Below are positions 1 through 64,000 of a stretch of 64,000 nucleotides of DNA, one piece after another (position 1 is the first letter of the stretch; the number at the start of each line of letters is the position of its first letter). A program made the translations under genes and the position numbers. The notes below the pieces were generated by a model, which saw nothing but the letters and a program-made list of their open reading frames with translations, was not told where the DNA came from and made no database searches. Origin of the DNA: Haliclystus octoradiatus (lineage: Eukaryota; Cnidaria; Staurozoa; Stauromedusae; Haliclystidae); contig OU744450.1 of NCBI GenBank assembly GCA_916610825.1, positions 16,663,814 through 16,727,813 of the forward strand. The letters run 5' to 3'.

Positions 1-1
1 G

Positions 2-2660
2 CAACATGTTGGGTTTGAAAGTGTAGAACTGACAGAGAAAGATACATCCCATATCAGTGGTCTTTCGATTATTCAAGGCAAACAAAGTAGTAACCAGATG
101 GAAGTGAAGCCAATGACGCAACAGCAGCTCTCAAAGTATTCTATGTCATTCTACTTCTCAGCATACAGAGCAAACAGTTGCCTACTTCCTGGTCTTCATC
201 TATCCTGTGAACATCTACGTGAAGTTATTGATCTAACCGATGAATCAGGAACTACCCATGCTATTGCCATGACATCCAGCCAATTTGAAGGTGTAATTCA
301 TATATATGTAACATTAGATTCAAAGCCTTTTTTCACCATTAATAATAATTGTCATCTCCTTGGTGTGCTGAACATGTGCAAGACAAAAAGTGATGTATAT
401 CCCACTTATAAGCCAATAGAATCGATTGAAAGTATTGGCATGAGTATACCTCCTTTGGGAACACAACATTGGCTGCCAGAGATTATCAAAGAACGATTTC
501 CCAGGCTGGATGCCGTCCCAGAATACAGAATACAGATTGGCCTTGTCAGCGTTCACAATGAAGGTGGTGATGTTGTTCACTTTTCAGATCCTTTCTCTCT
601 TTCCGGAAAAATTGCATTTGACATAAAAGTTGATGATTCCTCTTACGCAATTTCTTGCAACCAACAAACTAATAGCTTTGTTCTTTCTATTGACCATAAA
701 GAAGACGGTTCAGCACACAGCGATTGGAAATTAGATCCATTACTCCAGTCATCATTGAAATTTAAAGTTGATGCTGATGATGTTATTGTGATCATTTGTA
801 CTGAAAAGCAAGTCTCGTGCTCAGTGCCCATTGCATCAATTGGTCTACTGGCATGTGCTATTGACTACGTCAAAATGGATCAATCAATGTCAAAACTAGA
901 AATCGAAGTTGGTTCAATTCAAATTGATAACCGGTTAGATAATAGCGCGTTCGACTTTCCAGTTATATTTTCACCTCTACAGCAACATATTCCTTTGTCC
1001 AGTAAAGATGACATCGCCAATACATCTATTCCATGTCCTAAGCAGAGTGATCACAACCGACACTTCTTCTCAGCAATAGATTTGCGGTATAACGATTCTG
1101 GCACAGTATTAGAGCGGTTGACAGCTACTATCAGCCCATCTGAACTTTACCTTGAAGACATGTTCTGGTCTAGGCTCTGTGAAATTGCTCCACGATTCGT
1201 GCCTTATGTCCAATCAACGACCATTGACAAAAGAGACCAAGCTCTAAACGAGATTCACAAGACAGCTGCGATGATCTTGAATCCGTTGAACCTTGGTGAA
1301 ATTGTTATCAATGATATTAACCTGTTACTGAGTGTACATGCATCTGTTAAAGTATATTTATCAACTGATCATATGCCACTAGTGCTAGGCAAATACACTT
1401 GTAACCCTTCACTGACTGTTCAAAGTGAGTTATTCCGCAGCTTGATGTATCATTATGCTACTCAAGTATTAGTCAGAGCTGGCTGGATGCTTGGCTCATT
1501 TGAGATTATAGGAAATCCAACTGGATTTCTAAACAATATTGGTAGAGGCATAAGTGATTTTGTTGCAATGCCATACAATGGATTAATCAGAGGACCTACG
1601 TCATTTGTGTCTGGTATTGGCATGGGTGTATCTTCATTGGTTCGTCATTTATCCACTGGGACTATCCTCTCCATGTCTGATTTTGCATCAAGCATGTCAA
1701 GAAATTTGGATCGTCTATCACTTGATCAGCAACATGTCGAACAACAACAAGTACTCCGTTCAGGTCAAGTGACTGGTCCTTTAAGTGGTAAGTGCTCATT
1801 CGGACAGACTATATGGCAATACCCCGGGAAGTAATGTCATATATGATTCCTCTGCTGTTATGACTAGTTTAATATTTGTCTTTGTTTTTCCTTTGTGGTT
1901 GCATATATAGGTTTTGGACGATCATTATCAGGTCTTGGTGTTAGCTTACTTGGTGCAGTTGGTGGGATTGTCGATCACCCAATGAGAAATGTTCAAAATG
2001 CAGAAAACCTCAGCGGTGCCATGACCGGTTTAATATCTGGACTAGGTATAGGAATGATGGGAGTGCTTACTAAGCCAATAGGAGGTGCCATGGAAATTGT
2101 CTCGCAAACGGGCCAAGGTGTGCTACATGGTGCTGGTCTACTTAAAATACCACAATCACTTCAATTAGATGATAGAAAAACAAAGGCACTTGTGATGAAA
2201 CATAGTGGACTCGGAATGTCTTGGTAAGGGAATCTCACGCAATGAATATGTACATTGTACATATCTCGTAAATGATATTGGATAATATACGATGTCAATT
2301 TTTGTTCATTTCAGGAGCGTTCTTCGATGCTTCCATTTGCCTATTGTCTTCTTGGCTGAAAGTGTGCGGATTCTAAGCGATGCCAACAAAGCATGTTACA
2401 ATGGAATAATTGCATTGAATGTTGAGTGCCTGTACATTTGTAGTACTGATTCATTAAACATTATGCACATCATAAACAATTGTCAGATTTCGATGGAAAT
2501 AAAAGTAGCGGATAAATCTGGTCACTCCATACTGACTTTAACACCCATTGATTCAAAGGAGACTGAACAAACAGCCAAATGGGCGCCAATTACTCTTGAA
2601 ATGGAGACAATAGTAGCAAGAGATTTAATAACGAATATAATATCTGTATGCTGGAATTAG
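2..2660 (+). CDS. VPS13B: VPS13B (COH1) C-terminal part, 5' end outside the window
   Basis: This is the last 814 residues of a VPS13-family bridge-like lipid-transfer protein, the VPS13B type that acts at the Golgi and endosomes. The CDS is 2-1787, 1911-2223 and 2315-2660. The first exon is open to the left edge, so the start lies upstream. Introns are GT-AG and phases join (AGT G/GT; TG/G). The C-terminal landmarks match vertebrate VPS13B closely: SLLGAVGGIVD, TKPIGGAMEIVSQTG and VLHGAGL. In VPS13B proteins this is the conserved tail after the adaptor-binding region. The protein ends at the codons for SVCWN, followed by TAG. The C-terminus is shorter and more divergent than the human one. 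An AATAAA lies 63 bases after the stop. The family assignment is secure; exact orthology rests on my recall of the human tail. Confidence 0.9.
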
Positions 2661-2722
2661 GAATTAGGGGGTGGGAGTATTAAATTTTATTTATGATAAA
2701 ACAATATTAGAATAATATATTG

Positions 2723-2728
2723 AATAAA
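2723..2728 (+). terminator. Polyadenylation signal AATAAA of VPS13B
   Basis: A canonical AATAAA hexamer lies 63 bases after the VPS13B stop codon in an AT-rich tract, the expected place for 3'-end cleavage. Confidence 0.55.
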
Positions 2729-4647
2729 TTGTAAAATATTTTTCATAGTGCAATATATTTTATCAAAAATTTTATATAAAGAATGTAAGTCATCCATATA
2801 TCATCTGAGAAACGGGTGCTCGCTTGACTATTATGACATCTGCTACACTATCATCAACATAAATACAAAGTTAAAACTAAAATAATACAGATTTCCTGTG
2901 TAACTATTTTCCTATTTGCTCGTTATCCTCGAAATTTGTATGAAAAAGAATACTTTTTTAAAATCGACATTTCATCGATTTTGAGAGATGCCATTAATTA
3001 TTTACATATTGTTTTTCAGTGTAATTTATTGGCTGCAGAAAATATAAAACAAAATAACTTCATTGTCCATAGTGTAACATACAGGATCATAATCCATATT
3101 GATATCTTACGGGCATATACGGATCTATTTTGTGCCCACAATCACGAACATTTTCTTGAGAGTAGCAATCTTTCAGCGGCAGCCAGTATATTTCAATTTG
3201 CAAAATGTTTCGAAAACCCTAACCTAAAGTACCAACCTTTTCCGATTTTCTTCGCTAGGCTAGATCCGGTAAGAGATTGATCAGGGCATTTATAGAGTGA
3301 GAGTCAAAAATGAAACATGCTAGACTTACGCTACTTCAAGTTTCACACCAGAAGGTTATTGTTATCATTATTATAGATTAATCATTCTAGTTGGAGATTT
3401 AGATATACGACCACTGCGCTGGGGGTCGGAGCAACAGGATTGACACCTGGAGCAGTTGGATCTTGAGTGAAGGGTAATGTGGACCAACGACGAAGATATC
3501 GACGGTTGCGCCATTAGAGTATGAGCCTTCCTGTTTCTGACTGTACCCGATAGCAGCTTCCTGTGGGGTCTTATATACAAGGCTTAAATCATTCCTTGGA
3601 ATGTTTCGATACTTTGGCTACAATTCCTTTCGTTGCCTTGACAGCTTCCTCAGTCCCAGGGGGTAACTTCCATACTTTTGTTGACAGTAGTATTAAAGGA
3701 GCACCCGGGTCTTGCAACTATGACATTTGACTCGTATATGCCTTTAGACTAAATTAGCTACAAAACCGTTTTGCCATGCAAAATCGAATTTTATAACATT
3801 TGTGGACGTAGACAAATACATTGTGAAAATCGTAAATCATTTATTGTGAGTTGACTTCAGTAGAGGTCAACACAAATTTCGCAATTTTGATACTATTCAT
3901 GACAATTTTCCTTGATTAACTGACAGAGCACAGTATCTGAATTTATAGGATTAATATTCGGATTGTTATATGAATTTTTTTGTAATATTATATGGGTTGA
4001 TGAATATGTTTTCTTTGTATAGACTCATGCATGAAAAGTTGCAGGAGAGTTTAATCATTTTATTGCAAAATAATAGTTTTTTTTTAATTTAGCATCAGTG
4101 GTCATCAGTACAGAAAACCCAGGATTATAATCGAAAAATGATTGGGGCGCTGAATCCCCCCTTGCGCCCACTGCCCTGTATTATTCTCCGAAACGGATAT
4201 AATGGATGAAAATGTTGGCGAGATTCGCTGGCAAAATAGGCCTACTTATTTCTTCACTTATCTCGTAATAGATTCAATTTTCAAATGCTATTATAAGAAA
4301 GATATGTTTATGTAGATAACCTGCTATGCATTTTAACAACAGTTCTATTTACCCAGTGATAGTAAAGGTATTGTCCTTTGAACTTCTTTCTCAAAATATC
4401 ACTTAAGTATTTTTTTTTTTTTCATTTGTGCTCCAGTGTCTCCAGTGCTCCATACGCCATTGAAACTCAATGGATCATGGAAGTCTAGAAGAAGAGGCAA
4501 CGAGAACTAAATGAAAAAGGCGGGAATTACAAACCCGGTCTACAAAATTATTTTATGGCTCTTGATATTGAATGTTTTGCTTAATTTTCACAAAAAATTT
4601 GACATACATATCTATATCTATTTCATTCAACTCATAATTAAATAAAA
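2729..4647. other. Intergenic region between VPS13B and the next gene
   Basis: No convincing coding exon is seen. The only structured piece is a hammerhead-type repeat remnant at 3276-3371 (listed separately). The short ORFs here show no family motif, and the region probably contains the promoter of the downstream gene. Confidence 0.5.
3276..3371 (-). repeat. Decayed hammerhead-ribozyme repeat remnant
   Basis: Read on the minus strand, this carries the block CTTCTGGTGTGAAACTTGAA followed by a triloop stem-III-like ACT/AGT pair. It then has a tail with TTTCATTTTTGACTCTCA. This is the same sequence as one arm of the inverted pair at 7652-7853, about 4.3 kb away. The GAAAC half of the core is present, but the CTGATGA half has been replaced by unrelated AT-rich sequence, so it should not cleave. 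It is most likely a 5'-truncated copy of the same mobile repeat. Confidence 0.6.
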
Positions 4648-7600
4648 ATGCCAGGAAAAATCAAGCCAAATGGAAATCGCAAGAGAAGAACTCGGGCAAA
4701 TTACGATGTAGATGAAAATAGCGAACCACAAGTCATATGTGAGAAAAGTCAAAATCAAACCGACAAAAAATATGTCCCTACTTTTACTGCTCCAGCCAAA
4801 AGAGCAAAACAAAATCAGAAGGAAGAGAAATACGAAAACGGAGGAGATAATTGTCGTCAAGTAAGCACAATGCTTGAAGGAGAACTAGAACTGGTTAGTA
4901 AATGCAGGATACACAGACACCGTATTATCCGAGCAGACTGTTTGAAAATAAATCACGGCATGTCCTCTGTATTACCACGTTCCTTACATATTAACTTGTG
5001 TTTTATTGCTTGTCTTTAAATTACGGTATTCATTGACATTGACAAGATGTAGAATGTGCATTCACAGGCTGTACTATACATACGGACCATACGGCTCATT
5101 TAATGTCTTTAAATATACATTGCCCTAGATCTACAATTCTAAGTCTGTTGCAGACCACTATATGCAGACCTCTTAGAATTTGAATCAAGCTTTATGAGCC
5201 AGTATAATTTCCATATACTGTACTATATTTGCACACAGCCAAAAAAGAAAACTGATGCTTCAGAGATACCAGAAAACAAAGTGGAATCTTCACCATCTCT
5301 CAATACCATCGATACTATTGATGAAACTGAGAAGATACGAGCTGATGGTACGACATCAAATGATTCGCACGCAGCTAAATCAACTAAGGAGAATGGCAAA
5401 AAAGAAATCTCAGAAACCGATACAGAATTATCAACAGAGCAAATTCATGACGCAATGGATGAAAATCCGGCAGAGACTTCCTCTCAAGGTACATTTAGTC
5501 ACACTATATATGTGTTCTGTTATAATGGACTCTCATTGCTCAAGACGCGTGTCAGGAAGCTATATAGTATGTGATATTTTCAATTAGCTGCACAACTGGG
5601 ATGACCTGGGTATCCTGATTTGAATAGAATACTCGTGTAGAAAATGACCAATCCACCTTATTATTATAAAATTTATATTTCTACGTGGAGCAATGATTCC
5701 TAATCAGAAACAAATGTAGTTGGTTAGATATCAGTATATGATATATAAAAAGCAAGGAAAGCACCTACAACAGAGAATCGACATCGCTGTCCAGAGGAAA
5801 TGGGATTAGTATATTCTTAAACACGAACGGACTCTTATAAACAGGTCTATTTCTTGAGTAAACATGAGGTATGATCTCTTCTCGCATGGGGTTTTTTCAT
5901 ATAGGTTTGGATTTATCACAAATTGATATTCATAATACTGCTACCGGAACAGCAGAGGAGTTGGAGAATGATAACGCTGCCGAAACTATTCAAGAAGAGA
6001 AAGTAATTGAGCCACAAGCTGTGCATAACTTAATTGGCACCACAGATAATGAAAACCAAATAGTGCCAGACACAACAATATCATCTGACAAAGGAAGGAG
6101 TGCTCAATGCGAAGAGCTTATCGACTCATCTCAAGTCAATATGATTTCATTGCTAGAAGAAACCGAGGAAAAACAAAATGTGTAAGAGATACTATATCAT
6201 TATATGACTTCCATGTCGCACGAAGATATTTCCATGCCATATATCCATACGCTGTAGCTGTGCAACATGATTATAATAAAGTTTTCATATTCAAAAATAT
6301 ATTTTATACTTTTGGATATATGCCTTGATGATCGAGGCGCAGCGATACACCTCATAGATATTATAATGCAATTCCTTCCATACATTTCCATGGGCACATC
6401 AATATTCCGTCCAAAGCAATGGTATAATTTGTGATTTATTTTGACAGAAATCCTAGCAACCATCTTAATCTGTACAATGATACCTTCCATTTTTATTGCC
6501 AATGCATAATCAATTGGAAAGTATGATACTGTAATACTTATTCAGTCTAACTTTTAAACGACATCTAATTTCACCCTGGCATAATGTCATGTCGTAATTT
6601 ATTAATCTAGAATCTTGTTTCTCATTGTCAGAGTAAAAGACGTCGATTCCAATGCGTCGGGTTTGAATTGTATCAGAGAACAAGAGAGAGCTCAAGGTGC
6701 TACTGAGATGAAGGACCTATTTGCTAAACTTGGGGATGTTAGGTAAAGAAATTGATGAAAAAACGTACTACTTTCTTCCAAGGTTATTGGACAGATTCAG
6801 ATTTTGTAACAGAATGTGCCGTCTATATCTGTCTTGTCACCCGGGGAGCGGGGGTAAACTTAAAATGGTTGATATACAGAGACGTGCTAATTTATTGAGG
6901 GTACCTTTTCATGGTCTTTGAAAATTTTTGAGGTATCTATTTCAGAATTTTCAAAATATTCAGGGTCGTGTTTTTCAATGAGCAAAAAATCTTGATGTAA
7001 ATCCACGGAATTGTAATCAATTTTCAAATATGCGTAAATAAAAAAGTATTTGGGTATACATTTTGGCCTGAATAAAATATTTGAGTCTCCCCCCCCCCGT
7101 GGTCTTGTCATGATGTTGTACTGGAAAGAATGGAAATTAATATGATTGACCAACGATGTATCTCTATATATTGGATGAGTAGGTTATCATAGTAAAGTAT
7201 ATAGTACTGTATGTAATAATCTTTACATCGAATCAACAACCTCTAACTGCTGTATAATTATCATTTCATGGTTAGATTGCATTTCATCAGGTAAACCTAT
7301 GAATAAACCGTGCAATTCATAATAATATAGACGGTAGTAATAATGTTATTGAAAGAACGTGTGAAACTGTGTATGACAGTATAATAATGTAACTACATAG
7401 AGTGGTAAATATATACTATATATATATATATAACTTGATTTGAACGAATTCTAAAATAATTGATTGAATTTGATAGTTACCAATTAGTTACTAAGCTACA
7501 CCGTCATCTACCGGCATTGTTCGTTATAATTCTATTTATTTGCTATTTAATTGTTGGTATCTTCATTTAATAATAATATAATAATATTAATAGGTGGATT

Positions 7601-7937
7601 GTTCCACACCAGTTCTTGGCATAGTGCTCAATGAAATTAATCAGAGCATTTATATAAAATGAGAGTCAAAAATGAAACATTCTAGATTTCCGCAACTTCA
7701 AGTTTCACACCAGAAGGTGATCATCAGGCGATTTATTTTAACTATTGTTATAGTAGTAGATAGTTGAAATAAATCGCCTGATGATCACCTTCTGGTGTGA
7801 AACTTGAAGTTGCGGAAATCTAGAATGTTTCATTTTTAACTCTCATTTTATATCTTCATTTATACAGGAATGTGATTACGAAAGCCAAAGGTGATTTGCA
7901 AACTGCAATAAACTATCAAAAGACCCATGGACTTTGA
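4648..7937 (+). CDS. Unrecognised five-exon gene, predicted 306-residue acidic nuclear-like protein
   Basis: The CDS is 4648-4860, 5239-5488, 5905-6181, 6632-6742 and 7868-7937. The five exons total 921 bases and keep one frame through phases 0, 1, 2 and 2. All introns are GT-AG. The N-terminus is basic (NGNRKRRTR, a likely nuclear localisation signal). The middle is Ser/Thr/Glu/Asp-rich and probably disordered. The last two exons encode a compact, helix-prone tail (MKDLFAKLGDVRNVI, then DLQTAINYQKTHGL) that looks like the constrained part. I do not recognise the family, and no enzyme motif is visible. Exon-intron consistency supports a real gene. Exons 3 and 4 are the least certain boundaries. 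The last intron ends with an inverted hammerhead pair that stops 14 bases before the exon-5 acceptor. Confidence 0.7.
7686..7734 (-). ncRNA. Hammerhead ribozyme motif, left arm
   Basis: On the minus strand, CTGATGA (7727-7721) is followed by stem II (CACC-TTCT-GGTG) and GAAAC (7706-7702). Next come a 3-bp stem III with a triloop (ACT/AGT) and a GTT cleavage triplet. The stem I strands TCGC and GCGG pair, with one G-U wobble. All invariant core positions (CUGANGA, GAAA) are present. One U-U apposition closes stem II. The very short stem III resembles the type reported in Penelope-like elements, where activity may need dimers. Cleavage is not shown by sequence alone. Confidence 0.65.
7771..7818 (+). 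ncRNA. Hammerhead ribozyme motif, right arm
   Basis: CTGATGA lies at 7778-7784, stem II at 7786-7797 (CACC/GGTG, loop TTCT) and GAAAC at 7799-7803. Stem III is 7802-7804 with 7808-7810. The predicted cleavage is after T7811 (a GUU triplet). Stem I pairs 7812-7815 with 7774-7777. It is on the sense strand of the host pre-mRNA, about 50 bases upstream of the exon-5 acceptor, so cleavage there would cut the intron before or during splicing. Confidence 0.65.
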
Positions 7938-9313
7938 ATTCTGAAATTGAACACAGCGACAGACACCTACCTCACATTTAATAAGCGATGGCTTATCAAC
8001 TATACTGTTATATATATATATATATTATAGCACACTATATGCAGGTCTTTGTAGTAGTATATTTATCAATAATTGTTAACTCAGTGAGAACAGCTTAAGA
8101 ATAATAACATTATTAATAATAATACTTTCACGCAATTTCTATTCATTAGTGTTGGGGATTCTATTTACATGCATTGGTTTTACTATCTTAATTTCTATAA
8201 TTGTAACACACATTTCATTATGTGCGGTGCAGCTACTTTTAGGTTGCTCATCTCGGCTTGCTTGCCTCTTTTTAATTTTGCCATCGATCATCGAATATCG
8301 CTATCCTTCCACCTCAGTATCTGGCCCTTAGAGAAGATTAATGCACGATACTTTCCTACATGTTCAGATTGTTCAGACTGAAATTGTATTTTATCACTAG
8401 GCACACAATAAGCTTTCAACAACACTTCCAAACATTATCACAGAACGCACAGAAGTAGCACCAAAACTTTATCACAGTTGGCAGCGATGTCCTATAAAAG
8501 AATGGATAACTAAAACTAGGTTTGCCAAACTAGCACAATGACTCATCCGCCATGCATGAGACCTCCCATTTGTGATGACTTACTTATTTGAAATAAAATC
8601 ACTTTTACCACTGTGATCTACATTACGAAGGGTTCCTTGCAACGGCAACAAATATTGTTTTTGTTTTGTTTAACTCGTCGCCTTAAAAATTAAATTTGTA
8701 AGCAGCATTTAAACTCATCAACAAACTCATGTCCATACTTTCTAAATAAGAGCCGCTGGCAAATAGATGCAGAAAGTTGTTAAAGGTGTTAAATGGTTAG
8801 GGATTTCAACTCCGTGGGCGTTGTGCTCACGGCGTTGTACAGTACTATATTTTCGTTTCGTAATAAAGTCTATAGAGGAAGAAAAGCTGATGAGGCATTT
8901 GTCCAAACTACCACATTATTCGGGTTGTGTTTCCCTCTTAATTAAATAGTTATACAGTACTGATTAGGAATACGCCTACCCCGTCAATTGTCTCCACTGA
9001 CTGCGAGGTACACACATTTTCGATACGGATGCGTCCGACGTGCCATTTTGAAAATGTGATGTCGATACAACTTCACAGGTCATTAGGCCAATGCTAACTA
9101 TGACCTAAATACGGTACTTGCTAAAATATATCCTGCATATACACTTATCAGGGTCAGGGGATATTGCTGCTATTTACACTATTCAATTTTATGCAGCGGA
9201 GTAATTCAAACAAATTATATCACAATTTCTCAGAACTTTGCTATGTCATTTAATATTCACAATTCAAGCAATAATTATTAGCATAATAATAATAGTAATT
9301 GTCAAAAGATACA
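7938..9313. other. Tail-to-tail intergenic region between the unknown gene and FBXW7
   Basis: This contains the 3' UTRs of two convergent genes, a short TA run near 8012 and AT-rich sequence. I see no exon or recognisable repeat that I can support. An ATTAAA variant polyadenylation signal for FBXW7 lies on the minus strand near 9249-9254. Confidence 0.45.
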
Positions 9314-12300
9314 CTATGATACATTTTCAAAGTCTAGAACTAGTAATTTGGTTTCTTCTGTACCATTCCGACTACCTACCGCACACACTAGTTTTTTATC
9401 ATTACATTTAACACGCCACACAACACCCCCACTGCCCCCACTATCTAACTTAATTAGATCACGTAGGAAATCACCAGTATGCAAGTCCCATAATTTAACA
9501 GAGCCATCATCAGAGCTTGTTACAACAAATTTAGTATTAAATTGTAGTGATGTAACAGCACTTTGATGTTTATTTGGTCCAGCCAGTGTGTGGCGACACT
9601 GGCCATTAACAATGTCCCATACTTTGACAGTTGAATCAGCATTACCAGAAACCAATGTGTTATTTTTTAGTACCATACCACTTGTTAAGGAACGATGTCC
9701 AACTAATGTTTGGATTAACTGTCCAGAACACGCATCCCAGACACGTATTGAAGTATCTAATGAGCCACTTACAATGTGGCAGCCATCAAATTGTAGAGAA
9801 TAGACACGGTCTGTATGGCCAGATAAGGTATGTAAACAAGTCTCAGTATCTGGATCCCATACTTTGACAACATAGTCATAGGCACCACTGACAACACGCT
9901 TGCCATCATACTGCACGCTGAAAGATAAAAACATTATTAGACCTGCTGACAAGGAAATACTGGAGATAGTGAAGGCAAACAACTGAAGAATAGAAATCTC
10001 CATCAAAACATTTTAAGTCTATCAAGAGGAGGTTTAATCAATATAACAAACAAATCTTTTCCACGGCTTTCTTTTGCAGCGCCCGACCGCAAACTAGCAA
10101 ACAAAAGGGTTTTCCCTCATTCAATTTCAAAAGCAACAGCAATGCATCATTGATCATACACAAGACCGAAAAAATATCTAAGGTAATTTAATTCTGCTCC
10201 AAGTAACCCAGCAACACGGTGACCTTATTGCTAGTAATCAATAAAAGCATTTGTCTCTGTTTGAGAAAGTCTAACATTGTGAAGTTTTGATTTCCTTCAA
10301 CAGCATTGTACAGTAAGTAAAAACATCGAATTGAAATTTGAGTTGTTAATTCAAAATATGTTTGCTTTGTCATGAAGAGTTTCTACACATTTGTTGCGGG
10401 CGCATTCATATTGATTACACTCATTTGGAAAAACTTCAAATGTGTCTCTCAATATTGTTTCTGCAGTAAACATGTGCAGAAATTTCTGCTGAATATCAGT
10501 GTAACTGGTGCTTGGAAATGTGCCAGGATTTCTAGTGGATAGTCAGTCTAATGCGTATCTTAATCACATTCCTCCCATTATCCAAGCATCAAATACCAAC
10601 ACACATCAACATGATGAATTATTAACATCTTCGAAATTATCCTGATTGCGATATTAAGTAGCCTAAGCTTTGATAATAATGAAATCGATAAAGACAGAAA
10701 AGGAAAGCTTTCTTACCATCTCACAGCTGCAGAATGGCCAACAAGAACATGAAGACATTCCCCTCTGTTGATATCCCAAACACGAAGCGTTCCATCTCTA
10801 CTACCACTTACAACAGTGTCAGCATAGATTGCTAAGCAACGAACAGTTGAAGTATGACCATAAAGAACATGTAAACATACACCTGTATCTGCATTCCATA
10901 TTCTAAGTGTGCGATCAGTTGAACCGCTGACAACAATGTTGTCCTTCAGTTGAGATGACCAAACACCACCTAAACATACAAATAATAACAATGAACTGCA
11001 TTAATAATAAAAATAATTAACCAAGAAATGCGTTCCTTGAAATATTTATTGAATAATCTTCCCATTCTTTTAATGTTAGTTCTTTAGTTAGTTAATGATG
11101 GTTCTGGTTAACTATTTGTTAAGACAGGTTATAGTTTATATTAATGATAAAAGCATAACCTTATAACAAAACGGAAACATATATTGATTACTCTGTTGAG
11201 ATTGATTTGATATAAGATATATTTAGATTAGGTAGCATATTTTCAGTTTTATCAATATTACCTTACTACAAAGACCATTCTATTAGGTAAGGAATTGAAC
11301 AATTGATGCTTGGAACACAGTAGATCCTCAATCGGTATCCAATCTCTTGTCTACTAATTGTTCAAGTCAGATTTTTGAGTTTAATTTAATTTGCAATATC
11401 AATTCCATAATGAAATAATATCTACAATTGTATTACAATGATATAATGATATAGCTTAAACAATTCCAATAATCAAATAAAATTTCAAATAAATAATAAA
11501 TAATGTATAAAGAAGAAGAAGAATACGAAGCTATGTCGTATTAGTAACATTTTCAACTTTGAAAAACAGTAACTGCGGAAGTTTGTTTTGTTGATGTTCA
11601 AGACTTTAGAATTCGAAACAAACTAATTTACGTTGTTAACATCCCCTGTAGTTGAAGAAGTGCCGCAAATGCAAAGTTTTGTTTTTATCAATATATTGAG
11701 AATAATACTGATGAAGCAACATGGTTAATTGAACTAAAATTGTATTATCTTCCCAATAGGCTACACATTAGGCATTGAATTAGCACTGTTTTCGTGAACA
11801 CTTTGGGATTAGTTTTGCTGTACCAAAAATAATGAGTCAAGACAAAGTTGAAATAATCTTATTTCATCTTCAGAGGCAAATTGTAAAAGAGAGATTTAAA
11901 AAACTTTTTTATCGCAAATTACCAACATGATATTAATGTCAAGTATCTACTTTTTACTATAAAAAACTAAGTTGAGGCTCAATAGTAGCACATAATACAC
12001 ATTTTGCAGCCAATACTTCTGTCACTTGGAGCTGATTTCCAGGAGGAGGAGAGGGACTCCTCAAAAGCATACATAACCAATCTGAAAGTAATCAGGCGAC
12101 TGGTTGTAATTTTCTGTAGTACATGGAAGTCAATCTGTTTCTGGCATTGAATGATATTGTGTGCCGTATTGGTGTTTGCAAAGTAAAAATTAGTGCTCAG
12201 CGGATGGCTTACAGTTGTGATTCTATAAGCAGGCTACAGTACACATCCATAAAGTAAATTCATAAGTCTACAATTTACACAGTAGCATAGTATGTTTTGT

Positions 12301-14608
12301 TGAATCAGAGTAGGTGTTTTCAGTTAAGTTACAAAATCAAGTGAATAAGTGTAATTATAATAAGACAATATACCTGTGTGTCCCACAAGCGTTCTAATAA
12401 TAGAACCATTCAAAGCTGACCATACTTTTAATGTATTATCATCAGATCCACTGACAATACGATTACCATCAAATTGTAAACATGTTATTACATGATCATC
12501 ATGGCCTTTTAACAGTTTAGGTTGTGGTAGCGGTTTATAACGCCAGTTCATCTCAAGCACATGCTGTTTTAGAAATGCTTTTTTATAAGGGCTATATATA
12601 AATATGGAATCTTCAGACATTCTATAAGTCGAGTCTGTGCTACTAAATCTCCTACGCATATGATGCACCACTGGTGTCTCTTCAACCTCAACTTCACTTT
12701 GTCTACATTTATCTTTCCATAATCTATAATAGCAGAAAAATACAGTTGGAATTGACTTGCTACCAATGATAGATAAGTTTCACAGTAGCAGATTGTGCAC
12801 TATGCAACATCATATCTGATATATCTGATGTAGCTATTATGAACTGATCCTTGAGATTTCCTACAGTGAAGCCTGTATATAACGGCCAGCTACGAGAGGT
12901 AGCTGAATTGACCATTATAGACAGGTGGCCTTTATATACAGGTTTGATTCAATAGAAAATACTATTTTAGACATTGCAAGAGTGACCACTATAGACAGGT
13001 GACTGCTTTATAGAGGTGACCGTTATAACAGGTTTAACTGTATTAAAGCAACGCCTAAGCTTGGCGGATGATTATTTCAGATGGCAGAGCAACACGACTT
13101 CAGAATTTGATCATATGTGATTGACTGTAGCTCAAAGTGATCCCATTTTTTTTACACAAACAATCATACATGCTATAAAAATTGTTTTTTAGAGGAAAGA
13201 CTCAGATAAAGATAAATTGTCATATATATATTAAAATGAAGCAATACAAGCAGTCAGGGATAACAGTAAACTAAGAATATTATAGGTTGGTAAACAGAAC
13301 ATAAACCGGCAAAATTCTCTAATTTTATAAATAATCAACATATTGTCATATTTCAAATACTTCATTCTGTTGATTTGTTTTGAATATATGTATATTTCGA
13401 AGGGGATGGTGCAAAAATCGGGGGTGCTCAGATTACATTTGGAGTTATTGCAGAAATGTACTCTAACAGGAAAATCATACTGAATAAATGTTGCCATAGC
13501 AACATCAGTGAAATTTAAACGACACACGTTGCCCTGATTTGTCATAAATAGACATTAATCGTGTCTACTGTCCCAAACTTCCTTCAATCTATTTGGATGG
13601 ACCTCCTTAAATCATTTTTCCAGCTCACCATGTTTGGTCTGCACAGCTATGTCTAGTTGTGAGTAACAGGTTGCTATCCTCCTAATTGTATATAAATATT
13701 AGGATCTAATGAAGCTCTAATAATTGCGAAATAACAAAGTTTTCCTAGCAATAAAAATCCTCAATTAAGGACAGTATTATTATCCCCATTAAAAAGAAAT
13801 TGGATTATACATACACATTATCTTCTGCAAGTGTTCTCCAAATGTGACAAGTTTGCGCTGCTTTACATAAATCTTTAGGTTCTAAATATCTAAGGACATA
13901 GAGTGCCAACTCCTTTGGCAATAAAGATATAAAGTCCCTTTGAAATTGTGGCTCAATTTTCAACATGAGATGTCTAACAAGTGACATATCACATGTTTCA
14001 AGTAATGCATCAAGTGCATGTGTACGTTCTTCAGCATTCCATTGCTTAAAATCAGTTAACCACCTTGATAATTTGCCAGGTGAAAGAGAAGACAATGAAG
14101 TAGCATATTTGCTGACATGGCCATGTGATGTCAGCCTAGAAGGCATTATACATGTTGTTTGTGAGGTAGCATGATCAAATGATAGTGTGCGAGTAGACAC
14201 TGCATTTCTCCAAATCGGAGGCTTTGACTTTTTCAAAGGAGATAAAGATGCACTAGGAAGAACAGGTTCCGTTGTGGTTTTATTGACATTTTTTCGTTTT
14301 CCTGAAATTTTAGAATTAACTGGTACACTTTTTACGTATTCCCCAGATCTACGCGTACTAACAAGTAAACCATGATTTTGTTTTTTAGATGGTCTGCCAT
14401 TTGTGCACACTAAATGCTCAGAAATAGAGTCTAATAATGCCTTGGATAGACATGGAACTCGATACAGGTCTTCAACATCAGAAAATCCACCTAGAATTTG
14501 CCTATGCTCAACAATGGCAAGTGCTTTATTTTTTCCAATCCCAGGAAGCTTTTCCAATTCATCCACGTCAGCTTTATTGACATTAATCAAAACATTTGGC
14601 TCAATCAT
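9314..14608 (-). CDS. FBXW7: FBXW7 (Cdc4/archipelago) with an N-terminal helix-hairpin-helix region
   Basis: This is the substrate receptor of an SCF ubiquitin ligase that recognises phosphodegrons. Coding exons on the minus strand are 14608-13815, 12723-12374, 10969-10717 and 9917-9314. Together they give 2001 bases and 666 residues with matching phases. Residues 8-70 form a ComEA-type helix-hairpin-helix ([19 protein letters not shown], then GGFSDVEDL). A linker with basic patches follows, then the dimerisation region ([11 protein letters not shown]), the F-box ([11 protein letters not shown]) and eight WD40 repeats ending [10 protein letters not shown]. The three degron-binding arginines are present in TSTVRC, SGSRDG and AAVRC (human R465, R479 and R505). 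The last one spans the exon 3/4 junction. The start ATG is 15 bases inside an exon that begins after a clear acceptor, so a non-coding exon must lie upstream; 15609-15699 is a weak candidate. The helix-hairpin-helix part is unexpected for this family as I know it. Confidence 0.93.
12864..13040. mobile_element. Short MITE, pogo/Tigger-like ends, TA duplication
   Basis: A 177-bp element in FBXW7 intron 1 with inverted ends that both begin CAGT and continue AAACCTGT..ATAACGG with a few differences. It is flanked by TA on both sides (12862-12863 and 13041-13042). The inside contains repeated blocks of the form ACCA(C/T)TATAGACAGGTG. Ends starting CAGT with a TA target fit the Tc1/mariner group, especially pogo-type elements. 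It has no coding capacity. Confidence 0.55.
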
Positions 14609-16101
14609 TGGCAATAGCTGGAAGAAAAAATAGAAACAAAAATGATTTTCACAGAAATCAGAATAGCATTTGCATTTCCCCTACAATACATCACCCGGTT
14701 CACACATACTATACAGAGATCTGAGACCACAGTGACCTGAGCCTTGAGCGCATCATCTCCAACTGAACAGAGAGGCAACATTATAATCCTCATACTACAT
14801 GGTTAAACCATGTTAGGAATCTGCTATTAGGAACACATGGCGCTAAAAGCAGTACTAAATTTCTTCCCCACCATAACCCAGACTGGAAAGTTTGCTGTTT
14901 GCGGGCAAGATCTTGGCTGCGCAATCATTTCCGCAGATGAAATTCCAGCTGCGCATTTCACAATTTTATCCGTATTTTATAAGAAAATGACACAATTTCC
15001 ATGATTATTTAGATCTATTATATCTAAAATTTGCCTAAATATGTGAAACACCCGCGCAAAATTACACCAGAATTTGGCATTCAGCTGCACATGTTCCGAG
15101 AAAAAATACAACCTTGGCTACGCATAATGAATTCTTTCCAATCTGGACCATCACTGGGGTGAGGGTGGCAACAAATCAATTCTGCAAGTTTCCTGAACAT
15201 TTCATTCCACATACGTTTATGATTATTAAGATATTAAAATGCCTTTAGTAGGCCTATATTTGTGTACAGACTTACTTAGGCCTGGCCTGATGATACAAAA
15301 GCATGTTTCAGAATAGTAATCATCTGCTATTTAGAAAATTATTTTATTATCCTAGTGGTTAAATCATCTCCGGAATACATGTACACACTATGCATTCGAT
15401 GCATAGCCTAATAACCAGTTTGTTTGTTATGTAGGACAGTAGGCCTAGCCCACATAAGTGTGTTTCCTCGAATTTTAATAAGCAAGAAAGGCTAGCCCAT
15501 CAATCATCATTTTAGCATGACGCAAATCAATCAGGCTAAGATTAAAAAATAGCTCTAGCATGATTAAGCATTAAATGTTGTTGTATATACTATTCTGAAT
15601 ATGCATACCGGCTCTGATGCGGAGGATGTCGACTAAAGGATCCTCTCCGTTCTCCAAAGCAAATCCTTTCAGGCAAGCAGGGAACTTCGTTCCGGTTTGC
15701 TGTCGTAAAATTAAGCAAATTGACATTGGGTTTAGAACATAAAACTTGTACAGAATGGCATCTCATGAGAATTTTATATGTTGAGTATTTTGAAAAATTC
15801 TATCATTTCAATCAAGCTTCCACCTTGCACAGAAACGCAAAAAAAAATTAACACAGAATTAAGACACAACAGAATGTAGTGAAACTGATTATGGCTTGTT
15901 GCTGTGCCCACAATGCAATTTATAGCCTCGCTTGAGTTTGGGAGAGAAAGCCAAGTGAAATTGAAACGAGACTCATTTGCTGCTGACATTGAAAGTTGTT
16001 GAAGCTGGTTGAAGTAGTTGATTTTGGGATCCCGTTTATTTTAGGCAGGAGATGAATTTTACCCAGAATTTTGCAATTATTCAAATATATATTGCCTTCC
16101 G
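14609..16101. promoter_or_regulatory. Divergent upstream region between FBXW7 (-) and KLHDC10 (+)
   Basis: The two genes start head-to-head. The acceptor of FBXW7's first coding exon lies near 14623. A stretch at 15609-15699 (minus) is bounded by AG and GTATGC and could be a 5' non-coding exon of FBXW7. No TATA box or other motif decides the start sites. TAGGCCTA-like words recur around 15250-15450. Confidence 0.4.
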
Positions 16102-17365
16102 ATGGCATTGAATTGTTTCAAAGAAGTAACCGCGGACGTTAGATTTTCTATCCCAGAAGCAAGAAGTGGACATCGTTGCTGCTCTTCTGATAACTACCTT
16201 TATGTTTTTGGTGGGTACAATCCTGATTTCAATCACCATCTATACCGGGAATTATGGTGTTTTAATACAACATTAGAAAGATGGATGGAGCTACCAAACT
16301 CAAAAAGGACACCATTTGAATGTGCTTCTAGTACAGTTGTTTTAATACGTAACAGCATATTTGCATTTGGTGGGTCAGGATACCCCTTTGGCCAGACAAA
16401 CAGTAACAAATTACTTGTGTATTCGTTAAAAAGGAAAGAATGGTTTGAAATTATAGATGCTTCATCGTCTAACCGTCCTTTACCAAAATATGGCCATGGA
16501 ATGGCTTATTCATCAAAAAATTGTAAATTATATGTGTATTCTGGTACAACCGGACGCTATTTCACAGATGAACTTCATTCCTTTGATTTGAGATCACTTA
16601 AATGGAACGAATTTGATGAAGATATCATAAGCACTAATTCACCCCACCCTCGCTACAGACATGAAATGGTATGGGATGATGATAGTTTTTATGTTCTTGG
16701 CGGCGGTGTGCTGGAGCATAGTTTTGGTTTCAATGAAATCTCACAGTTTCTATTTGATACAAACCAATGGAAGAATTTGAAATGTCAGCCATGCTCTAAA
16801 CATGGCTTTCCCATTTCAAGGAAAGCGCATGCATCTGTACTGTTTCATAATTGTATTTATGTTATTGGTGGTCTGAATGTAGATACTGATACTCCATGTG
16901 ATGATGTTTGGAAACTTGAACTAAGCTCTCTTCAATGGACTCTGACCTCTATAGTGAGTATGGCGTGTTTTGAATGAACACTTGAGCAATCAGCCTACGA
17001 CTACAACTTTGGTAGTCGTTTTGTGGCCAATATCTGAATTGTTTATTTCTCAAGCTTACATTGGGCCTACTCAGTTCTCAGTGTGAGTGAAGCATCCACG
17101 CTTTTGGATCACAATTGATTCAAGTTAAAATTATAATTTAGCTGCCTAAATTAAGATAAGGTATTGTGCTTCTAAATGTCCTTCATTTTCCCATAAACAA
17201 ATCTAGAAACTGTTTTAATTTCTTTAATTCCGCCAAAATATGAGAAACTTCTAAGTATGCAAATCCTCCAAAATTTGAAAATTTGCTCTGACCCTATTCT
17301 GTTTCCCTTTGAGAAAAATATAGTTAATATAACTCAACTCAAGTTGATGTTTTGCCCACACAATT

Positions 17366-17458
<93 letters not shown>

Positions 17459-20376
17459 CAGCAGACAAGTACATGTTTCTGGCCATTAGCCTTCATCAGT
17501 GCTGCTCAATGAGCGAAAAAGGAACTGACTTCGGTATATACGTAAGTCAAGATGAGTTATCAATGTGGTGAAAAAATTCATCACATGAAAAAAACATCTG
17601 TGCCATACCAGAGTGCTCAAACTACTGAAGTAGTGGGCAATGCATAACGCAAATAGTATAGACACATCTCAAGTCGATAGTGCTCAAAATTGCGCATGCG
17701 CAATTGAGACATACATATATATAATAATAATGATAATAATAATGTTGATTTAATAAATAAGTAAATTTATTTATTAAGAGCAAAACATCAATATAGTGCT
17801 CAATACCGGTAAGCAGAGCTGTATAGAAGGATATGAATAAAACCGTCTGAGGAGCGCTACAGCGCTAAACTTCGAGTAACGGAGAAAACGTCTCTTTTCT
17901 TATTTTATATCTATATATATATATATATGAGTCAAGAAAGACACACCATTTTTGTCTTTCTTGACTCTATTATTATTTACCGCTCTGCTATTTACAAGCA
18001 TTGAGCACTGATAAATTAATATTTTTATTGTTTGTTTTAAAAGGCATATTGTTGTAAATTTCTTAAAGTCTACGATTTACCGGATTTAAAATTTCTAAGA
18101 TAAAATTTGTTCTTATGCCGGCATTTGGAAATAAGTTGTGATCTTTTGTTGAGTAGGTTAGGCGAACGTGATGTTATAATATGAAATTTCTCAGTAAGGC
18201 ATAGGTTACATTTATTTGAGATGTTAGTGTATGCACTAGCAGTAGCTAATATAGACCAAATAATGTTAAATTCTGCATTACTTTCCTTGAAGTTCCATAT
18301 TAATTTTGATAGCTCAGTGTTGTTTCTGTGTGTTTCGTTCTTAAATGATTGGGTGTGGTGGGCTAGGCGGGTTTTGAATGTCCCTTCTGTAAGACCGATA
18401 TAATTATGGCTGGTGTTGCTTGTAGTAACTTTGGCGTTGTATACCATGTCTGTCGTTAGGCATTTGTTGTTGAGTGGACACTTATTCTTTGATCTACAAT
18501 TGCACATTTTTTCATTCTATTTGGGTTGGTCATTAATAATTTTTTTATTATGGTTATTGAAAATTTTTACCCATGTTGTCCATACAGCTGTAGCTGAATT
18601 TATGGTGTTCTTATTGAATATTTTGTGAAATTTATGAGACACTGGGAAATGTTTCTCAATTAGGTGTAGAAAAGCTTTGCCGATGTTAGTGCGCACGTCT
18701 TTACCGTATGGTGGATTGAACCATATCATCTGCCTTCTTCTATTTCTCCTTTTGTTGTGTGTAGAATTTTCACCGTGGCTGTATTTGAGCTCTGCATGAT
18801 GTCCACTTTCCCTCAGTGCATTTTCGTACGTTGTTTAATCGTTGTTGAAAATTTCATTGTTAGATGATAAATCACTGATTCTTTTATTAATTGCTTTTGG
18901 TAGTTGTTTAATTATCGATGGGGGATGATTTAAATTGGCATTGATGTAGGACGGTACATCATTGGGCGTGAAACTCCGAGTTACGGAAAAGGCTTTACCT
19001 CGTCTCTGTTTTATACTCTATATTATGCTCTGTCCTAAAAAACATTGAGCACTTTCATATACAGTGTATAAGAGTTCACACTCAATACAATTAATTATTA
19101 TTATATATGTAAATATATATATGCATATATCAAGTTTGAGAATCAGCAAAAAATAAGATTTATGTATTCCAATTTGACACATTCTTTCAAGGTAACCAAT
19201 TACATATTGACAAAACGGGCCTATTGGCAGAGTCGCCTCATTCCACTCGACCATCATTTCTGTGCGATGAATGGCCTAATAAAAAGGTTTAATAAATATT
19301 TACCGCAATTTAATCAAAATTGTGGATGTGCAATCACAATTGCACACTTGCAGATCTACAGTTAGTTTTTTCAATGTGAGTGATAAATATTTAAGCAAGA
19401 TGTGACAGCTAGATCCAATTATACAGGATATGGGATTGTACTTATAATTTTATTAGAGTTCCTCAATTAGGTAGCTGCTCCAAATTTCAATTTCAAAGTC
19501 TCCCAAAGATAGCTTAATCCTTTGCTTGAAATTAGCTTAAAAATTTCACATAGTTGCAAGTTGAAGCAGTTCTCAGATAGGCCTATGCTACGAATGATGA
19601 GGATGCAATGTTTCAGCATCTATCTGACATTCACTTCAGCACCTTGTTTCCTGCCAGCCTCTATGTGGCAGTTTATCCATTTGAATATGTGCTCAGCCAT
19701 ATGTGTCCATTGACTTTATACCAGTATTCTACTGAAATCCAAGGAATACTTTTCAACAATTTGTTGTAAAGTTTCTAAAATCAATCGAACCAACTTCCCA
19801 ATAGGGTCGACTCATAAAAATTTGAAAATCAAAATTTTTACCTTAACTTGCTGTACGAAATGACTTGATGACTTTGATGAGTTTTTTCGATAAACGGATT
19901 TTTTTACAGTGTGATGTCACTTAACTTTTATTTTCCGTTTTTCGAGATTTGAAATTCTCACTTTTTCAAATGCTTATTTCTCAAAAAATACTTACGGTAT
20001 CCATTAAATCTTAGCAAGGTGATTCATTTAGCAGCATTCCATTTATGCTTTGATTGATATTGATAAATAATACTTCAATTTTGTTGTTGTTTCATTATAG
20101 CGTTTGCCTGAGAAGCTATACTTTCATTCAGCTTCAGTGTCATCTCTTGGCTGCCTTTATGTATTTGGTGGTGTGACATTTAACGAAGTGTCATCACAAT
20201 CAAGCAGAACATCCAGCTTACATAAAGTATGGCTTACAACTCCCCCTTTGGTAGAACTTGTGTGGATAAAACTACTTAAGTATTTCCCAACTCTAAAAGA
20301 ACTGTCCAAGGATCAATTATCTGCTATTGGTATACCTCTTTTATATGAAGAACGATTTAATCCTTTCCCGTTTTAA
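16102..20376 (+). CDS. KLHDC10: KLHDC10, kelch-repeat CUL2 ligase substrate receptor
   Basis: There are two coding exons, 16102-16953 and 20101-20376, joined at phase 0 (ATA/CGT) into 375 residues. Kelch blades are visible: [61 protein letters not shown] and YVFGGVTF. The C-terminus ([20 protein letters not shown]) matches the BC/Cul2-box-like end of vertebrate KLHDC10. That family recruits Elongin B/C-CUL2 and reads C-terminal degrons, including alanine tails. The protein lacks the long Gly/Arg-rich N-terminal extension of the human one. The ATG is the first in the open frame and is preceded by an AT-rich leader. The 3.1-kb intron holds the TA microsatellite, hammerhead motifs and Penelope-like remnant. 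Confidence 0.9.
17370..17457. repeat. (TA)44 microsatellite
   Basis: An uninterrupted run of 88 bases of alternating TA in the KLHDC10 intron. On the minus strand it begins directly at the 3' end of the hammerhead motif at 17457-17507. ORFs translating it as Tyr-Ile repeats are artefacts. Confidence 0.95.
17457..17507 (-). ncRNA. Hammerhead ribozyme motif with complete core
   Basis: On the minus strand, the 5' strand of stem I (17506-17500, AGCAGCA) is fully complementary to its 3' strand (17463-17457, TGCTGCT), 7 bp. CTGATGA is at 17499-17493. Stem II is GGC/GCC with a TAATG loop and an A-A apposition at its base. GAAAC follows, then stem III ACA/TGT and a GUC cleavage triplet ending at 17464. 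This fits type I hammerheads with short stem III, known from Penelope-like elements and retrozymes. It lies in the sense of the Penelope-like ORF at 18070-18960 but antisense to KLHDC10. Confidence 0.75.
17843..18012 (+). repeat. Hammerhead-bearing terminal repeat, downstream copy
   Basis: The motif occupies 17843-17882. It has CTGAGGA (17847-17853, with the permitted variable base), stem II GCGCT/AGCGC, then TAAAC in place of GAAAC, and stem III ACT/AGT. A GUA triplet and stem I (CCGT/ACGG, 4 bp) follow. The G-to-T change at the invariant G12 should inactivate it. A perfect 15-bp hairpin (17929-17943 with 17953-17967) follows, and then the shared tail ATTGAGCACTGATAA near 18000. The end resembles the start of another hammerhead unit, as expected from tandem copies. 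Confidence 0.6.
18062..18960 (-). pseudogene. Penelope-like element, 3' part: RT end and GIY-YIG endonuclease
   Basis: Read on the minus strand, the sequence gives the end of a reverse-transcriptase ORF ([19 protein letters not shown], then [14 protein letters not shown]). An in-frame TAG follows, then a cysteine-rich [11 protein letters not shown] segment and a GIY-YIG nuclease domain ([17 protein letters not shown], later CNLCLTEK and [17 protein letters not shown]). These are the C-terminal landmarks of endonuclease-bearing Penelope-like retroelements. Decay is clear: the in-frame stop, a block near 18590 read in the wrong frame, other stops near 18835, and abrupt loss of the 5' part at about 18960. 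It lies in the KLHDC10 intron, antisense to the gene. Confidence 0.8.
18966..19065 (+). repeat. Hammerhead-type terminal repeat, 5'-truncated copy
   Basis: It begins inside the motif: GAAAC (18970-18974), stem III ACT/AGT, then TTACGG, and a tail through CTCTGTTTTATACTCTATAT to ATTGAGCACT (19044-19053). It closely matches 63484-63585. The CTGATGA half is missing because the repeat joins the Penelope-like coding remnant at about 18961. It flanks the element on the side opposite 17843-18012. Confidence 0.6.
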
Positions 20377-21131
20377 TTAATTTATTCATTAATATTTCGC
20401 ATCATGATAATTCAATTACAGTGAAAATAAGTATTTAATAATTATGAAAAGTATGATAAGTATGAAAATAACTTTTAAATTGTATTTGTTGTACTAGTTC
20501 ACACATTGCGCTCTATTCTATCAAGCATGACAGATCACACACAGATCTATCCTGAGCACAGACCCAAATCTTTTTTTGATGTTTTGTAGAAAAAAAAGAT
20601 TTGGATCTGAGTGCAGGCTAACACATTTCGTGTGGCACACTTTTGGCATCATTGATTTTCAGATAGGAAAGTGCTGGTTAATCAATTCTCTATAATGCAA
20701 AGCTATGATGTGATGAATGTGAGAAAGACAATTACTAGTTTATTCCAAGTAGTTGAAAATCCTCCCAAAATCTGAAAATTATTACTGTACATCGGACCCA
20801 AGTTACAGATATAACTAAATGTACTCAACTACAATTAGTCCAATCAATCAAATCACTGATGTTAAACAATGATTTGACCATGACATTATGTGATACATAG
20901 GCCTTTAAAGCTGTTCATTGAAAATAATCATGCATTACATAGCACCCTTTGTAGATTGTTTCACTTAATTATAATTGTAGGATTAAGTTAAATTATGAAG
21001 ACATTACATGGCATAATGATTATGCATATTTCTATGTTGAACAGAGTATTTTATGATTTAAAATCACTGATAAGCACTGCTTTAAATTCAATAATGTTGA
21101 CATCTAGTTGTAGCTATATAGATATGTTTAC
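20377..21131. other. Convergent intergenic region KLHDC10/SEC22B
   Basis: Contains two 3' UTRs and no exon. A short imperfect inverted repeat (20556-20577 with 20590-20614, about 22 bp arms around AAATCTTTTTTT) could form a hairpin in either transcript. Nothing else is recognised. Confidence 0.45.
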
Positions 21132-24125
21132 TTATAGCCACCAATAACGGATATAAATTATTAAGATGAACATAATTATTGCTAACAGCGCATATTTGGC
21201 ATACGCTGATCTCAAGTTAAGAAATTTAGCTTCTTTCTTGTATTTCTCTGATTGGAAACGTAGTTGTCCAGCTTTGTCGCCTAGAACTAGAAAACATTGT
21301 TGATTATTAATCAATAATCAGTCATGTTGGTTGAAAGGCAAAAAGTATGCATACCATTAACGAGATCTGAGAAATTTCATTAATGACAATCAACATAATC
21401 AGTTAACTAGTAGGCTACCTGATAGAGTCTCTCCCCTTTGCAAAACATCATCAATGTTCTTCATCATAATTTTTTGAACATCTTGTAGTTCATCATTGAG
21501 TCGTGTTAAATTTCTTCGATTTCGACTGTCAGCAAAATTCTTTTTTGCCTTCTGTAAGTATGTATCTGAGAAACACAATAACTAAACTATGAGCCATTGG
21601 CTATTTTCAATTAAACAAAGGTGAAACCACAAAATTATTCAGAAATGTCAAACATACCAAACTCTATGAAACAATAAGGTCTTGTAGCAGTGGCTATCTC
21701 TGCACCAAATTCTCTGTGAAATTCATTTTGAATATCCTCGAGGTAGCTGAATGCTAATCGCTTTGAGAAAGACTTTTCACACAATACTAGGTAACAAACA
21801 CCCATGTCAAGGCAGTAGCTGATGAAAGATAAATATTCATATTGAAGTAGGGATATGCTATTAAGTACCCAAAGTTTGTGTATCAAACACCACAAAATGG
21901 TGATGGTCATGTGCAAAACTTACTGAAAGATATAGGAGCCAGATTCAATGCTACATCTTTGTGGTGAGCGATCAGTCAGTTTCTTGAATAATGTTTTGGC
22001 CTGGTTTTGATATTCTTGCAGATCTCGTCCAGACTTTGAAGTAAAGAGGAAATACAAATACATAAAATACCTAAGTGCACTAATGATTGTGATTTGTAAT
22101 GAATGTGAATACCTTACTGGTCTTATCAATATCAGTCAAAAACGAGTCTATTCTGTCAAAAGAGGTCAACCATGATATGCAAATTGAGGTACAGTATGTA
22201 GTATGCCCGGCGCCTCCTGTTCTATGTAGGCTACAAATTGCATACATCAATCATCAATGACAGGTATTCATATAACAAAGGTGTACATATCTATATAGAC
22301 CAAGCGCCACAGAACTAAAACGGCAGGTTTGTCCGGGCAACTTGAAAATCACATAAAAGATAAAAGTGTTCATAAAAATATGCTTAACAATTCCCTATTT
22401 CTTGTTTTGATATTGTAAACCCTTCAAAGATCCATTTTATATTTCAGGATTAACGGTCAAAGCCTTCTTATCATTTTGAGAAAAGGCTGCATGTGAGCTT
22501 CATGGTCTTCGATTTTTTGTTCTCCCAAGATTTTGCGAATCCATAGAAGCATGACAAAAACAGAAAATGTATGAATTAAGAAGGCTCTGACCGTGAAATG
22601 ATTTATAAATTTATCGCTGGTGAGCTCCACAATAAAATTTGACAAAAACAAGAAACAGGAAAGCATTGTGGTATTTTTATGAACATTTTATGTGAATTTC
22701 AAGTTGCTCGGAGAAACCTGCCGTTTTAGTTCTGTGGCGCTCGGTCTAATAGACAAAACTGACTTGGTTGATAGAGAGTTTGCATGGAATAAAATACAAT
22801 TATCTTTTGAAATGAAATGAAATTAGTCTTATTGTGACTTTGGTCCGAGTTATGACAATTTAAGTAAAATTATCAAGACTAGAGTATTTTGGCAAGAACG
22901 GAAGCTTGTCAGCAGTAAATTGCAACATCTTAATGCAGTTTAGCCGGGATTAAACTTTTCTGGAAGGTGCTAAATCTGTGCTAGTTCACCGTGAATTATT
23001 CACAGTATATCTCCATAATCCCAGATAAATGACAGGAAAGGTGGCAGATCACCAACCCGTAGTCTCCTTCTGATACTCGAAAACACAATAGAAACCTGTA
23101 TTTCAGCTCTTCCATAAATCTCTCAGCGTCTTCCGTGTTCCACGTTTAAGACCTGCAGACTTTTGAATGAAATGCGTCCAGGAAAATTTTTTTTCTGAAA
23201 TTTTAAGGACCCAACTGGGTCCTGGGTATCTAGTCTGGGTATATAGTCGTTTCCCGACTTTGCGATACCCTATTGTGTACGGTCAACGATTGTGTATGCT
23301 ATATCAAACATCTATCACTAACATCTATAATAGCCCAAACCATTTCCCTTGTGTAATGTCAACAGGTACGGTCAACCATTATCATTATAAAGATCAGCTT
23401 GCTACCTTAATTATATCTGTATGGGGTTGTTTGCTATTTATTATTCGACCAAACAGTCTGCGCACATGGGAATCAAGTATCATACCAGACAGAAAAGTTT
23501 GTTGTGCGCGTCTGAGATCTCAGGCGCGCAGCAGACTTTCCTACGTAGGATTTTAATTGAACTTGATTGAATCTCTGGCGCGCAAATTGCAATATTTTCA
23601 ATCTGGGTATCATATAGCATGGCTTAAGACAATCCATAAAGTAGGTAAATTATTGAATCATCATTATTTATTGCATGAGAACTAACTCTATATTCTAAAT
23701 GCATTGAAAAAAGTTAACTTTTGTCCCAAACTAAATTGACAAGTAACTTTGATCAACAGTAGACACACGTCGTATGTCTTGAGACGTGTGACAGTTGTGT
23801 GTCGTTCTAAGGTGCTTGTTAGGATTTATATAGGCCTAGCTAGTAGTATAACTGTACCAGTCTAGTACTAGTAGACTCTGACTAAGTTAAGAAACTTTCA
23901 GCATGACAGAGACAGACCGACATGAGCCACACAAGTCAATGATCATGTAAGATTGTAAGGCAGTTATAATAGTTAAGAACTGTTTATCTACACTAGCCTT
24001 GATGAGCATAATTATGTTATTGTGTGAACAGAAAATCAAATATTTCTTACCTGAGCATCTGATGGCATAGAAGCTGCTAATGGCAGACCGTCAACAACAC
24101 GGGCAATCATAGTCAAAAGAGCCAT
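21132..24125 (-). CDS. SEC22B: SEC22B, ER-Golgi R-SNARE
   Basis: Five exons on the minus strand (24125-24051, 22033-21924, 21818-21658, 21565-21419, 21286-21132) give 648 bases and 215 residues, the same length as human SEC22B. All junction phases agree. The order is: longin domain from [19 protein letters not shown] through [25 protein letters not shown] motif around [20 protein letters not shown], with the zero-layer arginine in LQRGE; then a single C-terminal membrane anchor ([20 protein letters not shown]) with no lumenal tail. The protein drives ER-Golgi vesicle fusion. Divergent residues near the SNARE end ([11 protein letters not shown] replaces ALDSKANNLSS) are odd but in frame. Intron 1 carries a 449-bp foldback element. 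Confidence 0.94.
22298..22746. mobile_element. Foldback MITE in SEC22B intron 1
   Basis: This 449-bp element has long inverted ends. The outer ~45 bases (GACC.AGCGCCACAGAACT, then AAAACGGCAGG) match almost exactly as reverse complements. Inner blocks also pair (GGTCA.AGCCTTCTTA with AAGAAGGCTCTGACC), so nearly the whole element folds. A TA dinucleotide flanks both sides (22296-22297 and 22747-22748), suggesting a Tc1/mariner-type target duplication. It has no coding capacity. A related end fragment is at 56950-57005. Confidence 0.75.
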
Positions 24126-24431
24126 TTGAGTGGTTGACTGGTGGCCCTCTCACCAATATATATAAAAATAGTACAATACAATTGATCCAGTAGCTTATCT
24201 ACTTGCTACAGTAGAACCAGAACAGTTCATCGTCATACAAAAACACTCAAACAATAATTATGACATTTCTCACGAAATTTATTTACTTCGATACAAGACA
24301 CCATCTTCAGACACCATTACACGTGTCCACGCATGCGTATCAATCTAGCTCAGGTACCACATGCTGCTACAAGTCAATCCTAGCCTCCATCCATACGAAG
24401 TCAATAAGTCAATACTGAGACCTAAGAGAAC
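24126..24431. promoter_or_regulatory. Short divergent promoter region SEC22B/SRD5A3
   Basis: Only 306 bases separate the two start codons, on opposite strands, so both promoters and 5' UTRs must lie here or overlap. No TATA box or known factor site is evident beyond an ACACGTGT E-box-like palindrome near 24320. Confidence 0.55.
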
Positions 24432-27400
24432 ATGTCGAATAAATCAAGTGTTGATATTTTCACCTACATCTGGATAATCGCAAATATTGGTAGTGCAACA
24501 ATATTCCTAGCAGCGATACTGGATAAATTTCTGAAATTACCATATTTTGTGTTTTACTTACATTCATGGGGTAAAGTGAGTGCGACCAAACCTAACCAAT
24601 CTGTAAACCTAGGCCTATTTAGGCTATTTAGTCTCCATGCTCCAAACAGGTAGGCTATGTAATATACCAGTCGTTACAAATTGTAATAATGCTGCAAGCA
24701 AACGTTATTGACAAATAAAATGTTTGGTGTTGAGACTGTTTTCATATAAAGAAACTTTCTTACATATATACTACAATTATACCCGGTCTGCAAAGCATGG
24801 CAGCTGCGCTCCCCAGTCTGCAGATTATGGCAATGGCGCACCCAAGATTCAACGATTTTAGATATTTTACGAACAAACGTCAACAGAGTATTTGCTGTTG
24901 CGCACCCGAGATCTCGGCGAAAACTGCCCTTTTCTGCAGACTGAATCCAAGATGAAATGAATGAAAGCCCCCGAGAAAATTTCGGCCCCCGAGATGAAAT
25001 TTTTTTCGGGATTGCCGCCCCTGAAGCTGTAATTTTCATCAAAAATTGCAGTTAAAGATGAATTTTTTGTCATTTTCTTCATAATGTTTGCTAAAATAAT
25101 GGATTTTAGCGCCCCTGAAGTCAAATTTGATCAGTTGCCGCCCCCTCTCCTAACTTTTTTCGGCGCTGCCGCCCCCGATATCTCGTCGAGATTGCCATTA
25201 TTTGCAGACTGGCAATCCTACTATATCAATTGAAAAGAGAAGGAAAGTGAAAATATATTTAAGGTTTTTTTAAGCATGAAGATACTGGAGGCTAAAACTC
25301 AACGTTTAGTGAAGTTTGTTCTACTAAAATAAAATCATAATTATCTTGAAATAATATAAATGAATGGATACAAAATCTGAAAGATTCAACACTGTAGGCC
25401 TACACTGTAATAGCCGAAATGATATTATTTTTTAATCTTTTCTTGGGACGAACAAGAAATATGTAAGTATATTTTCATAGATTATTTAACGAAATGGCTA
25501 AAACCATGGTCGACGTAACTTTAGCCTATGGGGCTAAAACCACGTATATCAATCACGTGTGCGTTATAGACCACTCGGAATCTGGGATCATGTAACTCAT
25601 TTCACACAAATTCATCAGCATAGCAGTCGAAGAAGATGAGCAGCATCGTTTTTGTGTGAATTTAATCAAGCCTAGGCCTACTATGAAAATAATTTGGTAC
25701 TGTAATATTCAAATATCTCAAGGAATTATGAAAACTCTATTAGGAATATATTGTTTAATCTGAGACTACTTAAAAGAATAAACTTTGTCTTCGTAAAATC
25801 TATGGTACTTAGCCGCGACTTTGTAACTTTCATGGTTCACGGAAAAGGATTATTTACCTACATTATTCATTGAATCATTTACATGTGAGATGTTTGCAGT
25901 GCCCAACTTACTGTATGTTAAAGAGTTTTTCAAAATTTGCGATATTATTAATATTCAAGTTGATTGTATAGGCTAACTTGTATTACATGCATGATGAAAC
26001 CAGCACAGCAAATATTAATAAAAGCCATGAAGTACACATAGAAACAATTGTGCCAGTAAAATTTTGTGACTGCACAAAAACAGTCAAGAAAACGAATTTA
26101 TGTATATTATTAACAACCAAGGTGAAAGCAACAGCACAGTACATGATAATAATGTCGACTGTTCAGAGCTTTGCACGGTTCCTTGGAAATGTAAACAAAA
26201 TACGGCATGAATAACCTACTCCTTTCAAGTTCGCCGTGTTTCCTAACCCTTCCACTATATAAACTATGCTCCCACCAACCAGGCACCAATTCCAAGCACC
26301 ACCAATGGTGTGGATTTTAATATACCGTAGTTTAATGTATTGTTCATTTTGCTAATTTAAACAGGTTTTTGCCAACCACATTTGTGGATATAGTTACATA
26401 GGGGAACAGGTTTTTTCATGCGCCTATTTGTAATACCCAATTCAAGACAAAGATAAACAACAACAATTAAGCAAAATCTCTTTGTCTAGATGAATTTCCT
26501 TTGTTTTTCTCAGTCCAGATATTATCAAACCTCAAATAATGTCCAGTTTTTTTAGCTTGCACAAGGAGATATCAAGAAGATATTAACCAAGTTTAACTGT
26601 ATCACTGTCATAGAAACTGTTGTTAAACTGTTTTCTATTAATTAACTTAGTCTTATCTAGTGATCTGTGTTTCTATATTGTATATTGTTTATTGTTTGTT
26701 CAATATATTGTATTTTTGTTCAACCATAGATTCTTTATCCATATGTATCTCGTGGGATCATTGATGTCTGGGATCTCAGTTGTGTGTTACTGGAATCACC
26801 TCAACAAGAGCGAATTTGCAGATGTTTATATTGGAATTCTGGCAAAATATTGTCTAATCAAAAGTAATGAGGTATCAATCATTTTGGGGCTGCTTTGTAT
26901 CTCCATACAGACTATGCGTCGTCTGTATGAGTCCATTAAAGTAACTCAGTTTGGATCATCAATTCACATTGCTCATTATTTTACTGGTATTGGATTTTAC
27001 TCAATTCTTCCATTAACTATCTTGGCATCAATGCCTATTGGACCATCGGCAGGTAAGTCTATTGCGTTCTTTTTTATATTCGATCTCTAGTGAGTTTAAA
27101 TAGACACAAAGTATTCAATAAAAATATTAAATCATCTAAAAATGCACATTCATTAGAAATGATATACCATAGCTGTCTGAACATATGAATGCAAAGTTAG
27201 TCTTTATAGATAATCACCATCATTGTTGTCATCATCATCATCATCAATACAACACAATTGACGACAATATTCTTTTCTCTTAATGGAACTTAAAATTTGT
27301 GTCTTCTCATCCCAACCTATTGCTGCCAAAGTCCAAACCACTTTTCTTGATCCATCCTTGTCAAAATACTTGGTGTGTATCTCAATCCACCATTTACGAC

Positions 27401-30400
27401 AAGGAGTACATATTTTATACCATTTTAAATATGCAAAATTTAGAATTTCAATATATTCTTAATTATTTTTTGTTACCCATGTACATAATAAATATTAGCA
27501 ATTGACAATGGCAGTCATTATATTGCATTTGTGTGAAATACATGATTATTCAATTTATTACACACATGTATCACGATGGCCTAGCTGTTTGACTCCACTT
27601 TCTCTTTAAATGTCTGTTTAATGACCAATTATGGGAACACATTTTTTCTTTCTTAAAATCTGAATTGGCTGACCTCCCTTTTTACACAGAAATGTGTTTA
27701 CACAGATTCAAGTAGCTGAAGTTAAATGACGAAGAATGGTGACAATGATTTTTCTAGTTTGAACTTGTATAAGCGGAAATATTTAATGTTGTATCTACCC
27801 TATTTTTGATCTGTCACTTTTTCCAAACTCGGAACGATAGTCAGAATGACAAGAGGGCTTACAATAGGAAAAACGACAATTGAAAACTTTAAAAAATCGT
27901 TTCTCCTTTCGGGCGGAATCAAAAGTTTTTAATATCCAAGTCAGCCATGCCCATGCCTTTGGTACACCTTTTGTGCTTGAAGCGAGTTTATTTTACCAAG
28001 AAATACATCAGATCCAAGGACATTTAGTGGTTAAAATAGCGTTGTTCTGTGAAAAGGTGTTAGGACAAATGAAGGTAATGTTTAGGGAGTATATCTTTCA
28101 AATCTCACGGCTAGCCCCCGCTGCTTATCTTCAAACTCTTTTCAAACTTCATCTATATCAAGTGAATAGCCTTATGTCAATCACCTGACTCCTACTTCAT
28201 CTCCTTCGTGTTATAGCATTTCCTGGCAATACGTCATTCAATCAGAACATGGTTTTAAGCTACCGCACCATGCCCAATTTTGCCATTGGGGCAAATATTT
28301 ATAGCCCCATTTGGGTGCTTGGTTGTTGGGAGTTCTCAAAAGGAATTACCTCCAACAGCGAAACCGTATGTGAATCTGTGAGCAAACCTGTCCCCACCAA
28401 ACCCAGCTCCAACGTGTTTGGAGAGGGTACATGTTATGTTACGTGTTTTATGCCTAAAGCAATAATTTTCGTCTTAAGTTTTGTTAATTGTCAAGCCTAC
28501 CGTTTTACCAACCCGTTCAACTTCATTGAGAAGTTGTTGTGCGTTAGATATGCTATCTTAACAAATCAGGAATCATGTTTCGGGCTGCTACTATTGCACC
28601 GCCAATCCAGAAACTATGAGATGAAAATTTTCCTGGAATCTTGGCTTTGTGGAAAATTGTGCTCAGTCACGCCGAAAAAGGGACCCTAGATATAGGCTGG
28701 CCAGAACATAACAAGAACAGTTAGTCGTCTTGAACCCCTCGTACACGTAAATATGCCAACTTAACTACAATTGCACAAAGTCTTTCTGAACCTCGTCCAT
28801 ATTCCCTGGCAAGTTGTATTATATTGCTGACCCTACCCTTGGCACCTGTGGCATGGAACATGTATAGACTGTAATTAATCATAGACCAGTCTATAACATG
28901 GCTTGCAGCTGCATGCATGCCATGTCATATGACCGCCAAACACGTTACGCATCAAATTGGCTATAATTCAGGATAATAATTAATTTATAATCTGATAAAG
29001 CCTTCGAACGATTGCGACAATACTTACTTTACTTAGTAATAATTAATGCTGGAAATCATAATGAAGGCTTCTATCCAGCTTATTATTGAATCTATAGTTC
29101 TACGATTAGTACGATGTTTGGCCACAAGGACTAGCTGTCCATTCATTAGTAGCTCTGGTTCAGCCTCTGTTTCTAAAGAAATCGGAGACGTTAAGTTTGC
29201 AAGCTCCACCACATACTTGCCAACAATAATTGCTGGAACCACCTTTGCCAGGATCAGTGCAAATGCTGGGCCTACAATAAAAGGCTGATAGGCTTGAGCA
29301 GGCGCCGCTTGGACAATCATATGAGATATCCCCGGATTACTGTAAATGTTATCCGACGTTCCTGACATGTAAGCTGATGCGGAAGCAGTGATGTCATTAT
29401 TCTCACCAGGCATGGCAAAAGTTTAAACAAATTCTGGTACGGGAAGTTTTAATGTATCTAACATACCTTGCTCTTCGCCGCTTGTTACATTCCCAGCGCT
29501 TACCGACATTGTAGATGATTAAGCTGCTGCAGGTGTAGCGTTACCAGTAATAGCAAGAACAGCTTGCACAACGTCATTTACTAAGCTTTGACTATTTTGA
29601 TGATCAACAGGCAGTACTGGCGATGGTACGGGTACAGCAAGTAAACTCAATATTGAACTATGTGATGGATACTTTGAAGCAGAAGCTTCTTGACTGTTTC
29701 TAGTCTTTCTCTGTTTAGGCACGGTAATAATCTTCAATCGCAATATCTTCTCAAAACAAACTTTCAATAATCTTTAATGCATATGAGATATAAAAAAACA
29801 AAATAGCTTCCCAAACAGCAATAATTGTAATCACTTCAATAATATAATAAAACCAGTTCCGAATAATGAACAGTCACTAGCAAATTGAAACTTAAAAATA
29901 GAAAACCGTAAGACAATGACAATGATATTGTCTTGAAGCTAGCTCGAACAGTACATCATAACGGAAGTGTTATAGTATGGAGATAGTGTAGCCGTGTGAT
30001 TGTATCAAAGGCGCTTCCCCTCTCTATTTTAAGTTTCATTTATATTTTGAATTTAATGAGAAATAATACCATGTAAATATGCTAATATATTATTTCATTA
30101 TAATATTAATCTAAAGGTGTCTTTAATTTTTATCAATCCGTCCAAATCATATTTGTATAATATATGCATTTAAGAATGTACCTACCCATAGATTGTTGTT
30201 GCTTTAAAGCGACCCTTACTGTATCTTTTTGAGAACATCCAACTTCTTTCTGTTTAATTGATTCTTTTTCATAAAGCTTTTTAAGTAACTAAGGTTGATG
30301 AATTCTCAAATGTGAGCGCAAATTTAAAGTAGTAAACTTTTTTGCGGATTTACCCCCAAGGCTTAGCTTTGTTTACAAATCTTATGTAGTACCTCGCATA

Positions 30401-33400
30401 CAAGTAGCCTCCTATTGATTCATATAAATAGATACTCAACTTATTGTATTGGGAGTTTAGTGTTATTGATGTCAGTGATTAGAACAGATCTAATAGTATA
30501 CTGTGTTGTCAGTTGTAACTTCTGGTTATATTGCATTATTATTATTACAGTTATTGAGCTGCGGGACTCAACACTGGCGCAGTTGATAGTTCGATTTGGA
30601 GGTTCATGATCCCCTTAAATAAACTTTAATATTAAGTTGTATTCGTTATGGTTGACGAAGAACAAAACCATGACGCAGTTCAACAGAGAGATGTGGCACG
30701 CCCGATGGTTATATCTTTCCGTGGTAGATTGCCTACAGAATTTGACCCCATTGTATCTAACGCCTATGACTGATTTCAGAAATGGAAATCATCTTTCAGC
30801 AACTACATGTTGGCTACGGATTTGTCAGTGTACCGAAGAAAAGAAACTTGCCATTTTATACAATGTCGGAGGTGAGGATTTTCGTCAATTCGCCAGAAAA
30901 AATTGTTATTTTATAGAAACGCATCTAGAGACAGTATAGATGTAAACTCTTAGATACCAAACAAAAATCTGATCAGCGGTAAATGAATTTGTGCAAGATT
31001 TACATTCAGCCTACGATGAAACTGGATACACAGATACGTTGTTGACAGGAGAGCTACTTTTAAGAGACTTACTCATCCTTTGTATTCATAATGATGAAGC
31101 AAAACGTTTGGTATTACAAAGGGATATTGATACGCTGACAATAAATGATTGTGTCAAATTAGTGTCAACATTTGAAACAGTGCAAATTACAAAATCTGAT
31201 GAGATAATTGCATCAGAACTGAATTACATCAAATGTAAACGCTGTGGTAGACAGCATAAGAATGGTTCATGCCCTGCATATGGTAAGAAATGTAATGGTT
31301 GTGGTGGTAAATATCATTTCAAAATAGTTTGTATGAAATCACGCAAACAAAAGCACATCAAAGACGACGACAAAAAGAGAAGAGGTAAAGATGTCAAAGA
31401 TAAAAAAGACACATAAGAACTATTCAAAGAAACGTTCAGTAGCTGCTGCAATTCAACCGGATACATAATACGATTGTAGTAGTTCAACTCAAAGTGGTTA
31501 TGATTCAAATTATGCCTTACATTCAGTTGGCACAGGACAATATTCCAGAAGCGTATTTGAAATAGGCAAGTGATTTTACCAAATTAAATGACTGTTATGT
31601 AAAGCCCTGGAATTCAAAACGCATTAAAGTAACAGCGAAAGGTACTTTAAAATTATCAGGTTCACCGACACACAAAGGTGCCAGCATACATGCGAAATGT
31701 ATTAAGAGCTTACAATGTCCTTTGTTAGCCTATTCCGATTATTTGCAACTAGGCGGGATACCATCAGCATTACTTGATGAATTTAAAGTTGACGTAAACA
31801 ATCTAGATTTCAACAACTCGACAGAGAACGATAATAAACAAAATACTGAAGTTTTGGGTTGCATTGGGAAAGCAAATATTGAATTAAAAGACAATGCTAG
31901 GCCGCATGTACAAGGCGCAAGAAAACTAGCCTTCCGTCTACACAATCAGGTAGCAAAAGAGTTAGACGCTATGGTTGAAAAAGGCATTATAGAATGAATT
32001 ACTGGACACTGTGAATGGTTATCACCGATTGTATTCGCTTGGAGACAGAATGGAAGTCCAAGAATTTGTGGTGACTTTAGAAAGCTTAATCAATCGATCA
32101 GCAGAGAGAGATATGTCATACCAACAGCAGATACATTATTTGCCCAGCTGCACAGTTCAAAATACTTTACCAGTTTAGATTTGGAAACAAGATTTCAGCA
32201 AATCAGTTTCGATGAAGAGTCGAGTAAATTAACCACAATTGCGACATATAAAGGAAACTATAGATATAAAAGGTTACCTTTTGGAATTACGTCAGCACCA
32301 GAGATATTTCAAAGATTCATGTCTGATCATTTGAATGATCTGAAAGGATGCATTGTTTACATAGATGATATTTTGGTTTATCTTAGTAGCAAGGAAGAAC
32401 ACGACGAACGTTTAAAAGCAGTTTATAGCCGATTGAAGAAAATTGGTGCAAAACTTAATAAAAAGAAATGCAAAATATGTGTGAAAAATTAAAATATCTT
32501 GGTCATGTATTATCCGAAAAAGGATTATCGCCGGATACAAACAAAATCACGGAGGCTTTAGCGTTACCTCATCCAACAAATGTTAAATGTGAAATAGTGA
32601 CTGGTCAAATATATCAGAATCATTAGATGTTTATTTTAAAGATCGTCACAATTTATCAACATTAGATAAACCGAAGTTATTATTACATGGTAACATGGTT
32701 GTTATTCCTTCAGTACTACGTGAGCGTATTATAAAGATGGCCCATGATAATCACCTTGGTTAAAAAGGTACTTTATCTCAATTAAATTCTGTGTGGTGGC
32801 CCGGTATGTCTGCAGATGCCAAATTCGCTGTTAGAAATTTTGAGTATTGCAAAGAGTATAAGTTCTAAAGGAGCTCTGAGACGGCGGTATGGCACACAAA
32901 TTCTTGAGTGATCAAGGATGAGGCGACGGCCATTCACAAGATGGAATCCTGCATCTCTGATGAAAGAGTGGATGATGTGTCGGCCTTGGTGTCCACATAT
33001 TTGGTGAAAATGTGATCAGATCCGATGTGATCAAATAAGAATTGAGATTCTTGAAGGCGGCCACCAACACATACTATATTCTGCTGGTCAAGGAATGGAG
33101 ATAGTTGAGCCAGCGGGTGATTCTCAGGTAGATAAGTATTGGGCTTGATGATAGCACTAGTATTTCCCCAAGCATCAAATTGACTTTGTCTGATGAGCCA
33201 TCCTTGAGCTATAGAAGTGACTGTGGAGACGCTGGTATCTCTTGGAGTTAGACTGATTCCAAGTTTCTGAGGAGCTCGGTCAATAAAATGCAGTGCAAAC
33301 TTTACAACATGTCCAGTGACTCTAACCAATCTCTTCCAAGATCCACAGCTGTGAATGAGCTTATCCAACAGGCTGCTGAGGGATAACTTGCTTTGTAGGA

Positions 33401-36400
33401 CATTGAAGTGTTCCACATCAGGTTGTGTTTCTGGTAGATCTGGAATGCTCAATCTATCAACTGGACTCTCGTAAATTGATGAAGTAGTTTTCCAAAGGAA
33501 GTTAGGTCCTGTCAGCCAGCAGGTGTTTGCTAATTTTGAAGGCGTGATTGGGTGCGGGGTTAGATCAGCAGGGTTCAGCTCTGTAGGGATGTAGTGCCAT
33601 TGGTCTATTGATGTGTGATTAAGAATGTATTCAACTCTTCTGGAGACGTAACGTGTAAACCGCTTCTCAGTATTGTTGATATAACCGAGAACGACTTTGC
33701 TATCAGAGTAAAATACAACTTGATCCGGTTTGTGTTCGAGCTCAGAAGCTGCTTGACAGGCCTTCTTTGAAGCTTCTAAGGCGGCACACAGCTGCAGGCG
33801 TGGAATGGAAGTTGCACCTCTTGGTGCCAGTTTAGAGTCAGCCGAAACAAAGGAGACGTGGATGCCACCATTTTGGCTGAAAGATTTGAGGTAAATGATA
33901 TGACCCATTGCATCTTGAGAGGCATCGCTGAACATATGCATCACTTGTTGAGAGGGCTGTAAGTTAGCAGGCAAAAATGGTTGTGGTGCGCGGAGATCTT
34001 CAAGAGATTGTAGAGATGTGTGCCATTCCTGCCATTTTTGATAGAGATGTGAAGGCAGTGGGGCATCCCAGTCGATTGGTCTTTGTGGTTCAACCAAGAT
34101 GGACGCACGTTGAAGAAGCTTGCCTTCGAGAGTGACAAGACTGGCCACTCCAAGGAGATCGTAGATAGAGTTGATGATAGCCATGATGCCTCTTCTTGTG
34201 AGTGGTCGATTTGAGAGTTCAACTTTCAAGAGAAAGGCATCGGTGGCAACGTCCCAGGCCACACCAAGCGTTTTCTGTAAAGGTGCTTGATTGAAGTCAA
34301 TTTGACGCATCTCCTGGGCACGCTCATAGATTGGAAAGGCTTCAAGTCTGTCTGGGTGGCTTGCAACAATTTTGTGTAACCGTATGTTGAAGTGGCCAAG
34401 AAGGAATCACCGCAACCTAGGCCGTCGTCCACATAAAAGTTTTTACAGATGAATGAGTTGGCTTTTTGTTGTTGTTCTGCACCATTGTGTTGCGAAGCAG
34501 GGCAACGAAGAGCCTGAGTTGCAATTGCAGGACTAGATTTGTTGCCAAAATGTGAACCTTTGCTCTGTAAGTGGTGAGAGGTTTGCATGGGTCATTGTCC
34601 TCAAACCAGAAAAATCTCATGAAGTCTCGATGTTCGGCAGCTACTTCGAAGGACTGAAACATCGATTCGATGTCAGCGACAAACCCATACTGTCCTTCTC
34701 GGAACCTTGTCAATACGCCTTTCAGTTTATTGTTCTCGTCTGGGCCTTGTAACAGATGACTATTCAGACTGACATTTTGAAATGTAGCAGCACTGTCAAA
34801 GACAAGACGTACTTTTTCCTTTTTGGATGCGTAACAGGAAACACTGGTATGTACCAAACTTTTCCATCAGCACAAGCAACTTCGTCGATCGGCACTTGCT
34901 CAATGTGATCCATTTTGATGCTTTTGGCCATTGAGGTAATGCATGTGCTGAGCAGTTCGGGGCTTTGATGGAGACGTGCCATAGCGGTTCTCTGGCGTCA
35001 GAAGATGACATGTCTCATTGTTTGGCAAATAAGGATCTTCATGCTTCAAAGGGAGAGGGGGTTCCAAGCTTGTTGCGTACAATATTGTGGATTATCTTTG
35101 AAATAAATGCTTTATCTTCGGTTGAGTGACCAAGAAACTCATTGTCTGGATGGCGATCAAAGGGTTCTGAAGTGACATGCTGAGGACCAAAGGCAAGATG
35201 ACCATAAAAATGATCGTGGTCTACAGCTGACGAGATGAGTGCTTTGAAGCTGCGAGGTTTTGGTTTGTCTAATGGGCAAATGGATCCAATAACGGCCCAG
35301 CCAAGTGGTTTTTGATGGACGAAAGGCGTGTGGTCACGATAAGAGCTGGTCTTCAACAAGTTTCCTCCGTCTCGGCCAATAAGAAGGGTTACATTTGCGT
35401 TTGCGTCAATGTTGCGGAAGTGATGACTGTAGTGGTTTATATGAGAGTGTTCCTTGACCATGGACGGTATGGCAACTTCATCTCTCATATCGGGAATAAG
35501 TGGATGTTCAATAAGTTCTGGCAGATCGTAGTGCATTGCTTCTGATATTCCCTTTATGATTAGCCCATTGGCAATGCGACCATGCATAATAGATCGGTGT
35601 TCAGCTAGAGTAGACACTTTGTAATCATGCAGTGGTGATTCGATATTGCAATAATTGAACAATGATGGTGACGCAAAGGATTGATCTGGTTGTTCGTCAA
35701 TTATTGCGTATGTTCGTAGACTCTTGGTCGGTTCAGAAGGTAGTGTGATGTCAACTAGCAGTGTTTTACCACAGCTACGGCCACTGCTCTGGAGCTGACA
35801 AACCTTTGTACAGAGTGTGTTGGATTCAGTTTGACGCGTTGATGTGTGGTTGTTTAAAGGTATGGCGACATTAGCTTCTTGATGTTGTTTGTCTTCACTG
35901 TTTGAGCTGATTGCTTTGTCTTTGTGAAGTAAAGTTGCATGTTGAGAAGATCCACATAATTCGCATTTCGCTTCTATTAAGCAGTTTCTTGCAATATGGC
36001 CTCCCAAGCATTTGAAGCAGATGTCGAAACTGCGTGCTAAGGTGCGTTTGACATCAATTTCTAGAGAAGAAAATACTGAGCAGTCTGAAATTGAATGACC
36101 TTTTGATTTGTGTAGAGGACAGAATTGACTTCCTTTGGTATGACTTGTCGTGAAGAGTACCCTCGAGTTCGTCTGATTGATTGTTGGCTTGGGAATGCAT
36201 GACATTGTTGTTGGTTGGCTGTTTGTAACTGGTTGGCTGCTTGTTGAATCTGTACCATAGTTTGGGTTGCATAGTTCATCGGCTTTAATTTCCAGAAAGG
36301 TGCAAAATTCACTGAAAAGAGGATGATATCCATGGATGAGCTCGAAGTGCGTGCCAAATGAGCGCCATTTATTTATCAAGGAAAATGGCGGTTTGCTTCT

Positions 36401-39400
36401 TATTGGTTTTAGACCCTCCGCGCATAATCAAGAGCCTTGAGGTCTGGGACCGAACTGATATTGGCCAGGACGATCTGACAGAGGTCACTTAGGTCTCTCA
36501 CTTTCAGGCTCATGCCGAGGTCGCTTGCCTCAATGGATGGGAATGAATACAATTTTTGGCGTAAGCTGCATGAGATTTTGTTGTTATGTGTGAGTTTAGG
36601 AGAGGTAAAAGGGTTGGACGAGATGATTGATTGTTGATGGTCTTGATTAGGTCCCAAGTGGTTGCCGATGCCTGGTTCCACTGATGGTTACATTGAATGT
36701 TGAAGCCACTGTTGTATTGCATTATGGTTTGGCAAATTGTTGGGTGTGTGCTTCAGTGGACTTTTGTTGATGTCAATGGTATCAATGGGACATGCCGCAG
36801 CAATTTGATCAGACATGAGGGCCGAGGTATGGAAGGGATTACTAGCTCCAAGGTTTGACTTTTCGTGGTTGGACCTCTGAGTTGTGTGCATTGCTTCCTG
36901 ATTGGAGTCAGCAATGATATAGGTTGCCTGATTCTGCGTCTCGTCTCCTTCTAATTGTGGGGGATGATCTTGATTTAGCGTGGGTAAGGAGGATAAACCC
37001 CATGCGCTTGAACGTTCAGACCCGTTGTCCTCTGAAGGACATATTTTCAGTTGGTTCTGGGCTTCACAAATTGAATTGCGCTGTCCCCTCATGATTAGCT
37101 TATACTTTTCAATCTCCGCTATAGCTGCATTCCGTTGCAAAACCTCTTTGAGGCTTACGAAAATGGTACTTAGGGTTTTCCATGCTCCCTTTATCTCCAG
37201 AAGGATTCTCTTTGTCTCCTTCACGTAGTCAGTTTATGAGAGGTCGACATCTTCAAATACTAGTGCCAGTCCAGGTCCTGATTGGCATCGTTGAAGCTTT
37301 CTTGAAGTTCCGGCAGAGGTTTCTTTTGATCTCTATTGGATTTTCTTGATCCGTCTTGGTACTGGGCCATGGTTGTGAACAATCTCTGAGAGTGACCGAT
37401 ACTTTTTTTACTGTAAAGTGTGGAGATTTATGCAATCAATGACAACACTTTCAGCGTAATACCAATGTATTTTTGTAAACTAAAGAATAAGATATGTGGA
37501 CATGTTGTAAGATAATAGGAATACATTTGAACTGAATATACTCCAGTAATGAAGTTAAAATTGATTAATTAAAGAGCATAAGGAAAGTAAAGGTAAAGAA
37601 CATCAACAATTTGTTACTTACAAAAGTGTGGGGTTTCCCCAGCCGTCAATTGTCATGATTAATTACAGTAATATTAAGATCAATAAATAAGCATGGCTAC
37701 TCCATGTGTTCGTGGCCATGTTCATTTTATATCCTTTCCAATTCCTGTCATCTGTATACGAGGCGGAGGTGGGCAAACAACCCATTACATAAAAAACAGC
37801 TTCCCTTTTGATGATTCTCATGTAGCTGTACCTCACTCGTACCAAGGCTACCAACTCTCCTTTTGAGTATATAGGCTCCATACATATCTGTTATAGAAAA
37901 ACCGATTACATTTTATACAGAACAAAGTTAGGATTCATGCTCAATAAAGTAATTCGAAAAGTGATTATAATGTAATATAAAGTACCGTTTTCCTTGTTAA
38001 TGAAAATGGCTTTCCCAATTTTCTTATCCTTGTGTAATATATACACGTCTGACCTGAAAAAATGACCACATAAAAAAATAACGTCTATTACAAAGTAGAG
38101 GGATCTGGTGCTCGACACTTGAATTATCATTCTCACCTGATCAAGTCATTGGTAGTGTTACCAATTAGCGCCTCGTTCCCAGAATACAATTCATCATTCA
38201 ACTCTTCCTCATCTGTGGGAATTGTCGGTGCAACTTCAGCTTGCATGGGCCTTATCATTGTCCTGTGAAAATTGAAGCTTCATTAAATTTCATACAACAC
38301 ACGTAGCCAATTGACAACATTTATTAGTAGTGTACTTACAGTTTAATTGGTGGCCTAACACTCATTGTTTCATTTTGAGACGTTTTCTCTCCTTCCTGCG
38401 AATGAATCGTATTTTATTAAAACGCTATATTTTCAACAAAAGTGATAATCAATTTTTTAGCTAGAATTGATAGTGTTGCGTTAAGAGAATGTCAATACTT
38501 CATACAATATGTAAAAGGAGATGCCAGTAAAGAAATCACAATAAGACAGAAAATACAACTGTTTGTGATTTTTGATACACTCAATCTCAACTCAAGCGTA
38601 TCGATTAGTTATGATAAAAGTCACAGGGTTTCAGTCAGTGGCGTGACAAGTACAAATAATATATATATCGCTCATTTTAACCTTTCTGGCCAACCTTGTA
38701 AGGTATCCTCTTCTGTTGCATAGCATCTCCGAGATATGGTGGTTAATCTCTCTAGCACTTTTACGATAGTTTTGGTTGACTTCTAACACATACCAAAAGA
38801 TAAATTATTTCACATTTATAATTATTTTTCGGTATTAGATTTTTAATAAATTTGTCCATACCGATTTCAATATCACAGCTTTCAGTTTATTTTGCTTTAT
38901 TGATGCTAGAGAGGGATCGTCCCATGCCCCACAGCTGATAGATAATTGCCAAATCATATACTGAAACAAACAAAATTATGCATTAATTTTTATTTAGCAG
39001 ATAGCAGACTATTCTAACTAGGCTGGAAAAATTATTTTATGCTTGCTTGAACTTTGATTTGCCAAAATCATCTTTTCTCCTTTTTTCCGAGGAATAATAT
39101 CGATATTTTTTTCCCCTTTTAGGAAAGTTATGTTCAAATATAGTAGATTATGCGTAGGCACATGTCTATGGCTGAAGCAAAAATAAGCCCTTCTAAAAAA
39201 ACAATGTCTTTGAAATTTTTCGCCGTTGTCGTTTCTCATTATTTGTTGTCAACTCAACTTGATTTCAATGCGGCATTTCAAAGGCAGGAATTTCAAAAAC
39301 ATGGATGCCTTAAAGTTTCAAAATGCGATTAAATGTCATTAGAATAATACCCTAATTGGTTTTTTAAACCTTGAAAATTTTCAAGATATTTTTGGGAGTA

Positions 39401-41724
39401 GGGAAATGTTTGTTAGCTGTTGTTAGATTGGTTTGACTTAGTAGCCTTCTTTAGATGAAGATATCCGCAGAATTCGACTTGTGATGACTTACATTTAGAG
39501 CGTAGGGTGGCTCAAAATTTGTCCCATCGCGTATGAAATACGGGCAAACGTAAATTATGTCCGGCTTTTGTGTTGTCATAAACTAAGATATCATCTACTA
39601 TTTTTCGAGTGCCTCTAACTTTTCGACGACTCAGTCTATATTTTTTTTAAAAGTGCTTGTGTGCAAACATAACGACAGAAAGGAGTAATAAATGCTGTTA
39701 ACAGCTGAGATTGCTGGTCTAATGGACATTGCTAATTGCCGCTAGAGCAATCTAATGCTGTAAACTATTTAGCTTTGTCCGCCAAAATTGAACTGATGCA
39801 CTTGTGTGGGTTGACTGATTTATGGAATTATTTTGTGACATATTTGTTTAATTTGGTAAATTTGATACGCAAACAACTTCCTTGCCAACCTTTTTTTGTT
39901 CAACTACAATCTGATGTCACCACCTCTTTGGGTTTATCTACTTTTCTAATAACGTCAAGTTGTGGGAATTTCGAATAGTCAAATATTATTAACCATTAAA
40001 TCAATATTGTTTTTGCCCACATCATCTTACAAGATGGCACTAACATCAGAGTATGAGATCAAACCACAAATTGTCAATAAAGCAAGCAAGCTTTCTAATA
40101 GGTGCCTCATATCAGCCCTTTCATTCCCTTAACTACATATAAGGTCTGTACTGATGAACAACCATCGACCAAGATTACGGTAGCATGTGAACGTAGCTCC
40201 GCCAATAGGGATTCGTTGGCAGATAATAACTTGTGTGAAGTCGGTGTTAACTTGTGAGTATCACCTAAAAGCCTTGAACACACATCAAGATTGCTGCTCC
40301 TGTATCTAACAATCCATTTAAGTTATAAAATCTATAACCACAACAGTCTTTTGATTTAACAGCAATGCTCATCTCGTCAGAGTTGTGTGTTTGTGTAATT
40401 TTCTTTTACTTCATAATTTTATTGTAAATACAACGACATGAGCTTATATGAGCTCGTTTGCGTGGAAACGAAGGACGGACAGCAGTCACATTTACATACA
40501 TCTAATTGAAATTACAATAAGCTTTTTTACATTAAAGTTACATACAGATAAAATACAAATTCGTGAACCGACAAGGAATCAAACCCGGTCTCCCGCAGAG
40601 ACTGCGGGCATTCTGCCATTGAACTACCGGCCCACAATCGCAGAGGCAACATAAATGTTCATTATATCTGACGTTGTAACTTAACAGACACGACTGCCTT
40701 TAAAATGGTTCTTTGTTTTACATGCATCATTGTATAATGTATATACCCCTGTAGGTTGGACAATTTCCTTCAGAACATATTATAGGACCTACACTTATCT
40801 TTGTCTTCAATGTCCTTCGCTTTATTGGTAGTATTTACCTTTGCTTTCTTATGACGGTTAAATACGTTAATATTGCACATACGTTTGTATTAATAATAGC
40901 AGGCACCATCGCTTACATTCTCCAGTTGAATGCTATCTGATTTTTCAAATCTGACCGAGGCGTCGTGTTCCACGCAATTCTGGCTGGTGGTATACTGTTT
41001 GGACAACATACACTGACCGTAGGGTTAAAGAAACATTTTGTATTTCTCGTAAAATGTTTTGTTATATTTTACAAGCTGTTCAGCCGAAATTGATGAGGAA
41101 GACAATCACCGAGGAGCCAATATCACCAGCATGTAGACTAGTGATTATCCGTACCGTATTCCCAGGGGAGATTATTTCTTCTCCATTTCACAAATGTGTG
41201 GTTATGGTGTATCCACTGTGTCAACCATAGTGTGTGATGTGAGCGATGCAATTGTGTCAACCCTTTGGGATAAACATGTTGATAAACTCCTCCCGAAAAC
41301 TGAAGCAGAAATGAAGGAACAGATGCTAGACACAGAAGAGAGATTGCAGTTTCCATGTAGCTGGGCTGCTATTGATGGTTTCCATGTATCAATAAAATGT
41401 CCTGTTGGTGATGCTGAGGCTGGTAAAGAGTATCACAACTTTAAAAATTTCTATTCTATTGTTATGATGGCAATGGTTGACGCCAGGTCGAGGTTTGTCT
41501 GGGCTAGTTGTGGCTTTACAGGAATTTCTTACGATTCCATTATTTTTAAGGCTACAAAAATGCATCAGTCATTATCCGATGGTAAGCATTTCCCTGATAT
41601 GAAGCAACCAGTTGGTAACACTACATCTCTCCACCGTTAATACTTGGTGATTCTGCTTTTGAATTGGAGAGATGGTTGACAAATCCATTTACTAATGCTG
41701 TGCTAACCCAAAAGCAGCGCTGTT

Positions 41725-41758
<34 letters not shown>

Positions 41759-44700
41759 TGCATTTTTATAGCGCCATTTCTTGATGAATCCAATGGTGCT
41801 TTACAGGATTATATAGTAATAAAATTAAATAAATGGTATATACAAAATGAAATACATAAGGTAAGTAAGTATAAGGTAAGATTCATTGTTAAACATCTAC
41901 AGCATAATAGAATGATAATTATGTTTTAATTTAATTTAAATTAAAATACTCTTTGAACAAATGCGTTTTTACTTCGCTTTTGAATTGTTCAAGTGATGTA
42001 CAACAGCGAATTTCAAATGGGAGACCATTCCACAATAATGGCGCTACGTTGGAGAATGATCGACATCCGTAGGTCTTCAAGTGACATTTTGGTTGGACAA
42101 GTAGCATTTTATCTTTAGACCTCAAAGTTCTAATTGGTATATGAGGAAGCAATAGTTCTGTCAAATAACTAGGTGCCATTCCGTACCATGCTTTATATGT
42201 GATGATTAAAATTTTGAATTTAATGCGCTGTTTTACAGGTAGCCAGTGAAGATCTTGTAGAATTGGTGTAATATGATCATATTTTCGTGTGAATGTCAGT
42301 ACACGTGCAGCAGAATTTTGAACGCATTGTATCTTATGTAAATTTAATTAATAATCATTAATAATAATTAATTAATTAATAATAATAATTATCGACTAAG
42401 TAGATGCAGGATGGTTATAGAAGGAGCTTTTGGCCAGCTGAAGCGGAGATGGAGAGTACTTACTCACAAACACAAGGGTGGCATTTTTCATGTAAAATTG
42501 GAGCATTGTCCTGCATTGTTTTGCACAATATCTATATCGAAAGAGGTGACAGCTTGCCAAGTCCGCTTGACCTAACGTTTCACTCTGTCACACATCAAAG
42601 GATCGTGAAGCCATCTGAGAAATCTTAGAAATGAACTATTCGGTTCCGAATTGGGAATAATTCTGCTCATACAGGCTCAAGACTCAGAGAAGAGATGAAA
42701 AAAAATTATGGAAAGAAAAAAGGACTGATTGTATATAGTTATTTATTCAGTCTTTATTTTTAAGTTTGCTCTTCATTTATTATATCACATAAAAGCAGTC
42801 AAAGGTCCCCATTATGTGATTTTTTCTTATAAATCTATCATTTTTCACCATCTGTTTTAATCTGTCACCCAGTTTACTAATTAATTTTATGTTTTGAACT
42901 GTAGGCCTTGTCTTATTTTCATAGACTTAAGACTTAATTACAAGCATTCAATTAACGCGAAAATCCAGGATTGGAGTCACCATCACTATTGTCCATTCAA
43001 AAACTAGGTCAAGAAACTGACTTTGGACCAGCCTTTGTAAATGTGAAATATATCTAAGAATAACCACGGTCAAACCTTGATTAGGCACATCTGCAGAGCT
43101 GCTACCCAAATCTCTATAATAATCAAATCCATCACGTAAGACCCAAGTAGTGGACTATTCACCCATTTTCTATTGCATTGAACATCCAGATATGGGCCAT
43201 TTTAATCTGTCTACAGTATAATAGTGAGTTCTCAGGCCCTTTTTGGCAGCTTTCACCAAATACCTTACTTATAGCTAACTTTTAGGTCCATTCTAATTTT
43301 TCCAAGTCGTTAGCTGCAGTATGATATTAATATTGCATTTCAAATCTGAAAGTTAAGGGTAATCTATGTCCTTAAATCAAGTATGTTAGTAGTATTGTAC
43401 TGTTACTGTAGTATATATATCTACCTTTTAAAGTGGTTTTTGTTATCGTTTTTCCACATATTCAATATGAGAAGAATATTAGACAATGGTCATAGCCTAT
43501 ATAGAGTTAAATAGTATGGGGGATATTGCTGAGAGCCTTCCCGTGGCGTCTTCTGTAAGTATCAAACACATAGCCTTTGAGAAACTAATCTTAGCAAATT
43601 ACAAATATTGAGCAAAAGCACATTCTGAGATATTGAAAAAAAACAAAATAAACCAAATAATTTGAATGAACTTTGCATAACTGATATAAATTGTAATTAT
43701 TTTATTGTAATCGTGTAGGCCTATATCATGTATTAGCAAGATATAATATTATATTAAATTTCAAACTATTAGGAAATGCTGTAGTCAGTGTTTAATGCAT
43801 GAATGAAGCTTATACTGCTCTTTACTGGTTTCAACTCAGATATTCGTTATTAACCTCTAGCCCTGTGTCATCATCTGGATGAGTGGAATAGCTACTTGCA
43901 TCTCTGTGTACGTCAGACCCATATCTTTGTGAGCTTTGTGAGCCCTGACTCGTGTTTCCGTGTCTCTTTTGCCTCCTCCTTCCTGTAATTTATTAATTGA
44001 CTAGTATCATCAGCATTGGAAGATTCTGTTGATTAGCTATACAATTTCAGAAATCTGTGACTCTCTGTTTCTCTTTTCTGTCAGTCTGATAGGCACAAAC
44101 TGATGTCTTGAAACAATCTGACTTTTACTTCTAAGTGGTATCATTTCTGAATCTGAACTCTGGGTCTGTTGTGGTGATTCTTCTGATGACGAAGATGATG
44201 ACATTGACAGCGACATTGGAGATACAGAGACATAGTCATTATCTGCTGCTTGTTCATTGCCAGCTCAGGCCTACAAGAATCCCTTGTTTTAATGCGTTCA
44301 TACAAAGGTAAAAAACCTGCCATCAATTTTTGTTTTGAAATGACATCTTCTACACCTGTTGCAGTGGTGACAGTCAGTGCAATTTCCTTACACTTAGAAA
44401 CCGGTTTTGAATTTATTCCTGATCTGACTGATTTCATAAGTTCTATCTTTTCTTTCTGCTGCCCTTGTGCCATACTCTTTTTTGATGGAAATGTATGTGT
44501 CATTGTTTCTCTGGAACTTCTGATTTGTGTATATCAGTACTTGGCGGCGGTATTTTTCACTCTTTACCACAATGTCTACTAAATGTGACATTTGTGCATC
44601 AATCCATCTTGCATTAGAACCTTCAATAGTCTGATCTTGACTTTGATGAAGAATACTGGGGTTTTCATCAGATTCAGCAACTAGTTCATCATTTTGCTCT

Positions 44701-47632
44701 ATACCATTTCTGAAATCAAAAATTGAATGCTTTGATTATTGGTCTTCAATTAATCAACTTTACATAGACACAATTTAAGTCATGTCTGTGATAAAAACTC
44801 CATTGTGCAACTTATCAGTCCTAGTAAAGGCACATGCAATTAATAATCATGACATGGAAAACTGGGATTAGATCAAATCATTCATCATTGAAAAACAAAC
44901 AGCCTGCCAGTGCTTAAAATTACATCTATTTCACTACACAACAATGCAATGCCACTTTAAGAAAAGGTTTCTTCAAAACATTTAATTAAGATAAATCTTT
45001 CGAATTGTGATGTGGTTCACTGAGTAAGTAGATATGTATACATTTAATTCTTACCATTGATTCCAGCATGTTTTACAATAGCCGACACTTCGTCCAGCTT
45101 TCCACCTAGGGGCTTCTTCAATGTTCATCTCTTTCAGCAACACTACAATTAGGCCTACAACACATTGGTGCAGTGCAACCCAAACAAATATAACTGGTGT
45201 TTTCCAAACATGATGTACAAGGAGTGGGAATCATCGTCTTTTCTCGTCAGCGTGCTGAACAGAAAGAATGTAAACCCAATCGATCTGCTTATGTCAATTC
45301 TTGAAATTAGCGCCAATTTCTTCTTTAACTAGTGAAAAATCCCTTGAATTACGTATCAGGAGTCTATTACTTATTTATTGAACAATTGATTGGTAGTAGT
45401 TATTATTGAAACCATAGATGAATAGCAAACGAGGTACAAAAATAATTACAGTCGTTCAAGAAAGCCACACCTCAACGAACACCATTTTGAAATAGATGGA
45501 AGCTGTCATGGCAACGATATTTGATTGATTTATTTTTACTTCAGGCCTCCTAATTTCTCAATATAGTTTATCATAGCACGGCTTCAATCGTGCAGCTCGA
45601 CTATGGCTGGTCGAGCCGCGCGGGTTAGCCAAACTTGGCCGTGCCAAATTGAATCAAACGTCAAGCCAATAGTCGTGCTGCGCCAAATCTGTCTCAAAAG
45701 TTTAGCGCAGCATGTGCAGCACGACGTTTGACCTAGGCCTTAATTAATGATTTATAAATGGAAGATGCATCCTCTCCGTCTTCTAGTTCTACTAAATCCA
45801 GAAAGATATATTGAGGATCACCGACTTCTCCAACCTTTCCTTTAACGTAAACAATCATAACTGTTGTCTTGTCTGAAACAGTGGTTGGTTCATCAATGAG
45901 TTTGAGTATCATTCCCTTACTTGACTTTATTGCCTTGCAAATACGTTGACGCATAACTGTTGAAATGTGTTCAATTACATTGACAGCACTAAATCGTGAC
46001 CTCAGTCCTTTACCCATGTCAACTCCATTTGAAATATGTAAATCAACCAATTCAGGTGAATCAGTAAACAGGCGGTCATTTTTTGCTAAGTAATAACATG
46101 TTCTTAATACATGATTACTAGTATCAAGGTCCTTTTGCCGCATTCTGTCAGATATACCTGGTAAAACATTTGGCTGCTGCTTCGAGAATTAGTACTGATT
46201 TTTTATGGCTTTATTTGTTAATAATTAATGAATCATGGCATAAAAGCTGCTAGTGTTAAATTATTGAAAATGTGTGACATTTGTTATACAAAATAAATTA
46301 TCGGAAAGAAAAGACGGTGAAGAATGACTAATTGTATTGACTAATTGTTTTGACAAGTGCTTGAAATTTCAATACTTTTTATTGAAATTAGGGGGAACAC
46401 ACATACACAAAGTCGTAGTTCTGATTAGATTGTATTATCATTTGACCCTTGTGAAGATCTCACTTTAAGGCAAATTAATTTCAACCTTAACAGGTGACAA
46501 GATCAATCTAAAATAAATCAATGGTATCTAAAATAATGAACATAAACATTAAACAAGTTAAAAATGAAAGAGTAAAGGAAGTTGAACGCCGTTCCCACAT
46601 GCAAAAAGAGTACAGGAGCGCCGTTCTCACTCGTTCCCGTGGAATATCATCACTGTATCTGTTCCACGAGCAAATGGACAACTACACTTTTATGAAATAT
46701 ACTTTAGAACTCCTGTGAAAACAGTTCATGAACGTTGGATGGCCGGTTCATGAACTGTTTATAAGGTGTTCATGAACTCAATGCGGTTTTTCACCATCCC
46801 CACATGTCTCATGTTTCTAAACCTTTTATTCAGCATATTCTCCACATATGCGTGGATTTGCAAAACCTGCACATACAGTTGCACATAATTATGATTTGAT
46901 AAGTACAATGATTTTGCTAAATTTCAATTGAGTAACTGCATAATAGATTTCTTAGGTACATTTACTAGTATAACTTATTTGTACAACAACTTGTGTACTC
47001 TCCTAGACTGCTGCTGACTGTTATCAAGTGGCTCTGGTAATGTTGTCAACTTGTGCTAATCATATATTCTAACAGCAACCTCAGTTGAATAATTCAGCAT
47101 TCGGTTAGAGATCTCACAAAGATCATTTTTATTCCAATGATGTTACAATGTCCCTAATCATTCATTATTTTATTTATTTGTATCTACTATATATTATGTT
47201 TCACTGCCAGTATTGATTATCTTGTTTAAATTGTAATTTTTTGAAATCTTTTCAGGGATCAATATATCAATATCTACAATTCAATTATGTGGCCTCTTCT
47301 TGTTTTGTTATGCATCATTACATCAGCACCGTTGCCATGTGATACTATCAAAATTGAAATTAAAAACATCGGAAAATCAAGCAGTTACAAAATATAGAAT
47401 TCCATATGGTGATTGGTTTAGCCTTGTTTCATCACCTCATTACTTTGCTGAGATTCTAATTTATTTATCTTTGGTGTTAATATTTGAAATGAAATCAAAA
47501 AACATTTGGCTAATATTATTATTTGTCATTATTACACTTGTTACTGGCGCACTGAAAACTCATGAGTGGTACCATAAGACATTCAAATGTTACCCAAAAG
47601 AACGCACAGCTATTATACCTTGTATACTTTAA
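24432..47632 (+). CDS. SRD5A3: SRD5A3, polyprenal/steroid 5-alpha reductase 3
   Basis: Four exons (24432-24575, 25208-25263, 26730-27052, 47256-47632) total 900 bases and 299 residues with consistent phases 0, 2 and 1. This is an ER membrane enzyme of dolichol synthesis, needed for N-glycosylation. Exon 1 encodes the first membrane segment ([20 protein letters not shown]), and exon 3 encodes [15 protein letters not shown] with later hydrophobic segments. Exon 4 has the family signature: [33 protein letters not shown], and the end [19 protein letters not shown]. Exon 2 is short (56 bases) and weakly conserved. I chose it because it restores phase and a conserved arginine before FFIHMY. Intron 3 is 20.2 kb and packed with transposons. 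AATAAA lies at 47798-47803, 165 bases past the stop. Confidence 0.88.
24780..25207. repeat. GC-richer repetitive tract upstream of SRD5A3 exon 2
   Basis: A locally GC-rich stretch in an AT-rich intron with recurring words CCGCCCC(C/T)GA, GGCGCACCC and TTTGCAGACTG. One block (about 24908-24950: GAGATCTCGGCGA, then TTCTGCAGACTGAATCC) resembles the sequence across the exon-2 acceptor (about 25178-25218: GATATCTCGTCGA, then TTTGCAGACTGGCAATCC). This looks like an old local duplication. It is not a recognised transposon. Confidence 0.45.
27800..27870 (-). repeat. Dispersed repeat fragment, copy 1
   Basis: The reverse complement (CCCTCTTGTCATTC, then TATCGTTCCGAGTTTGGA and GATCAAAAATAGGG) matches 50605-50685 on the plus strand with scattered differences. 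Two copies in opposite orientation 23 kb apart indicate an old mobile repeat of unknown class. Confidence 0.45.
27871..29032. other. Intronic stretch without a supported feature
   Basis: Part of SRD5A3 intron 3. Long ORFs at 27880-28188 and 28249-28689 have no family motif that I recognise and read like chance frames. The 28250-28690 block is less AT-rich than its surroundings and may be transposon-derived. Confidence 0.3.
29033..29770 (-). pseudogene. Retroelement gag-like fragment (tyrosine-recombinase type suspected)
   Basis: Two neighbouring minus-strand ORFs read in order. The first (29767-29519) has [20 protein letters not shown] and [18 protein letters not shown]. After a stop near 29519-29521, the second (29413-29033) has [30 protein letters not shown] and [18 protein letters not shown]. 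This arrangement resembles ORF1 proteins of DIRS/Ngaro-like elements as I recall them, but I cannot verify the class. The 3' remainder (recombinase, RT) is not present downstream. It sits in SRD5A3 intron 3. Confidence 0.4.
30570..32867 (+). mobile_element. Ty3/gypsy LTR retrotransposon, decayed and truncated
   Basis: A TGGCGCAGTTG primer-binding-like site (about 30573) precedes a broken gag starting at 30649, with a TGA near 30767 and frame changes. Two zinc knuckles follow ([13 protein letters not shown] and [14 protein letters not shown], 31230-31330). Next is the RT approach segment ([15 protein letters not shown]) and RT with [16 protein letters not shown] and the catalytic YIDD at about 32358-32369. 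The RNase H region is deleted near 32590. An integrase zinc-binding segment with MAHDNHLG, a stop, then [10 protein letters not shown] remains to about 32865. The 3' half and 3' LTR are gone. Multiple stops make it non-functional. It is sense to SRD5A3. Confidence 0.8.
32868..37440 (-). mobile_element. BEL/Pao LTR retrotransposon, frame-broken and 3'-truncated
   Basis: Minus-strand order is: gag start near 37375; a coiled region around 37220-37070; gag/zinc knuckles ([27 protein letters not shown]) near 36020-35930. Then an aspartic protease ([11 protein letters not shown]) near 35700 and LIGRDGG near 35370. RT follows from about 34960 ([23 protein letters not shown]), with the catalytic YVDDG near 34435-34421. 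The long ORF 34310-32934 covers the RNase H/Pao peptide region ([33 protein letters not shown]). Reading frames change at least five times, so it is dead. It stops at about 32868, where it meets the gypsy remnant, and the rest of integrase is missing. No LTR was identified. Confidence 0.85.
37748..38960 (-). CDS. Unrecognised spliced minus-strand gene (3' part) in SRD5A3 intron
   Basis: Five exon-like segments with GT-AG borders and matching phases read on the minus strand: 38960-38862, 38395-38340, 38262-38137, 38053-37986 and 37887-37748 (stop TGA). The combined peptide is about 162 residues. It includes [18 protein letters not shown], an acidic stretch [40 protein letters not shown], then a basic, Cys-containing tail ([21 protein letters not shown]). 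I do not recognise it. It could be a host gene nested in the intron or a multi-exon transposon gene. Upstream exons (above 38960) were not found. Phase agreement over four junctions is the main support. Confidence 0.4.
38961..40563. other. Intronic stretch without a supported feature
   Basis: Part of SRD5A3 intron 3. No convincing exon, repeat end or structural RNA was seen. Possible upstream exons of the nested minus-strand gene may lie here. Confidence 0.3.
40564..40633 (-). pseudogene. tRNA-Gly-like sequence (pseudo-tRNA or SINE head)
   Basis: The minus strand folds as a cloverleaf. Acceptor GGGCCGG pairs with TCGGTTC (G-U pairs included), followed by an A discriminator. The D arm is GTTC/GAAT, the anticodon stem CCCGC/GCGGG and the T arm CCGGG/CCTTG with one mismatch. 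A box (TAGTTCAATGGCAGAATG) and B box (GGTTTGATTCC) are similar to tRNA-Gly. The anticodon loop is AGTCTCT: nominal anticodon UCU, and position 33 is G instead of the universal U. That, plus the T-loop change, argues for a pseudogene or the head of a SINE. Confidence 0.55.
41090..42640 (+). pseudogene. PIF/Harbinger transposase (HARBI1-like), split by a LINE
   Basis: The left part (41090-41735) reads [51 protein letters not shown] and, after a frameshift near 41630, [14 protein letters not shown] and [11 protein letters not shown]. The right part (42395-42640) resumes with [17 protein letters not shown], and after another frameshift [16 protein letters not shown]. The DDE residues D (AAIDG), D (LGDSAF) and E (IEGAFG) are all visible. 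A minus-strand LINE fragment (about 41725-42345) separates the last two. A frameshift near 41165 also breaks the N-terminal side. It is inactive. Confidence 0.85.
41725..42345 (-). mobile_element. LINE 3' fragment (CR1/L2/Jockey-like RT tail)
   Basis: Minus-strand translation gives the typical C-terminal end of non-LTR retrotransposon ORF2: [20 protein letters not shown], then [34 protein letters not shown] and [15 protein letters not shown] short 3' UTR follows and it ends in (TTA)n (plus strand TAA repeats at about 41727-41759), a usual tail. It is 5'-truncated at about 42345, as LINE copies often are. It was inserted into the Harbinger transposase; short AATTA/ATAATT-like sequence at both ends may be the target duplication. 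Confidence 0.8.
42641..44140. other. Intronic stretch without a supported feature
   Basis: Part of SRD5A3 intron 3. It is AT-rich, with no ORF or terminal repeat that I can assign. It may include the 3' end of the Harbinger element. Confidence 0.3.
44141..44720 (-). pseudogene. Myb/SANT-like DNA-binding ORF of transposon type
   Basis: Minus-strand reading gives [53 protein letters not shown]. After a frame change come [20 protein letters not shown] and [19 protein letters not shown]. The pattern (W..Q...LVD.., then KTRDSC.PE) is that of Myb/SANT-like accessory proteins linked with DNA transposons, as I recall them. A frameshift near 44400 breaks it. It may belong with the adjoining Harbinger copy or be a separate element. 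Confidence 0.5.
45733..46143 (-). pseudogene. hAT-related transposase fragment (KIAA1586-like)
   Basis: The 136-residue minus-strand ORF reads [66 protein letters not shown] and [20 protein letters not shown]. This is the RNase-H-like N-terminal region of the hAT-derived family that includes KIAA1586. Only this part is present, and the C-terminal dimerisation region is absent. The sequence just beyond (45590-45730) has inverted words such as GTCGTGCTGCGCCAAA that could belong to an element end. Confidence 0.6.
46719..46760. repeat. Perfect 15-bp inverted repeat
   Basis: AAACAGTTCATGAAC (46719-46733) and its exact reverse complement (46746-46760) flank a 12-base spacer. A third GTTCATGAACT follows about 10 bases on (near 46768-46778). 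It is a possible hairpin or multi-site protein-binding element in SRD5A3 intron 3. Confidence 0.55.
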
Positions 47633-47797
47633 AACAATATATACAATAGCACTGTTACAATCATTAAAAATGATCAATTTGTAAGCAATCTTATGATACA
47701 TAACAGATGGATGGTTCTGATACTAGTCTAAATTTATTACATGGATTTGATTTAATACATAGAAACCTTGCTTTGTGTCTGTTATTATAAATTATAA

Positions 47798-47803
47798 AAT
47801 AAA
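47798..47803 (+). terminator. Polyadenylation signal AATAAA of SRD5A3
   Basis: A canonical hexamer 165 bases after the SRD5A3 stop and only 41 bases before the ZMAT2 stop codon on the other strand, so the two transcripts probably overlap at their 3' ends. Confidence 0.5.
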
Positions 47804-47843
47804 TCTACAGTACATGCAAATGTCTCTGCTCTTGAGTTTGGCT

Positions 47844-50800
47844 TTACTTTTTAGAAGAACCAAAACCACCAAAGCCCATCATTTCAGCAATGGCTGGGTC
47901 TACATCATCATCAATATTATCTGTTGCTTTTCTTTTTCTTTCTATTTTTGCATCTTTTTTAAATTGTTTTTTCTTTTCTTCCTGTTGGATCAATAATTCA
48001 AAAGTTTTAGTATCAATACAAATATCAAGCATACATCAGTCTCTGAATAGCTTGCCAGTCAGTAGGCCTACTTATCTATCCTTAAATGGGCACTGTTTAC
48101 CAGCAGCCTTTAGTCCAAGTGCGAGTTGAAATTGGAAGTTGAAATAACAGTTTATGAAAAGCAATAACAAAGAATGCCATTTATCGTTTATCTGCTTTTA
48201 ATAAAATGTTCATGGAACAATCAGAAAGCATCATAAACTTTAGAACTTTCAAAAAGAATATGAAACAAAAAATTTTACGCTGTTTCTTTTTATCACTTTG
48301 CTACAAAACTCACATCAAACCAATATATTTATATTTTTTTTGTACTATCAAATATAAATTGAGGTGATGAATATTGGCCATGTAGGAACCTTCCTGAACC
48401 ATCTAGAACATTCTAGAACATAGGAGAACCTACATGACTCCCCGCATGACTCACAATGACCATGCATGATCTAGCAGCTTCTAGCATTTATCTAAACACT
48501 ATAAATACAGTAAATGAAAACTATGAAAACTATGAGAACTGAATGTACAGTCTACTATCAACATGTCAACTTGGAATTAATATTATTATTCATTAGAAGA
48601 AATATACCATACAAATCAATTCAACCTACGTTGTTATTATTATTTCTTCAACATAATTCTACAGTTCTCATCAATTGGTCCGTCGAATTATAAGAACAAC
48701 TCATCAATTGGTCCGTCGAATTATAAGAACAACTCAACAAATTACAATAACAACTAATTATGAATAATCTTCAAGACTTTACAACATAATAAAATCTGAA
48801 AGAATTTTATTACAACATGGAATTGAACACAACATTTTATTCACGACCGCGGCATCAAAACAATATAACTAGATTGATTTTCACACTGAAGAACAATGGC
48901 ATTTTACGTAACTAATCAAAATACGCAGAAAACACAAGAAATGGAACTAAACACAAGAAATGGAACTAAACACAAGAGTGGAACTATGGAACTACACACG
49001 AGAAATGGAAATAAACACAAGAAATGGAACTGAACACAAGGAATTGGATTACCCAAAACTGAAGAGACTGAACTAAAAAAGTAAGATTTTAAAATACTGA
49101 ACATAAACCATTGAACATTCCAACATTTTGGAACTTTTAAATATTGAACACTAAACATTGGACATTCCAACATCATAAAACTTTTAAATATTGAAACATT
49201 CAACATTCAACTAAGAACATTGAAACACAATGAGTATGAACACACTAAGAATACTAAACGAACTAAGAAACACACAAGAACACACAACAGAGTTTAAAAT
49301 TGAACACACAAGAATAAGCAACAATTCTCATGAAAATACTGAATTCATCAAACACACAAGAATAAGCAACAACTCAAGAAAATACTGAATTAATCAAGCA
49401 CACAAGAATAAGCAACAACTCAAGAAAATACTGAATTCATCAAACTCACAAGCAAAAAATATGACTATAAAAGAAATATTGAAGATTACCAAGCTCATAG
49501 AAGAAACTGAAATTAAACCAAATATAACACTTGTATGAAAATTTCTTTTTCTGGAAATCCAAAGCAATTAAGCAAATTGGTATGCACCAAAATTGTAATG
49601 AATTTTCTCATTAACTGTTATGCAATTAGTCTATAAGCATATCTAAAACCTTCATTAATAGCTTCTACTATACCATAATTACTTACATTTATATTTACAT
49701 ACATTTATTATTTACAATTTAGCATATATTAAAGTATTAATCTTTCTCATTTTTAGCCTATATCATGCATTTTTATTTATGGCTCCGCCATCTGGCGGGG
49801 GGAGTTATGTAGGAACCTTCCTGAACCATCTAGAACATTCTAGAACATAGGAGAACCTACATGACTCCCCGCATGACTCACAATGACCATGCATGATCTA
49901 GCAGCTTCTAGCATTTATCTAAACACTATAAATACAGTAAATGAAAACTATGAAAACTATGAGAACTGAATGTACAGTCTACTATCAACATGTCAACTTG
50001 GAATTAATATTATTATTCATTAGAAGAAATATACCATACAAATCAATTCAACCTACGTTGTTATTATTATTTCTTCAACATAATTCTACAGTTCTCATCA
50101 GCCATGAGTTTATTGTACCTTCAAATACCGGTAATATAGTTTTTCGATCCCTGGGTTGTTGGTCAGGCAAAAAATGGTCATTGAAAATTAAATGCGAGCT
50201 TACTATAGGAAAAGGACAAAAAATATTATTATTATTTAAGCTCTGCTCTTCATTTATTGCATTGGAGCCCACTGTCCGATCAGCAAGACAATGTTTTACA
50301 ATATTAAAAAATCACATCTCCTTTCACGCAATCTTGAAAGTTTATAATGCTTAAGTCAGCTATAAACACACCATTAGGGAACCTTTGACAAGCATGCTGC
50401 AGAGGATAATTAACACATTTTTGACAGAATGGAGTAAATTCAGCTAATAGAAACCCTATACATCATGTATTTTTTAATAAATTATATTCATTCTAAGCAG
50501 AAAAGGTGTGAGAATAGCTGACTTGAATGTTAATATTTTTTGATCTTGCAATTTTGTGTAAATCAATACCATGAAAATATTTATAATTCTGACTTCACTT
50601 TTTCCAAGATAGTAAATCCCTCTTATCATTCAGACTGTCGTTCTGAGTTTGGAGAAAAGCGAATGATCGAAAATAGGTGGTCGAAAATTGCAAGCCATGG
50701 AGACCTGATAACGTAATCCTGCAACTCTATCAAACATCCACGGTTTATGAATGTCAGCCGCTATTATGAACATCTAAACACAACTGTTTGTAAACTTGTA

Positions 50801-52709
50801 AGACTTTGATTTGAAGCATAAATAATGAAATTAAATAATGACCATACTAGGACTTGATCTACACGCTTGTCAGACGCACTAACCACTGATCACAACCGAC
50901 GAGAGCTAATGAAACAAAAAAGTATTTAACTTGACCGGGTTGTTATCACATGATTGGACCCTAACCCTAGCCCCAACCATGTGATCCTAACCACATGATC
51001 AAGTGAAACATGTGATCGAATTGCAAGCCGCCGTTGTTTAGAAAAACGCAGTTGTTCAATAAAGTCGTGACATGATATCATGACGATTGCATTTTTTGTT
51101 TACCTTGAAAATAGCATAAACGTTAAATGCGTCCAAATTAAAAAATATTTTTCATCATTCTTCCTCATTTAACTTCAGCTACTGGAATGTCTTAAAATTT
51201 GCTGGTATTATGTGCACTTTGAAGTTTTGTTGTTCTACAACCACATAGGGACGTTGTAACGCACCATTCTCTAAAAGCAGGATGATTCGGATTTTAAAAA
51301 GGGGTTAGCAGTGATGCCGCTTGTCATACATGCATTGTTACTAGCCTACACGACATACAGCTGTCGCACAGTCACAGTTGCAGAAAACACAAGGTCGCCC
51401 CAAAGATAATATTTCAAGTATGTCAACCTACCTACAAAGGTTTTTGCTGGAACCACAGACCTTCCAATGTGAGATTTGAAAAAATAGTGAGATTTTTAAA
51501 TTCCTTATTTTGGGATAAAATATAGGGGCTGCCCAAAGGGATGGCCCAATTCTAGGGGGTCTAGGGGCATGCATTTTGTCATGGATTCAAAATGGCTTGA
51601 AAAGAAAATTTACGACAACATTTGAATAACGTTGACACTTGTGCATGTAGCTAAAACATAAAAGCAGTTTAGAAACAACACCCAGAATAGCCCAACAGAG
51701 TATAAATTAAGATGTTTAACATTAATTAGATTATCAAAGACATTATACACAGAAAGTAGCCATAGTGGAATCCTTGAATTTTAAACGCCGGATATTTATG
51801 CCATAATTACGCCACGCCAAGTCAACATTCAAGAATATGCCAAAAAGACCAAATTTAGTTGAAAACTATAGAAAATTATCAAATTTCTACGCCAAAGAAA
51901 TCAAATTGGAGTAAAATCAACTCTATATATCCGGCGAAAAAAAACGTGGATTCCACTATGGAAGTAGGAACATTTTCTTAAGATTGGATTTTGTCGTGAG
52001 AAAGTGAGAGCAACCGTGAGACAATGAGAATCAGTGTAAAAGCGTGAGATCTGGAAGGTCTGGGAACCACCTAAGTTGTATTCTTATAATAAAACAATCT
52101 AAAAAATTATTCTGCCTGCTTAAGAAGTGCCATTTTCTTAGTCTGAAAGGACACATCTGCCACCCATACTGCATTCTCCATGCCTTCCACCACAGTAATA
52201 ATAAAAGTCTATGCTACCTCTTCTTGAAGTTCCTTCATTCGTGCTTCAAAGTCATATTCTACTTTTTTATCTTTCTCTTCCCGCTTCCTCTTGTTAAGCT
52301 CAAATCTTTTTTTAACTTGATCCAGAGAAGATCTTTCTACTTTCATCGACATACCAAGATTTCTTTGATGTTTTTTACCATTAACATGGTCAAGGAAGTT
52401 TATAGAATCTTTTACAATACAATCACATACATTGCAAAAGTAACCACCTTGATCAGCAAGTGCAGTAGTCTTAGTTATAACAACTGACTTTCCAAGTTTT
52501 GAATCAAGATCAACATGGTAGTCTCTGGCTTTTAAAAGCTCTCTTTGAACCGGTATATCATCTTTCAAACCACTCAAAATCTCCTCCTCTTCTTCTTCTA
52601 ACAATCTGTCTTTTGCCTTTTTTTGGAATTCATCTTCATCCCACACACGCCGATAACTATCTCCCTTATTTTTACCTGTACTTGAAGAACTTTCCTCTGC
52701 AGCGGCCAT
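47844..52709 (-). CDS. ZMAT2: ZMAT2 (Snu23 homologue), spliceosomal zinc-finger protein
   Basis: Two exons, 52709-52218 and 47981-47844, join at phase 0 into 209 residues. ZMAT2/Snu23 is a U4/U6.U5 tri-snRNP and pre-B spliceosome component. The matrin-type C2H2 finger is intact: GGYFCNVCDCIVKDSINFLD followed by HVNGKKHQRN. The highly conserved flank LGMSMKVERSSLDQVKKRFE follows, then a Lys/Glu-rich helix (KREEKDKKVEYDFEARMKEL). It ends in AEMMGFGGFGSSKK, matching the vertebrate C-terminus. The acidic run EEEEEEILSGLKDD near residue 40 is longer than in human. The 4.2-kb intron carries a TRIM-like LTR element, a dispersed repeat and a MITE. Confidence 0.95.
48381..50100. mobile_element. Non-autonomous LTR element (TRIM-like), apparently identical LTRs
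   Basis: Two direct repeats of 293 bp (48381-48673 and 49808-50100) look identical and run TGTAGGAACC to TTCTCATCA. The element is flanked by a 4-bp target duplication GCCA (48377-48380 and 50101-50104). A TGGTCCGTCGAA primer-binding-like site starts 2 bases after the left LTR. A polypurine-like tract (GGCGGGGGGAGTTA) ends directly at the right LTR. The 1.13-kb interior has no gag or pol. It consists of short tandem repeats: a ~33-base duplication next to the PBS, GGAACTAAACACAAG units at 48935-49045, and ~48-bp units near 49305-49455. LTR identity implies recent insertion. It lies in the ZMAT2 intron. Confidence 0.88.
48935..49455. repeat. Tandem repeat arrays inside the TRIM-like element
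   Basis: Three arrays are seen: about five degenerate ~19-bp units (AAATGGAACTAAACACAAG type); a ~50-bp duplication containing CTTTTAAATATTGAA (49100-49200); and three ~48-bp units (CACAAGAATAAGCAACAA, then AAAATACTGAATTCATCAA). There is no ORF across them. Confidence 0.7.
50605..50690 (+). repeat. Dispersed repeat fragment, copy 2
   Basis: Matches the reverse complement of 27800-27870 (CCCTCTTATCATTC, TGTCGTTCTGAGTTTGGA, GATCGAAAATAGG). It is an old repeat of unknown class in the ZMAT2 intron. Confidence 0.45.
51760..51961. mobile_element. 202-bp MITE with perfect 14-bp inverted ends and 6-bp duplication
   Basis: Ends CCATAGTGGAATCC and GGATTCCACTATGG are exact reverse complements, with a second paired block CGCCGGATAT about 17 bases inside. 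The 6-bp direct repeat AAGTAG flanks it (51754-51759 and 51962-51967). The superfamily is not clear: 6 bp is not the usual length for hAT (8), Tc1/mariner (2) or Harbinger (3). It is non-coding and lies in the ZMAT2 intron. Confidence 0.78.
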
Positions 52710-52887
52710 GTTTTATCAGTTGCTGGCAAGCCTCGTTCCAATGTTATGCTTTCACTTGTCAGTTTTCTTTCTTTTCCTTCAGAAGCGTCGGTGTACTTTC
52801 CAAAAGTGGTTGTGATTATTTATTTTTGATATGAGATGAGTTCAAATTAAAAGATAAATATGATCACATAAACCAATTTTTCAACAT
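52710..52887. promoter_or_regulatory. Short divergent promoter region ZMAT2/EDEM3
   Basis: 178 bases separate the start codons of two divergent genes, so core promoters and 5' UTRs of both must lie here or overlap. No TATA box is decisive. Confidence 0.55.
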
Positions 52888-55800
52888 ATGCTCTCAGCCA
52901 TGCCTGGCTTTAGTATCCTGGCAGGCATTCCCCTGTTGGTGGCTGGATTGTCGACACTAATTGTCCCATCAATGGCTACTATGTCGAACGAAGAGAGGCA
53001 AACTATGAGGTTTGTATGAGCCTTGACATAATTAATTTGCTGTTAACAATATTTTAAATAGATATTTCCATTTGCAAAAGAGTTTGTCTTGGACAAGGCA
53101 ATATAATTATTGTTCTGTTAATATTCATCAGATTTGTCATTTTGTCGGAAGCGATGAACAAACATTTTTCTAATAAATTGCAAATAAATATCGAGTTAAT
53201 CAATGAGCATTTAATATAGGCATATCTTATAGCAATTTAAACGAGCCATGGTCCATGAATACAGATTTGTTGACACTGCCCACATCATTTTGAAGTAATT
53301 TGGGATGGTCTGTGTCGGAGGATGCTCTATATAAAATGGAAGCTAAAATCTGTGTTGATGATTCAACATTCAAGCTAATATGTTAAGCTGTCAATTAATC
53401 ATGAGTAGGCCTACATTGAGAAATCGTTTCTTCTTTATTGTAGGTGTTAATTAACTTTGTGTATATAATTTTCCCTCACTGGATTCTCCCAGGGTCTTTG
53501 TAGAAAAATATTTTGTCATAAAAGAATGAAAAACTCGAAAAACAAAATATTTTGCAATTTGAAATGAAGGAAAAGTTAAACTAATTTTTCCATTAAAATT
53601 TTGATTTATCATTTCATAGAGTCGAAAAATACAAATAATTAATGTTTTTCATTTTCTGTAGCAAGTTTTGTTGTTTATTCGAATTTTCAAGTGATTTTAA
53701 TGTCTCTGCGATGGAAAACACAACTACGACATTCATTGTGACAAAGAAAGTACTTACGATTCAACGGAGACTGATTATTAAAATGTATTGAGGTTTAATT
53801 TAAAACTCCCCACGAAGTAGAGCAAAAAAGGACAACCAAAATGAAAGATATTTTGAATAAATAAAAAATCTAAATCGAGTGATGCCGAAGATGATTTCCC
53901 CTTTTAGAAAAATATTTCCAGCTCTGTATGTTGTGACAATGCTGGCTTCGTTTGGCCACCCCAGCCAGCATTTTCACAACATTGATGCAAATTTTTATCA
54001 AATGTTGTGGAAAAGTTGACCTCACTTGGCCGGGGCTTGGCAATCAGTTTTCTTATCAATCTACAGTACTTGAAAAGTAGAAGATCATCATCATCATCAT
54101 TTTTTTTTATTTGAACTCATATTCTACTGTTCAGTTACCGTTACAAAATTATGATCTGTTTTACAAAACAGCTGATTTTAAGATCAGATTTAAGTGTTTT
54201 GGCTTATTGAATTTTGCTGAGGAGCACATCGGATTGGATTGCAATATGAAGTAGGACTTTACATGTCGCATTGCCTATATATTCATTTTGATTTCAAAAT
54301 ATATATTCACATCATTAACCTACCAGAACAACCCTGATCTCATGATGAATTTTTAATGAATGTTATTGATTTCAAGCAAAAAGATTTCCCAACAATTATT
54401 CCATCAAAAAGTAGCATTTCTTGAAATAGTTATTATGTTTCGCTACAATTTCAATTAAAAAACAATACTATATGATGGTATCCAGCATATTTAATGTAAT
54501 GAACAAAAATCTTCATTATTTTCCAATCAATATGGCATGTACAGTAGAATTATAGAGTTGATCGTAAACATAGCTGATGATGTAGAACACAGAACTCCAT
54601 GTGTTTTCAAGCATTGAGATGTGCCGCGCCGTAAAGAAAAAAACTAATACAACATCAATTTATAACTGTAAATTATAACATAACATTGAAACAAATAAAT
54701 TCTTAGCTTTTCAAATGAACTATATAAACATACAACAGTCTTAATTTATAAGGAAGGTAATACAGCAACAATGTATAAATGAGCAACACAAGTCATTTTA
54801 ATGACTCGATCAAATCAGAGAATCGTGAAATTTTCATCAAAGTCCTCGCTGTTAGTTCTTCGTAAAACATAACTTTTCTGCAGTGCTAACAAATGTGCAT
54901 ATAAGACTTCTTCATACCATAAATACACTTTCTGAATCATAAATGCTTGGTATCTACTTTTAAATTTACGCTATTTCCACTTGTATGCCCGTATGTAAGG
55001 CGGGGATTCACGATGCCATTTTTGATGAAATTGACTTGAAACATATATCAATGGATTCGTTATTAACCAGAGGCGTACATGGCCGGCTTCATTTCTTAAA
55101 TAAATACATCGAAGTTGATAAAAAACAATGAAAACTGTTTCCTTTTTCAACAACAATGCTTTCTCAGACTGAAGCGCTAATTAAACAGTTTCGCACTTGA
55201 ATGAATTTCTATTGTCTCGCAAATACAAACCAGCACGTGACAGATTATGGTCATTATCTGTATACACAGACAATTTGTGTATTTTCATGTAGTAATTCTC
55301 GGAATGAAATTCAAACGTAAACAAACTAAAACAACACGTATATTTATATGAAAGTGAAACAAATAAGATGTATCATCATCTTATCTTCAGTTGGAAATTA
55401 TTTAATGATTGATCATAAATTATTATTGGAAAATGACTTGAATAGAAGGTTATGAAATTTGTAAACAAACCCACGTTATTGAAATTAAATTACGAAGATA
55501 TAAAATAAAAATATTTCCTGATTATTATACAGTCAGTGTTAAATTGTACAGTACTGCAATGAATTTTAAATAAAATATAGAAACAATTGCAATACCAACT
55601 TCCACTTCATCAGTGACAACAAATAAATTAAAATATAAAAGAAAGTACATGACAGTAATTGATAAAATAAGATGTAAAGATGATAAATAGTTTCTCATTC
55701 TATACTTTTTCAGAAGTCATTTGAATCAAATGTTGAATAACCACGTTATGAATAAAAAATAATCAATGAAATTTTTCGGGATGTGCCAGTGTTGTTAGGT

Positions 55801-58800
55801 GGAACATAATAAGATTTAGACAAACCCCCAACATTGTTACCTTGCAGCTTTATCACACGCGGGTTAGAAATGTTTCTTTGATTTTTTTGGGGGGTGTATG
55901 GCTACTTAACTTCCACTTGCTTTGGGTAAACTAAAATAGTATCCTAATATTGTAAACAAATCCTGTGCGTTCCACTTTTCACTTCTCAACTTTTTGCTTC
56001 TTTGAACAGCAAAAAATAAAATGGAATAATTTCTGAATTAAATTTCGGCTTCAATCATCTTTTCTACATAGATTTCTTCATGCATTTATTTGAACCAGTT
56101 GAGCCAGATGATTCACAACTCAATAGAAGCATGCATTTGCATGCAACTCGAAATCTAGTTTCATTTAAATAAGCAAAGATTAGTTTGATTTCAATGCTTC
56201 AAAACATTGCAAATCATGACTTTTTTTATTCCAAATTGGACAGTTCACGTCCGTAATTTTTATCCATTTCAGAGCAATATTAAGATCTTTCCAATTCATA
56301 CTGCATATTCATCTCCAGTTTAGCTTAGCTTGTTTTGTTTTCACTGTAGTTGGTCATATGCTCTCAAACCATTTTTCAAAATCCATAAAACATTTTGGTT
56401 CCAATTTTGCGGTTATCCACAGCGATCTATATTGGTAAAGTTGGTCTTTAATAAATAAAGCTTCATGTTCATCACTCCAAAATCGACAGAAAATCTTTTC
56501 CACACATCGAAGAATACCCCTGCAAATACTGAATAGTGGACATTTCAACTAAATGGGTAGTTTAAAATATGTTTCATGAGATCAATTAAGCACAACCTTC
56601 CCGTACAACAATAAGGCGCGAAAGTACGTTTACTCGCAAAGTGCAAAAAAATATTTCAGGATTCCGGAATGCTAAACCTTTTGTCGGACACTGGTGTCAT
56701 TTACCCCGTAATTGCAATAGGCTAAATATCTATTTATATTAATCAATCTTAAAGGCCTAGATATGAGGAATTACGTCTGCTAGATTGATAACATTTGTTT
56801 ATTTTTATTTCGTAGAGACACTGTAAAAGAAATGTTCAATCATGGCTATTACTCATACATGGTAATGATTGCTATTTTGTCTTTCAATCATTGATTGCAG
56901 TTTGACTAAAACAATGAACCGGAAAGTGCTTTGTGTACTTTTATGAAAAATTGAATTGGAAATTGCCCCGGGAAACCTGCTGTTTTTGATATGTGGCAGT
57001 AGGCATACTAATGATCAAAGTTACTCATTTCAAGGGTTAAAAGATGGACTATTTGAAATTGGAAGCAATGCATTTTCTATCACTTCCTAAATATAGAAAA
57101 ATTCAGTTTAATTTTCAGTGATGTCAAACATGGACTCTATTCTTCCTGATAATTAAAATCGCTCTTGTCGTCTGTTCCTAGATCATATAACTTTATATAC
57201 ATTTTGTTATTTTATTTTGATTTTATATTTAATCTATTTCCTTTTTTAGAAATATGCATTCCCTGCAGATGAATTGATGCCTCTTAGCTGCAAGGGAAGA
57301 TTCAGGGGAAGTGAGTATGACAGAGGAGATATTGATGAAGTCTTGGGAAAGTAAGTTTGATTATTATAACAATATGATTGATACCAACCAACGTCCAACA
57401 CTGTATCTTTTTTACTTATAACTTTAAAATCTTTTGTAGTTTTTCACTCACTTTGGTTGATTCTATGGACACATTAGCTGTAAGTAACATTATCTTCTAC
57501 ACCATGTACTGTGCCATCATAGTTCTGTGCTTCTTTGTTTCATTTCAACTGTGGTTTGTATCCACAAATCAATATGCAACTTAACCAACTTTCATTTGCG
57601 ATACTGTTTCTATCCATGCCATTATATTTAAACGACCAGCTCTTATTCGTTTTCTCAGAATTGTAAAATTATGATTGTACCAGTTACCATCAGGCAAAGT
57701 ATATTGAGTAGATTGAAAGGTGTGTGGCAGGTTTGATATGTTCGGCAATTGTCAAGTGAGAAATTTCTGATCAACCAAAACATACTGATTTGTAGTCGAT
57801 ATGCTAATGTCTTATTTTAACGTAATCCCTAAAGATGGACGTTGGTGCTTATTATAAAGTGGGAAAATTACTCAAATAATGATCAAGAAGGTTGAGGTTT
57901 GCAGGACGCAAATTTTGTTGGGTCATGACCTCGAGGGAATTGTAATTACTGTATCAAGAGTTCAATATATTGGGAATGAACTGAGAGAAATGAAAAATCA
58001 ATTAATGATTAGATCTTTTGACTTATGGTTATTTGCCATTTTAGTAGCAGTAGTAATAGCATAGAAAATCACATTATATGAATGCGCTGTCCCTCTTTTG
58101 CCTAAAGAAGTTGCTACACAGAAATTGCCACAAATCACGGTCAGACATAGCTGACAAAAAAACCTGTAAATAGAAAAAATGCAGCAGTTTAAGCTATGAC
58201 TATGTGATGATTAGCAAACAAGTTTGAGTAACCAATTAACCATATTCATTTAAATCACTGGATGCTCCACTATATATCATTAACATTTAAATATACAGTA
58301 TATGGTATTACATTGTATACACTACTTCAATCGATCTGATTATTTTCTAGGTACTTGGTGAATGGGAAGAATTCGAAAGAGCTGTTAAACTTGTTGTAGA
58401 AACTGTAAAATTTGATACTGATGCTGTAGTTTCACTCTTTGAAGTTAACATTCGTGTGCTAGGGTATGTTAAGAGTTATTCATTTATTCTACCTTAATTC
58501 CTTAATTATTTCTGCAATCCATTCATTTATCTAAAATTTTTGTGATTGCTATTCTCTTTTCAAAGCAACATACACTGCCCGTGAGTTGAAACTGTGCACC
58601 AATTGCTTTGTATAATAAGTTATTATTAATTAACACATTTTTATGACCTTTTCATTAACTGTTACTCTGAAGTTAATGTTTTTGAAAACTCCTGATCAAA
58701 TTGATAATTCTCGTTTGTCAAATTCAATTTGTAAGATCGATTGCATTTTCAAACCTAATTATGCTGCGTGTTAATATGTAGGGATGAGACGATTACCAAA

Positions 58801-61800
58801 TTTACCGATGTTCGAAGCCGATTAGTTCTCAACAGATTAGTCATAGTAATCGGCCAATTAATTGAATGTTTCGATTATTTCTCACTCAAACAAACCATTA
58901 CAAAATATTGGCCGTCTGACAACACGCGGACCGTAGATATTTTCATCACACAAGTCAAAGTTGAATTGAAACATTAAATGTGTTACGCTCACATCGTAAA
59001 TGAATTGTTTTGAATGAGAATTTAAATGGAAATTAGTACTGGAAGTAGTAAATCAGTAGCCGTTAAGCGTAAGTTTTCAACAAAATTAAATGTTGTTGAT
59101 AAACCATTAACACAACAAAGAGACTTTCTTCCCATAACTGATTGGAAAATCCTTCCAAGTCTGATGAGTATTCCAATCAAAACAATCATGATATAATCCC
59201 CACAAAAACGTTTGCTATAATATGAAACAACTTCATTTTATGTGAGAAATTGTTTTCTCAAAATTTTAACTCGACCGCCACTTTTTTGTTGTAAATAAAA
59301 TTATTCATTCAACCGTGCTCACGTGTGTTATTCATCAACGCTAATGTGTTGACCTTTTTCACGCTATAGCAATAGAAGATGTCAAATGGCATGACGAATT
59401 ATTCAAATGTTTTGAATTACAAAACGATGTAAACAAACAGTAGCGACTATTTCGGAACTTTTGTTTCAAATTTCATTGTCAAATAATAATCGGTTCAACG
59501 ATTAAAAATCAATTTATTTGCCGATGCCGATTATTTTTCGATTACTAAAAATAGCGCCGATGATCGGCAAAATCGATTATTTTCAGAACAATCGTCTCAT
59601 CCCTATTAATATGAACATTTGGCGACATAACTCAAACCAATCAGGTTTATCGAATCAATTTTGTTATAATACAATATGCAATAGCACACTTATTGTCTAT
59701 GTTTTATGCTCTAGATGCGAATAGTATTCAATAGAATTCATTATGGTATTTCTGTTCTCTAGTTTATGTTTTGTTGTAATGTCAAAGTTTACGTTATATT
59801 ATAGGGGACTTTTGGGTGGACACACGATGGCATTAGCTGTGAAAAGTAAAGGGGATTTATTATCATGGTATGACAAGCAACTAATCAATCTTGCTGTTGA
59901 TCTAGCGGATCGTCTAATTGTCGCATTCAATACTTCTACAGGAATTCCCTATCCAAAGGTAAGATGATCGGAATGGATTACAGTCGCTATTGTTTTTCTA
60001 CTATTTTTACTGAATTTTTTGTTTCGTAAAGAAGAATATTGAGACAAAATTACTCAATGAGTAATTTTCTATTCAACAGTACTGAGTAATTCTCTATTCA
60101 ACATTTCAATCATTATGACTTGACTTCCCAGATTTTATCAAAGATATTTATAGTTATTAAATACTATCACTTATATACATAATACTGTCTGTTTATATAT
60201 CATTATATTTCTGTGTCTGTCCGCGACTTATGTACGTCTTACTGGCAATGTAATACGGATAATCCGTTGTCAGGAAATTATGCAAATATTTGTGTCGAGA
60301 TAACCGTGTACAGTAACAAATTTGTTGTATGAAAAGTATGGGTCTATGACGTTGTTTTAAAATAATAAACTTCATCTGATATTTTATTTGATATCATTGC
60401 ATTAAAAAATTCAGAAATTTTGAAAAATTTCATAGGTCGATAATCTAGCGGGCAGCCAAATCGAATTCAAATTGAAATCCCCAGAACAAAAATATTTTGC
60501 TTTGAATTTAAAAGCTGCGTGTAAATTGTTTGAACAAGTGAAACTTGAAACTTAATCAGTTTTATGATAATTAAAACAATACGAAATACTGAATTACATT
60601 GAATTACCAGTATAACTAAGCCAGACAAAATATGTTTTGAAATCAAAGAAACGTAGACCTATTTAATGTAGTGTTGATATCAGCAATACATATAGCGCGG
60701 CACAAAGGCTATTAAAATTAAAGAGACTTTAGGTCTTTCATTTATTAATGAAACAAAATGCCATTCATTACTTTTCTCAAAATCGAGATACAAAACATTT
60801 CACTTTTAAAAGGCTATTTTGATATATAATTTGTGAGAACACTGAGCAAACAATCTGTTTTGAAATGAATAATCTATCGCGGGGCATAAAAACAAATTAA
60901 CTTGCAAGAATTTTCAAAATGACGTTGGCGTTCGACTAATTCGAAAAAAATATTCAAAGTTCGAAGAGATAATCTGTCTACAGTCTAAAATTACAGAGTT
61001 TAGAATCAATCAAAGGCATTGCACAAAAGTATTTCTATAATTTATTATTTAATATAAAAATATGAATCATTTGGTTATGAGCAGGCAGGCTTTTATTTTC
61101 AGATTTTGCCTCAATAATTAACGAAGGAATTGTAAACATAGATTAAAATTAAAATTTCATTTTATTGATTTGCTATAAGAATAAGACACAGTATGTTACT
61201 ACAGTTTCGAGAATAAAAATAGCCGTGTCTTGTTCTCATCGTCGATCAACATTTAATAAAGTTAAATTCAGGTATATCAATTTCAACAAAGTTAAATTCA
61301 ATTGAGCGTATGATTTGTGATAAATAATAATAATTATAATAATTTCAACGTTCAAAAATGGCTTTCAACTTTAAAAACAGAGAAGCATAATTCAAAAGCA
61401 TTTTTCAATAGTTAATACAGTTTGGATGAGTGTAACAAATCTTGTGTTACAAAAATAAAAAGCGAAAACGGTTGCATGAAATAATCGATCATAGCAAACA
61501 GTATTTATTAAATACAACTTACCATTTTCCAAATGAGATCCAAATAAAACTATATGAGCGGCATAATCTCCGAACAACATTTAAATACATAATAGCGGGT
61601 TCTCTGAGTTAATACACCAATCAATAATAAGTTAACAACCATATTTTATCGAAGGAGAATGTAAGCCCAATAAGAATAAAATATAAATTGTCTTTTCTTA
61701 TCAAAATAATTCTGACAAAAATGATCATTTCATATCGCGATCAAATGCAAGGTAAAGTAGATTCATTTTCTATATGAGTAAAGCCTTTTCATCAGACATC

Positions 61801-63850
61801 ATAACATGAGCATTTTAATACTACCATCGGCTATGGTATTTTATATCTTTGAAGCTGCACTAAACATTTCCACTCTATAAACCATCGCGTCCGTTTTAAT
61901 AAATTCTGAATAAATATGCATATCACGAACTTATTTGGCAGAATGAGTTGTTTTCGTTTTTCTATCAAAATAATTAATTTATTCATAATCGTCTTTTCTT
62001 TCATTCGACATCTGTAATATATTATACATAGCGCGTAGAAATATTGACAACAAGATTTAACATAATATCAATATCGAATTAGTATACTGTAGCGATTTAT
62101 TATAGAATTTTATTTCATTTTAAAAGAATGTTGATGTTGTTATTCTGGAAAATTTGATAACAAGAAGCACTATGAGGCCAACTTTTCACATCTTTTTTTT
62201 ACTTATAAAATTTTATTTTCAACAAACTCTTAGTATTTTGATAGACTGCCATGAAAATCACAGGCCTGCTTGCTGAGATTGCAAAGATCAAAAATATAAA
62301 GGCTCATATACCATCGTATCATAATATTTTCAGATTATATATATAATTTGATTTTCAATACAAGCGCGTCGGTCGGCCTTGTTCAATAATACGTTGTCGA
62401 AGCAGTAGGTTTGTTGATCACGTCAGTTAAAGCGCCGATAACAGAAAGTAAGGTAGTGGCCGATTGGTTAATGCTCTGGTATTACAATGTCAGGGTCGTC
62501 AGTTCAAATCCACCAATCGGCAAAATTTTTCAACGATTTTTCTGATTTTTTTTTTAATATGAAGCAGTAAATCATTGTTAATTTTAACAAAAGATATTGT
62601 TTGATCATGTTAATAACAGAAATTAGTGGACCATGTGTCTTGTCGAAGCTAAATCAATTTAATATTGAATATATTGCATGCAATGCCACGAGTTTGACCG
62701 GCCACACCTTGACGGCGTTATTTTGTGAACACCACATTAGTGTTGTATATTTTGCAATAAAGATTGATGAATTCAAACCGAACGCGATCCGATCGTATCG
62801 GGTCAGATTCGGGTTAATATTTTAGGTCTTCGGATTGGATCAGATTTGAAGTGATTTTTTATGGATAGTTTCAGATTTCGAAATTTGACTGAGTATTTGT
62901 AATTTATAATAATCAATGTGTTCTGGCTTCCTTTCAGCACATAAAATAAAGTTTTTCTATGTAGATATAGCTACGTTAAATTATACATTTCAATCGACTC
63001 AATTGATGTGAAATAAATTAAAATTTTATTAAAGGAATGATTAAGATGTATTGATTAATGCTACATCGTTTCAATGCATATTGTGTCTCATGTTCTCCTC
63101 CAGAGTTCATACTCCGTATTATACAGCGATAGTCAGCTTAGTCAATTGTTTAATTATAAGTGATCTGAAAGTTTTATCATATAAGGTCCATTACGGACCA
63201 CACTCATTGCTAGTATAATACTAATATCGTACTAAAAAATACTATATAATTACATCACATTTCTAGACAAAAGCTCGGAAAAAATTTCAAAATGCCGCCA
63301 TCAAAACAAATTCTATTTATGTAACTTTAAATCCGGTATCTAATCATAACAATTGTAATAATAAACAACAACCTTTTTATCAACACAATAGATTTATATT
63401 GCGTCTATGTATCAATTTGTAAGAGTATAGTGGTATGTTTTAATTGTTTAGTAAACCTTCTGATGAATGCAAAGTAAACGCTTGAAACTCTGAGTAACAG
63501 AAAATGCATTTGCCTCATCTTTGTTTCTATTCTATATTCTGCTCTGTCTTAACAAACATTGAGCACTCTCTCATACATGTGTTCATCTCATATTGTATTA
63601 CATTATTATAGTTATAGTTATTAAATAATAATTATTATGGAATTGAATAAATTATTTAAATATTGATGCTACATTTATGTAGTTATGTTCATTGCTGTTT
63701 TTATTTCTTTGATAGGTCAATCTTAGATATGGGATTTATCATCCTAAATCACGTCTTGGGAATGAGCAAGACACTTGCACAGCATGCGCTGGAACGATGA
63801 TCATGGAATTTGGTGCTCTTAGTAGATTCACTGAGAATCCTATTTACGAG
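52888..63850 (+). CDS. EDEM3: EDEM3, ER degradation-enhancing mannosidase, 5' part
   Basis: Seven exons are visible: 52888-53009, 56816-56861, 57250-57350, 57440-57479, 58351-58463, 59805-59958 and 63716-63850. All are in phase and give 237 residues; the rest lies beyond the window. A hydrophobic signal segment ([19 protein letters not shown]) precedes MSNEERQTM. The GH47 domain then follows: [51 protein letters not shown] (with the catalytic-type Glu), [18 protein letters not shown] and [20 protein letters not shown]. The ADELMPL and DTCTACAGT wording fits EDEM3 better than EDEM1 or EDEM2. EDEM3 trims mannose from misfolded glycoproteins for ER-associated degradation. Its introns hold a hAT-type MITE and a hammerhead-like repeat. 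Confidence 0.92.
53010..56815. other. EDEM3 intron 1, no further feature supported
   Basis: A 3.8-kb AT-rich intron. I see no ORF with family motifs and no terminal repeat pair. A (CAT)n-like stretch near 54088-54100 is trivial. Confidence 0.4.
56950..57005. repeat. End fragment related to the SEC22B-intron foldback MITE
   Basis: AATTGCCCCGGGAAACCTGC and the following TGTGGCA resemble the right end of the 22298-22746 element (AAGTTGCTCGGAGAAACCTG, then TCTGTGGCGC). Only one diverged end is seen, in EDEM3 intron 2. Confidence 0.4.
58779..59605. mobile_element. Non-autonomous hAT element with 8-bp target duplication
   Basis: An 827-bp element with perfect 16-bp inverted ends (TAGGGATGAGACGATT / AATCGTCTCATCCCTA). 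It is flanked by the 8-bp direct repeat TTAATATG (58771-58778 and 59606-59613), the hAT hallmark. Near the ends, AATCGGC/GCCGAT words recur. The internal ORF at 58768-58977 is short and has no transposase motif. It lies in EDEM3 intron 5, sense-neutral. Confidence 0.85.
59959..62454. other. EDEM3 intron 6, left part, nothing recognised
   Basis: A 2.5-kb AT-rich intronic sequence without supported exon, RNA gene or transposon end. Confidence 0.4.
62455..62521 (+). repeat. tRNA-derived sequence (SINE head or pseudo-tRNA)
   Basis: A box-like TGGCCGATTGGTTAATGC and B box-like AGTTCAAATCC are spaced as in a Pol III promoter. GCCGATT at 62459-62465 and AATCGGC at 62515-62521 form a perfect 7-bp closing stem. 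The A box resembles Ser/Leu tRNAs. The T stem is badly paired and the body too short for a working tRNA, so this is a tRNA-derived repeat. Confidence 0.4.
63460..63585 (+). repeat. Hammerhead-bearing terminal repeat, third plus-strand copy
   Basis: CTGATGA (63460-63466) and GAAAC (63484-63488) are both intact. Stem III ACT/AGT and a GTA triplet are present. Stem II and stem I are eroded, so activity is doubtful. The tail (CTATTCTATATTCTGCTCTG, then ATTGAGCACT at 63558-63567) matches 18966-19065. It lies in EDEM3 intron 6 just before exon 7. Confidence 0.6.
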
Positions 63851-64000
63851 GTTAATGTTGCTAATACTGTTTTCAATGTGGGGATAAATAAGAAAACAAT
63901 GTCATTGTCAGTTTGAATTAGTGTGTTTGTGGAGTAATTTTGAGTGAAAGGCTTTGCTTTTAGATTTATTTCGGCTAACTTAGCCAATAGTAAAATATTC

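Follow-up and report, generated by a model that had tools for sequence, protein, structure and literature searches.

The inverted repeat beside the last exon of a predicted Haliclystus octoradiatus gene is best read, from its sequence, as a head-to-head pair of pseudo-LTRs of a Penelope-like retrotransposon. The window is the whole stretch of DNA analyzed, 64,000 nucleotides long, and positions are counted from its first letter. In the account that we consider quite probable, a short Penelope-like element inserted into intron 4 of the gene by two-sided reverse transcription and head-to-head joining, with its hammerhead motifs as passive cargo.

The two arms of the repeat are each 94 nt long and 98% complementary, with a 14-nt spacer, close to the inverted arms of ~92 bases described in an earlier sequence-only reading of this DNA (Table 1). 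That reading overlooked the leftward extension of the element to 7570 and the 12-bp duplication. The true unit is a 281-bp insertion, 7570-7850, between two 12-bp target-site duplications, the last three bases of the tail-less arm overlapping the right duplication copy. On the minus strand the insertion reads as an arm followed by a tail; on the plus strand it reads as an arm without a tail, and this tail-less outer end stops ~75 nt after C3. Because the arms differ at just 2 of 94 positions, the insertion looks recent. The link to Penelope drawn in the sequence-only reading is borne out by longer copies, target-site duplications and a common tail.

Table 1. Positions of the insertion and of the host gene model in the window
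Feature	Position	Strand	Basis or remark
Host gene model, five exons, 306 aa	4648-7937	+	GT/AG junctions, single frame
Target-site duplication (12 bp), left copy, TATCTTCATTTA	7558..7569	.	Direct repeat with the right copy
Tail of the tailed side: hairpin-forming tail plus ATT-rich end	7570..7651	-	98% match to tails of sister copies; predicted fold
Tailed-side arm, type I hammerhead	7652..7745	-	C3 at 7727; cut predicted at 7694/7693, mirroring the right arm
Filler where the two arms meet head to head	7746..7759	.	
Tail-less arm, type I hammerhead	7760..7853	+	C3 at 7778; cut predicted at 7811/7812
Target-site duplication, right copy, TATCTTCATTTA	7851..7862	.	Direct repeat with the left copy
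Exon 5 of the host gene	7868..7937	+	Reading frame and splice signals only

Each arm carries, on opposite strands, CTGATGA, a 4-bp stem II (CACC/GGTG) within a U.U mismatch, and GAAAC, together with a 3-bp stem III closed by a triloop, U at H17, and a 4-bp stem I. The labels C3, H17 and G12 follow the usual hammerhead residue numbering. The conserved core residues of the type I hammerhead are complete in both window arms, and every element named in the sequence-only reading (CTGATGA, 4-bp stem II, GAAAC, triloop stem III, stem I) was found in both. For covariation, we aligned 12 motifs of the same genome, picked by eye from pattern matches; the core of one (window 17847) is broken. Once the type I structure was imposed, 89.0% of 136 cells were paired, versus 27.3-40.8% in six slid versions. 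Both-side changes occurred in 7 of the 12 pairs, a result reached in none of 500 shuffles; the pair types were ordinary in number (120 of 500 shuffles). Stem III is nearly invariant across the motifs and so lends no covariation support. This pattern supports the predicted type I helices, stem III excepted.

Searches with Rfam, which the sequence-only reading had put forward as a check over 7600-7900, gave no hammerhead in that interval even at E<=10, and none in the window at gathering score. At relaxed thresholds most matches were microRNA-like, an effect of the long hairpin, and none was a hammerhead. At gathering score no hammerhead was matched in 11 other loci either, 8 of which had been fetched by a hammerhead-like pattern; since related motifs are missed too, the negative result says little and is not decisive. 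Two further Penelope-type hammerhead motifs lie in the window at 17837-17882 and 63450-63500, both on the plus strand, the former with G12 changed to T. Elsewhere in the genome, L081 and L082 (G000:C1) are inverted repeats with CTGATGA...GAAAC cores and a longer stem II, not obviously of the same families.

The whole inverted repeat is predicted to fold into one hairpin with an energy of -152.4 kcal/mol. A single arm reaches -12.7 kcal/mol in its best alternative fold versus -8.3 kcal/mol when constrained to the ribozyme pairs; stem II of the window arm has U.U at its base. With hammerheads on opposite strands that would pair into a single hairpin, the window pair should be silent in this orientation. 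A review reports that minimal Penelope ribozymes cleave through a direct-repeat dimer, and ribozymes on opposite strands would be unable to form one.

Genome-wide counts of 404 core matches, 566 arm 3' ends and 255 arm-tail junctions, with reversed controls of 0 each, indicate that the window element is a member of a family with hundreds of copies. We analyzed 45 distinct loci among L009-L068, which correspond to 44 elements, as L015 and L049 both belong to L069, one at each end. These loci, selected for resemblance to the arm or the core of the window element, are not a random sample; the tail was not a selection criterion. Pseudo-LTR ends with an optional tail, that is, arm ends and arm-plus-tail ends, were found across the 44 elements. 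For 29 of them, both sides were identifiable (L009, L010, L013, L015/L049, L016, L019, L021, L023, L024, L026, L030-L032, L034, L035, L037, L038, L040, L041, L043-L047, L053, L056, L058 and L063, plus L039, which joins these 28 through a tail-end remnant), and all 29 have exactly one tailed and one tail-less end. The other 15 are one-sided in the sequence examined, nine showing the tailed side only (L017, L022, L025, L027, L028, L033, L042, L059, L061) and six the tail-less side only (L011, L012, L018, L020, L029, L054). In four of the tailed ones, each with a likely duplication (L017, L033, L042, L059), a few TATAAAA-like bases stand where the tail-less end is expected; as targets are AT-rich, these bases are only suggestive of tail-less end remnants. 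Tail-less ends mostly stop at one point, TTTTATAT, with earlier stops in L026, L034, L037, L043 and L063.

The longest word common to the two flanks averaged 11.2 nt in 26 two-sided copies versus 6.5 nt in 650 mismatched pairings, and it reached 12 nt in 12 of the 26 versus 2 of the 650. Where the duplication is clear, we read the pair as one insertion event; the lowest of the 26 (3-6 nt) fall outside this claim. Among related elements inspected by eye, L078 is tail-less at both ends, L080 seemingly has no tail, and L079 and L083 have one each. Given L078 and L080, the one-tail rule is not universal. The tail motif GCTCTG...GAGCACT is common to the window element, L078, L079 and L083 and is predicted to fold into a hairpin in each of them; it is a candidate signal at which the reverse transcriptase may bind or start. 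Direct arrays also occur. L084 (G000:C7:23613250-23614150) has AAACTCTAGTTATA at either end and consists of a tail-less inverted arm and then three tailed direct units of 189 nt whose joints are identical; L085 (G000:C2:37181600-37182350) is a direct tandem array of arms with a 122-nt period. Such arrays may stem from later duplication or from a multi-unit RNA template.

Longer copies encode, as judged by structure modelling, a protein of the telomerase-like reverse-transcriptase type, as in Penelope-like elements. In the 2.9-kb palindrome L069, each half has Penelope-like frames. The 360-aa frame of L074 has 57% identity to the 736-aa frame of L078, which lies just downstream of an arm and tail. 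Because Pfam and PDB sequence searches with the element proteins gave nothing usable, we relied on fold comparison: the model of P0003, a homologue of the L078 frame, matched telomerase-like reverse transcriptase, with matches covering model residues 1-484 and barely reaching the C-terminal part. Another homologue, P0002, matches Pfam GIY-YIG at 26.2 bits (cut-off 22.6). The genome's own element proteins gave no Pfam match to GIY-YIG, with fold matches limited to residues 1-484; YIG and the conserved R and E can be seen by eye. A different element may occupy 32934-37233 of the window, on the minus strand, where three long frames resemble a BEL/Pao-type LTR retrotransposon by eye.

The 5' starts of 69 of 72 entries could be placed relative to C3. 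Forty of the 69 fall at -19 to -14, 14 of these at -19, and none at -23 to -20; 17 reach past -25, into the 3' region of the element, and the other 12 are scattered. No placed start (0 of 69) coincides with the ribozyme cut at +33/+34, the nearest being two at +30, in a set where core-based choice of loci leaves starts downstream of the core visible only on second arms. The pile-up of starts, together with their absence at the cut, points to templates with a fixed 5' end that seem not to be ribozyme products. The -19 boundary comes after TTTTTGTAG, so a spliced leader or an upstream exon joined there was weighed; since the bases upstream vary between copies, a transcription start is the likelier reading, and in L074 a TATA-like CATATAGG stands 21-28 nt ahead of the boundary.

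The mechanism we propose is as follows. The element protein would cut both strands of the target DNA, and each cut end would prime reverse transcription of a short RNA of the element, the tail site being used on one strand and a tail-less site on the other. Both cDNAs would run to the 5' end of the RNA, ~19 nt upstream of the hammerhead core, and the two halves would then be joined head to head with little filler. The hammerheads would be carried along within the end repeat, the ends of the element not being made by them. Two starts per insertion would account for the one-tail rule, the duplications, the fixed 5' ends, the filler at the joint and the unequal pairs. For the family as a whole, we lean modestly toward the view that each insertion is two-sided, with different start sites on the two strands, that inverted pseudo-LTRs are the normal product, and that the template forms without ribozyme cleavage.

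Palindromic joints could also arise by self-priming, in which one cDNA folds back and copies itself, its far tail being lost or never copied; this is the origin put forward for the Penelope elements of rotifers, with an antisense template (PMC3846280). In 4 of 22 pairs the members share private variants (8 in all versus 0.8 expected), which a common source RNA explains, as does fold-back. (Per-column substitution counts were not taken as a sign of selection, as many loci were chosen by exact core match.) What favors two starts above all is a group of three elements, L016, L019 and L046, which fold-back does not explain: one side consists of tail only, opposite a whole arm, and the overlap that could be copied is nil or nearly so. 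One of these, L046, has no clear duplication. The arms are unequal in several further pairs (e.g. L023, L030, L044, L047, L063), and in most copies the position at which the tail of the far end is lost hardly varies. We consider fold-back unlikely for these reasons. Spread as a metazoan retrozyme, a non-autonomous element multiplying through ribozyme-cut RNA circles, would suit a short, ribozyme-bearing sequence of high copy number, and a few direct tandem arrays exist (L025/L070, L084, L085). Yet direct tandem arms occur in 1 of 44 elements (L025), head-to-head copies are usual, the window copy is inverted, and starts are absent from the ribozyme cut, so this origin seems very improbable. The palindromic shape and high copy number also recall a MITE-like DNA transposon with terminal inverted repeats. 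That identity is barely conceivable given duplications of variable length, unlike sequences at the two ends, variable 5' truncation, and Penelope-type coding sequence in long copies.

The position next to an exon raises the matter of function. The host gene proposed in the sequence-only reading, 4648-7937, is borne out as a coherent model with five exons, GT/AG junctions and a 306-aa frame, and the distance of 14 bases between the repeat and the exon-5 acceptor agrees as well (7853 to 7868). As the 306-aa protein has no Pfam family and no homologue at E<=0.001, the case for exon 5 consists of frame and splice signals. TACAG adjoins the right duplication copy, and the repeat lies this near the acceptor because the element landed there (12-bp duplication plus TACAG). 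The pyrimidine fraction of the last 25 nt before the acceptor is 0.64 before and 0.76 after insertion; with this stretch still pyrimidine-rich, ordinary splicing is expected despite the insertion. A ribozyme device affecting splicing or 3'-end choice of the host gene, the role suggested in the sequence-only reading, would fit the complete cores on both strands, the placement 14 nt before the acceptor and the stem covariation across related motifs. It does not sit well with the landing site, with an insertion that is recent and repeated, with arms that pair into a hairpin (-152.4 versus -8.3 kcal/mol for the ribozyme fold), with the weak U.U base of stem II and 3-bp stem III, or with the pyrimidine-rich acceptor, and we regard it as highly implausible. 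At 7820-7868 (+), the right arm differs from the majority at one base near its 3' end (TTTTTAACTCTC for TTTTTGACTCTC), and the TTTTTAACTCTC variant is slightly more branch-site-like, ~30 nt before the acceptor, probably by chance. Elsewhere in the window, a KLHDC10-like exon at 16045-16974 has matches in lancelet, fishes, lamprey, hagfish, frogs and Ciona at <=39% identity, and other matches reach 45%.

Minimal type I hammerheads are reportedly a feature of Penelope-like elements (Cervera and de la Pena in 2014, Lunse et al. in 2017). The motifs here resemble them in the short stem III, the location in the pseudo-LTR and the weak or dimer-dependent activity expected, and differ in that most copies are head to head, so that the direct dimer cannot form. 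Penelope families of Adineta vaga are described as having inverted pseudo-LTRs, a tail optional at one of them and a short target-site duplication, with the head-to-head form most frequent and joints palindromic, and self-priming on an antisense template was proposed (PMC3846280). The elements here share all these structural traits. Where self-priming was proposed there, the many short copies here let polarity, 5' ends and non-overlapping halves be counted, and these favor two starts. For the Poseidon element PAc of Anolis carolinensis, both strands are reported to be cut and extended in vitro at an AT-rich target, the tail is bounded by two reverse-transcription start sites, and hammerhead mutants still insert, the hammerhead not being needed (PMC11167929). 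The two-start-site tail, AT-rich target, cutting and extension of both strands (in vitro for PAc) and dispensable hammerhead are thus points of likeness. The same work describes no start-site difference between strands in vitro, and tandem genomic copies (PMC11167929), whereas genomic copies here show one start of each kind; the missing strand difference would count against two polar starts. Metazoan retrozymes, which form direct tandem repeats and are considered to propagate via circles that ribozymes make (PMC7229834), are likewise short and numerous with type I hammerheads, but neither direct tandem repeats nor ribozyme-cut ends are the rule here. In the literature searched, judged by titles and the opening parts of abstracts, no earlier count of tail polarity over many copies was recognized, which is weak evidence that ours is new.

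How Penelope elements integrate, and why they have inverted ends, optional tails and hammerheads, is an unsettled question. Hundreds of short, young, duplication-flanked copies turn integration into a counting problem. The counts favor a fixed 5' end of the RNA and, for each insertion, two polar starts; they oppose ribozyme cleavage in the making of the template, in agreement with the in vitro work reported for the lizard element (PMC11167929). The window element, for its part, cautions that a neat ribozyme pair beside a splice site can be a coincidence of landing. If the two-sided view is true, self-priming would be unneeded for inverted pseudo-LTRs, and short copies would be the necessary outcome of an internal start on a one-unit RNA.
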